The notes under the pieces: model-generated | Database searches by the model: none | What the model saw: the letters and a program-made list of their open reading frames with translations, nothing else | Told to the model about the DNA's origin: nothing | In this document: positions 1-37,163 of the stretch, piece after piece | How the letters are laid out: the number at the start of each line of letters is the position of its first letter | Numbering within the stretch: position 1 is the first letter of the stretch | Assembly (NCBI GenBank): GCA_011390775.1 | Contig: JAABRS010000005.1 | Location: 1-37,163, forward strand | Length of the DNA stretch: 37,163 nucleotides | DNA from: Clostridia bacterium | GTDB lineage: Bacteria; Bacillota; Clostridia; Tissierellales; Dethiosulfatibacteraceae | Reading direction: 5' to 3' | Translations under genes and position numbers: made by a program

Positions 1-1
1 A

Positions 2-79
2 ATCAACTTATCGGATATTTTATTAAATGAAGATTATCGAACATCTGTTGATGTGAAAAGTCTTTTGCCTTATATCTAA
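2..79 (+). CDS. C-terminal end of an unidentified protein (partial)
   Basis: An open frame enters from the left edge and ends in TAA at 77-79, giving a 25-residue tail that closes with ..SLLPYI. The next gene, on the other strand, has its stop only two bases away, so this looks like the real end of a convergent gene rather than chance. The fragment carries no motif I recognise and no function is assigned. Confidence 0.5.
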   Translation: MNLSDILLNEDYRTSVDVKSLLPYI

Positions 80-81
80 GA

Positions 82-618
82 TTATTTTCTTTTGATATAA
101 CCACCTCTTACAACTTTAACTTCATTAACTGTAATTAAAGCATTTTCTAATTGAGAATGAATTAAGTTAACAGCCTCTGTAATTCTTTTTCTTTTAAGAT
201 GTAGAATAAGGACTTCTTTTTCTTTTTCCTTGCCTAGACCCTTCATTACAGTAACTCCGAAATTATTATCTCGTAAAAGTTGAGCCAGTTCATTTCCTTC
301 TTCCAATTCAGTTATTACTTGTATTGAAGAAAGACCCATAGCTAATCTATTTTCTAAAGATACACCGATATAGTTACCTATTGCAAAAGCTGCACAATAT
401 ATTACTACTTTTATTGGATCGCTGGTAATATCTACTAGAACAGTACTTACTACCAATACCCAAATTATACATTCGAAAAAAGCTATTAGTGCTGCTTTGG
501 CCTTTTGGCCTTTACTTACAAGGACAATTCTTAGGGTACCTATTGATACTTCGAAAATTTTTGCGAAGAAAATAATTGTATAAAGAACAATTTTGGGCTG
601 TCCTAATATAAAATCCAT
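82..618 (-). CDS. UPF0316 family membrane protein (DUF5698 + DUF2179)
   Basis: A 178-residue protein with about three membrane segments in residues 8-92 followed by a soluble C-terminal domain of roughly 75 residues that reads as DUF2179, the domain order of the UPF0316 family (Bacillus YebE-like). The molecular function of the family is not established. The start is an ATG 7-8 bases after AGGAGG. It is convergent with the partial gene at the window edge, with only two bases between the stop codons and no room for a separate terminator. It appears monocistronic. Confidence 0.85.
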   Translation of the reverse strand: MDFILGQPKIVLYTIIFFAKIFEVSIGTLRIVLVSKGQKAKAALIAFFECIIWVLVVSTVLVDITSDPIKVVIYCAAFAIGNYIGVSLENRLAMGLSSIQVITELEEGNELAQLLRDNNFGVTVMKGLGKEKEKEVLILHLKRKRITEAVNLIHSQLENALITVNEVKVVRGGYIKRK

Positions 619-718
619 AAAAAACCTCCTATGATTCTAAAAATATATATTATATATTTACAATACTATAAAATTGATAAAACATAAACATAATTGATTA
701 TAATTTTTGGAATTTACG

Positions 719-747
719 AAAAAAAAGATAGCCTTGAGAGGCTATCT
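719..747 (-). terminator. Rho-independent terminator of the thioesterase-NfeD-SPFH operon
   Basis: An 8-bp perfect stem (AGATAGCC at 726-733, GGCTATCT at 740-747) with a 6-base loop. On the minus strand it is followed by a run of T (719-726). It lies directly after the stop of the SPFH gene. Confidence 0.85.
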
Positions 748-765
748 AACTTATATCTAGTTTAT

Positions 766-1743
766 TTACTCTTCTAATTCTTTTAGTTTTTTCATTTCTT
801 CTGTTAAAGTTTCTTTTTGTTCTGTTCCTTCTTCATTATCTATCGAAAAAGATTCGTAATCACTGTCTTTTTTCATTATTTCTGTTAGTGATGATGCTAA
901 GCCTGCAATACCTTGAATTTCTGAAGGTATAATGATTTTTGTAGCTTTTCCGTCTGCAGCTTTAATAAAAGCTTCCATGCTTTGAATTGTAAGCACTTCT
1001 TTATTTGGTTTTGAAAGTCGAATCATTTCTATACCCTTAGCCTTTGCTTGCTGAACCTTAAGGATAGCTTCTGATTCACCCTCGGCTCTTCTTACAGCAG
1101 ACTCTTTATAAGCTTCCGCCTCCAATATAACTGATTCTTTCTGTCCTTCGGCTACAAGTATAGCTGATCTTTTTTTACCTTCGGCTCTTAAGATAGATTC
1201 TCTTCTCTCTCTTTCGGCCTTCATTTGTTTTTCCATGGCATCTTGTATTTCTTCCGGTGGTGTGATATTTTTTACTTCAACTCTATTAACTTTAATTCCC
1301 CAGGGATCTGTTGCTTCGTCTAATATACTTCGCATCTTTGTATTTATAAGTTCTCTAGAAGTTAGAGTTTCATCTAATTCCAATTCACCGATTATATTTC
1401 TTAAAGTTGTAGCAGTAAGATTCTCTATAGCTGAAATAGGTCTGTCCACCCCGTATGTAAAGGATTTAGGCTCAGTTATTTGAAAAAACACAACTGTATC
1501 TATCTGCATAGTTACATTATCCTTCGTTATTACCGGTTGTGGTGGAAAATCTACTACCTGTTCCTTTAGAGACACCTTGCTTTTTATAACATCTATAAAT
1601 GGTATCTTAACATGTAAACCTACGTCCCAGGTAGCTTGATATCCACCCAGTCTTTCTATAACAAAAGCATTTGCCTGTGGTACGATTTTAATATTTAGAA
1701 TCACTAAAATTATTACTAGTACTAAAAAGATTAAAAACTCCAT
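766..1743 (-). CDS. SPFH/stomatin-like (paraslipin/QmcA type) membrane protein
   Basis: A 325-residue protein with one N-terminal membrane segment (residues 2-20), an SPFH/band-7 domain (about 20-180) beginning with the usual VPQANAFVIERLG-type motif, and a long helical stretch (about 160-240) rich in repeated AEG units typical of stomatin oligomerisation helices. The last 40 residues are acidic. Such proteins form ring-like oligomers in membrane microdomains and are usually paired with an NfeD protein, as here: the nfeD gene lies 14 bases upstream on the same strand. The start is ATG after AAAGGAGGA. It is last in a leftward operon closed by the hairpin at 719-747. Confidence 0.92.
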   Translation of the reverse strand: MEFLIFLVLVIILVILNIKIVPQANAFVIERLGGYQATWDVGLHVKIPFIDVIKSKVSLKEQVVDFPPQPVITKDNVTMQIDTVVFFQITEPKSFTYGVDRPISAIENLTATTLRNIIGELELDETLTSRELINTKMRSILDEATDPWGIKVNRVEVKNITPPEEIQDAMEKQMKAERERRESILRAEGKKRSAILVAEGQKESVILEAEAYKESAVRRAEGESEAILKVQQAKAKGIEMIRLSKPNKEVLTIQSMEAFIKAADGKATKIIIPSEIQGIAGLASSLTEIMKKDSDYESFSIDNEEGTEQKETLTEEMKKLKELEE

Positions 1744-1757
1744 TTAATTATCCTCCT

Positions 1758-2183
1758 TTATTTTTTTACTATCAATTTTACGCCTTCGATTCTTAATACT
1801 TTAACTATAGAATCTAATTCTATAATTTCACTATCATTTGATCTAGCTGTCCATATTTGTCCCTTGACTTTAACTTTACCTTTTGCGTTTATATTATCAA
1901 TTTCCTCCGTTACTATAGCATCTTTTCCTATAACTTCTTCAGCATTAGTTTTTACATTACCTACTTTTAAATATTTTTTAACTAATGGTTTTGTGAAAAT
2001 TAGTAAAAGACCTGAAACTAAAACGAAGACGCCTATTTGAAGACCCCAAGAAAAGTTTAAAAAAGTAACTAACCAGGCAGCTAAAGCACCGAAAGCAAAC
2101 CATATGGTAGTTAGATTAAGAGTGGCTCCTTCTACGATAGCTAATATTACTGCTACTATTAACCATAAATAATTTTCAATCAA
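1758..2183 (-). CDS. NfeD family membrane protein
   Basis: About 141 residues: a hydrophobic N-terminal half with membrane helices and a C-terminal OB-fold-like domain (about 80-141) with the GKVKVKGQIW stretch of NfeD proteins. It pairs with the stomatin-like gene immediately downstream; the two families are thought to act together in membrane organisation. The start is uncertain. A GTG at 2192 lies right against the thioesterase stop with no space for a ribosome site, whereas AGGTGAT at 2188-2194 is well spaced for a TTG at 2183 (or 2186). I chose 2183. There is no dedicated promoter between it and the upstream thioesterase gene. Confidence 0.87.
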   Translation of the reverse strand: MIENYLWLIVAVILAIVEGATLNLTTIWFAFGALAAWLVTFLNFSWGLQIGVFVLVSGLLLIFTKPLVKKYLKVGNVKTNAEEVIGKDAIVTEEIDNINAKGKVKVKGQIWTARSNDSEIIELDSIVKVLRIEGVKLIVKK

Positions 2184-2193
2184 CAATATCACC

Positions 2194-2940
2194 TCATTTA
2201 TTCCATTTAGTTTTTATTTGACAGAGCAAATTACCGTCCTTTGATTTTATGTCATGATTACAAATAATTTTTTCCTTTCTTTCTACAGCGGTGTCAACTA
2301 TGACATCTTCACCATATTTACCTTCTTTTCTGTATATAATAGATATTTTTTCTAAATTATAATCTATTACTACATCTTTAGGTATAGAATTTACAGCCCA
2401 AGAAATATAGTTTGTATTGTTTACGTGATGATTATGATCTATATCAGTATATCTTATAGAAAATTCTCTTGATAAATCTGGGTTTTTAACAGTCTTTAAT
2501 GCTTCAAAAAGAGCCTTCTCTTCAGTATTATTTTCACTACACCCATAAGCTTCCATTAATTCTAACGGCATCTTTTGTAATGACATATTTTTTTTATTTA
2601 CCAAACTCCAAGCTGAGTAAGCTTTGGATATAAGAGTATTTTTTTCATCATAGACTTCAAACTTTCTATAAATATAAAATTTTCTAGTGTACATTGCATA
2701 GGTTACAAGTCTAATTTTTTCCGGATATTTTGGCATTCTATACACTTCGATATCATATTTAATAAGTACCCATAATAAATCTTTATTAGACACATATTTT
2801 TGACCTATTTTCAACTCATCTGATTGGACAGTAGCTATTTCTTGGAAAAGACCTATTAAATTATTCGGAGTTATTCTGTTTTTATAATCTGTATAAAAAG
2901 TTAAAATGTCATAAGTCTTACTTGTTTTAATTCCTGCCAT
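2194..2940 (-). CDS. Acyl-ACP thioesterase (FatA/FatB family)
   Basis: A 248-residue protein, the normal size for bacterial acyl-ACP thioesterases, with two hotdog folds. The second half carries the catalytic-type stretch DIDHNHHVNNTNY (residues 166-178), with the Asp, Asn and His expected from the plant FatA/FatB family. It releases free fatty acids from acyl-ACP in the cytosol. It is first gene of a leftward operon with NfeD and the stomatin-like protein (stop and next start nearly touch). The start is ATG after AGGAGGAAGG. An extended -10 promoter lies just upstream. Confidence 0.9.
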   Translation of the reverse strand: MAGIKTSKTYDILTFYTDYKNRITPNNLIGLFQEIATVQSDELKIGQKYVSNKDLLWVLIKYDIEVYRMPKYPEKIRLVTYAMYTRKFYIYRKFEVYDEKNTLISKAYSAWSLVNKKNMSLQKMPLELMEAYGCSENNTEEKALFEALKTVKNPDLSREFSIRYTDIDHNHHVNNTNYISWAVNSIPKDVVIDYNLEKISIIYRKEGKYGEDVIVDTAVERKEKIICNHDIKSKDGNLLCQIKTKWNK

Positions 2941-2969
2941 TAACCTTCCTCCTGTAAAAACTCTATTTC

Positions 2970-2975
2970 ATTATA
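2970..2975 (-). promoter_or_regulatory. Extended -10 promoter for the thioesterase operon
   Basis: On the minus strand the bases read TTGGTATAAT, a TG-extended perfect -10 box, about 30 bases before the thioesterase ATG. No good -35 box is visible at 17 bp, which is common for extended -10 promoters. Confidence 0.6.
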
Positions 2976-3077
2976 CCAAATATAAAGATATTTGTGTGTA
3001 ATTAAACATAATTAAATAAATAATTAATAAATAGAGGCTTGTTTGAATTAATATTTCAGCACCTTTTTAATTTAATA

Positions 3078-3106
3078 TTTAACTATACATTCAATTAATG
3101 TATAAT
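3078..3106 (+). promoter_or_regulatory. Sigma-A promoter of recD2
   Basis: A TTTAAC (3078-3083) and a perfect TATAAT (3101-3106) are separated by exactly 17 bp and lie 21 bases before the recD2 ATG. Confidence 0.65.
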
Positions 3107-3127
3107 GTATTTTAAGGATGTGGATAG

Positions 3128-5347
3128 ATGGATACAATAGCGGGAACAGTTGAAGAAATTATATATAATAATGATAATAACGGTTATACTGTAGGAATAA
3201 TTGAAACTAGTGACGATGTCATTACCTTCACAGGATTATTTTCTTCTATCAGTTTGGGAGAACAAATAGAAGTGGAAGGTGACTGGATAGAACACCCAAG
3301 GTACGGGAAACAGTTTGAAGTTAAAAAATATAAAATAATTATGCCGGATTCAATTGAAGGAATGAAAAAATATCTAGCTTCTGGTTTAATAAAGGGCGTA
3401 GGTGATGCCACTGCGGCTAAAATAGTAGAAGAATTTGGTGAGGATACTTTTAATATTCTTCAGTACCATCCTGAAGAAATAATGAAGGTGGATGGCATAG
3501 GAGAGAAAAAAGCAGAAAAGATAGTTGATAGCTTTAGAGAACAGCTGGAAATTAAAGAAATAATGCTTTACCTTCAAAAATATAACATATCACCTTCCTA
3601 CGGTATAAAAATATATAAGGAATACGGCTCAGAAACCATAGAAAAAGTAAAAGAAAATCCATACAGACTTACTGCGGATGTTTACGGTATAGGATTTAAG
3701 CTTGCAGATAAAATAGCTGAAAGTATGGGAATTGATAAAAAATCCGAATATAGAATTTCAGCAGGGGTAAGATACAATCTTATGGAATCTGCATCAGATG
3801 GGCATACTTATCTACCCAAAAATATAGTTATAAAAAGAGCAGAAAAAACCTTGGAAATAGAGAAAAAATATGTGGAAGCAGTAATTTCCAATATGGCCTT
3901 AAGAGGGGAGATACATATGGAAACTATAGATGAAGAAGAGTGTGTTTATTACATACCTTATTATTATGCTGAAGCAGGGACTGCTAATAAATTGGTAACC
4001 CTTCTTACCGAAGAAAAAGAACCCGAAGAAGATGTTGAAGATATAATAACAGGTATAGAAGAAAGATCAAAAAAATCTTTAACAAAAAAACAAAAGGAAG
4101 CAATAGAAAAATCCTTCAAAGAAAATGTACTAGTAATAACAGGAGGTCCAGGCACGGGCAAAACCACAATTATAAAAGGAATAATTGAGGGGTTTGAACT
4201 TATGGATAAAAAAACAGCACTTTGTGCACCTACAGGAAGAGCAGCTAAAAGAATAACCGAGACTACCGGTCGTGAAGCTAAAACTATTCATCGTATGCTG
4301 GAATTTACATACAGTGAAGATAGCAAAAATTTGTACTTTAATAAAAATGAAGAATCTCCCCTTGAATATGATGTAATAATAGTAGATGAAATGTCTATGG
4401 TAGATATCATATTGATGAATAGTCTTTTAAAAGCTATAGAACCTAAAACTCACCTCATTATGGTAGGTGATGTAGATCAACTTCCTTCAGTAGGACCGGG
4501 TTCTGTGCTTAGAGATATAATAAATAGCCATATTATTCCAACAATTAAATTAGATAAAATTTTTAGACAATCCAATGACAGTATGATAACAATAAACGCA
4601 CATAGGATAAACGAGGGAGAAATGCCTGAATTTAATAAAAAAGATGGAGATTTTTTCTTTATTGACTGTGCTAACAACGAAGATATCAATAAGACAATTG
4701 TAGGTTTAGTTGAAAAAAGACTTCCTAAACACTACAATCTAAAACCCCTTGAAGACATACAAATTTTAACACCTATGAAAAAAAGTCTAAACGGAACCAA
4801 TGAGCTAAATAAAATTCTTCAAAGTAAATTAAATCCAATAACTAAAGGTAAAGAAGAGTTAAAAAACAGCAAAATCATCTTTAGAACCGGTGATAAAATC
4901 ATGCAGATAAAAAACAACTACCAAATGGCTTGGAAAAGAACTGATGAAGATGGATATGTAGAAAGTGGAGAAGGTGTATTTAACGGAGATATTGGTTACA
5001 TAAGATATGTAAATAAAATAGATCAGGAATTAGTTGTAGAATTTGACGACAATAAAGAGGTTACATACAGCTATAATCAATTGGACGAATTAATTCATGC
5101 ATATGCAGTAACCATACACAAAAGCCAAGGGAGTGAATTTCCAGCAATTATAATACCTGTAACTTGGGCTCCTCCAATGCTTTTGACAAGGAACCTTATA
5201 TATACAGCTGTTACAAGAGCACAAGATTTAGTAGTGTTAGTTGGATATAAGAAATACATCAAAGAAATGATAGATAATAATAGAATAGATAGAAGATATT
5301 CAAATCTTAGAGGTAGACTTGATAAGGTTAAAGATTTTTTAATTTAG
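3128..5347 (+). CDS. recD2: RecD2-type 5'-3' DNA helicase (YrrC family)
   Basis: A 739-residue superfamily 1B helicase, the length expected for RecD2, which works without RecBC in DNA repair. Residues 1-90 form the N-terminal OB-like part. Helix-hairpin-helix motifs follow at about 90-200, with the GIGEKKAEKIV and YGIGFKLADKIA stretches. Walker A is GGPGTGKT (339-346), Walker B is VDEMS (419-423), and the C-terminal UvrD-like motif HKSQGSEFP and VTRAQDLVVL are present. The start is ATG with AAGGA seven or more bases upstream. comFC follows nine bases after the stop and is probably co-transcribed. Confidence 0.95.
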   Translation: MDTIAGTVEEIIYNNDNNGYTVGIIETSDDVITFTGLFSSISLGEQIEVEGDWIEHPRYGKQFEVKKYKIIMPDSIEGMKKYLASGLIKGVGDATAAKIVEEFGEDTFNILQYHPEEIMKVDGIGEKKAEKIVDSFREQLEIKEIMLYLQKYNISPSYGIKIYKEYGSETIEKVKENPYRLTADVYGIGFKLADKIAESMGIDKKSEYRISAGVRYNLMESASDGHTYLPKNIVIKRAEKTLEIEKKYVEAVISNMALRGEIHMETIDEEECVYYIPYYYAEAGTANKLVTLLTEEKEPEEDVEDIITGIEERSKKSLTKKQKEAIEKSFKENVLVITGGPGTGKTTIIKGIIEGFELMDKKTALCAPTGRAAKRITETTGREAKTIHRMLEFTYSEDSKNLYFNKNEESPLEYDVIIVDEMSMVDIILMNSLLKAIEPKTHLIMVGDVDQLPSVGPGSVLRDIINSHIIPTIKLDKIFRQSNDSMITINAHRINEGEMPEFNKKDGDFFFIDCANNEDINKTIVGLVEKRLPKHYNLKPLEDIQILTPMKKSLNGTNELNKILQSKLNPITKGKEELKNSKIIFRTGDKIMQIKNNYQMAWKRTDEDGYVESGEGVFNGDIGYIRYVNKIDQELVVEFDDNKEVTYSYNQLDELIHAYAVTIHKSQGSEFPAIIIPVTWAPPMLLTRNLIYTAVTRAQDLVVLVGYKKYIKEMIDNNRIDRRYSNLRGRLDKVKDFLI

Positions 5348-5356
5348 GGGGTAAAA

Positions 5357-6067
5357 TTGAGTAAATTAATAAAAAAAACATTTAGTGGGTTAATAGATTT
5401 GATATTTCCAGAAAAAAACTCTTGCCTTGTATGTGGATACTGGGATGAAAGCATTGGAGAAGATTATATATGTAAAGAATGTCTCTATAAATTCAAAAAC
5501 ATAAAGGGTCACAATTGTAAAATATGTTCCAAACCTTTAATTACTTCCGGAGATATATGTATTGAATGCATAGAAACTCCAAAATCTTTTGAAAAAATCT
5601 ATACACCATATAAATACGAAGGATTAATAAGAGATGTAATAAAAGACTATAAATACAAAAATAAACCCTACTATTATAAAATGCTGGGAGAATTATTATA
5701 TAAATATATCAAAGAAATTGATATTGATTTTGACATTATATCTTATGTGCCTCTTCATAAAAACAAAAAGAAGAAAAGAGGATATAATCAGTCTGAACTT
5801 ATGGCTAAATATTTAGGAAAGAAATTAGATATACCATGTGAAAGACTTATTGAAAGAGTAGTAGATACAAAACCTCAAAATCAGTTGAAAAGGGAAGATA
5901 GAGTAAAAAACCTCAAAAATACATTTATGGCTGTAAAAAATTTGCAAAGCCAAAATATTTTAATTGTGGATGATGTATACACAACAGGAACTACTTTAAA
6001 CGAATGTTCGAAATCGCTCTTAAAGGTTGAAGTTGAAAATATTTACGGCTTAACCATCGCTAGATAA
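5357..6067 (+). CDS. comFC: ComFC-type phosphoribosyltransferase-like protein
   Basis: A 236-residue ComF-family protein. The N-terminal zinc-binding part has eight Cys in CxxC pairs (C23/26, C39/42, C54/57, C68/71). The C-terminal PRTase fold carries the PRPP-loop motif ILIVDDVYTTGTTL (about 201-214). In competent bacteria ComFC is needed for transformation together with the helicase ComFA; no comFA is next to it here. It starts at TTG (5357), eight bases after the start of an AGGGGG site, and follows recD2 by nine bases, which suggests one transcript. No terminator is seen after it. Confidence 0.93.
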   Translation: MSKLIKKTFSGLIDLIFPEKNSCLVCGYWDESIGEDYICKECLYKFKNIKGHNCKICSKPLITSGDICIECIETPKSFEKIYTPYKYEGLIRDVIKDYKYKNKPYYYKMLGELLYKYIKEIDIDFDIISYVPLHKNKKKKRGYNQSELMAKYLGKKLDIPCERLIERVVDTKPQNQLKREDRVKNLKNTFMAVKNLQSQNILIVDDVYTTGTTLNECSKSLLKVEVENIYGLTIAR

Positions 6068-6080
6068 AAATTAAAACAAC

Positions 6081-6155
6081 AGGTTGTGGATAACTTCCCC
6101 GGGCTTATCAACAGAAAACACAAAAAAACATAGCTTATCAACAGAGTTGTTAACA
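6081..6155 (+). promoter_or_regulatory. Cluster of DnaA-box-like sites upstream of hpf
   Basis: A perfect consensus DnaA box TTATCCACA lies on the minus strand at 6085-6093. Two identical near-consensus boxes TTATCAACA lie on the plus strand at 6105-6113 and 6135-6143. A weaker fourth copy (two mismatches) is at 6145-6153 on the minus strand. Box starts are spaced 20 and 30 bp, that is, close to whole helical turns. An almost pure A+T stretch (6154-6200) follows. No dnaA or dnaN gene is nearby, so this reads as a regulatory or DnaA-binding cluster rather than a proven origin. Confidence 0.6.
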
Positions 6156-6260
6156 TAATCATTAAAAATAAAAAAATAATTAATATTTTAAATAATTGAT
6201 TAGAAGGCCTAATAAGTGGGTAAACTATTAATAAATAAAATCATGAAAGGGGAAGACATT

Positions 6261-6788
6261 ATGAAAATTGAAATCTACGGAAAAAATGTGAATGTAACGG
6301 ATAGTTTAAAGGACATGGTTGAAAGAAAGTTAGCTAAGCTGGACAAATTCTTCTATAAAGATATGGACGTAAAAGTTGTATTAAGTGTAGAAAAGTTAAG
6401 ACAAATTATAGAAATCACGATACCTTTTGGAGGAACGATAATTAGAGCAGAAGAAGTGACAGATGATATGTATCACTCTATAGATAAAGCAGTAGATGTG
6501 GTGGAAAGACAAATAAGAAGACATAAATCTAAGCTCCAGGATAAAAAACATACTAAGGAAACAATAAGGTTTGAGAATATTGAACCCCTTGATGAAGAAG
6601 AAGATGAAATTAAAATTGTAAAAACTAAAAAGTTTGCAATGAAACCTATGAGTATAGAGGAAGCAGTATTACAAATGGATTTACTAAGACATAATTTCTA
6701 TGTGTTTCTAAATGCAGATACAGAAGAAGTTAATGTAATTTATAAGAGAAAAGATGAACAGGTAGGATTAATAGAACCTGAATTTTAA
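6261..6788 (+). CDS. hpf: Long-form ribosome hibernation promoting factor
   Basis: A 175-residue long HPF. The N-terminal S30AE/YfiA domain (1-100, beginning MKIEIYGKNVNVTDSLKD) binds the 30S decoding region. A charged linker (100-117) leads to the C-terminal dimerisation domain (about 118-175, with KPMSIEEAVLQM and the conserved FLNADTEEVNVIYKR). It pairs ribosomes into inactive 100S dimers in slow growth. I chose ATG 6261 because AAAGGGG lies seven bases upstream; the GTG further up at 6216 has no site. It sits alone behind the DnaA-box cluster and ends at a strong terminator. Confidence 0.95.
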   Translation: MKIEIYGKNVNVTDSLKDMVERKLAKLDKFFYKDMDVKVVLSVEKLRQIIEITIPFGGTIIRAEEVTDDMYHSIDKAVDVVERQIRRHKSKLQDKKHTKETIRFENIEPLDEEEDEIKIVKTKKFAMKPMSIEEAVLQMDLLRHNFYVFLNADTEEVNVIYKRKDEQVGLIEPEF

Positions 6789-6802
6789 ATAAAAAACATA
6801 TC

Positions 6803-6838
6803 AACTCTCTGGAATATACCAGAGAGTTTTGTTTTTTT
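6803..6838 (+). terminator. Rho-independent terminator of hpf
   Basis: A 10-bp perfect stem, AACTCTCTGG (6803-6812) and CCAGAGAGTT (6819-6828), with a 6-base loop, followed by TTGTTTTTTT. Confidence 0.93.
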
Positions 6839-6901
6839 GTGCCGAAAAGTAGGCGGTAACCTTGATAAAAATTGGGCAATGTTGTATTATTAAAAAGAAA
6901 G

Positions 6902-6927
6902 TTGAAACATAGACATTGATATTTCAA
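6902..6927. promoter_or_regulatory. Inverted repeat, possible activator site upstream of the sigma-54 promoter
   Basis: Arms TTGAAACAT (6902-6910) and ATATTTCAA (6919-6927) form a 9-bp inverted repeat with one mismatch, separated by 8 bp and centred about 37 bp before the GG of the -24 box. Sigma-54 promoters need an enhancer-binding protein, and this dyad is the only clear candidate site. The assignment is inference, and the position is closer to the promoter than most enhancers. Confidence 0.35.
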
Positions 6928-6947
6928 TAATTAGAACATAATTGATA

Positions 6948-6965
6948 TTGGCACGATTCATGCAA
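6948..6965 (+). promoter_or_regulatory. Sigma-54 (-24/-12) promoter of kdd-kal
   Basis: TTGGCACG (6948-6955) followed by ATTC and ATGCAA (6960-6965) matches the RpoN consensus TTGGCACG-N4-TTGC with one mismatch. The invariant GG (6950-6951) and GC (6962-6963) are exactly 10 bp apart, as required. It lies 33 bases before the kdd ATG, with AGGAGGT in between. No sigma-A promoter of similar quality is seen in this gap. Confidence 0.85.
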
Positions 6966-6997
6966 TATATCTATATATAAAATCTTAGGAGGTTAAG

Positions 6998-8038
6998 ATG
7001 ATTCATAGAAAAGGAAATCCATATGGAACCCATAGAGTACTTGAACCAAAAGGAGTTTTACCTCAGCCGGCAAATAAGATTAACAACTACATGGAAATAT
7101 ACGATAATGAGATACTCATAGACGTTCAGACATTAAACATAGACTCGGCTAGTTTTACTCAAATAAAGGATCAAGCAAGGGGAGATGAAGAAAAAATAAA
7201 AATAATCATGAAAAGTATAGTAGAAGAAAGAGGAAAGCATCAGAATCCCGTAACTGGTTCGGGAGGAATGCTTATTGGAACGGTAAAAGAGATAGGAGAT
7301 GCTCTTAAAGACAGAGATCTAAAAGTAGGAGATAAGATAGCTACATTAGTTTCATTATCTTTGACTCCATTAAGAATTGATGAAATTCTCGAAATTAGAA
7401 AAGATATAGACCAGGTAGACATTAATGGTCAAGCTATACTTTTTGAAAGTGGGATATATGCAAAACTACCTGAAGATTTACCTGAAAACTTAGCTCTGTC
7501 AGTACTGGACGTAGCAGGAGCACCGGCACAGACAGCAAAGTTGGTAAAACCAGGGGATACCGTTATGGTGATAGGAGGAGCTGGAAAATCTGGAATGCTG
7601 TGTTTGTACGAAGCTAAAAAAAGAGCAGGCATAACAGGAAAAGTTATTTGTATGACTTATTGGGATACTCCTATAGATAAAATAAAAGAATTAGGATTAG
7701 CTGATGAATTTATCGAAGGAGATGCTACGGATGCAGTATCAGTATATGAGGAAGTATCTAAGGTAACAAATGGAAATTTATGCGATAAGGTTATCAACTG
7801 TGTTAATATGCCAAACTGTGAAATGTCTAGCATATTATCATGTAAAGATAATGGTACAGTATATTTTTTCTCCATGGCAACATCTTTTACCAAAGCTGCA
7901 TTAGGCGCCGAGGGAGTAGGTAAAGACGTTAATATGATTATGGGAAATGGATATACAAAAGATCATGCAGCAATATCTCTTCAAATAATGAGAGATAGCA
8001 AAGAATTAAAAGAACTATATCAAGAAATTTATGCCTGA
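6998..8038 (+). CDS. kdd: L-erythro-3,5-diaminohexanoate dehydrogenase
   Basis: A 346-residue protein recognised by its N-terminal [17 protein letters not shown] stretch, typical of Kdd of anaerobic lysine fermentation. It oxidises L-erythro-3,5-diaminohexanoate to 5-amino-3-oxohexanoate with NAD(P)+. An alcohol-dehydrogenase-like fold carries a Rossmann loop GGAGKSG near residue 190. The ATG lies 5 bases after TAGGAGGT. kal follows 25 bases later on the same transcript. The cleavage enzyme gene kce, often found between or beside these two, is absent here, as are kamA, kamD and kamE, so the pathway must be split over several loci. Confidence 0.92.
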
Positions 8039-8063
8039 GGGCAAAACTAAAAGGAGAATATTA

Positions 8064-8456
8064 ATGGAAAAAGAATACAAAGCAACATTAAGACTTAGAA
8101 TGAGTTCGCAGGATGCACACTATGGTGGAAATCTTGTTGATGGAGCTAGAATGCTGGGATTATTTGGAGATATAGCAACAGAACTTCTTATACAATGTGA
8201 CGGAGACGAAGGACTTTTTAGATCTTATGATTGTGTAGATTTTTTAGCGCCGGTATATGCTGGAGATTATATAGAAGTTGAAGGTGAAATAACAAAAATA
8301 GGTAATACATCAAGAAAAATGAAATTCACAGCAAAAAAAGTAGTTTTACCAAGACCTGATATAAATCAATCAGCATGTGATATACTAGATGAACCTATTA
8401 TAGTATGTGAAGCTACAGGAACATGTATAGTACCTAAAAACAAGCAGAGAAAATAG
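8064..8456 (+). CDS. kal: 3-aminobutyryl-CoA ammonia lyase
   Basis: A 130-residue hotdog-fold enzyme of the lysine fermentation pathway. It removes ammonia from L-3-aminobutyryl-CoA to give crotonyl-CoA. The [24 protein letters not shown] stretch is characteristic of the family (given here in two parts: [13 protein letters not shown] and [11 protein letters not shown]). The start is ATG 8064, preceded by AAAGGAG at 8050-8056; an in-frame upstream ATG inside kdd lacks a ribosome site. It is the second and last gene of the sigma-54 operon and is closed by a terminator 10 bases after the stop. Confidence 0.92.
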
Positions 8457-8470
8457 AAATAATAAAAAAA

Positions 8471-8498
8471 TGCTATCAAAATAAGATAGTGTTTTTTT
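8471..8498 (+). terminator. Rho-independent terminator of kdd-kal
   Basis: TGCTATC (8471-8477) pairs with GATAGTG (8485-8491) using two G-T wobbles, and is followed by TTTTTTT. Confidence 0.75.
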
Positions 8499-8524
8499 AT
8501 TGGAAATAAAATACACCTATATTC

Positions 8525-8553
8525 TTGTAAAACCAAAGGCTATAAAGTATAAT
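8525..8553 (+). promoter_or_regulatory. Sigma-A promoter of the DUF5317 gene
   Basis: TTGTAA (8525-8530) and a perfect TATAAT (8548-8553) with a 17-bp spacer. It lies between the kal terminator and the GTG start at 8584, which supports that start over one further upstream. Confidence 0.75.
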
Positions 8554-8583
8554 GTTAATGATATTAATCCTTGGGAGGACAAA

Positions 8584-9174
8584 GTGGTACTAGAAGGTTT
8601 GTTAATAGGAATATTAATTGGATATATAAGAAAAGGTGAAATTAGTAAAATAGGAAATGTAGTTATAAAAGGTAAATTTTTTATTTTAGTTTCTTTGTTA
8701 ATTCAGATGTCGTTTTTGCTGCTAAATACAGGTTTACTGGATTTAAATTTTAACTACTATGAAGTGATTCTAATTGCATCTTACATCTTCATCCTAATTG
8801 CTATAGGAGTGAATTGGAGAATTAAGTACCTTCCTATTATTTTTGTTGGGAGTGCATTAAATCTTATAAGCTTTATAATAAATGGTTTAAACATAGGCAT
8901 AACAGACAATACTGCTCAAATTGCTTTCTCACAAGAGATATACCAGTTACTTTCTGAAGGAAACATTAAGTTGTTTAAAATAATATCAGATAAAAAGTTC
9001 TTTACAGGTGGATTTGTTCCGTGGAATCGAATGATGTTATTTCCATCAGCGGTCTCGATTGGAGATATTGTAATTTTTATCGGAGTTATTTTAGTTGTTC
9101 AAAATTTAATGATTAATAGAAGTAGATTTGGTAGTAATTCTGTAACATTCTCAAAGAATTTATTCAGAAAATAA
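8584..9174 (+). CDS. DUF5317-like integral membrane protein
   Basis: About 196 residues with five or so hydrophobic segments and a start of the VLEGLLIGILIGYIRKGEI type, which resembles DUF5317 proteins of Firmicutes. Function is unknown. The GTG at 8584 is preceded by TTGGGAGGAC at the right distance, and a strong promoter lies 31 bases upstream, so the longer reading frame beginning at 8500 is not used. The sequence PWNRMMLFPSAVSIGDI near the C-terminus is the most conserved-looking part. The gene is monocistronic between two terminators. Confidence 0.75.
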   Translation: MVLEGLLIGILIGYIRKGEISKIGNVVIKGKFFILVSLLIQMSFLLLNTGLLDLNFNYYEVILIASYIFILIAIGVNWRIKYLPIIFVGSALNLISFIINGLNIGITDNTAQIAFSQEIYQLLSEGNIKLFKIISDKKFFTGGFVPWNRMMLFPSAVSIGDIVIFIGVILVVQNLMINRSRFGSNSVTFSKNLFRK

Positions 9175-9180
9175 ATTACT

Positions 9181-9300
9181 TTTCGCAAACTCAGAGTGAC
9201 AGAATGGTTCATCCAGGATATGTTGAAGGATTTTTAAGCCTAGGCTCTTTTATGGCCTCAGAGTCAATTAATTGGTCATTCCGAAAACATTAAGAATCTT
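9181..9300. repeat. Degenerate palindromic intergenic repeat
   Basis: The gap holds TCAGAGTGAC near 9191-9200 and GTCATTCCGA near 9274-9283, inverted copies matching at 8 of 10 positions, with TTTTCGC and AAGAATCTTA on the outer sides. This resembles a decayed form of the widespread GTCATTCTGAG..AAGAATCTTA type intergenic repeat of clostridia. A perfect 10-bp palindrome AGCCTAGGCT lies at 9237-9246 and a second partial copy of CTCAGAGT follows near 9258. No reading frame is apparent in it. Confidence 0.4.
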
Positions 9301-9304
9301 ATGC

Positions 9305-9324
9305 GTGCCGAGGGGCACTTTTTA
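9305..9324 (+). terminator. Probable rho-independent terminator
   Basis: GTGCC (9305-9309) and GGCAC (9314-9318) form a short GC-rich stem with loop GAGG, followed by TTTTT. It ends the DUF5317 transcript or acts as a leader hairpin just before the flippase ribosome site. Confidence 0.6.
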
Positions 9325-9344
9325 ATTTACTACAGGAGGAAAAA

Positions 9345-10952
9345 ATGTCAGACAAAAATTTTCTTAAAGGAGCTGCAGTATTAGGAGCAGCTGGTCTTAT
9401 AGTTAAAATCATAGGAGCTATTTATAGAATACCTCTTACAAATTTAATAGGAACAGAAGGAATCGGATACTATCAACCGGCATATCAGGTTTACAATTTG
9501 CTACTAGTAATTTCTCTTGCTGGATTTCCAACAGCAATTGCAAGATTAGTGTCGGAAAAAATAGCCTTGGATAATTTCAAAGGAGCTCAACAGGTATTTA
9601 AAATATCCATGGCAACCCTAATAACTTTAGCAGCAGTTTCATCTGTATTCGTTTTTATTTTTGCAGAACAAATTGCAGTATCTATAGGTTATCCAGGGAC
9701 TTCATATTCTTTGTTGGCTTTGACTCCTGCATTATTTTTTGTTCCGATTATGTCTGTTTATAGAGGATATTTTCAAGGAATGCAAAATATGCTTCCAACA
9801 GCTTTATCCCAAATTATAGAACAGCTATTTAGATTTGCTGTAGGACTTTATTTGGCTTATATTTTTGTCGGTGAGTCATTACCTAAAGCAGCAGGTGGAG
9901 CTTCATTTGGAGCTTCAGCTGGAGGTATTGCTGGATTTACTCTTATATTTATAGTTTACAGATTAAACAAGAAAAAAATCGATGAAAAAATTAATCTATC
10001 TAAAAAAAATGTAGAAGAAAATTGGAAAAGAGTACTAAAAAGACTTTTTCAAATTGCAATTCCTATAACAATTGGAGCATCCATAGTTCCATTGATGGGA
10101 TTAATAGATGCTAAACTAGTTTCTATGAGATTGCTTGCAATAGGTTACAGTGAAATTGAGGCGACGGATTTATACGGACAGTTAAGCGGTACAGCCCAAA
10201 CATTTATTAACTTTCCACAAGTATTTTCAATAGCCATAGCAATGAGCTTAGTACCTACTATTACTGAATCCTTCACAAGAAAAGAATATAAAATGCTGAA
10301 TATGACTGCTAATTTAGGTATAAGAACAGCATTGCTAATAGGACTACCCTCTGCTATAGGACTTTTCGTTCTTGCAGAACCTATAATAGTACTATTTTAT
10401 CCCGGGTTAGGTAGTGCAAAGCATGCCAGTGTAGGATATTTACTTGCTATATTGGCTGTTAGTGTAGTATTTCTTACAGTAGTTCAGTCCTTAACTGCTA
10501 TTCTTCAAGCTGTAGAAAAACAAAAAATACCGGTAAAAAATTTAGCAATAGGTGCATTAGTAAAGGTAGTTCTTACATATATATTAGTTGGTATGAGAAG
10601 TTTAAATGTTTCCGGAGCTGCATACAGTACTATTGCAGCATATTTTACTGCGGCACTTTTAAACTACATAGATCTTAAAAGAAAAACAAAAATCGATATT
10701 AAATTAAGAAATATAGTCCCTAGACCATTAGCTGCATCCTTAATAATGGGGGTTATTGTATTTGCTGGATACTCACTAATGTACGGCTTTTTAGGTATGA
10801 AGCTTTCAGCCTTAGTATCGGTAGTGCTTGGAGTAGTAGTTTATATAATAGCCCTTCCTTTGACAAAGGCTATTACAAAAAAAGACTTAGAGCTACTACC
10901 TAAGGGAGAAAAGATAGAAAGATTTCTTGTGAAATTAAGACTTATGAAGTAG
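9345..10952 (+). CDS. SpoVB/YabM-type polysaccharide flippase (MVF/MOP superfamily)
   Basis: A 535-residue integral membrane protein with about 14 hydrophobic segments and the N-terminal motif KGAAVLGAAGLIVKIIGAIYR followed by PLTNLIGTEGIGYYQ, which marks the SpoVB/YtgP/MurJ-like group (the first motif runs from residue 8). These proteins flip lipid-linked cell-wall or polysaccharide precursors across the membrane. The next gene is mazG, and the order flippase-mazG-(HU)-rqcP matches yabM-yabN-yabO of Bacillus, so the YabM role is a better fit than SpoVB proper. The ATG lies after AGGAGGAAAAA. mazG follows by nine bases. Confidence 0.9.
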   Translation: MSDKNFLKGAAVLGAAGLIVKIIGAIYRIPLTNLIGTEGIGYYQPAYQVYNLLLVISLAGFPTAIARLVSEKIALDNFKGAQQVFKISMATLITLAAVSSVFVFIFAEQIAVSIGYPGTSYSLLALTPALFFVPIMSVYRGYFQGMQNMLPTALSQIIEQLFRFAVGLYLAYIFVGESLPKAAGGASFGASAGGIAGFTLIFIVYRLNKKKIDEKINLSKKNVEENWKRVLKRLFQIAIPITIGASIVPLMGLIDAKLVSMRLLAIGYSEIEATDLYGQLSGTAQTFINFPQVFSIAIAMSLVPTITESFTRKEYKMLNMTANLGIRTALLIGLPSAIGLFVLAEPIIVLFYPGLGSAKHASVGYLLAILAVSVVFLTVVQSLTAILQAVEKQKIPVKNLAIGALVKVVLTYILVGMRSLNVSGAAYSTIAAYFTAALLNYIDLKRKTKIDIKLRNIVPRPLAASLIMGVIVFAGYSLMYGFLGMKLSALVSVVLGVVVYIIALPLTKAITKKDLELLPKGEKIERFLVKLRLMK

Positions 10953-10961
10953 GAGGAATAT

Positions 10962-12395
10962 ATGGCAAAACTTACTATTATTGGTACAGGAACAAAAAAA
11001 ATTGATGACATATCTTTTAAAGGATATAGAACATTAAAAGATGAGGTTTTTAGATTTGTAAGAACTGATAGACATCCTTTTGTTGAATACTTATTAGAAA
11101 AAAGTATTCAGTTTAAAACTTTTGACAAACACTTTGAAGAAAAGAAAAATTTAGATCAGGTATATGAAAGCATAATAGATGAAATATTGGAAAAAATTAA
11201 AATTGAAGATAATATTTACTATTATGTACCGGGAAGTCCATACTATGGAGATATAGTTACAGAATATTTTATGAAAAATAATATAGATGACATGGAAGTG
11301 GAAATAATAGATAGTATAAGTTTTTGGCAAAAAGCTATTAGTTTAATTGATGAAAATAATGAAAATCTTAAAACTTTATCTGGAGAAGAATATAATTTTT
11401 ACGATATTGATATAAATTCAAACTTACTATTCACTCAAATATTTAATAAAGACATTGCTGAAAAAATAAAACTAGACTTGGGAGAAATTTATGGAGATGA
11501 ATATAAAGTTAACATAATCGATGTCATATCAGAAAATACAATGGAAATACCTGTTTTAATGGTAGATAAACTAAAAAAATATTCATTTTCTACATATATT
11601 TTTGTTGAAAGTATTGAAAAATCAACAAAAGAGTTGTATAATGTAAATAATTTACTAAAGACTATGGAAACTCTCCGTGGTCCCGATGGTTGTCCTTGGG
11701 ATAGAAAGCAAACTCATAAATCAATAAGAGATTGTTTAATAGAAGAAGCCTATGAGGTTGTTGATGCTATTGAAAAGGAAGATTATGAAAATTTTATAGA
11801 AGAATTAGGAGATTTACTTCTTCAGGTTGTATTTCATGCACAAATAGCTAGAGAAGAAGGATATTTTAACATTTACGACGTATATACAGGTATATGTAAA
11901 AAGCTAAATGAAAGACATCCTCATGTTTTTGGAGATGTTGATGCAGAGAATGAAGATGAAGCTTTAAAAAGTTGGGAATATATTAAGGGTAAAGAAAAAA
12001 AGTTAAATACATATCATGATAAACTGCTTGAAGTTCCGAAAGCCCTTTCTCCACTAACAAAAAGTTATAAAATTCAGAAAATAGCAGCTGAAGTAGGTTT
12101 TGATTGGCCTGACATAAATGGAGCAGTATCAAAAATCCATGAAGAACTTGATGAACTGTTAAAAGAGTACGATAAAATTGATAAGGATAAAATTGAAGAT
12201 GAACTTGGAGATTTATTATTTGCAATAGTTAATTTCTCGAGATTTCTAAAAATTAATCCAGACATTGCACTTAATCGTACGGTTAATAAATTTATAAAAA
12301 GATTTAAGTATATAGAAGATAACTCAAATAAATCTCTCAAAGACATGTCACTAGAAGATATGGATGAATTATGGGAGAAGTCAAAAAGGCAATAA
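10962..12395 (+). CDS. mazG: MazG nucleoside triphosphate pyrophosphohydrolase with tetrapyrrole-methylase-like N-domain (YabN type)
   Basis: A 477-residue two-domain protein. Residues 1-215 form a diverged SAM-dependent tetrapyrrole-methylase fold (start MAKLTIIGTG, later YYYVPGSPYYGD). Residues 225-477 hold two MazG units. The first has the catalytic-type EEAYE (about 261-265) and EELGD; the second has EELDE and DELGD. MazG hydrolyses NTPs and dNTPs to monophosphates and pyrophosphate, clearing aberrant nucleotides. This fused form is the YabN type of Firmicutes. The start is ATG after AGGAGGAATAT, nine bases behind the flippase gene. Confidence 0.94.
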   Translation: MAKLTIIGTGTKKIDDISFKGYRTLKDEVFRFVRTDRHPFVEYLLEKSIQFKTFDKHFEEKKNLDQVYESIIDEILEKIKIEDNIYYYVPGSPYYGDIVTEYFMKNNIDDMEVEIIDSISFWQKAISLIDENNENLKTLSGEEYNFYDIDINSNLLFTQIFNKDIAEKIKLDLGEIYGDEYKVNIIDVISENTMEIPVLMVDKLKKYSFSTYIFVESIEKSTKELYNVNNLLKTMETLRGPDGCPWDRKQTHKSIRDCLIEEAYEVVDAIEKEDYENFIEELGDLLLQVVFHAQIAREEGYFNIYDVYTGICKKLNERHPHVFGDVDAENEDEALKSWEYIKGKEKKLNTYHDKLLEVPKALSPLTKSYKIQKIAAEVGFDWPDINGAVSKIHEELDELLKEYDKIDKDKIEDELGDLLFAIVNFSRFLKINPDIALNRTVNKFIKRFKYIEDNSNKSLKDMSLEDMDELWEKSKRQ

Positions 12396-12447
12396 ATTCC
12401 TAGATGGAATTTGCAATAATAAAAAATTTTTACAAGGAGGGTTTTTA

Positions 12448-12726
12448 ATGAATAAAGCAGAACTAGTAGCAAGTATGGCTGAAAGAACTGGCTTTACTAA
12501 AAAAGATGCAGAGAAGGCATTAAACGCATTTATGGATTCAGTACAAGCAGAACTTGAAGATGGTGGAAAGGTTCAATTAGTGGGATTCGGAACATATGAA
12601 GTAAGAGACAGAAAAGCTAGAAAAGGAAGAAATCCTAGAAATCCAAAGGAAACAATCCATATTCCAGCTTCTAAAGCACCGGTTTTTAAAGCGGGTAAAT
12701 CTCTTAAGGAAGCAGTTAATAAGTAA
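12448..12726 (+). CDS. hup: HU family DNA-binding protein
   Basis: A 92-residue histone-like protein of normal HU length. It shows the N-terminal helices (MNKAELVASMAERTGFTKKDAEKALNAF, residues 1-28, cited by its ends MNKAEL and LNAF), the VGFGTYEVRDRKARKGRNP arm and the IPASKAPVFKAGKSLK tail. It compacts and bends DNA. The ATG at 12448 is set by AAGGAGG nine bases upstream; an upstream in-frame ATG inside mazG is ignored. It lies between mazG and rqcP and has its own terminator-like hairpin, so expression may be higher than that of the neighbours. Confidence 0.96.
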   Translation: MNKAELVASMAERTGFTKKDAEKALNAFMDSVQAELEDGGKVQLVGFGTYEVRDRKARKGRNPRNPKETIHIPASKAPVFKAGKSLKEAVNK

Positions 12727-12756
12727 TTAAAAGTCAGGCGTTAGCCTGATTTTTAA
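12727..12756 (+). terminator. Terminator or attenuating hairpin after HU
   Basis: TCAGGC (12734-12739) and GCCTGA (12744-12749) with loop GTTA, extended by AAAA/TTTT pairing, then TTTTT. rqcP begins only 20 bases further on, so some read-through into rqcP is likely. Confidence 0.8.
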
Positions 12757-12774
12757 TTTAAGAAAGGTGAAAAC

Positions 12775-13017
12775 ATGAGAATAGATAAATTTTTAAAAAA
12801 TTCAAGAATTATAAAAAGAAGAACTTCAGCTAAAAAAGCTTGTGAATCAGGAAGAGTTTTAATAAATGGAAGTCAGGCTAAACCTGGAAATGATGTAAGT
12901 GTAGGAGATAAAGTAGAAATAATTTACGGAGATAATACTATGAAGATCATAGTTAAAGAATTATTAGATCATGTTCCTAAAGATAAGGCTGAAAGCATGT
13001 ATGAAATTGTTAAATAA
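12775..13017 (+). CDS. rqcP: S4-domain RNA-binding protein RqcP (YabO/Hsp15-like)
   Basis: An 80-residue protein made almost wholly of one S4 domain (MRIDKFLKNSRIIKRRTSAKKAC.., residues 1-60, with VLINGSQAKPGNDVSVGD). RqcP works with RqcH on stalled 50S subunits to add C-terminal alanine tails in ribosome quality control. The ATG follows AGAAAGGTGA. It is in the YabO position behind mazG and HU. In Bacillus and spore-forming clostridia yabP and yabQ follow here; in this window the next gene is metG and they are missing. Confidence 0.92.
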   Translation: MRIDKFLKNSRIIKRRTSAKKACESGRVLINGSQAKPGNDVSVGDKVEIIYGDNTMKIIVKELLDHVPKDKAESMYEIVK

Positions 13018-13026
13018 TTTATATTC

Positions 13027-13055
13027 TTGACAAAATCTAAAATTTTATATATATT
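13027..13055 (+). promoter_or_regulatory. Sigma-A promoter of the metG T-box leader
   Basis: A perfect TTGACA (13027-13032) and TATATT (13050-13055) with a 17-bp spacer, the best -35 match in the window, placed directly before the T-box. Confidence 0.8.
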
Positions 13056-13071
13056 TTAATATAATACTTCA

Positions 13072-13318
13072 AAAGCAGTGAAAGGAAGAGTAGGTTTAAG
13101 AGTCTTTCTATAGAGAGCCGTATTTGGTGAAAAGCGGCGTTAGATATTAAGCTGAAGATGGTCCTGGAGCCTTACCTTCGAATAATTAGAGGGTGACGTT
13201 AGGATTACGTTATAAATCCAAGGTAATTTACCTAGTAAGGTATAAACTGTAAAGTTTATATAAAAAAGAGTGGTAACACGATAACTCGTCTCTTAATACA
13301 ATTAAGAGGCTTTTTTTA
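13072..13318 (+). ncRNA. T-box leader of metG (tRNA-Met-sensing)
   Basis: A long untranslated leader with T-box hallmarks. AGAGAGCC is near 13112 and GGTGAAAAGCGGC near 13126-13138. A likely specifier ATG lies at 13158-13160 within GAAGATGGTCC. The T-box core AAGAGTGGTAACACG ends at 13280, with bulge TGGT (13271-13274) matching an ACCA tRNA end. It ends in a terminator hairpin (13288-13310, 10-bp stem with one wobble) and TTTTTTT. Uncharged tRNA-Met should stabilise the antiterminator and turn metG on. The 350-base gap between rqcP and metG is explained by this element. Confidence 0.9.
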
Positions 13319-13371
13319 TTGCTAGTTAACAGTTCAGATTATTGATAATAATACAAAAGGAGGAACAAAAT

Positions 13372-15318
13372 ATGAACAAAAAACCATATTACATAAGTAC
13401 AGCAATTGCTTATACTTCAGGAAAGCCCCATATAGGAAATACTTATGAGATAGTATTAGCAGATAGTATTGCAAGATTTAAAAGATTAGAGGGATATGAT
13501 GTATATTTCCAAACGGGAACCGATGAGCACGGTCAAAAAGTTCAAATTAATGCTGAAAAAGCTGGTAAAAAACCTCAGGAACTTGTGGACGAAATAGCTA
13601 GTGAAATAAAAAGAATCTGGGATTTAATGAATACTTCCTACGATAGATTTATAAGAACTACTGAAAAAGAACATAAAGAAATAGTACAAAATATATTTAA
13701 AAAATTATATGAAAAGGGAGATATCTACAAAGATGAATATGAAGGTTTGTACTGTATACCTTGTGAGTCATTCTTTACAGAAGGTCAGCTTGTAGATGAC
13801 AAATGTCCTGACTGCGGTAGAGAGGTCAAAAATACAAAGGAAGAAGCATATTTCTTTAAGTTAAGCGAATATACAGATAAATTAATCAAACATATAGAAG
13901 AAAATCCAAACTTCATACAACCGGAATCCAGAAAAAATGAAATGCTAAATAATTTTTTGAAACCAGGTTTACAGGATTTATGTGTTTCTAGAACTAGTTT
14001 TGACTGGGGTATTCCGGTAACTATAGATGAAGGACATGTTATATACGTATGGATAGACGCTTTGAGCAATTATATTACAGGATTAGGATACAATCCATAT
14101 GGGGAAAGTGACAATAAATTCAAAAAGTTTTGGCCAGCAGATGTTCATTTAATAGGCAAGGATATATTAAGATTCCATACTATTTACTGGCCTAGTATAC
14201 TTATGGCCCTAGGGGTGGAATTACCTAAACAAGTTTTCGGACATCCATGGTTATTGGTTGGAGAAGGAAAGATGAGCAAATCAAAAGGTAATGTAATCTA
14301 TGCCGATGATTTAGTAGATTTATTTGGTGTAGATGCTGTTAGATACTTTTTGCTTCATGAAATGCCTTTTGCAAACGATGGGACTATTACCTATGAACTT
14401 TTAATTGAGAGAATAAACTCTGAATTGGCCAACGTACTAGGTAATTTAGTTAATAGAACAATCTCTATGGTTAACAAATACTTTGATGGGGAAGTTCTCA
14501 AACCGGGAGAAAAAGAAGATGTAGACGACGAGTTGATAAATTTAGCTCTGGAAACTCCAAAAAACTTACAGGAAAAAATGAAAGATTTAAAAGTTGCTGC
14601 TTCTTTAGACGAAATATTTAAACTTTTAAGAAGAAGTAATAAATACATTGATGAAACACAACCCTGGATACTAGGAAAAGAAGAAGATAGAAAAGATAGA
14701 TTATCTACGGTACTTTACAATTTACTAGAATCAATTAGATTTTGTGGGGTATTGCTTCAACCATTTATGCCTGAAACTGCCGAAAAGATTTTAGAACAGC
14801 TTAATACAAATAAAAATACATGGGAATCCTTAAGTAGCTTCGATGGTATAGAGGTAGGAGATAAAGTTGGAGAAGCTGAAATTTTATTTACAAGAATTGA
14901 TAAAAAGAAAAAGCTAAAAGAAATAGAGGATAGTATTGTGGAAAGTAAAAAAGAAAAAACAGAGGATAAAGTAGAAGAAAAAATAGAAGAGGTTGAGGAA
15001 GTAAGCATTGAAGATTTTGGCAAGTTAGACTTTAGAGTAGCTAAAATTTTAAAATGTGAAGATCATCCTAATGCTGATAAGCTTTACGTACTAAAGATTA
15101 AAATAGGTGATGAAGAAAGACAAATAGTATCAGGAATAAAAAAATGGTATAAGCCGGAGGATTTAGTAGATAAAAAAGTAGTAGTGATATATAATCTTAA
15201 ACCGGTAAAACTAAGAGGAGTAAAATCTCAAGGAATGGTACTTGCTGCTGAAAAAGGTAAGAAATTATCTTTAGTTTCAACTTTAGAAGATATACCTGAA
15301 GGAGCAAAAATATCATAA
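13372..15318 (+). CDS. metG: Methionyl-tRNA synthetase with C-terminal tRNA-binding domain
   Basis: A 648-residue class I synthetase that charges tRNA-Met. The HIGH-type motif is in GKPHIGNTYE near residue 17-26, the zinc-binding insertion has CIPC and CPDC near 126-145, and KMSKS is at 300-304. A Lys/Glu-rich linker (about 515-543) leads to a Trbp111-type OB-fold tRNA-binding domain (about 545-648, FGKLDFRVAKI... NADKLYVLKI). The start is ATG 13372 after AAAGGAGG; the slightly longer frame upstream lacks a site. It is regulated by the T-box leader. tatD follows 16 bases after the stop, as in Bacillus metS-yabD. Confidence 0.97.
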   Translation: MNKKPYYISTAIAYTSGKPHIGNTYEIVLADSIARFKRLEGYDVYFQTGTDEHGQKVQINAEKAGKKPQELVDEIASEIKRIWDLMNTSYDRFIRTTEKEHKEIVQNIFKKLYEKGDIYKDEYEGLYCIPCESFFTEGQLVDDKCPDCGREVKNTKEEAYFFKLSEYTDKLIKHIEENPNFIQPESRKNEMLNNFLKPGLQDLCVSRTSFDWGIPVTIDEGHVIYVWIDALSNYITGLGYNPYGESDNKFKKFWPADVHLIGKDILRFHTIYWPSILMALGVELPKQVFGHPWLLVGEGKMSKSKGNVIYADDLVDLFGVDAVRYFLLHEMPFANDGTITYELLIERINSELANVLGNLVNRTISMVNKYFDGEVLKPGEKEDVDDELINLALETPKNLQEKMKDLKVAASLDEIFKLLRRSNKYIDETQPWILGKEEDRKDRLSTVLYNLLESIRFCGVLLQPFMPETAEKILEQLNTNKNTWESLSSFDGIEVGDKVGEAEILFTRIDKKKKLKEIEDSIVESKKEKTEDKVEEKIEEVEEVSIEDFGKLDFRVAKILKCEDHPNADKLYVLKIKIGDEERQIVSGIKKWYKPEDLVDKKVVVIYNLKPVKLRGVKSQGMVLAAEKGKKLSLVSTLEDIPEGAKIS

Positions 15319-15334
15319 AAAGAAAGGTGATAAA

Positions 15335-16099
15335 ATGCTTATAGATAGTCATGCTCATTTAGATGATAGAAGATTTGATATAGATAGAAAGAAAATAATT
15401 AAAAACATGGAAAATGACGGAATAGAAATCATACTTCATCCCGGAGCAGATATGACATCTTCGGTTAAAGCAGTCAATACAGCTGAAAAGCATAAAAATA
15501 TTTATGCTGCTGTTGGATTTCATCCTCACAGTGCAAAAGAAATGGATGAAGATAGTTTGCAAATAATCAAATCTTTAGCAAAAAAAGAAAAAGTTATTGC
15601 AATAGGTGAAATAGGTTTAGATTATCATTATGATAATTCGCCGAGAGATATTCAGAGAAAATGGTTTATAGAACAGATTAGATTAGCTAAGGAATTAAAG
15701 CTGCCTTTTATAGTCCATGATCGTGAAGCACATGGAGATATCCTTAAAATATTAAAAGAGGAACAGTACGAAGGAATGAAAGGTATTATCCACTGTTATT
15801 CTGGAAGTTATGAAATGGCTGTAGAATTTATAAAATTAGGATTTATGATTTCTATAGCTGGACCCGTTACTTTTAAAAACGCTAGAAGAGTTAAAGAAGT
15901 TGTAAAAAAAATTCCTCTTGAAAATCTTCTTATAGAAACAGATAGCCCATATTTAGCTCCAGAACCAAAAAGAGGAAGAAGAAATGAGCCGGCTTACGTA
16001 AGGTATGTGGCAAGTGAAATAGCAGAAATAAAAGACATATCTTTTGAAAAGGTAGCAGAGGCTACATCAGAAAACTTCATTAAGTTTTTCAACCTATAA
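15335..16099 (+). CDS. tatD: TatD family hydrolase (metal-dependent DNase)
   Basis: A 254-residue TIM-barrel hydrolase with the metal ligands of the family: HAH at residues 6-8, GEIGLDYH near 92, HDREAH, IHCYSG and ETDSPYLAPEP near 204-214. Family members are 3'-5' exonucleases or related metal-dependent hydrolases. It starts with ATG after AGAAAGGTGATAAA, 16 bases behind metG, so it is translated from the T-box-controlled transcript. It ends at a terminator shared with the convergent phospholipase-like gene. Confidence 0.94.
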   Translation: MLIDSHAHLDDRRFDIDRKKIIKNMENDGIEIILHPGADMTSSVKAVNTAEKHKNIYAAVGFHPHSAKEMDEDSLQIIKSLAKKEKVIAIGEIGLDYHYDNSPRDIQRKWFIEQIRLAKELKLPFIVHDREAHGDILKILKEEQYEGMKGIIHCYSGSYEMAVEFIKLGFMISIAGPVTFKNARRVKEVVKKIPLENLLIETDSPYLAPEPKRGRRNEPAYVRYVASEIAEIKDISFEKVAEATSENFIKFFNL

Positions 16100-16103
16100 A
16101 AAA

Positions 16104-16143
16104 AACCTCCCGGCTTTTAAATTATATTAAAAGCTTGGAGGTT
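16104..16143. terminator. Bidirectional terminator between tatD and the phospholipase C-like gene
   Basis: AACCTCC (16104-16110) pairs with GGAGGTT (16137-16143), and an inner GCTTTTAA/TTAAAAGC stem adds to it. A-rich and T-rich sides suit both strands, and the right arm overlaps the stop of the leftward gene. Confidence 0.8.
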
Positions 16144-16756
16144 AATTTAATGATTTTAAGAATTTTATTACACTGCTGTCTATTAATTTTAAATAATCTT
16201 CTTCATAGATTAAACCTTCTTTAATGTCATTTACCGGCCCTTTTGATAATTCGGCTAAAAGAGCTTCCTTACATCTATCAATCTTTATAAATTTCAAAGG
16301 TTTTAAATTTAAAATAAGTTTATAATTTTCTATATTTTTTTTCATTGTATTATCATAATAATCTTCGGTAATCTGTCTATCATAATGTTTAAAGAGATCC
16401 CTAATACACTGGGATAATTCTTTGTCTTCCAAACCTTCATTGTTTCTTAAAGTAAGTCTATTAGTATTAAATTTAATATATTCATCAAACCAAAGATGAG
16501 CATAATATCCGATGACAAACCATTTTAAAGATTTTGATAATTTATTGAAATTAAATTTCTCGTAAAATTCATGAACATCAATATCATCATCACCATTATC
16601 TCTATCTTTTATATAATGGTATTTAAGATATGTTTTGTTGTTGGTATATGTATCCGGTGCAGTTATTCCCAGCAAAAAGGGGGGGACTTCTATATCATCT
16701 TGAATATTTTCTATAACTAATTTTGCGAAATGTAAATGAGTACTCAGCTGAGCCAT
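16142..16756 (-). CDS. Zinc-dependent phospholipase C-like protein
   Basis: A 204-residue protein with the zinc-dependent phospholipase C/P1 nuclease-like pattern: THLHFAKLV near residue 6-14, PPFLLGITAPDTYTN near 25-39, and FVIGYYAHLWFDEY near 81-94, with His and Asp as likely metal ligands. No signal peptide is seen, unlike secreted toxins of the family, so it is probably cytoplasmic with unknown substrate. The coding strand has a C7-T5 tract near codon 25 (16674-16685). It lies 55 bases downstream of ksgA on the same strand and starts with ATG after AGGAGATTTAT. Confidence 0.75.
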   Translation of the reverse strand: MAQLSTHLHFAKLVIENIQDDIEVPPFLLGITAPDTYTNNKTYLKYHYIKDRDNGDDDIDVHEFYEKFNFNKLSKSLKWFVIGYYAHLWFDEYIKFNTNRLTLRNNEGLEDKELSQCIRDLFKHYDRQITEDYYDNTMKKNIENYKLILNLKPLKFIKIDRCKEALLAELSKGPVNDIKEGLIYEEDYLKLIDSSVIKFLKSLN

Positions 16757-16811
16757 ATAAATCTCCTACTTAATATAATTTACTAAATTATATCAAAAAT
16801 TTTTTTATAAA

Positions 16812-17672
16812 TCAATGAATCATTTCCATCAAATAATTTGATATTTTAACAAATTCTTCTAAAGATAATTTTTCTCCTCTTATGGATTTATTTAGATCGA
16901 AATGCTCTAAAGTTTTTACTATACTATCTTTGTCATATTCAGGAAAAGTACTGCTTAAAGAATTAACAAAGGTCTTTCTTCTTTTGGCAAAAGCTCCCTT
17001 AATAACATTAAATAAAACTTCTTCGGAATAAACTCTATACTTTGGTTTATCTAATACATCAAATACTACTACCGCTGATGATACCTTTGGTCTAGGAACA
17101 AATACACTCGGAGGTACTGTAAAAGCATAGTGAGTTTCTGTATAGTAATTTATTGCTAGGGTTATGGCTCCATAGTCCTTATTTCCTGGAGGCGAGGCAA
17201 ATCTTTCTGCTACTTCTTTTTGAATCATTACAACAATTTTATTTACAGGATATTTTTCTTCAAGGAGCTTCATTATTATCGGTGTTGTAATATAATATGG
17301 AAGATTTGCAACAACTTTGACTTCTTCTTTGTTAAATGGCTCTAAAATTTTATTTAAGTCCACTTTCATAAAATCATCGTATATAATTTCTAAATTATCG
17401 TAGTGTAAAATATCTTCATGAATTTGTTTAAACTCTTCATCTATTTCTATGGAGATAACTTTTTTTGCGTTTTCACATAATATTTGAGTTAAATTTCCCA
17501 GTCCCGGTCCTATTTCAATGACTACATCATCTTTTGATATAGATGCAGCTTCTATGATTTTTTCGTTTATATTTTTATCTATTAAAAAATTTTGACCAAG
17601 CTTTTTTTTGTAACGAAAATTATATTTTTTGAAGATTTTCTTTACATAAGCCGGCGAATAAAGATTATTCAT
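16812..17672 (-). CDS. rsmA: 16S rRNA (adenine1518-N6/adenine1519-N6) dimethyltransferase
   Basis: About 286 residues, usual KsgA length. Motifs: KKLGQNFLIDKNI near 23-35, the SAM loop VIEIGPGLGNLT near 50, and the catalytic NLPYYITTP near 122. It dimethylates two adenines at the 3' end of 16S rRNA. I chose ATG 17672, because GAAAGAAGG sits seven bases upstream; the ATG at 17678 lies too close to it. The start lies inside the end of rnmV, so the two genes are translationally coupled, the standard rnmV-ksgA pair of Firmicutes. Confidence 0.96.
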   Translation of the reverse strand: MNNLYSPAYVKKIFKKYNFRYKKKLGQNFLIDKNINEKIIEAASISKDDVVIEIGPGLGNLTQILCENAKKVISIEIDEEFKQIHEDILHYDNLEIIYDDFMKVDLNKILEPFNKEEVKVVANLPYYITTPIIMKLLEEKYPVNKIVVMIQKEVAERFASPPGNKDYGAITLAINYYTETHYAFTVPPSVFVPRPKVSSAVVVFDVLDKPKYRVYSEEVLFNVIKGAFAKRRKTFVNSLSSTFPEYDKDSIVKTLEHFDLNKSIRGEKLSLEEFVKISNYLMEMIH

Positions 17673-18228
17673 TTTCATACCTTCTTTCTATATCTATAAG
17701 AGCTCTTTCTAGAACTTTTCTATTTATATTAAAACTATTTATTCTTTTCAAGAATTTTTTAGCGGAGCAAAAACCTATATTCAGAATATCTCCAAGATCT
17801 TTTCTTTTTTTTGAAGAATTTTCCATTCCCATCAATCCGTAATCCATCATATCTTTTATTGTAAAAGCATCTTCAATATCTTCAACTGAGGGTTTTGCTT
17901 TTATAATAGCTTGTAAAATATCTTCTTTAGAAGCATTTTCTATACCTAAATCTCCATCTTTTATAGTTTTTTCTTTTTCAATAAAAGCATGTTTTACATT
18001 TTCTGCTTTACTGTTTATTGTGTTTCTGATTTTCTCCCCAGGATAATCAGGATCTGTAAGAATTATAATACCTCTCTTTTTTGAAGCTTCTATTATTATA
18101 TTTAATTTTTCTTTATTTAGTCCTAAGCCGTTGGTATCTATAACTTCACAATCTACAGCAGCTTTTACTGCAGAAATATCATCTTTGCCTTCGACTACTA
18201 TTATTTCTTTTATTTTTAATTTTTCCAT
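17665..18228 (-). CDS. rnmV: Ribonuclease M5
   Basis: A 187-residue TOPRIM nuclease that matures 5S rRNA. The N-terminal TOPRIM motif IIVVEGKDD (9-17, catalytic Glu13) and the LTDPDYPGEKIR stretch (Asp pair) are present. The C-terminal half (about 100-187) has the usual GLMGMENSSKKRKDLGDILNIG region (cited by ends GLMGME and DILNIG). I chose ATG 18228, preceded by AGAAAGGT; an upstream in-frame ATG at 18246 has no site. It overlaps rsmA by eight bases and is divergent from the HAD gene. Confidence 0.93.
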   Translation of the reverse strand: MEKLKIKEIIVVEGKDDISAVKAAVDCEVIDTNGLGLNKEKLNIIIEASKKRGIIILTDPDYPGEKIRNTINSKAENVKHAFIEKEKTIKDGDLGIENASKEDILQAIIKAKPSVEDIEDAFTIKDMMDYGLMGMENSSKKRKDLGDILNIGFCSAKKFLKRINSFNINRKVLERALIDIERRYENE

Positions 18229-18252
18229 ATATACCTTTCTAATCAAATAACT

Positions 18253-18282
18253 ATTATAAACTTATTTGGAAGTTTTTGCCAA
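18253..18282 (-). promoter_or_regulatory. Sigma-A promoter of rnmV-rsmA
   Basis: On the minus strand TTGGCA (18277-18282) and a perfect TATAAT (18253-18258) are 18 bp apart, 25 bases before the rnmV ATG. Its -35 box overlaps that of the opposite promoter. Confidence 0.7.
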
Positions 18283-18304
18283 TATTATTTTAATTGTTTA
18301 TAAT
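18276..18304 (+). promoter_or_regulatory. Sigma-A promoter of the HAD gene
   Basis: TTGCCA (18276-18281) and a perfect TATAAT (18299-18304) with a 17-bp spacer. The -35 shares five base pairs with the divergent rnmV -35. Confidence 0.75.
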
Positions 18305-18353
18305 ATAGTGTATACTAAGCAGATAAGAAAGTAAATTACTTTGGAGTGATAAA

Positions 18354-19010
18354 ATGAACTATAAATGTGTCATATTTGATTTCGACGGAACTTTAGCAGA
18401 TACTGAGAAAGTTAATTTTAGAATTTTTCAGGAAATAGCTGATAAATATAAAATTGAAAAACTGAGTTTAGAAGAAATGAGAAAATTAAAAAAATTAAGT
18501 GCTTCTGAAATTATCGAACATTTAAATATAAAGAAAAGAAATATACCTGGGATGATGCGTAAAGGCAGAAGGAGACTGCATGCTAGTATAGAAGAAGTAC
18601 AATGGTGCAGGAAAAACTGGCCTAGCATAATACAGAAAATAAAAGATAATGGATTTGTTGTAGGGATAATAACTTCTAACTCTAAAAGGAATGTCAAGAA
18701 ATTTCTTAAAAATAAAGATGCACAATATTTTGAATTTATCTATAATTCTGGAATGACAGGAAAAGAAAGAAAAATTAAAAAAGTTATGAGAAAAAGAAAG
18801 TTTTCCAACGAAGATATTCTTTATGTAGGTGATGAAATTAGAGATATTAAATCATCACATAATATGAAGGTGCATATTGCATCTGTTGATTGGGGATATA
18901 ATACAAGAGAAAGCTTGGAAAGAAACAAACCCGATTATATTATTGAGGACCCAAAAGAATTGCTAGGAATTTTAAAAATTAATGGAGTTGATGTAATTGA
19001 AAAAGATTAA
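18354..19010 (+). CDS. HAD superfamily phosphatase (phosphoglycolate phosphatase-like)
   Basis: A 218-residue haloacid dehalogenase-type hydrolase. Motif I is DFDGT (9-13, nucleophile Asp9), motif II is in IITSNSKRN, the motif III lysine is in TGKERKIKK, and motif IV is YVGDEIRDI near 158-166. A helical cap of type I lies in between. The substrate cannot be named from sequence; phosphoglycolate or another small phosphomonoester is possible. It starts with ATG after GGAGTGAT. The sirtuin gene overlaps its end by 14 bases, which suggests coupling. Confidence 0.85.
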   Translation: MNYKCVIFDFDGTLADTEKVNFRIFQEIADKYKIEKLSLEEMRKLKKLSASEIIEHLNIKKRNIPGMMRKGRRRLHASIEEVQWCRKNWPSIIQKIKDNGFVVGIITSNSKRNVKKFLKNKDAQYFEFIYNSGMTGKERKIKKVMRKRKFSNEDILYVGDEIRDIKSSHNMKVHIASVDWGYNTRESLERNKPDYIIEDPKELLGILKINGVDVIEKD

Positions 19011-19740
19011 ACACTTAAAAAGTATAATTGATAACAGCAACTATATTGTGTTTTTCGGTGGAGCAGGAGTATCAACTGAGAGCGGAATTCCCGATTTTAG
19101 ATCTGAAGAAGGGTTATATAAGGCTAAAGAGATATATAATCATTCACCTGAAGAAATATTAAGTATTGATTTTTTTAAATCACATATGGATATTTTTTAC
19201 AAATACCATAAAGAAAACATTATACATCAAGAGGCAAAGCCTAATTGGGCTCATAAGGGCTTGGCACAACTGGAAAAAATGAATAAACTAAAAGCAGTAA
19301 TTACACAAAATATAGATGGGTTACACCAGAAAGCCGGGAGCCAAAATGTTTTGGAGCTACATGGAACAATCTATAAAAATTACTGTATGGTATGTGGAGA
19401 AAAATATGGATTGGATTATATAATAAATTCCAAAAAAGATGTACCAAAATGTGAAAAGTGTGGAGGAAATATAAGACCAGAGGTTGTTTTATACGGAGAA
19501 GGTTTAGATACAGAGATAGTAGAAAAGGCAGTAAATCATATATTAAGCGCGGATACATTAATAGTAGGGGGAAGTTCTTTAGTTGTACATCCTGCGGCTG
19601 GATTAATAAGATATTTTAAAGGTGATAACCTTATATTAATAAATAAAACACCGACAAATTTTGATAGTAGTGCTAATCTTAACATTAGAGAACCTATTGG
19701 TGAAACATTCAAAAAATTAATAGAATTATACAGCGAATAA
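18997..19740 (+). CDS. cobB: Sir2 family NAD-dependent protein deacylase (sirtuin)
   Basis: A 247-residue sirtuin. The NAD-binding GAGVSTESGIPDFRS is at 22-36, TQNIDGLHQKAG and the catalytic His122 (in LELHGT) follow, and the structural zinc is held by C130/C133 and C152/C155. GGSSLVVHPAAG and ILINKTPT complete the Rossmann fold. It removes acetyl or other acyl groups from lysines using NAD+. It starts at TTG 18997 inside the end of the HAD gene, with GGAG about ten bases upstream. No terminator is seen after it. Confidence 0.94.
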   Translation: MKKIKHLKSIIDNSNYIVFFGGAGVSTESGIPDFRSEEGLYKAKEIYNHSPEEILSIDFFKSHMDIFYKYHKENIIHQEAKPNWAHKGLAQLEKMNKLKAVITQNIDGLHQKAGSQNVLELHGTIYKNYCMVCGEKYGLDYIINSKKDVPKCEKCGGNIRPEVVLYGEGLDTEIVEKAVNHILSADTLIVGGSSLVVHPAAGLIRYFKGDNLILINKTPTNFDSSANLNIREPIGETFKKLIELYSE

Positions 19741-19825
19741 AAAAATAAAAAGAATTATAAATGTTCGTTAAATTAAGACAAGAAAAATATTATGATGGTA
19801 AAACATTTTCCTGTATTAAATTATC

Positions 19826-19854
19826 TTGTAAAAACACGAATATTCTGATAATAT
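19826..19854 (+). promoter_or_regulatory. Probable promoter of the glutamine synthetase-like gene
   Basis: TTGTAA (19826-19831) and TAATAT (19849-19854) with a 17-bp spacer; a TATAAT at 19854-19859 is an alternative but is 22 bp away. Placement 34 bases before the ATG fits. Confidence 0.45.
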
Positions 19855-19887
19855 ATAATGCATAATTTCAAACAGGAGGATAAATTT

Positions 19888-21777
19888 ATGAACCGAGTAT
19901 TTTACATCGAAACAAAGGATCAAAACAAAGTAAACCTGACAAAAATACTTAACGACCATCCCGAAATAAAGTTCGTTTCCCTTATGGGTATCGACATAGG
20001 TGGTAACGGAACTGACGAAAAAATTCCTATATCAATGTTCATTAAAGATATGGATGAAATGCTTGAAATAGGAATACAAACAGATGGATCGTCTGTTGAA
20101 CTCCAGGGTATAGCTACACTGGATAATGCTAGAGTGGACTTAGTACCTGACAAAGAAGTTAGATGGTTTGTTGACTACAATTATGATTATTATTGCGACA
20201 TAAATGGAAAACCTGTAGGAACTTTAAGAATTCCATCTTTTCTAATTCATAATGAAAAAATGGTATGTTCAAGATCAATTCTTAAGAGAACTATGGAAGG
20301 CTTTGAAAATAGAATAATTAAACTAATGGAAGAAAAGCCTGAATTAGCAAAAAAATACGGATTTAAATCTGATGAAATAGAGAAAGTTCTATTAACATCA
20401 GCTACAGAACTGGAATTGTGGGTTCAGACACCGGATGATAAGGCCGATATCGAAGCTTTATCTACATCCCAAACATTAAAAGAGCAGTACTGGAAAAGAA
20501 CAACTGGTTTAGTAAGAACTGTATTAGAGAAATCAATAGAAGAACTAGAAAACTATGGTCTTGAACCTGAAATGGGACATAAAGAAGTAGGCGGTATAGC
20601 CAATAAAGTAGGTACAACTGGAAAATTAAAATACGTAATGGAGCAGTTAGAAATAGATTGGAAATATTCTACAGCATTGCAGACTGCAGACAATGAGATA
20701 GTAGCAAGAGAAGTAATAGAAGATGTTTTCAGAAGGCACGGGCTGGAGGTTACATTTATGGCGAAACCTTTAGAAGGGGTTGCTGGAAATGGAGAACATA
20801 CTCATATAGGTGCAGCTGTAAAACTTAAAGATGGTAAGATAATAAATCTGTTTACACCTGTAGATATGAAAAAAGAGTTTTTAAGTGAAATAGGATACGG
20901 AGCTTTGATGGGAATTTTGAGACATTATGATATTGTCAATCCTTTTGTATCATCTACTAATGATTCCTTTAACAGATTAAAACCTGGATTTGAAGCACCT
21001 GTATGTATAGTTACCTCTCTTGGAAATAATAAAATAATTCCTTCAAGAAATAGATCAATTCTTATTGGAGTAATTAGAGATATGACAAATAAACTTGCTA
21101 CAAGGTTTGAATTAAGAGCTCCAAATCCACTTTCAAATACATACCTGGTTATAGCAGCTACATATCAAGCCGCACTAGATGGTATAACAGCTGTAATAAA
21201 GGAAGGGTTATCCGAAAAAGAACTGGAAGATATAATTTCTAAAAAGCCAGGAGAAGATGTTTTTTATTTAGAAAAAGAAAAAGCATATAGAAGTGAAAGA
21301 GATGTATTTGAACACTATACTCAAGATGAAAGAGATAAGCTTTTCGGGAATGCTCCAGCAACAGTTTGGGAAAATTTAGAGAATTTAAATAACGGTGGAA
21401 GTCGAGTCAACCTTCTTAAAGAAGAAGGAGCTTTCACAGAAGACCTAATAAGATCTTATAAAATGGTTATTTTAGATAAATGGTCTAATGAACTTATAGG
21501 ACGAATAATTCCTAACAATATAGAAATACTAAGAAGTTTCAAAAAACTACATACAGATTTAGCTACGGATCTTGACGTAATAAACTGGGAAAAAATAAAT
21601 ACTATGAGAGTAGAGTTGATGAAAGATAGCACCTCAAAACTTTCACTGTTTACAACTATAGCAAATGCTATAAAAATCAAAGATTACGAAACAGCATCAG
21701 TTAAACAAAAAGAGATGAATGATAAAATGACAATAATAAGAAACAAATATACTGAATACAAAAGAAACATCATATAA
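19888..21777 (+). CDS. Long glutamine synthetase-like enzyme
   Basis: A 629-residue member of the glutamine synthetase superfamily, much longer than GlnA of type I (about 440-470) and shorter than typical type III (about 700). The N-terminal beta-grasp has DGSSVELQG (66-74). The catalytic barrel has ATELELW near 173, MGHKEVGG near 230, and TFMAKPLEGVAGNGEHTHIG near 289-308, which resembles the ATP/metal motif of the family. A helical C-terminal extension of about 150 residues ends the protein. It probably ligates ammonia to glutamate or a related acid; the exact substrate is not certain. The start is ATG 19888 after AGGAGG. It has its own promoter and terminator. Confidence 0.8.
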   Translation: MNRVFYIETKDQNKVNLTKILNDHPEIKFVSLMGIDIGGNGTDEKIPISMFIKDMDEMLEIGIQTDGSSVELQGIATLDNARVDLVPDKEVRWFVDYNYDYYCDINGKPVGTLRIPSFLIHNEKMVCSRSILKRTMEGFENRIIKLMEEKPELAKKYGFKSDEIEKVLLTSATELELWVQTPDDKADIEALSTSQTLKEQYWKRTTGLVRTVLEKSIEELENYGLEPEMGHKEVGGIANKVGTTGKLKYVMEQLEIDWKYSTALQTADNEIVAREVIEDVFRRHGLEVTFMAKPLEGVAGNGEHTHIGAAVKLKDGKIINLFTPVDMKKEFLSEIGYGALMGILRHYDIVNPFVSSTNDSFNRLKPGFEAPVCIVTSLGNNKIIPSRNRSILIGVIRDMTNKLATRFELRAPNPLSNTYLVIAATYQAALDGITAVIKEGLSEKELEDIISKKPGEDVFYLEKEKAYRSERDVFEHYTQDERDKLFGNAPATVWENLENLNNGGSRVNLLKEEGAFTEDLIRSYKMVILDKWSNELIGRIIPNNIEILRSFKKLHTDLATDLDVINWEKINTMRVELMKDSTSKLSLFTTIANAIKIKDYETASVKQKEMNDKMTIIRNKYTEYKRNII

Positions 21778-21781
21778 TCAA

Positions 21782-21816
21782 TAAAAGCTCCCAGGCTTTA
21801 GCCGGGAGTTTTTATT
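21782..21816 (+). terminator. Terminator of the glutamine synthetase-like gene
   Basis: AAAAGCTCCC and GGGAGTTTTT arms with inner AGGC/GCC pairing around loop TTTA (one unpaired base), then T-rich sequence. Confidence 0.85.
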
Positions 21817-21843
21817 GATAAATAGGCATTTTCATAGTAAAAT
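21815..21843 (+). promoter_or_regulatory. Sigma-A promoter of the GNAT gene
   Basis: TTGATA (21815-21820) and TAAAAT (21838-21843), 17-bp spacer, 29 bases before the ATG at 21872. The -35 box overlaps the tail of the preceding terminator. Confidence 0.55.
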
Positions 21844-21871
21844 TGAAAGTATAAATTTGCGAGGGCTAACT

Positions 21872-22468
21872 ATGAATATTTTGAGTGAATTATCAAAACT
21901 TAGAAAAAATGCTAACATTAAAAAAATATATACTACAGATAGACTTGTAATGAAAGTATTAAGACCTCATGAAGCTCAGGAAGTTCTTGATTATTATATA
22001 AGAAACAAAGAATTTCTGGAAGAGTGGGAACCAAAACGCGGAAACAATTTTTATACTTATGAATATCAACAGGAGTTATTGAAACAAGAATATTTGGAAT
22101 TTAAAGAAAAATCAAAACTAAGACTCTGGCTTTATAAAAAAGATGAGGAGGAAAAAGTAATCGGTAGCATCTGCTTCAGCAATATAATCTACGGTAACTT
22201 TTTATCTTGCTTCTTAGGTTATAAACTTGACAAAGATGAAATAAATAAAGGATATACGACAGAAGCTGTAAAAAAAGGTGTTTCAATAATATTTCATGAA
22301 TACAAACTACACAGAGTTGAAGCAAATATCATTCCGGGAAACTTACGTTCAATCAGAGTAGTTGAAAAAGTAGGTTTTGAAAGGGAAGGGTACTCAAAAA
22401 GATACCTAAATATAAACGACAAATGGAGAGATCATATACATTATGCTATATATAATGATAACTTGTAA
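21872..22468 (+). CDS. GNAT family N-acetyltransferase (RimJ/RimL-like)
   Basis: A 198-residue acetyltransferase. It starts ..TTDRLVMKVLRPHEAQEVLDYY like RimJ/RimL proteins and ends with the acetyl-CoA and C-terminal signature IIPGNLRSIRVVEKVGFEREGY, cited by NLRSIRVVEKVGF (about 165-177). The YTTEAVKKGV helix precedes it. Substrate may be a protein N-terminus or a small amine. The ATG at 21872 is supported by GCGAGGG and by a promoter just upstream; a longer frame from 21815 would start inside the promoter. Confidence 0.87.
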   Translation: MNILSELSKLRKNANIKKIYTTDRLVMKVLRPHEAQEVLDYYIRNKEFLEEWEPKRGNNFYTYEYQQELLKQEYLEFKEKSKLRLWLYKKDEEEKVIGSICFSNIIYGNFLSCFLGYKLDKDEINKGYTTEAVKKGVSIIFHEYKLHRVEANIIPGNLRSIRVVEKVGFEREGYSKRYLNINDKWRDHIHYAIYNDNL

Positions 22469-22479
22469 TTTAGTATTAA

Positions 22480-22508
22480 TTGAAAAATGATAATCTCTTT
22501 GGTATAAT
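22480..22508 (+). promoter_or_regulatory. Sigma-A promoter of leuS
   Basis: TTGAAA (22480-22485) and perfect TATAAT (22503-22508) with a 17-bp spacer. Only about 48 bases of leader follow, too few for a T-box. Confidence 0.75.
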
Positions 22509-22562
22509 ACTTTTTATGTACAATAAATAGAAATAAATAAAGATAGGTGAGGCTCAGTAATT

Positions 22563-24974
22563 ATGAAATCATACAACCCGAGAGAAATCGAAAAAAAGTG
22601 GCAAAAAATTTGGGAAAAAGAAAATACATTTAAAGCAGAGGATAATTCAGATAAAGAAAAATTCTATTCATTAGTAGAGTTTCCATATCCATCAGGTATC
22701 GGACTACATGTTGGTCATGTTAGAGCATATACTTCCTTAGAAGTTATTTCAAGAAAAAGAAGATTGGAAGGATACAATGTTATGTTTCCAATTGGCTTTG
22801 ATGCTTTTGGTTTGCCAACGGAAAATTATGCTATACAAACAGGAGAACATCCAAGAAAAGTTACTGATAAAAACATAGAAGTTTTTACGCAGCAACTTAA
22901 AAATATTGGATATTCATTTGATTGGGATAGAACAGTTGATACTACTCAGCCTGATTATTATAAGTGGACTCAATGGATATTTATTAAATTATTTGAAGAA
23001 GGTTTAGCTTTTAAAGATACAACTCATGTAAATTTCTGCAGCGGTTGCAAGGTAGTATTAGCCAACGAAGACTTTAGAGATGGTAAATGCGACAGATGCG
23101 GGGAGGAAGTAGTACAACTTGAAAAAGATGTTTGGTTTTTAAAGATAAGAGAATATGCGGACAAATTATTAGATGGATTAAATGAAGTTGACTTTCCATC
23201 TAGAATTAGATTAGAACAGGAAAATTGGATTGGGAGATCCTACGGTGCGGAAGTTAAGTTTAAAGTTAAAGATACAGAGAAAGAACTTGAAGTGTTTACT
23301 ACAAGACCGGACACATTATACGGTGCTACATTTATGGTAATAGCACCAGAACACCCACTATTACACGAACTTCACGACAAAGTAGATAATCATGAAGAAA
23401 TTCATAACTATCAAGACGAAGCAAAAAAGAAAACTGAATTTGAGAGAATACAGCTTGCAAAAGATAAAACAGGAGTAGAGATAAAGGGAATAAAAGCAAT
23501 TAATCCCGTTAACAATAAAGAAATACCTATATGGATATCAGACTATGTAATGATGGGATACGGTACAGGAGCTATAATGGCGGTTCCTGGACATGACACT
23601 AGAGACTGGGAATTTGCAAAAAAATTCAATATACCAATTATAGAAGTAATAAAAGGTGGAGATATTGAAAAAGAAGCTTATACAGATACAACGGATGGTA
23701 TTTTAGTAAACTCAGAAATAATTAACGGAATGAAAGTTAAACCGGCTATAGAAAAAATGATGAAATTCTTAGAAGATAAAGACTTAGGTAAAAGAACCGT
23801 AAATTACAAGATGAAGGATTGGGCTTTTAACAGACAGAGATATTGGGGAGAGCCTATTCCAATTATACACTGCGACAAATGTGGTTCAGTATCGGTGCCG
23901 GAAGAAGAACTACCATTAGAGCTTCCAAAGGTAGAAAAATATCAACCAACTGATACAGGAGAATCACCTTTAGCAGATATAGATGAATGGGTAAATGTAG
24001 CCTGTCCAAAATGCGGTGGTCCTGCTAAAAGAGAAACGGACACAATGCCTCAGTGGGCTGGTTCAAGTTGGTACTTTTTAAGATATATTGATCCACACAA
24101 TAATAATGCAATAGCATCAGAAGAAAAACTAGATTACTGGCTTCCTGTAGACTGGTACAATGGAGGAATGGAGCATGTAACCAGACACTTAATATATTCA
24201 AGATTTTGGCATAGGTTTTTATATGATATAGGTGAGGTGCCTGTAAAGGAACCATATGCTAAGAGAACTGCTCAAGGCTTGATTTTAGGTGGAGATGGAG
24301 AAAAAATGTCTAAATCAAGAGGTAATGTAGTAAACCCTAATGATATTATTGATGAGTTCGGAGCAGATACACTAAGGACTTATATAATGTTTATTGGAGA
24401 CTACGAAAAGCCTGCACCGTGGTCTGATAGTTCAGTTAAGGGGTGCAAAAGATTTTTAGATAGACTATGGAATCTACAAGATATGCTTGTAGATAAACAA
24501 GGGTACTCTAAGGAACTAGAAACATGGATGCACAAAACAATTAAAAAAGTAACTGAAGATTATGAAGATATGAAATTCAATACAGCTGTTGCAGCTATGA
24601 TGAGTTTAGTAAATGAATTTTACGATCATGGTGAAGTTACGGCAGATGAGTTAAAATCATTATTAATTATATTAAATCCAATAGCACCTCATATTACAGA
24701 GGAAATTTGGAAGATACAAAACTATCAGGGAATGTTGAACCAAACATCTTGGCCGAAATGGGATGAAGAAAAGACAGTAGAAGATGTAATAGAAATACCT
24801 ATTCAGATTAACGGCAAGGTAAGATCAAAAATAGATGTCTCAAAAGATGCTGATAAAGAAATAGTAAAAGAAAAAGTTTATCAGGATGAAAATATTAAAG
24901 AATTCACAGAAGGAAAAAAAATCATAAAAGAAATATACGTACCTGGAAGAATCTACAACATAGTAGTTAAATAA
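22563..24974 (+). CDS. leuS: Leucyl-tRNA synthetase
   Basis: An 803-residue class Ia synthetase of the bacterial type. The HIGH-type motif is HVGH (49-52), and KMSKS lies near 581-585 in GEKMSKSRGNV. An editing CP1 domain carries TTRPDTLYGATFMV and GYGTGAIMAVPGHD (threonine-rich and Asp-containing editing motifs). CxxC pairs are in CSGC..CDRC and CDKC..CPKC. The anticodon and C-terminal domains are complete. It charges tRNA-Leu. The start is ATG after a weak AGGTGAGG. Unlike metG it has no T-box, so leucine starvation control is not visible. Confidence 0.97.
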   Translation: MKSYNPREIEKKWQKIWEKENTFKAEDNSDKEKFYSLVEFPYPSGIGLHVGHVRAYTSLEVISRKRRLEGYNVMFPIGFDAFGLPTENYAIQTGEHPRKVTDKNIEVFTQQLKNIGYSFDWDRTVDTTQPDYYKWTQWIFIKLFEEGLAFKDTTHVNFCSGCKVVLANEDFRDGKCDRCGEEVVQLEKDVWFLKIREYADKLLDGLNEVDFPSRIRLEQENWIGRSYGAEVKFKVKDTEKELEVFTTRPDTLYGATFMVIAPEHPLLHELHDKVDNHEEIHNYQDEAKKKTEFERIQLAKDKTGVEIKGIKAINPVNNKEIPIWISDYVMMGYGTGAIMAVPGHDTRDWEFAKKFNIPIIEVIKGGDIEKEAYTDTTDGILVNSEIINGMKVKPAIEKMMKFLEDKDLGKRTVNYKMKDWAFNRQRYWGEPIPIIHCDKCGSVSVPEEELPLELPKVEKYQPTDTGESPLADIDEWVNVACPKCGGPAKRETDTMPQWAGSSWYFLRYIDPHNNNAIASEEKLDYWLPVDWYNGGMEHVTRHLIYSRFWHRFLYDIGEVPVKEPYAKRTAQGLILGGDGEKMSKSRGNVVNPNDIIDEFGADTLRTYIMFIGDYEKPAPWSDSSVKGCKRFLDRLWNLQDMLVDKQGYSKELETWMHKTIKKVTEDYEDMKFNTAVAAMMSLVNEFYDHGEVTADELKSLLIILNPIAPHITEEIWKIQNYQGMLNQTSWPKWDEEKTVEDVIEIPIQINGKVRSKIDVSKDADKEIVKEKVYQDENIKEFTEGKKIIKEIYVPGRIYNIVVK

Positions 24975-24985
24975 AAATTTTAAAA

Positions 24986-25028
24986 TGCACCTTATTTTTT
25001 ATCTAATGTCATAATTAAGGTGTATTTT
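24986..25028 (+). terminator. Probable terminator of leuS
   Basis: CACCTTA (24988-24994) pairs with TAAGGTG (25016-25022) across a 21-base loop and is followed by TATTTTTCTT. The large loop makes it a weaker prediction. Confidence 0.55.
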
Positions 25029-25030
25029 TC

Positions 25031-25059
25031 TTGATTAACATATACCATAATGATATTAT
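25031..25059 (+). promoter_or_regulatory. Sigma-A promoter of the GAF-GGDEF gene
   Basis: TTGATT (25031-25036) and TATTAT (25054-25059), 17-bp spacer, 28 bases before the ATG. Confidence 0.5.
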
Positions 25060-25087
25060 GTATTCAATACAATTAAGGAGTGAGACT

Positions 25088-26167
25088 ATGGTTTCTTCAG
25101 AAAAATTTTCTAAAATAGAAGAAAGTAAAGAAGAAAGTAGAAAAGAAATAGAAAAGATTAATCAGGTAAAGGATTTTCTTTTAGAAACATCATTAGAAGT
25201 TATAGACTATGATAATATACATGAATTGTTAGAAAAAATTCTTGTTAATGCTATCAAGATACTTGACGTTTCAGAAAGCGGTTCTATACTTCTTTTAGAT
25301 GAAGAAACTGGATATATGACTCCTAAAATTATAATTGGATTATCAGATACTTCAAAGAATGTTAAGGTTTTACCTGAAGATACTTTTCATTTTTATGTTA
25401 GTAAAGATAGCTACAAATCTACAGTTATAATCCAAGATCTTATATTTTTAATAAATTCAAGACAAGATAGAAATATGATTAAAATATATACTGATAAAGA
25501 TGAACTAATTAAATCTACTATAAGTGCCCCTTTATTCGTAAAAGGACAGAGATACGGCTCAATAAATATTGACAGTAAAAAATTAGCACCTTTTTCAGAG
25601 TTTCATAAGACTATAATGGATTATATAGCAAGGATAGTGGAAATGATACTCGAAAGATTTATTATGATAGATGAAATAAAATTTTTATCAACCCATGATT
25701 ATCTTACTAGACTTGGAAATAGAAGCAGCATGTATAATTATCTAGACAAAAAAATTAAAAACAAGGAATCATTTCATATGGTTCAAATTGATTTGAACAA
25801 CTTCAAGGAAATAAATGATAAATACGGTCATCTAGTGGGAGATGATGTGCTTATATCCTATGGAAAAAGTTTAAAAAAACTAGATTCATCTTATGAACCT
25901 ATAAGATTAGGAGGAGATGAATTTGCATTAATCTTTGAAAATAAAAATAAAAAAGAAATAGAAAATGTATTAAAGAAGTTTTATAAAGAATGTAAATCGA
26001 ATGGAATAACAATTGAATCTGGGAAAAATTTTAAATGCGGATTTTCCTGGGGTATTGCGAAATATCCTGAGGATGGAGATAGCATAGAAGCTATATACAG
26101 TAAAAGCGACGAAATACTTTATGATAAAAAAAGAAAAACTTTAAGAAGAAGAAAAACGGATGGCTAA
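25088..26167 (+). CDS. Diguanylate cyclase with N-terminal GAF domain
   Basis: A 359-residue soluble protein: a coiled-coil start (1-30, Lys/Glu-rich), a GAF-like sensor domain (about 35-200, ESGSILLLDEETGYMTP.. and PLFVKGQRYGSINIDSKK), then GGDEF (about 205-355). The catalytic site is an intact GGDEF (275-279), and HDYLTRLGNR plus DLNNFKEINDKYGHLVGD are conserved. It should make cyclic di-GMP. The RxxD product-inhibition site five residues before GGDEF is absent. The ATG at 25088 follows AAGGAG. It ends at a hairpin that overlaps its stop codon. Confidence 0.92.
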   Translation: MVSSEKFSKIEESKEESRKEIEKINQVKDFLLETSLEVIDYDNIHELLEKILVNAIKILDVSESGSILLLDEETGYMTPKIIIGLSDTSKNVKVLPEDTFHFYVSKDSYKSTVIIQDLIFLINSRQDRNMIKIYTDKDELIKSTISAPLFVKGQRYGSINIDSKKLAPFSEFHKTIMDYIARIVEMILERFIMIDEIKFLSTHDYLTRLGNRSSMYNYLDKKIKNKESFHMVQIDLNNFKEINDKYGHLVGDDVLISYGKSLKKLDSSYEPIRLGGDEFALIFENKNKKEIENVLKKFYKECKSNGITIESGKNFKCGFSWGIAKYPEDGDSIEAIYSKSDEILYDKKRKTLRRRKTDG

Positions 26168-26177
26168 AAAGCCATCC
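26158..26177. terminator. Terminator between the GGDEF gene and the leftward 113-aa gene
   Basis: A perfect 8-bp stem GGATGGCT/AGCCATCC with loop AAAA. On the minus strand it is followed by GTTTTTCTTCTT, so it best fits the leftward DUF1576 transcript. It also overlaps the GGDEF stop codon. Confidence 0.8.
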
Positions 26178-26178
26178 C

Positions 26179-26520
26179 TTATTTATATCTTACTAAAAAT
26201 ATTGTTACTTTATCATTATCGTAATACACCTTTGCATCGTCAGTCATCATACCTACAAGAGTAAGTTCAGTATCCATATCGTAATTACCTGAAAGTTCCC
26301 AGTAATACTCTTCCATTTCCTCTTCTTTTTCGTAATTTAGATACTTAACTAGATTGTAGATTTCCTTGATTTTTTCTTTTTTATAATTTCCTTCTAAGGT
26401 TATTAAAAAACCTTCATCGTTTTCTTCATAGTCAATGCTGATTTTTTTAGCTCCAACGAAGAAAAGAAAATTTGTTATTTCATCAATTATTTTCATTACT
26501 CTTTTTCTTTTATGTTTCAT
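26179..26520 (-). CDS. Small acidic protein of unknown function, partner of DUF1576
   Basis: A 113-residue soluble protein I cannot assign to a family. The N-terminus is basic (MKHKRKR), the middle strongly acidic (EKEEEMEEYYWEL near 74-86), and predicted strands alternate with helices. The FFVGAKKISIDYEENDEGFLITLEG stretch (cited by its ends FFVGAKK and LITLEG) looks like the small sensor or ATPase-like folds, but that is only an impression. Its ATG overlaps the DUF1576 stop by one base (TAATG) with GGATGAGG upstream, so the two are translationally coupled. Confidence 0.7.
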   Translation of the reverse strand: MKHKRKRVMKIIDEITNFLFFVGAKKISIDYEENDEGFLITLEGNYKKEKIKEIYNLVKYLNYEKEEEMEEYYWELSGNYDMDTELTLVGMMTDDAKVYYDNDKVTIFLVRYK

Positions 26521-27776
26521 TAGTCCTCATCCTTTCTAAAGGCTTCAAATATTGGAAGTAAAAAACCAGCTACAATACCAGCTGCGAAGCCGTTGTTATA
26601 TAAATTCATTCCACCATGTAAAAATCCTACATTTAATACTACTGAAGAATGAACAAAGGCTGCTAAAATACCATACATCCAACCAAATTCACCGGCTATA
26701 GGAGCTAAGGCTGTTCCAAATAAAGCAGCTAACTGTATAGCAGGATCATTAATTCCCCAGGTTTTAGTTAGGGAGCCGATTAAAACTCCTATAAAAATAG
26801 GTATGATAGTTTTTGGAGTTTTACCAAAAGCTGAAAAACCTACTATTGTATATATGCCACCAATTGTAGGACCGTTTAGATCTCCTCCGATAATTAATAT
26901 GTAAGCAAGAGATAAAAGCCCGGCTAAACCCATATTAATCAATGTAAAGGGAAGTCCTTCCAATTTCACATAATCAGTGATTAATCTACCTGAATATTTA
27001 AAAATATTTTTAAATTCTGATAATTTTCTATCTCGAGTATAAATTCCAAATAATATAAATCCTATAAATATTACAGAAAGAAAAATTGAGAATTTAAGAT
27101 TATTACCTGTTGTCCAAATAAATCTTGGTTCTGGGACAAAACCGTAAGATCTAAGAATTGAAACATAGACCGTCCCTACTAATCCGGAAGTAAAACCTAT
27201 ATTATACAAGTTGAAACCTTGATGAAAATTTAACATTGATGTAGCTAGTGCAGGAAGTATAAAACCCATCAATATACCTGAAAAAATTCCTAAAGGTATG
27301 CTTATATGATATGGAAGTAACGTACTGAACATTATCTCGGTAGCTACGGGAGCTAAAGCAGTACCAAATAAAGCGACAACTACGTACTTGGAAAATTTAT
27401 CTTTTTGATATCTTGAGTATAGATAGACACCAAATACTACAAACCAAACGTTTAAAAGATTTTTTCCAAAAAAGGCAAAACCTGAAATGGTTAAAATACC
27501 TGCTATTGTAACACCATGAGCTCTATGTTTCATACGATAAAGAATAAATAAAAATATCAAAGTAAGTAATCCTGAATTTACAAAAGATGCTCCTATTCCG
27601 CCGATACCAAAATAATCAGATACTAAGGTATCTGGATTAGAAAGTATGCTTTGTAAACCTAGGATTATTCCCCTAGGAGAATCCTGTGTTAGCCCAAAAA
27701 TAATTTGAATAATACTAAATGTGATTAATACATAATATGTCATATTCAATTTAAATTGCTTTTTCTGTTTTTCCAT
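26520..27776 (-). CDS. DUF1576 integral membrane protein with internal duplication
   Basis: A 418-residue membrane protein with some 11-12 hydrophobic segments, assigned to DUF1576. It is built of two similar halves offset by about 196 residues: FGTALAPVATE (137-147) matches FGTALAPIAGE (333-343), NLYNIGFTSG matches NLYNNGFAAG, and GVTIAGILTISGFAFFGK matches GPTIGGIYTIVGFSAFGK (88 and 282). Such a layout is typical of transporters, but substrate and function are unknown. The start is ATG after AAGGAGTGAATAT. A sigma-A promoter lies upstream, and the 113-aa gene is coupled downstream. Confidence 0.85.
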   Translation of the reverse strand: MEKQKKQFKLNMTYYVLITFSIIQIIFGLTQDSPRGIILGLQSILSNPDTLVSDYFGIGGIGASFVNSGLLTLIFLFILYRMKHRAHGVTIAGILTISGFAFFGKNLLNVWFVVFGVYLYSRYQKDKFSKYVVVALFGTALAPVATEIMFSTLLPYHISIPLGIFSGILMGFILPALATSMLNFHQGFNLYNIGFTSGLVGTVYVSILRSYGFVPEPRFIWTTGNNLKFSIFLSVIFIGFILFGIYTRDRKLSEFKNIFKYSGRLITDYVKLEGLPFTLINMGLAGLLSLAYILIIGGDLNGPTIGGIYTIVGFSAFGKTPKTIIPIFIGVLIGSLTKTWGINDPAIQLAALFGTALAPIAGEFGWMYGILAAFVHSSVVLNVGFLHGGMNLYNNGFAAGIVAGFLLPIFEAFRKDED

Positions 27777-27798
27777 ATATTCACTCCTTATTTACAAT

Positions 27799-27827
27799 AT
27801 TTTACACGATTCAATAGTTAATTTCAA
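27799..27827 (-). promoter_or_regulatory. Sigma-A promoter of DUF1576
   Basis: On the minus strand TTGAAA (27822-27827) and TAAAAT (27799-27804) with a 17-bp spacer, 22 bases before the ATG. Confidence 0.6.
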
Positions 27828-27859
27828 TTATTAATATATTCTTATAAAAAAACAATGAA

Positions 27860-27888
27860 TTGAGTCTACATTAATGTTATAATATAAA
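27860..27888 (+). promoter_or_regulatory. Possible promoter of the AI-2E family gene
   Basis: TTGAGT (27860-27865) and TATAAA (27883-27888), 17-bp spacer, 22 bases before the ATG; a TATAAT nearby lacks a matching -35. Confidence 0.45.
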
Positions 27889-27910
27889 CATTAAGAAAGC
27901 AGGTATAGAT

Positions 27911-29038
27911 ATGAATAATACATCAAAGAGTATAATAAAAAAGTATATGCCTATAATAGTACTAGCTATTTTTATAGCTTTTCTATTTTTTAGAAACAAT
28001 GCTGCAAACCGTGTAGTTGCAATAGTAAAACCTGTATTACTTGCTTTTGCTATTGCTTATATCTTGGATTCTGTAGTTAAATTTTTGGACTTTAGAATTA
28101 AACTTAGTAGAAATTTTAGTATTTTTATAACTTATCTTTTAATTTTAGGATTAATAACTATTTTGATATCATTTTTGGTTCCAATAGTTATTCAAAATTT
28201 TAACAGCGTTTATAATTTTGTTATTAATGGAAATTTCGATTTCAACAACGTTCTAAATAATCTTAAGAATAATGCTGAAAGTCAACTGATAAGAAAAATA
28301 CTTAACAATATAACTAATTCTACTGGAGAACTCAACAGCGAATTATCGGACCAGATTATGAATGGACTTAGATATGTTTCCGAATTCGGTGCTGGCTTGG
28401 TAAAAAATGCAGGAGGAGGTATTTTAGCTGGATTTACAAGCTTTATAATTTCAATTTATATGCTTATAGAAAAGGATGATTTATTAAATAGATGCAAAAA
28501 ATTTACAAGAGCATATTTTGAAGAAGGAAGAGCAAATAAAATAATTAACACCTTTAATCAAGGAAATAAAATATTTAAAAGTTATTTCAACGGAAAAATA
28601 TTGGATTCTTTTATAGTTGGAATAATAGTAATAATTTTATTTTGGATATTTGGAGTTCCGTATGCTGCTTTGATGGGTACAATCCTAGGTTTTACAAATA
28701 TGATACCTTATTTTGGACCTTTCTTTGGTTCTATACCTGTAATTGTTGTTGCTTTATTTATAGACCCACCAAAAGCACTGGTTGCATTAATAATAATATT
28801 AGTTGTACAGCAGATAGATGGTAATTTCTTGGATCCTAAAATAGTCGGTAGAGCAATTGGGGTAAGTCCTTTCTGGGTAATAACAGCTGTGACTGTTGGT
28901 GCAGTAGCAGCAGGACCGTTAGGGATGATATTAGGAGTACCTACAGTAGTATTAATGAAAACAATTATAGAAGAAGATATAGAAGAAAAACTTGAAAAAA
29001 AGGGAATAAGTATGGATCTAGAAGAAGATTCACAGTAA
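27911..29038 (+). CDS. AI-2E family transporter (PerM-like permease)
   Basis: A 375-residue membrane protein with about eight hydrophobic segments. The C-terminal half has the family pattern: FKSYFNGKILDSFIVG near 216-231, then ALMGTILGFTNMIPYFGPFFG (cited by GFTNMIPYFGP) and QIDGNFLDPKIVGRAIGVSP. Members export small molecules or ions; the autoinducer-2 link holds for only some, so the name is not a functional claim. Its ATG follows AAAGCAGGTATAG, a modest site. It is convergent with the PdxR-like gene, overlapping it by nine bases, and no terminator is present between them. Confidence 0.88.
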   Translation: MNNTSKSIIKKYMPIIVLAIFIAFLFFRNNAANRVVAIVKPVLLAFAIAYILDSVVKFLDFRIKLSRNFSIFITYLLILGLITILISFLVPIVIQNFNSVYNFVINGNFDFNNVLNNLKNNAESQLIRKILNNITNSTGELNSELSDQIMNGLRYVSEFGAGLVKNAGGGILAGFTSFIISIYMLIEKDDLLNRCKKFTRAYFEEGRANKIINTFNQGNKIFKSYFNGKILDSFIVGIIVIILFWIFGVPYAALMGTILGFTNMIPYFGPFFGSIPVIVVALFIDPPKALVALIIILVVQQIDGNFLDPKIVGRAIGVSPFWVITAVTVGAVAAGPLGMILGVPTVVLMKTIIEEDIEEKLEKKGISMDLEEDSQ

Positions 29039-30397
29039 AGAACTTTTGAAAACTTCAATATCTTCAAAATCTAATCCACTATAACTCAAAGATATTATAT
29101 AAGAAGACTTTTTTGTTTCTATAATTCTGATGAAAATATTTTTATCTTCGAATTCTTTTCGTAAAGAATCCGGAGATATTTTTGTTTTAATCTCTAATAC
29201 AATATGAAGACCTGAATCAGCACTTAAAACTTCAACTTTATTTCCCTGGAAATTTTTTATGTATTCTTGAATTAAATTTATCTTTTTTTTGTAAATTCTT
29301 TTAATTTTATTTAAGTGTTTTTGCAGATATCCTTCTTTGATATAAATTTCTAAAGCCATTTGCTCTATTTTAGATGATGTTTGAGTATATCTGTTTTTAA
29401 TTTCATTGTACTTCTCAAGTAAACGTACCGGTAGTATCATATAACTAATCCTAAGAGATGGAAGAAGTATTTTCGAAAAAGATCCTAAATAAACAACTCT
29501 ATCATTTTTGTCTAATCCCTGAAGACAAGGAACAGGTTTGCTTTCGTGTCTAATTAAACTATCATAATCATCTTCTACAATAAAAGATTTTTCCTCTTTT
29601 GCCCAGTTTAATAGTTGAAGTCTTTTTTTTATTGGCATGAGGCTTCCTGTAGGAAATTGGTGAGAAGGACTAATATAAACAACATCGGCATTGGATTTAT
29701 AAAGCATCTCTGTATTAAGACCATCATCTCTTACAGGAATTTCGGTAGTATTAAAGCTGTAATCTTCAAATATGTACCTAGCTTTTTCATAACCGGGACT
29801 TTCTACGGCTGCATTGTTATAGTCCTCTCTAATAATTCCGGCAAGGATACCTATTAAATACTGAACTCCTGCACCTATTACTATCTGCTCAGGGGATGAA
29901 TTAGCACCTCTTGCTAAATTTGTGAATTCTGAGATTTCTTTTCTTAACTCATATTCTCCCTGATAATCAGAAGAGCTATAAAGTTCCTTTTCTCTTGTAA
30001 ATAAAACTCTACTGTATATTTTTTTCCAGTCTTTTACTTCAAAAGTAGAATGATCAACATCTTCATTTTTAAAATGTTTCTCTTCCAATTTTAAATTTAT
30101 ATTCTTAAATGTATTATTACTTTCTTTTATCTCGGATTTAATTTGAAAGTCGGATAAATGAATAACATAGTATCCTTTTCTAGGTTTATTTTCAATATAG
30201 CCTTCTGTTAAAAGTTGAAAGTAGGCATTCTCAATAGTTGTTTTGCTTAATTTAAGCATTTTGGAAGCTTCTCTAATAGAGGGAAGTTTTTCTCCATCTT
30301 TAATATTGTTTTTGATTATTTCATCTTTTAAGTATTCGTAAAGCTGCATGTAGATTGTCTTATTTGTTTCTTTATCAGTATAAAAAGTTAAAAGCAT
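29030..30397 (-). CDS. pdxR: MocR/PdxR-type regulator (GntR HTH fused to aminotransferase-like domain)
   Basis: A 455-residue regulator. The N-terminal winged helix (about 1-75) contains GEKLPSIREASKMLKLSKTTIENAY-type GntR sequence (cited by KLPSIREASKML). A fold-type I aminotransferase domain (about 105-455) follows, with the PLP lysine in GSFSKILLPSLR. MocR proteins use bound PLP to sense vitamin B6 or amino-vitamins. Start ATG 30397 is fixed by TTGGAGG six bases upstream; the TTG in that same site at 30409 is not the start. Its divergent neighbour is an ECF S component, and direct repeats lie in the gap. The assignment to PdxR rather than another MocR is inference. Confidence 0.85.
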   Translation of the reverse strand: MLLTFYTDKETNKTIYMQLYEYLKDEIIKNNIKDGEKLPSIREASKMLKLSKTTIENAYFQLLTEGYIENKPRKGYYVIHLSDFQIKSEIKESNNTFKNINLKLEEKHFKNEDVDHSTFEVKDWKKIYSRVLFTREKELYSSSDYQGEYELRKEISEFTNLARGANSSPEQIVIGAGVQYLIGILAGIIREDYNNAAVESPGYEKARYIFEDYSFNTTEIPVRDDGLNTEMLYKSNADVVYISPSHQFPTGSLMPIKKRLQLLNWAKEEKSFIVEDDYDSLIRHESKPVPCLQGLDKNDRVVYLGSFSKILLPSLRISYMILPVRLLEKYNEIKNRYTQTSSKIEQMALEIYIKEGYLQKHLNKIKRIYKKKINLIQEYIKNFQGNKVEVLSADSGLHIVLEIKTKISPDSLRKEFEDKNIFIRIIETKKSSYIISLSYSGLDFEDIEVFKSSLL

Positions 30398-30410
30398 TAT
30401 TACCTCCAAT

Positions 30411-30442
30411 CTGTACTGTTCAAAAAGTGATAAACTGTATCT
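30411..30442. promoter_or_regulatory. Direct repeats, likely operator of the PdxR-like regulator
   Basis: ACTGT occurs at 30415-30419 and again at 30434-30438, 19 bp apart, in the short divergent gap; the copies sit in CTGTACTGTT and AAACTGTATC. MocR proteins generally bind direct repeats about two turns apart. This is inferred from position and pattern only. Confidence 0.45.
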
Positions 30443-30500
30443 TTTAAAAGGGACAAATTTATTATATCCTATTATTAGAAAAAAGAAAAGGAGAATTACT

Positions 30501-30983
30501 ATGGCTAATTACGATACAAAAAAACTTACAACAACAGCTTTAATGGCAGCAGTAGTATTTGTAGCTACTATGGTGGTTAAAATCCCTGTAGGGCAAGGTT
30601 ATTTGAATTTTGGAGATGCAGCTGTATTTTTATCAGGGCTTTTACTTAGTCCGGGATATGCCTTTGCTGCAGCAGCTTTAGGATCAAGCGTAGCGGATAT
30701 GATTGGATATCCTATATATATACCAGCTACTTTTTTGCTAAAAGGTATAATGGCATTAGTAGTTTCAAGAGCTAAAGGGAAAGGTACTAAAGGAAAGATA
30801 ACATATATGATAGTAGGTGGATTGATAATGGTTTCAGGATACTATTTATATGAAGCTTTTATACTTTTCGGTAATGTTATATCACCATTGTATTATATAC
30901 CTTTTAATATACTTCAGTTTTCTGTAGGAATAGTTATAGCACTGATACTAATAAATCCTCTAAAAAACAAATTAGAACAATGA
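30501..30983 (+). CDS. ECF transporter S component, probably for vitamin B6 or a related precursor
   Basis: A 160-residue membrane protein with five or six hydrophobic segments and the ECF S-component pattern: an N-terminal LTTTALMAAVVFVATMVVKIP segment (cited by TTTALMAAVVFVA), then GYLNFGDAAVFLSGLLLSPG and GSSVADMIGYPIYIPATFL. It binds a vitamin-like substrate and uses a shared EcfAA'T module encoded elsewhere. The divergent PdxR-like regulator suggests pyridoxal/pyridoxine or a similar compound. ATG follows AAAAGGAG. A strong terminator follows. Confidence 0.85.
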   Translation: MANYDTKKLTTTALMAAVVFVATMVVKIPVGQGYLNFGDAAVFLSGLLLSPGYAFAAAALGSSVADMIGYPIYIPATFLLKGIMALVVSRAKGKGTKGKITYMIVGGLIMVSGYYLYEAFILFGNVISPLYYIPFNILQFSVGIVIALILINPLKNKLEQ

Positions 30984-31005
30984 TAAACAGAATATATGAT
31001 ATAAT

Positions 31006-31032
31006 AAGTGTTGAGAAATCAGCACTTTTTTT
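31006..31032 (+). terminator. Terminator of the ECF S component
   Basis: A 9-bp stem (AAGTGTTGA/TCAGCACTT, one G-T wobble) with a GAAA tetraloop and T7. Confidence 0.9.
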
Positions 31033-31044
31033 ATAGGAGTTAAT

Positions 31045-31479
31045 ATGAATATAATAATTGATGGCGATGCAACACCAAAAGAAGTAAGAAATATATGCGA
31101 AGAAGAAGCTAAAAAAGTAGACATAGGAATTATTGTGGTATGTAGTTATGATCATGATATAGAGGGAAATTTTAAGGTAGTAAGAGTATCTAGAGGAAAT
31201 GATGCTGCAGATTTTAAAATAGTGGAACTTTTTAATAATGGAGATATTCTAATTACTCAAGATTATGGTTTAGCAAGTCTTGTAATCAATAGAGCAAAAG
31301 CGGTTATTAATCCTATCGGATTTTTATATACTAAGGACAATATAGATAATCTTCTTCACAGTAGATATATAGGTCAGAAAATAAGAAAAGGTGGCGGAAG
31401 AACTAAAGGCCCAGCAAAGCGAAAAGAAGAAGATAATTATAATTTTAAAAATACTCTCCAGAAAATCTTAGAAACTTAA
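31045..31479 (+). CDS. UPF0178 (YaiI/YqxD, DUF188) family protein
   Basis: A 144-residue protein with the conserved blocks of UPF0178: IIDGDATPKEVRNICEEEA (residues 4-22, cited by DGDATPKEVRNI), SRGNDAADFKIVEL near 51-64, ILITQDYGLASL near 70-81, and the C-terminal GQKIRKGGGRTKGPAKR. The conserved Asp residues suggest a PIN-like nuclease fold, but activity is not proven for the family. The ATG lies after TAGGAGTTAAT. It lies between two terminator or promoter boundaries and is likely expressed alone. Confidence 0.9.
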   Translation: MNIIIDGDATPKEVRNICEEEAKKVDIGIIVVCSYDHDIEGNFKVVRVSRGNDAADFKIVELFNNGDILITQDYGLASLVINRAKAVINPIGFLYTKDNIDNLLHSRYIGQKIRKGGGRTKGPAKRKEEDNYNFKNTLQKILET

Positions 31480-31501
31480 TTATTGAATAAATACAATATA
31501 A

Positions 31502-31530
31502 TTGTATTAGAATTCAAAATATTATATAAT
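31502..31530 (+). promoter_or_regulatory. Sigma-A promoter of the zinc-ribbon protein
   Basis: TTGTAT (31502-31507) and perfect TATAAT (31525-31530) with a 17-bp spacer. Confidence 0.7.
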
Positions 31531-31559
31531 AAAAGAAACAGTCAAAAGGAGGGGAAAAT

Positions 31560-32003
31560 ATGAGCGATTTTTTTGGCAAATTAAAAAAGAACATAGATAA
31601 AGGTGTAAACAAAGCAAGTAAAAAATCAGCAGAAATTGCTGAAAAGACTAAACTTCAAACTCAGATAATGTCTTTAAAAAACGACAAGAAAAACGAAATA
31701 AGTGAATTAGGAAAAGTAGTATATGATATGCTAAAAGAAGGAAATTTAGACGAAGAAGCTATCAATTTGAAGTTTGAGTCCATAACGGAAATCGAAAAAC
31801 AAATCAACGATAAAGAAGAACAAAAAGAAAACATTGAAAAAGAAGGTTTAGCTGAGGAATCAGAAGAATCTGAAGAATCAAAAGAATTTGAAGATGTAGA
31901 AGTAGTTGAGGAAACTGAGGTAATAGAATGCCCTAATTGTGGTGAAAAAAATCCTACAGACGCAAAATTCTGTCAAAATTGCGGAACAAAACTAAAGGAT
32001 TAA
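31560..32003 (+). CDS. Coiled-coil protein with C-terminal zinc ribbon
   Basis: A 147-residue soluble protein: a basic amphipathic helical N-terminus (FFGKLKKNIDKGVNKASKK, residues 4-22), a charged coiled coil (about 25-95), an acidic Glu/Ser-rich linker (96-121, repeated EES units) and a zinc ribbon with C124/C127 and C138/C141 (CPNCG..FCQNCG). No enzyme domain is seen; function unknown. Similar zinc-ribbon proteins are common in Firmicutes. The ATG follows AAAAGGAGG. It has its own promoter and ends in a perfect palindromic terminator. Confidence 0.8.
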   Translation: MSDFFGKLKKNIDKGVNKASKKSAEIAEKTKLQTQIMSLKNDKKNEISELGKVVYDMLKEGNLDEEAINLKFESITEIEKQINDKEEQKENIEKEGLAEESEESEESKEFEDVEVVEETEVIECPNCGEKNPTDAKFCQNCGTKLKD

Positions 32004-32022
32004 ATTGGTTCATAAAACATAT

Positions 32023-32050
32023 AAATACCACAGCATATGCTGTGGTATTT
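32023..32050. terminator. Bidirectional terminator (perfect 28-bp palindrome)
   Basis: AAATACCACAGCAT and its exact complement ATGCTGTGGTATTT abut without a spacer between two convergent genes; AT-rich flanks suit both strands. Confidence 0.85.
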
Positions 32051-32056
32051 TCTGTT

Positions 32057-32395
32057 TTACTTAAATTCTCCGTTAATATAGATGTAATCTTCATCTATAA
32101 CATTGCATAGTACAAGAATATCTTTTTCAGGCATTCTATAAATTTCTCCTAAAACCGTTGCTATTGATTTCATTATCTTTTGAATTAATTCTTTACCGTT
32201 TCTTTTAGATATTCTAACAGTTACTATTGGAGCTATATCTTCTGTACCCTTAAAGAATTTGTCATCATCGATTATGTCTTTTATTATAAAAATTCTTTCG
32301 ATTTCTAATTTCGTACTCTGTGATATCTGCTGCGCAACATAATCTAAATCTAAGGTCATATTGTTATCATAAGTTTTAATATTGATAAATGGCAT
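32057..32395 (-). CDS. DUF1904-like, tautomerase-superfamily-like protein
   Basis: A 112-residue protein that resembles DUF1904: a Pro directly after Met (MPFINIK), a hydrophobic core, and a closing YIYINGEFK that recalls the family's YxNG motif. A terminal Pro is the catalytic base in tautomerase/MIF folds. Activity here is unproven. The start is ATG after TAGGAGGTGG. It lies 22 bases downstream of the Fur/Zur gene on the same strand and is probably co-transcribed with it, which hints at metal-dependent expression. Confidence 0.7.
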   Translation of the reverse strand: MPFINIKTYDNNMTLDLDYVAQQISQSTKLEIERIFIIKDIIDDDKFFKGTEDIAPIVTVRISKRNGKELIQKIMKSIATVLGEIYRMPEKDILVLCNVIDEDYIYINGEFK

Positions 32396-32417
32396 CTTAC
32401 CACCTCCTAAAGCAATA

Positions 32418-32843
32418 TTATAAGTTATTTTTGCAATTATTACAATAACCGTATAACTCTATTTTGTCATCAGTGAATGTATAACCATTCTCTTCTGCAA
32501 TACGAACAAAAGTATCTGTAGGACAGTATTCAAAGGATACAGCTTTACCACATTTTTTGCATATTAGATGATGATGGTGTTTTTTCATTGTTCTAATTTT
32601 ATATAAATTAGAATTCCCATTTTGTATTTTGCAAACTAAATTACTATCCTCAAGAACAGCTAGATTTCTATATATAGTTGATAAATCTAAATTTATTCCG
32701 ATTTTATTGATTTCTTTTTGAATGTCTTCTACGGATAAAAAAAGGTCCCTTTTTTTAATAAATATATCTATTAGTACTTTGCGTTGTTTAGTTAATTTAT
32801 AATCGTTTTTAGTTAGAATACTATAAACAACATCTAAATTCAT
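32418..32843 (-). CDS. zur: Fur-family metalloregulator, probably Zur
   Basis: A 141-residue Fur-type regulator. Winged helix at 10-80 (LTKQRKVLIDIF.., DLSTIYRNLAVLED), then a metal and dimer domain with HHHH (89-92), C95/C98 and C134/C137 for structural zinc. Zinc specificity is inferred from its divergent position to znuACB and from the shared box in the gap. The start is ATG 32843 after GGAGGATTTT; the TTG five codons upstream lies in the ribosome site. Its own -35 lies under the predicted operator, so it should be self-regulated. The DUF1904 gene follows. Confidence 0.9.
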   Translation of the reverse strand: MNLDVVYSILTKNDYKLTKQRKVLIDIFIKKRDLFLSVEDIQKEINKIGINLDLSTIYRNLAVLEDSNLVCKIQNGNSNLYKIRTMKKHHHHLICKKCGKAVSFEYCPTDTFVRIAEENGYTFTDDKIELYGYCNNCKNNL

Positions 32844-32896
32844 AAAATCCTCCAAATTTTAGTTGAAATAATAACTTCTTTAACTTATAATTAAAT

Positions 32897-32902
32897 TATA
32901 AT
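32897..32902 (+). promoter_or_regulatory. -10 box of znuACB
   Basis: A perfect TATAAT 36 bases before the znuA ATG; no good -35 at 17 bp. It overlaps the -10 of the opposite zur promoter. Confidence 0.5.
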
Positions 32903-32907
32903 ATAAA

Positions 32908-32922
32908 TGCGAATGATTTGCA
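32908..32922. promoter_or_regulatory. Zur/Fur-like 7-1-7 operator
   Basis: TGCGAAT-G-ATTTGCA, an inverted repeat of 7-1-7 form with one mismatch, typical of Fur-family operators. It lies over the expected znuA start site and the zur -35, so one bound dimer could block both. Confidence 0.6.
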
Positions 32923-32937
32923 ATAAGAGGAGAAAAA

Positions 32938-33843
32938 ATGAAAAAAATTATAGTTTTAATTATTATCATAACTTTATTTATCACTGGATGTGGTGGTAAT
33001 TCAATAGACGAATCTCAAAAAGATGAAAAAGGAATTAACATAATTGTATCAATAGAGCCTCAAAAAACATTTGTTGAAAAAGTAACTGGTGATCTCGCAG
33101 ATATAAATGTAGTTATTCCTCAAGGATACAGCCCTGCTAATTATCAACCAAGTCCTATAGAAATTCAAGATATAAGCAACGGAGATGTTTATTTTTCTAT
33201 AGGAGTAGAAAGTGAAAAAGCTTTTATAATTCCAAAATTAAAAGATTTGAATGAAGATATAGAGTTAATTAATTTGCAGGAAAAAGTAAAAGAAAAATAT
33301 GAACTTTTATATATTGAAGAAGAACACAATGATGATCACGAACATGATGAAGGAGATGTTGATCCTCATATATGGTTGTCTCCTAAAAGAGTCATCACAA
33401 TAGTTGAAACTATAAGAGATTATATGGTAGAGATTGATTCAGATAACAAATCCCAATATATTAACAATGCTGAAGAATATATAGCAGAATTGGAAAAATT
33501 AGATCAAGACTTAAAAAGAACATTCGAAGAACTAGATACAAAAACTTTTATTATTTATCATCCTTCCTTTAGTTATTTCGCTAAAGACTATGGTCTTGAA
33601 ATGATAACTATAGAAGAAGCCGGAAAAGAAGCAACAGCTGCTAAAATTCAAAATGTTGTAGATTTTGCAAGATCTAATGACATTAGAGTAGTATTCTATC
33701 AAGATGAATTTGATAGTAGTCAAGCTATAGTTATTGCTAATGAAATTGACGGAGAAGTAGTAGAAGTAACTCCATTATCAGGAAATTATATTGATAACAT
33801 GTATGAAATCAGAGATAAATTTGAAAAGGTATTAAATAGGTGA
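32938..33843 (+). CDS. znuA: Zinc ABC transporter substrate-binding lipoprotein
   Basis: A 301-residue cluster A-I (ZnuA/TroA) binding protein. A lipoprotein signal with lipobox ITGC puts the lipidated Cys at residue 18, so it is anchored outside the membrane. The His/Asp-rich loop EEEHNDDHEHDEGD (about 129-142) and DPHIWLSPK just after it are typical of zinc rather than manganese binders. HPSFSYFAKDYGLE and YQDEFDSSQA complete the ligand set. It captures zinc for ZnuBC. The ATG follows AGAGGAG. The first gene of znuA-znuC-znuB, under the putative Zur box. Confidence 0.95.
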   Translation: MKKIIVLIIIITLFITGCGGNSIDESQKDEKGINIIVSIEPQKTFVEKVTGDLADINVVIPQGYSPANYQPSPIEIQDISNGDVYFSIGVESEKAFIIPKLKDLNEDIELINLQEKVKEKYELLYIEEEHNDDHEHDEGDVDPHIWLSPKRVITIVETIRDYMVEIDSDNKSQYINNAEEYIAELEKLDQDLKRTFEELDTKTFIIYHPSFSYFAKDYGLEMITIEEAGKEATAAKIQNVVDFARSNDIRVVFYQDEFDSSQAIVIANEIDGEVVEVTPLSGNYIDNMYEIRDKFEKVLNR

Positions 33844-33849
33844 TAGATA

Positions 33850-34605
33850 ATGTACGATATTGAAATAAAAAATTTGCAGGTAAACTATGGTGATGTAGTT
33901 GCGTTGAGAGATATAAATCTTAAAGTAAGACATAAATCTTTTTTAGGTATTATTGGACCTAACGGTGGTGGAAAAACTACTTTATTTAAGGTTATTTTAG
34001 GATTGATTAAACCTTTATCAGGAACTGTGAAAGTTAAAGACAATATTAAAATTGGTTATGTACCACAAAGCACCAGTTTTGATAAAAGTTTTCCTATTTT
34101 AGTTAAAGATGTAATATTGATGGGTAAACTTGACAAAACATTTATAGCTTTTAAAAGATATTCTCAAAAAGATAAAAAGGAAGCTGTTGAGGTGATGAAA
34201 AAACTCGACATATATCATTTAAAAGACAGACAGATTGGAGAATTATCAGGAGGACAGCTTCAAAGAGTTTTAATAGGAAGAACATTAGTCAATAATCCAG
34301 ATGTATTATTATTAGACGAGCCTACTTCAAGTTTAGATAGCGATGCTAAAAGAGAAATATTCGACTTACTTAAGGAACTAAATAAAAATAAAACTGTATT
34401 AGTGATAACCCATGATATGGAGTATGTATTTAAATATATTGATAGTTTAGCCTGTGTAAATCAAAACATTCACTATCATGATGAAGATAAATCTATCACT
34501 GCAGATAGTCTTAAAGATGTTTATAACTGTCCTATTAATTTGCTATTACAAAGTGGAGCAGTACAAAAAAGACTGGGCAAAGAAGGAGAGGGATTAAATG
34601 ATTGA
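33850..34605 (+). CDS. znuC: Zinc ABC transporter ATP-binding protein
   Basis: A 251-residue ABC ATPase. Walker A GPNGGGKTT (36-44), Q-loop YVPQSTSFDKSFP, signature LSGGQLQR near 134, Walker B LLLLDEPTSSLD near 155, and the switch His in VITHDMEYV. It drives zinc import with ZnuB. The start is ATG six bases after the znuA stop; the TTG/ATG region has a weak AGGTGATAGA site. The end overlaps znuB by eight bases, so the three genes form one operon. Confidence 0.95.
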   Translation: MYDIEIKNLQVNYGDVVALRDINLKVRHKSFLGIIGPNGGGKTTLFKVILGLIKPLSGTVKVKDNIKIGYVPQSTSFDKSFPILVKDVILMGKLDKTFIAFKRYSQKDKKEAVEVMKKLDIYHLKDRQIGELSGGQLQRVLIGRTLVNNPDVLLLDEPTSSLDSDAKREIFDLLKELNKNKTVLVITHDMEYVFKYIDSLACVNQNIHYHDEDKSITADSLKDVYNCPINLLLQSGAVQKRLGKEGEGLND

Positions 34606-35404
34606 AGCTTTATTTGAATACACATTTTTAAGAAATGCTGTAGTTTCATCTCTAATTGCAAGTATAGTATGCGGAATTATTGGTACAATTATTGTAGAAA
34701 AAAAATTAGTTAGTATGAGTGGTGGTATTGCTCATACTTCTTTTGGTGGAATTGGATTAGGATATCTTTTAGGATTCGAACCTATTATTGGAGGATTGAT
34801 TTTTGCTGTCATAGCAGCTCTCAGTATATCTAAAATAAGAAGAGAAACTAAAACGAAATCTGATACATTGATAGGTATGTTTTGGGCAGTAGGAATGGCA
34901 TTAGGGATATTGTTTATATCAATGGCTTCCGGTTACCAGCCGGACATGACTTCTTATTTATTTGGTGATATCTTAACTGTGTCAACTACTTACATAAAAA
35001 TAATGTTCGTTTTAGGATTATTCATTGTGTTCATAATATCAGCAGCATTTAATTACTGGAAAGCTTACCTTTTTGATGAAGAATATTTAAAAGTTATGGG
35101 TGTTGACGTTGTGAAATTGGAATACCTACTTTTCATACTAATATCTTTAAGTATAGTTATATTAATAAAAGTAGCTGGTATTATTTTAGCCATAGCTCTT
35201 TTAACTATACCACCAGCTATATCTAAACTATTTACAAAAGATCTAAAAAAAATAATGGTTTTATCCATTATTTTTGGTATCATCTTAAGCTTTTCAGGAC
35301 TTTATATTTCATATACTTTTAATATTCCATCAGGGTCAACCATAATACTTGTTGCTGTAACTGTATTTTTATTTACGTCCTTTGTTAAAAGAAAAATCAA
35401 CTAA
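34598..35404 (+). CDS. znuB: Zinc ABC transporter permease
   Basis: A 268-residue ABC-3 family permease with about eight membrane segments. The conserved SMSGGIAHTSFGGIGLGYLLG region (cited by GGIAHTSFGGIG, near 43-54) and IILAIALLTIPPAISKL, near 200, mark the family. It forms the channel for zinc. The start overlaps znuC by eight bases with AGGAGAGGG upstream. Its stop overlaps the stop of the leftward GDT1 gene (35401-35404) and no terminator is seen between the two. Confidence 0.94.
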   Translation: MIEALFEYTFLRNAVVSSLIASIVCGIIGTIIVEKKLVSMSGGIAHTSFGGIGLGYLLGFEPIIGGLIFAVIAALSISKIRRETKTKSDTLIGMFWAVGMALGILFISMASGYQPDMTSYLFGDILTVSTTYIKIMFVLGLFIVFIISAAFNYWKAYLFDEEYLKVMGVDVVKLEYLLFILISLSIVILIKVAGIILAIALLTIPPAISKLFTKDLKKIMVLSIIFGIILSFSGLYISYTFNIPSGSTIILVAVTVFLFTSFVKRKIN

Positions 35405-36522
35405 ACTGCTCTTTTGTTTAAATAAAAGTCAATTTTTTTTACAGCTTTTTTATCTACTACTCCAATATGTTCCAGATAATAGTCCATGTTTTTAAACTTA
35501 AAGCTCTTTCCAAAAAGAATCATCTCAAGATTATTTCTAGTTTTGTTAAGTACAGATAATTCTTCATTGGTATATTCAGGATGATCATTTAAAAAACTAA
35601 TAATAATACTAAGGCTGGCATAAACTCTTTCTTTATCAAAATTTTTCTTTAGACTTGGATAGAATTCTTTTGTGGCTTTTACTTTTAAATCCTTATCATA
35701 GATTATGTCTTCTATTATATGTTTCGTATAACCGATAATACAGTTTTCGTCCATACAGTTTCCACATGTTTCCGAACCAAGGCATATTTCATCAATGTAA
35801 TTACTAAGTTTGTTGTAATAGCTGTAAAGCTCTTTTGAAGATTTTCTCAAAGAATTATTTCCATATTTAGTTTGTCTGTAAAATCTAATGGATATAAATA
35901 TATAAACTCCTATTATTCCAAATATAATAAGTAAATAAAATAGCCGATCTGTTATAAAATTCGGAAGAGCATAAGTTAGGTTAACTATACCTACAACAAC
36001 AAATACAAAAGATGATGCTATTTTTATATTTTTTTCCGGAAGTTTTGATCCTAATTTTCTACTCATAAGTATAAAAAGTACACTTACGGATAAAATCGAA
36101 CTCGTGCCTCCTAATAGGTTAAAAAATGGATAGTTTGACTTTGAAGCAACTGCTAAAGCTGAAAGTTGTGTTTTATCACCTAGTTCCACAATAAAAAAAG
36201 TTAATGCAATTAATAAAATGATATTTTTAACATTCATATCTTTTCTTCCAGGGTTTTCACTATATTTCATTACATTTAAAAACCCGAAGAATAAAAATAT
36301 AACAGCTGACATATAATAAAGATAAGTTGTAGGTATGTACATATATAATATTTGCCCTGCTAATACAGCTAAACCCTGGCTAATGATAGAACCAAGAAAA
36401 AATCCGTAGAAAATTTCCTTTATGCTGTAAGATAGAGAAAATGAAAGGGCTAATATTTGAGTTTTATCACCTATTTCAGCCGTAAAAATCAATAAAAAAG
36501 ATTTTAAAAATTCAATTAACAT
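35401..36522 (-). CDS. GDT1/TMEM165 (UPF0016) family putative manganese exporter with Cys-bearing C-terminal domain
   Basis: A 373-residue protein. Residues 1-190 form the standard two-repeat GDT1 transporter, with signature motifs EIGDKTQ (16-22) and ELGDKTQ (113-119). Bacterial members export Mn2+. An extra membrane segment lies at about 193-211, followed by an approximately 160-residue soluble tail not found in the usual 190-220-residue protein. The tail holds C247, C253, C256 and C261 (CLGSETCGNCMDENC), suited to metal or a cofactor. The start is ATG after AGGAGGCATTT. It is convergent with znuB, sharing four bases at the stops. No yybP-ykoY riboswitch fits in the short leader. Confidence 0.88.
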   Translation of the reverse strand: MLIEFLKSFLLIFTAEIGDKTQILALSFSLSYSIKEIFYGFFLGSIISQGLAVLAGQILYMYIPTTYLYYMSAVIFLFFGFLNVMKYSENPGRKDMNVKNIILLIALTFFIVELGDKTQLSALAVASKSNYPFFNLLGGTSSILSVSVLFILMSRKLGSKLPEKNIKIASSFVFVVVGIVNLTYALPNFITDRLFYLLIIFGIIGVYIFISIRFYRQTKYGNNSLRKSSKELYSYYNKLSNYIDEICLGSETCGNCMDENCIIGYTKHIIEDIIYDKDLKVKATKEFYPSLKKNFDKERVYASLSIIISFLNDHPEYTNEELSVLNKTRNNLEMILFGKSFKFKNMDYYLEHIGVVDKKAVKKIDFYLNKRAV

Positions 36523-36585
36523 AAATGCCTCCTATTCCCATCTATTTAATATATCACAGCAGTAAACAATAATCAATTTTCAATT

Positions 36586-36619
36586 AAAAAAACAAGCTGA
36601 GAAGCTACCCAGCTTGTTT
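36586..36619 (-). terminator. Terminator of hom
   Basis: A 10-bp perfect stem, AAACAAGCTG (36590-36599) and CAGCTTGTTT (36610-36619), with a 10-base loop; followed on the minus strand by TTTTT. Confidence 0.9.
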
Positions 36620-36623
36620 CATA

Positions 36624-37163
36624 TCAATTGAGAATTCTTATAATGTTTTCCACTCCTAAAACGGATTCGAATTTTTTGATTTTGGAAATAGCTTTAACTA
36701 AATTATTCTTTCGAGTTTTGTGAGTAATGAAAATCAGAGGAACAGTATCTCCATTAGCTTTTTTTTGTACTACTGACTCGATACTTACATTTTCATCACC
36801 AAAATAATGAGCGATTTGACCTAAAACTCCTGCTTTATCTACTACCTCTAATCTTACATAATATCTATGTTTAATGTTTGAGGAAGATAAAACTTTAACT
36901 TTATTATTTGTAAGAAGATTTTCTTGACAATTGTTTTTCGCAATATTTATTACGTCACTTAACACAGCACTTCCAGTAGCCATTCCTCCGGAACCTTTAC
37001 CATACAACATTACTTCACCTATGGAATTACCCTTTAAGAAGACACTGTTAAATTCGTTTTTAACTGAAGATAAAGGATGGGATTCGCTTATAAAAGTTGG
37101 TTCAACAGAAAGCTCTAATTCTTCTTTTGAGTTATCTCCCATCGCCAGAAGCTTAATATTATA
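36624..37163 (-). CDS. hom: Homoserine dehydrogenase, C-terminal part (partial)
   Basis: The open frame continues to the right window edge; 179 residues are visible. It holds the end of the catalytic domain (IKLLAMGDNSK..VEPTFISESHPL, then SVFLKGNSIGEVMLYGKGSGGMATGSAV, cited by GEVMLYGKGSGGMATGSAV) and a C-terminal ACT domain (about the last 75 residues, YYVRLEVVDKAGVLGQIA). The enzyme reduces aspartate semialdehyde to homoserine for threonine and methionine synthesis, and the ACT domain usually gives threonine feedback control. The start and NAD-binding half lie outside the window. The transcript ends at the hairpin just downstream. Confidence 0.95.
   Translation of the reverse strand, partial: YNIKLLAMGDNSKEELELSVEPTFISESHPLSSVKNEFNSVFLKGNSIGEVMLYGKGSGGMATGSAVLSDVINIAKNNCQENLLTNNKVKVLSSSNIKHRYYVRLEVVDKAGVLGQIAHYFGDENVSIESVVQKKANGDTVPLIFITHKTRKNNLVKAISKIKKFESVLGVENIIRILN

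Follow-up and report, generated by a model that had tools for sequence, protein, structure and literature searches.

A cluster of DnaA boxes with fixed spacing upstream of the hibernation-promoting factor gene hpf in Clostridia

DnaA-binding sites outside oriC are well known in Escherichia coli and Bacillus subtilis. According to the available parts of the published reports, DnaA of B. subtilis has six strong non-oriC binding regions (PMC4447404), several of the DnaA-box regions regulate their genes (PMC8203912), and the removal of six DnaA-box clusters results in earlier initiation (PMC5295017). In E. coli, DnaA prefers boxes located 2 or 3 bp apart, and the double box with the 3-bp spacer is preferred in vivo (PMC11317965, available part). 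Titration of DnaA in E. coli was supported in 2025 (PMC12371093, available part). None of the 20 strongest DnaA regions of B. subtilis is located at hpf (PMC4447404), and the available part of the C. difficile origin study makes no mention of hpf (PMC7561715). The terms Clostrid and hpf are absent from the main text of the E. coli titration paper (PMC12371093). In the open-licence literature on DnaA with hpf, hibernation, raiA or Clostridia, no report of a DnaA site at hpf was found.

The window (the whole stretch of 37,163 bases analysed here) contains three exact matches to the DnaA-box word TTATCMACA, and all three are located inside 59 bp, within the 193-bp gap between comFC and hpf. A recount in the window placed the box starts at 6085, 6105 and 6135, 20 and 30 bp apart, exactly as in an earlier sequence-only reading of this DNA. 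The box inventory of that reading was right for the three exact boxes and had overlooked a fourth, degenerate one. The third and fourth boxes form a head-to-tail pair with a 3-bp spacer (a double DnaA box). The features are as follows.

5357–6067, plus strand: comFC-like gene upstream of the gap, double zinc ribbon plus phosphoribosyltransferase
6085–6093, minus strand: exact DnaA box TTATCCACA, perfect, inverted relative to hpf; the box and its 20-bp offset are seen in the genus of the window only
6105–6113, plus strand: exact DnaA box TTATCAACA, outer box of the conserved 30-12 arrangement
6135–6143, plus strand: exact DnaA box TTATCAACA, first half of the double box
6147–6155, plus strand: degenerate DnaA box TTGTTAACA, second half of the double box, identical in the related genome G001
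6144–6200, no strand: A+T-rich stretch (89.5% A+T) between the boxes and the promoter-like motif
6218–6223, plus strand: GGGTAA motif, probable -10 element, corresponding in the window to the GGGTAT motif that precedes hpf in relatives
6261–6788, plus strand: hpf, long hibernation-promoting factor, Pfam S30AE plus C-terminal domain S30AE_C

The stretch at 6144–6200 had been called A+T-only-like, which is a fair description, as its A+T content is attained by just 0.28% of 57-bp windows. The GGGTAT-type motif, preceded by a GTT-rich element, is present upstream of hpf in 26 of 28 regions (own genome and 27 relatives; window 6218–6223, relatives L033–L060). The motif resembles the -10 element of sigma-B-type promoters and may act as one. 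From the boxes to the motif there are 62 bp in the window; over the 19 regions in which both are measurable, this distance varies between 62 and 452 bp. At 6000–6300, no terminator was found, and a single weak sigma-70-like match was no more than expected by chance. An RNA element was rejected, as Rfam gave no match at 5900–6400 even at an E value of 1. The gene after hpf (6998–8038) matches L-erythro-3,5-diaminohexanoate dehydrogenase of lysine fermentation (NF052381).

In shuffled windows, the mean number of TTATCMACA was 1.13, and 11 of 100 shuffles reached three. Thus, the clustering rather than the number of boxes is unusual in the window. The genome-wide count, which had been proposed as a check, gave 105 exact boxes in 2.116 Mb, against 88 for the reversed-pattern control. 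The word is barely enriched, and single boxes therefore mean little. This near equality favours a chance cluster of DnaA-box-like words in A+T-rich DNA. However, for 105 boxes scattered at random over 2.116 Mb, three box starts inside 50 bp are expected with p = 0.00035, and the spacing conserved in relatives, described below, already contradicts a chance origin. We regard the probability of such an origin as negligible. Among the 100 listed of the 105 places, inspected by eye, three stretches of at most 200 bp contain three boxes among the matches listed: upstream of dnaA (contig C193), the hpf cluster (C214) and upstream of an MFS transporter gene (C218).

The absence of dnaA from the neighbourhood was confirmed: the own dnaA is on contig C193, and its upstream region carries two TTATCCACA boxes and one TTATCAACA box. 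Features of a DBC-type site (a non-oriC DnaA-box cluster) are present at hpf, namely at least three close boxes above chance (three exact and a fourth degenerate), a location away from oriC and dnaA, and conservation of the site in relatives. The sequence-only reading had also considered a cryptic or secondary replication origin, in which the boxes and the A+T-rich stretch would form an unwinding site. The 57 bp of 89.5% A+T after the boxes fit such a site. On the other side, dnaA and its boxes are elsewhere, and no TAG/TAA-type DnaA-trio repeat of three or more was detected at 6081–6260. The genome of the window consists of 269 contigs. The GC skew was followed in the complete relative G012 (17 sampled stretches), where it is positive at 100–1,000 kb and stays negative from 1,100 kb onwards. 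The switch is located at dnaA, 381 kb from the hpf cluster. The secondary origin was rejected on the GC skew, the place of dnaA and the missing DnaA-trio, and is considered very improbable.

The contigs of the complete relatives G012 and G021 each begin with dnaA, and the distance from there to the hpf cluster is 381 kb in G012 and 788 kb in G021; among complete relatives, the modules at hpf lie 196–788 kb from dnaA. That neighbouring genes are origin-proximal in Bacillus had been offered as suggestive. For single-chromosome relatives (lengths of G318 and G391 rounded), hpf lies at 0.11–0.50 of the arm in 15 genomes with the module and at 0.07–0.51 in 11 genomes without it or unmatched. Because hpf genes with and without the module span similar arm fractions, all within about half an arm of dnaA, the proximity argument does not discriminate, and the origin distance is no evidence for titration.

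In G012 and G021, the only stretches of at most 200 bp with three exact TTATCCACA boxes are the dnaA, hpf and cwlD regions. The second conserved non-oriC cluster is located beside the spore amidase gene cwlD (TIGR02883), at C1:1922289–1922420 in G012 (L096) and at C1:2957293–2957434 in G021 (L097), and its core pattern occurs in 36 of the 249 genomes of the order. In six of six genomes, this cluster and the one at hpf are on opposite replication arms, almost mirror-symmetrically in two. Mirror symmetry as a rule was rejected: the distances are equal within 5 kb in G012 and G021 only, and are clearly unequal in G215 and G198.

The sequence-only reading had named a lack of conservation in relatives among the outcomes that would refute it; the boxes recur with fixed spacing across the class. 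In the 28 regions, the recurring layout consists of a box, a second box 30 to 32 bp further on, a third at +12, a fourth abutting it at +9, a fifth at +23, and finally an inverted box 25–27 bp further on; not every region has all the elements. In the window, the 30 and 12 offsets are retained, and the abutting box is missing. The family of the window shares the offset of 30 or 31 to the following box. In 138 hpf upstream regions, which include 33 stretches fetched partly for carrying a module, at least three boxes are present in 89, whereas dinucleotide shuffling leaves 2.9 such regions on average. Offset 9 is seen in 67 of the regions, offset 21 in 67 and offset 12 in 56; the commonest shuffle offset averages 0.1. 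Because of the 33 fetched stretches, two sets are given apart. The 12-9 triplet in the hpf sense is present in 14 of the 28 regions and in 26 of 77 named loci (80 loci minus L175, L177 and L212, which have insufficient upstream sequence), and in the antisense in none of either set; the regions are related to one another, so that these counts are not independent events. Named organisms with the 12-9 spacing include Caloranaerobacter, Anaerosalibacter, Caloramator, Vallitalea, Anaerostipes, Catenibacillus and several Lachnospiraceae. The box density over the 80 named loci peaks at 9.29 per kb between -400 and -201 from hpf. It is 3.71 and 2.04 per kb in the flanking bins, and 0.07–1.34 per kb outside -600 to -1. 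No box at all is present in 15 of the 77 named regions, and many hpf-bearing genomes are without the module.

A separate search, made without reference to hpf, looked for the 12-9 core pattern in 249 genomes of the order and allowed at most one mismatch. The core was found in 109 genomes, nearly always once, and the reversed pattern in none. hpf was located in 234 genomes, and placement relative to hpf covers the 96 of 114 core matches with a listed hpf place. Seventy-five of these 96 are situated 80–1165 bp upstream of hpf, every one of them in the hpf direction; the other 21 are elsewhere, 20 of them in family f3. A looser core was found in 97 of 291 genomes drawn over the class Clostridia, and its reversed control in 2. 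Placement covers 91 of these 117 matches: 43, from 15 families, are within 5 kb upstream of hpf, all 43 in its direction, and 48 are away from hpf. According to a hand count from the matches listed, the hpf-linked module is present in 28 family-level groups (15 in the order and 13 more in the class). Different genes precede the module, among them FlgN, ComFC, ArAE exporter, CNNM, VTT, PilZ and SAM methyltransferase genes by Pfam, and others by eye. As the upstream gene changes while hpf stays, linkage to hpf rather than to the place is favoured. Against such linkage, the module is 2.7–3.8 kb from hpf in families f22, f55 and f59, although in one f59 genome the distance is 333 bp; amino-acid transporter genes follow the module in f22 and f59 (by eye).

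Modules were also observed at other genes. Three-box modules are located at tsaD (gcp) in f3 (L128, L129 and L130) and f70 (L226 and L227), at about position 1501 of these loci, and the f3 module lies between tsaD and an ABC-F gene. A strong DnaA region of B. subtilis is located downstream of gcp and ydiF (PMC4447404, available part), and the tsaD locus may be an old shared DnaA site. In f44 (L231, L233 and L235), modules lie between exonuclease-like and mrnC-like genes (by eye), besides the module at hpf.

The 12-bp offset is a good predictor of DnaA binding, because E. coli DnaA prefers gaps of 2–3 bp between boxes, as stated in the available part of the report (PMC11317965). We predict that the hpf module of the relatives is, with high probability, a real DnaA-binding element; for the version in the window the same prediction is made with less confidence, as rather likely. 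The same arrangement at the same gene across many Clostridia probably marks a real control site, and this site may tie dormancy to chromosome replication. The boxes, their clustering, their fixed spacing and orientation, and the linkage to hpf are found across the class; DnaA binding, an effect on hpf and titration are activities that we infer from these sequences. Of the possibilities raised by the sequence-only reading (titration of DnaA, a tie to hpf, or a secondary origin), the DnaA-box cluster itself stands, strengthened by the fixed spacing across the class, and the origin falls. Our preferred reading is a non-oriC DnaA-binding site in the control region of hpf, which would modulate hpf and incidentally titrate DnaA; we judge its chances to be about even.

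According to this proposal, DnaA would bind cooperatively, nucleating at the head-to-tail double box with its 3-bp spacer. In most relatives, the complex would spread over the abutting third box and the outer boxes about 2–3 helical turns away. Positioned 62–452 bp (in the window, 62 bp) upstream of the GGGTAT-type hpf promoter motif, the complex would most likely modulate hpf transcription by the amount or the nucleotide state of DnaA. Ribosome hibernation would thereby respond to the replication status. As several DnaA copies would be bound at an origin-proximal place, the site may also titrate DnaA, as the clusters of B. subtilis do.

For a simple hpf regulator, the spread of the distance to the promoter motif is unusual. 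The modules 2.7–3.8 kb away in f22, f55 and f59, the 48 of 91 class-wide matches that are not at hpf, the hpf genomes without the module, and the genome G004 of the family of the window, which has no DnaA-box cluster at hpf, also speak against hpf control. The module may instead be a pure DnaA sink that is doubled soon after initiation and delays re-initiation, with the hpf neighbourhood inherited and no effect on hpf. The spacing inside the module is constant, but its distance from hpf varies between 80 bp and 3.8 kb, with intervening genes in some families, and similar modules occur at tsaD and the ABC-F gene (f3), tsaD (f70), cwlD and the MFS transporter gene (f1). These features agree with a sink, as does the earlier initiation of B. 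subtilis after removal of its six clusters (PMC5295017, available part). However, the module stays upstream of hpf and oriented with it while the gene on the other side changes. A constant neighbour and orientation should not matter for titration, and they speak against a sink, as does the failure of the origin distance to tell hpf genes that carry the module from those that lack it. Pure titration is considered somewhat doubtful, and hpf control is ranked above it as the main role.

To judge from its boxes, the window carries a reduced, degenerate version of a site that is stronger elsewhere. The copy in the window could be a decaying remnant with no function, even if the site were to work in relatives. 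Most of its boxes have the form TTATCAACA or TTGTTAACA, no abutting third core box is left, the whole cluster is missing in G004, and the family (f1) has a more canonical three-box module upstream of the MFS transporter gene in G002–G006. This 9-12 module is found at L324–L328, and a weaker form is present in G000 (L062:1249–1291, contig C218). On the other hand, between G000 and G001, none of the 36 box positions of the gap differs, compared with 26 of the 157 others (Fisher p = 0.005). TTATCAACA also adjoins dnaA in all four f1 dnaA loci examined. hpf was located in six f1 genomes (not in G006 and G007), and five of them, G000, G001, G002, G003 and G005, keep the 3-bp double box upstream of it. 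A remnant is considered unlikely.

A broader proposal, which we put forward tentatively and with less than even confidence, is that DnaA directly controls hpf across the class Clostridia through a complex of fixed geometry, which would give the replication-initiation machinery a part in setting the threshold of ribosome dormancy. The novelty is the unusually broad conservation and the unexpected gene partner of an otherwise known kind of site: a non-oriC DnaA site is tied here to the same gene, strand and internal spacing across 28 family-level groups. If DnaA acts there, replication initiation would be coupled to ribosome hibernation, a link that we did not find in the open-licence literature, and Clostridia would gain a defined site for testing DnaA titration.

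The raiA RNA (RF03072) resembles the module in that it is located upstream of hpf/raiA in some Clostridia. Of 40 loci scanned, 5 have it upstream of hpf (L150:2553–2754, L297, L299, L301 and L309); in two of these, L150 and L299, the DnaA boxes separate the RNA from hpf. The raiA RNA is an element separate from the DnaA boxes, and none is present in the window. The B. subtilis clusters (near sda/yqeG, ywlC, ywcI/vpr, gcp/ydiF, yydA and trmE) resemble the hpf module in having several intergenic boxes away from oriC. According to the available parts of the reports, such clusters frequently occupy the control region of a gene, which several of them regulate, and jointly they delay initiation (PMC4447404, PMC8203912, PMC5295017). 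The likeness is one of kind, whereas the hpf partner and the fixed 12-9 geometry are features of the Clostridia set. The double DnaA boxes of E. coli (upstream of mutH/DARS2, polA and purH) are likewise head-to-tail with a 3-bp spacer (PMC11317965, available part), whereas the Clostridia module usually adds an abutting third box and outer boxes, and its neighbour is hpf. The E. coli sites datA, DARS1 and DARS2 belong with the hpf module to the class of non-oriC DnaA-box sites, and they control DnaA availability (PMC11317965 and PMC12371093, available parts). datA and DARS act on the nucleotide state of DnaA, and the hpf module is likened to them as a class.

Follow-up and report, generated by a model that had tools for sequence, protein, structure and literature searches.

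The conversion of lysine to acetate and butyrate by fermentation belongs to the textbook pathways of clostridia. In a genome assembly of a Clostridia bacterium from the family Dethiosulfatibacteraceae (GCA_011390775.1), two genes assigned to this pathway, kdd and kal, are found on contig JAABRS010000005.1, of which the complete stretch of 37,163 nucleotides (the window) was analysed. As a sequence resembling a -24/-12 promoter precedes kdd, the question arises whether the pair is under the control of sigma-54 and, if so, which enhancer-binding protein (EBP) would be responsible. In our reading, with a probability of about 0.88, positions 6840-6964 represent the complete sigma-54 regulatory region of a two-gene kdd-kal operon, predicted to be activated by an EBP encoded on contig C6 of the same genome (Table 1).

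Both gene identities given in the first-pass annotation hold, as the products score above the respective NCBIfam equivalog cut-offs (281.9 bits versus 200 for the 346-aa kdd product and 194 bits versus 160 for kal). A Shine-Dalgarno sequence, AGGAGG, precedes kdd at 6987-6992. The longest ORF for kal begins at 8031, while ortholog starts match 8064 (MEKEYKATL; MEKEYK in the sister species G001), which is probably the true start and leaves a gap of 25 bp between the two genes. On the upstream side, the intrinsic terminator of hpf, with a stem conserved in the sister species, separates hpf from the kdd promoter.

Table 1. Features of the kdd-kal upstream region and of the putative activator gene; positions refer to the window unless another locus is given.
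Feature	Position	Strand	Basis or remark
Intrinsic terminator of hpf, AACTCTCTGGAATATACCAGAGAGTT then TTGTTTTTTT	6803..6828	+	10 pairs, T-run
UAS1, putative target site of the kam-cluster EBP, TGCCGAAAAGTAGGCG (YGCC-N8-GGCR)	6840..6855	+	
UAS2-like half-site TGATAAAAATTGGGCA	6863..6878	+	23 bp from UAS1, degenerate
Left arm of the dyad, TTGAAACAT	6902..6910	+	not conserved
Promoter-proximal motif ATTGATATTTCAATA, consensus tATTTTTCAAca	6915..6929	+	18 bp before the -24 element
Sigma-54 -24/-12 promoter TTGGCACGATTCATGCA	6948..6964	+	pattern, matrix score, conservation
kdd, L-erythro-3,5-diaminohexanoate dehydrogenase, second genus-specific copy	6998..8038	+	NF052381
kal, 3-aminobutyryl-CoA ammonia lyase	8064..8456	+	NF052388
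UAS-like pair before the EBP gene	L152:1855-1892 (G000:C6) and L185:3826-3863 (G001:C67)		

The proposed promoter reads TTGGCACG-ATTC-ATGC-A, in which GG occupies 6950-6951 and GC 6962-6963; the 10-bp spacing described previously is thus exact, and the distance of 33 bases between position 6964 and the ATG of kdd was likewise reproduced. Relative to the pattern YTGGCACGrNNNTTGCW, there is a single mismatch, ATGC for TTGC in the -12 box, which is identical in the sister species. When scored with a matrix hand-set from the known sigma-54 consensus, the element is the top site of the window, reaching 19.6 with a runner-up at 11.8, while Markov-simulated sequence yields only 0.05 sites with scores of at least 17 per 37 kb. 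The pattern TGGCAYN6TGCA matches 16 times in the genome (2.1 Mb in 269 contigs, 82% complete) versus 0 times for its reversed form, and TTGGCAYN5TTGCA is matched in all 26 genomes examined from the order, where the reversed pattern hardly occurs. The numbers of exact strong sites in G003 and G020, 32 and 18, respectively, are several-fold above those of most other members of the order. The rpoN gene which sigma-54 control requires is present on contig C13 (Sigma54_DBD, E = 6e-63), and about 14-17 genes for sigma-54 activators are encoded in the genome. From the position of the -12 box, transcription is predicted to start at about 6974-6975.

For assessing conservation, genes in relatives from the order and in 80 public loci were assigned by BLAST against those of the cluster, with kamA, kamB, kamC, kamD, and kce checked against NCBIfam; the public loci are best hits among which close relatives are over-represented, and a matrix score of 14 or more was taken as a site in them. 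The usual gene order in Clostridia is EBP, kdd, kamA, kamB, kamC, kamD, kamE, with the EBP gene lying beside kdd in the same or in divergent direction. A sigma-54 site precedes kdd in 44 of the 45 loci with an EBP gene versus 10 of 27 without one in the fetched stretch (Fisher p = 9e-9), and only 8 of 726 control genes from the same loci (1.1%) show such a site. The ten EBP-less loci with a site include solo second copies of kdd and loci truncated at the end of a contig, and the 17 without a site include those from Bacteroidota. All of the first 20 loci retrieved have a -24/-12 site, located upstream either of kdd itself or of a preceding aminotransferase gene. The element is thus kept before kdd across Clostridia, so that two of the refuting conditions named in the first-pass annotation, an absent rpoN and a lack of conservation in related species, do not apply. 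In two relatives, G003 (L056:10484-11815) and G004 (L057:6124-7371), the gene preceding kdd in the sigma-54 operon encodes a HemL-like class III aminotransferase, possibly the acyl-CoA beta-transaminase Kat (PMC3149608); a match to kal was not found in G004.

Further upstream, a dyad emerged that qualifies as an upstream activating site (UAS). Enumeration of dyads in 71 kdd promoters gave TGCC-N8-GGCA as top signal, with 18 occurrences versus 0.08 expected, and YGCC-N8-GGCR is found in 35 of these promoters versus 0.34 expected. The distance of this site to the -24 element, 92 bp in the window, is nearly constant within the genus, whose four kdd promoters show values of 92, 93, 93, and 93 bp. 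Intergenic matches to TGGCAYN6TGCA number 11 in the genome, and YGCC-N8-GGCR accompanies just two of them, those of the kdd promoters. A whole-genome scan for YGCC-N8-GGCR alone gave 12 places versus 9 for the reversed control and was thus no better than the latter, so that the UAS is informative only in combination with a sigma-54 site. When aligning the four promoters of the genus, UAS1, CTTGATAAAAAWTSGGCAAT, TTGATATTKC, and TGGCAYRATWCWTGCAATATA stand out as conserved islands. The second of these, invariant in all four, forms the core of the UAS2-like site; family relatives often show tandem UAS at a spacing of 21-22 bp, and 6863-6878 is probably a second, degenerate copy.

The occurrence of the UAS follows the type of EBP. 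Two classes were distinguished by identity to a family reference, at least 44% for class 1 and 35-42% for class 2. The exact YGCC-N8-GGCR is present in 20 of 29 loci with a class 1 EBP, in contrast to 0 of 11 with class 2 (Fisher p = 1.5e-4), where GAAC-N8-GTTC or a shifted form is found in 9 of the 11. Also the recognition helix differs, being PRQTLQY in class 1 and SQTQ(L/I/F)xRKK in class 2. The pairing is not complete, as about half of the kdd promoters are without the exact site, several of them having one mismatch, and the Sedimentibacter-type promoters L114, L115, L122, and L123 lack it despite a class 1 EBP. Solo second copies of kdd at L263, L264, L267, and L132 have no EBP gene adjacent, yet possess a sigma-54 site and the UAS, which independently supports the view that the UAS and not the proximity of the EBP gene links these promoters. 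At L080, L097, L102, L105, L109, L111, L124, L140, and L143, a class 2 EBP takes the place of the class 1 protein, often with kal beside it.

The first-pass annotation had excluded a competing sigma-A promoter, a claim that turned out not to be demonstrable, as two sigma-A-like sequences agree with the consensus at 10 of 12 positions, TTGATA-N17-TATTAT (6862-6890) and TTGAAA-N18-AATAAT (6902-6931), albeit at chance rate. The first of these overlaps UAS2 and would allow for dual control, in which a sigma-A promoter provides basal or alternative transcription, sigma-54 adds induced transcription, and the EBP might block access to the sigma-A promoter when bound to UAS2. TTGATA is invariant throughout the four promoters of the genus and followed by the -10-like sequences TATTAT, TAATAT, TATGAT, and TATGAT, and a change of sigma factor has a precedent in the kamA gene of Bacillus thuringiensis, for which sigma-54 and then sigma-K control is described (PMC4428206). 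However, 12 such 10/12 matches were found in this AT-rich stretch versus 13.0 expected, TTGAYA is accounted for by UAS2, of which it forms the left arm, and family relatives keep TTGACA without a -10 box. Dual control of kdd-kal is therefore regarded as unlikely, though plausible enough to be kept in mind.

Between UAS2 and the sigma-54 promoter, a 9-bp inverted repeat at 6902-6927 had been suggested as candidate activator site. The repeat is present, but TTGAAACAT and ATATTTCAA (6919-6927), separated by N8, pair at only 8 of 9 positions. Its location 20 bp upstream of the -24 element is nearer to the promoter than the 100-250 bp that the Clostridiales survey gives for most clostridial UAS (PMC6615313). 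Moreover, the dyad was rejected as UAS because its left arm is not conserved, neither in the promoter of the sister ortholog nor in the two paralogous promoters; in its place, we propose the site at 6840-6855. The right arm, on the other hand, is the right half of a separate conserved motif at 6915-6929. When the 66 bp preceding the -24 element were subjected to motif discovery, tATTTTTCAAca emerged with a log-likelihood of 128.6 versus at most 59 in matched control intergenic regions. Scores of 7 or more were reached by 44% of the kdd promoters, whereas the share was 6.9% for the intergenic controls and 6% for other sigma-54 promoters. Within each orientation, its distances to the -24 element cluster at steps of about 10 bp (about 40 kdd promoters). 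The motif is seen in either orientation, and since it accompanies EBPs of both classes, it is not the class-specific enhancer, whereas YGCC-N8-GGCR tracks the EBP class. Despite the enrichment of its right arm, the dyad is thus very unlikely to be the enhancer site itself.

For the preferred reading, in which an EBP acts on the kdd promoter from UAS1 and UAS2, the EBP encoded by L011 on contig C6 is the obvious candidate, being 58-70% identical to the EBPs adjacent to kam clusters, while the next EBP of the genome reaches at most 47%. The protein (L152:1908-3302) consists of PAS, Sigma54_activat (AAA+), and HTH_8 (Fis-type HTH) domains and bears the loop GSFTGA, a variant of the GAFTGA type. 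In most relatives the EBP gene adjoins the kdd-kam cluster; in the genus studied here it is not beside kdd-kal. In the sister species, however, EBP and kam cluster share one contig (G001:C67) in the order murI, DUF1934, EBP, M42 peptidase, AOR and others, kdd, kamA, the EBP gene thus lying only a few genes upstream of the cluster, so that C6 and the cluster-bearing contig C20 are probably adjacent in the present genome. Directly before the EBP gene, a pair of UAS-like palindromes (TGCCGAATTTTAAGCA and TGCCCACATAAAGGCG in the present genome), spaced by about 22 bp, is found in the two species of the genus, which suggests autoregulation; no obvious sigma-54 site was seen at the pair in either species. 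An identity of the activator with PrdR was dropped, as the closest NCBIfam model, NF041552, gave 419.9 bits and thus far less than its cut-off of 795; likewise, an OrdR-like identity was discarded on the basis of sequence identity.

With about 14-17 activator genes at hand, one of them OrdR-like and OrdR governing a related amino-acid pathway, another EBP of the genome could in principle drive the window promoter. Yet, the OrdR-like EBP on C199 has an adjacent ord gene of its own, which is furnished with a separate sigma-54 site (L164), and the UAS is common to the two kdd promoters and absent from the other sigma-54 promoters scanned, making the involvement of a different EBP hardly probable. 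Judged by its gene content, the C199 locus is an ornithine regulon in the same genome, with the OrdR-like EBP (L153) next to a gene probably encoding 2,4-diaminopentanoate dehydrogenase (ord) and an oraE-like mutase gene further on. As far as can be deduced from sequence comparison, control of kdd-kal by sigma-54 is strongly supported by the presence of rpoN, the conservation of the site, and the matched pair of EBP and UAS.

Besides the window copy, a second kdd, 85% identical to it, is part of a regular kam cluster on C20. In the phylogenetic tree, the window kdd and its sister ortholog adjoin the pair of cluster copies from this genus (support values 98/94 and 99/96), though on a longer branch (0.2) than the latter. 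The family relatives G002-G005 show an uninterrupted comF-hpf-DUF5317-spoVB order, and only in the window genus is kdd-kal found between hpf and DUF5317. According to this comparison, the window kdd is a TRANSPLANTED copy, specific to the genus and inserted together with kal where the family relatives have nothing. Apparently, kdd was duplicated along with its promoter and UAS and landed with kal at this position, by which kal would have come under sigma-54 control. Elsewhere in the order, kal is found alone or with a kce-sized neighbor, and no sigma-54 site was detected for it outside two cases of such capture. The second case appears to be a parallel one in Anaerosalibacter (L083/L263), where kal and a kce-sized gene (274 aa) follow an additional kdd that has both a sigma-54 site and the UAS. 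On well-supported branches of the kdd tree, no fewer than three label changes are needed. Solo second copies of kdd with their own sigma-54 sites, several with UAS, occur in several genomes of the Tissierellales (L263, L264, L267, L119, L132, and L270). That the -24/-12 match is only a non-functional remnant on a decaying duplicate, as the longer branch and the presence of another kdd might suggest, is most improbable given that two species, whose proteins differ by 7%, have retained the ORFs and the promoter islands despite divergence of the DNA separating these islands, and that the reading frame of the window kdd is intact with the invariant residues kept.

In the model resulting for the kdd-kal operon, sigma-54 RNA polymerase would bind at 6948-6964 and stay in the closed state. 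The PAS-AAA+-Fis EBP from C6 would act in trans by binding to the YGCC-N8-GGCR site or sites at 6840-6878 and, upon a signal perceived by its PAS domain, loop over about 90 bp and open the promoter. Sites, genes, conservation, EBP-UAS pairing, duplication, and the empty site in relatives are evident from the sequences, while binding, activation, and use in vivo are inferred, as is the effector, for which lysine or an intermediate of the pathway is the probable choice. The kdd-kamA-B-C operon on C20 would be turned on by this EBP as well, and one activator for both operons would mean a single lysine-fermentation regulon. Of the further sites for which the first-pass annotation had suggested a search, the one before the kdd-kamA-B-C operon (L052) was indeed found, but none before kce, so that not every step of the pathway is co-regulated. 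A sigma-A-like sequence, TTGTAA-N17-TATAAT, was read by eye upstream of kce. Neither kce nor other kal genes were retained as regulon members, as they have no sigma-54 site upstream. Genes for kamD and kamE were not found in the 82%-complete assembly, only oraE, and C20 ends inside kamC; this is probably an assembly gap, and the full pathway is consequently not shown in this genome.

Beyond this genome, it is conceivable, at odds somewhat short of even, that lysine fermentation in Clostridia constitutes a conserved sigma-54 regulon with two alternative EBP-UAS pairs, in which duplicated kdd genes have repeatedly served as vehicles of the promoter, in at least two lineages bringing a sigma-54 site and UAS in front of kal(-kce) and subjecting it to lysine-responsive control, and the helically phased tATTTTTCAAca element is bound by a further factor. 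With promoter, specific EBP, and UAS at hand, the control of lysine fermentation becomes directly testable. The second EBP class with its switched recognition helix and UAS can be viewed as a natural experiment in EBP-DNA specificity, and the solo kdd copies illustrate how a pathway gene may join a regulon when its neighbor is duplicated together with the promoter.

Control of amino-acid fermentation by sigma-54 and EBPs is, as such, already known from PrdR, OrdR, and others (PMC6615313, PMC7438776), and the reconstruction of sigma-54 regulons in Clostridiales relied on the same comparative inference as applied here (PMC6615313). Table 1 of that study lists no lysine-fermentation regulon, and the terms 'kam' and 'lys' are absent from its main text. 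Also in the openly accessible literature searched, neither a clostridial sigma-54 control of lysine fermentation nor a named regulator was found. The use of lysine can be deferred; in Clostridium sticklandii, it starts only at the onset of the stationary phase (PMC3091704). PrdR, the activator of proline reductase, resembles the C6 EBP in being its nearest NCBIfam model, but its UAS is described as TGT/ACA repeats (PMC6615313), unlike the YGCC-N8-GGCR found here. The OrdR regulon for ornithine oxidation described for Clostridiales (PMC6615313), with a promoter mapped in C. difficile (PMC7438776), shares with kdd-kam the adjacent EBP, the sigma-54 site, and an aminomutase-based fermentation of a basic amino acid; the EBP, however, is a distinct one, as the OrdR-like protein of the present genome is only 41-46% identical to the kam-cluster EBPs. 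Judged by its published description, the KamR system of B. thuringiensis HD73 is similar in combining a PAS-type EBP (HD73_2539) with a -24/-12 promoter, TTGGCATAACTATTGCT, for controlling the lysine 2,3-aminomutase gene kamA, the sigma-54 unit comprising HD73_2540-2541 (kamA and a hypothetical gene) and later coming under sigma-K control (PMC4428206, citing Zhang et al. 2014). In contrast to KamR, whose host is an aerobic spore-former, the EBP deduced here would govern the clostridial kdd-kam cluster for the conversion of lysine to butyrate and, in addition, a separate kdd-kal operon.
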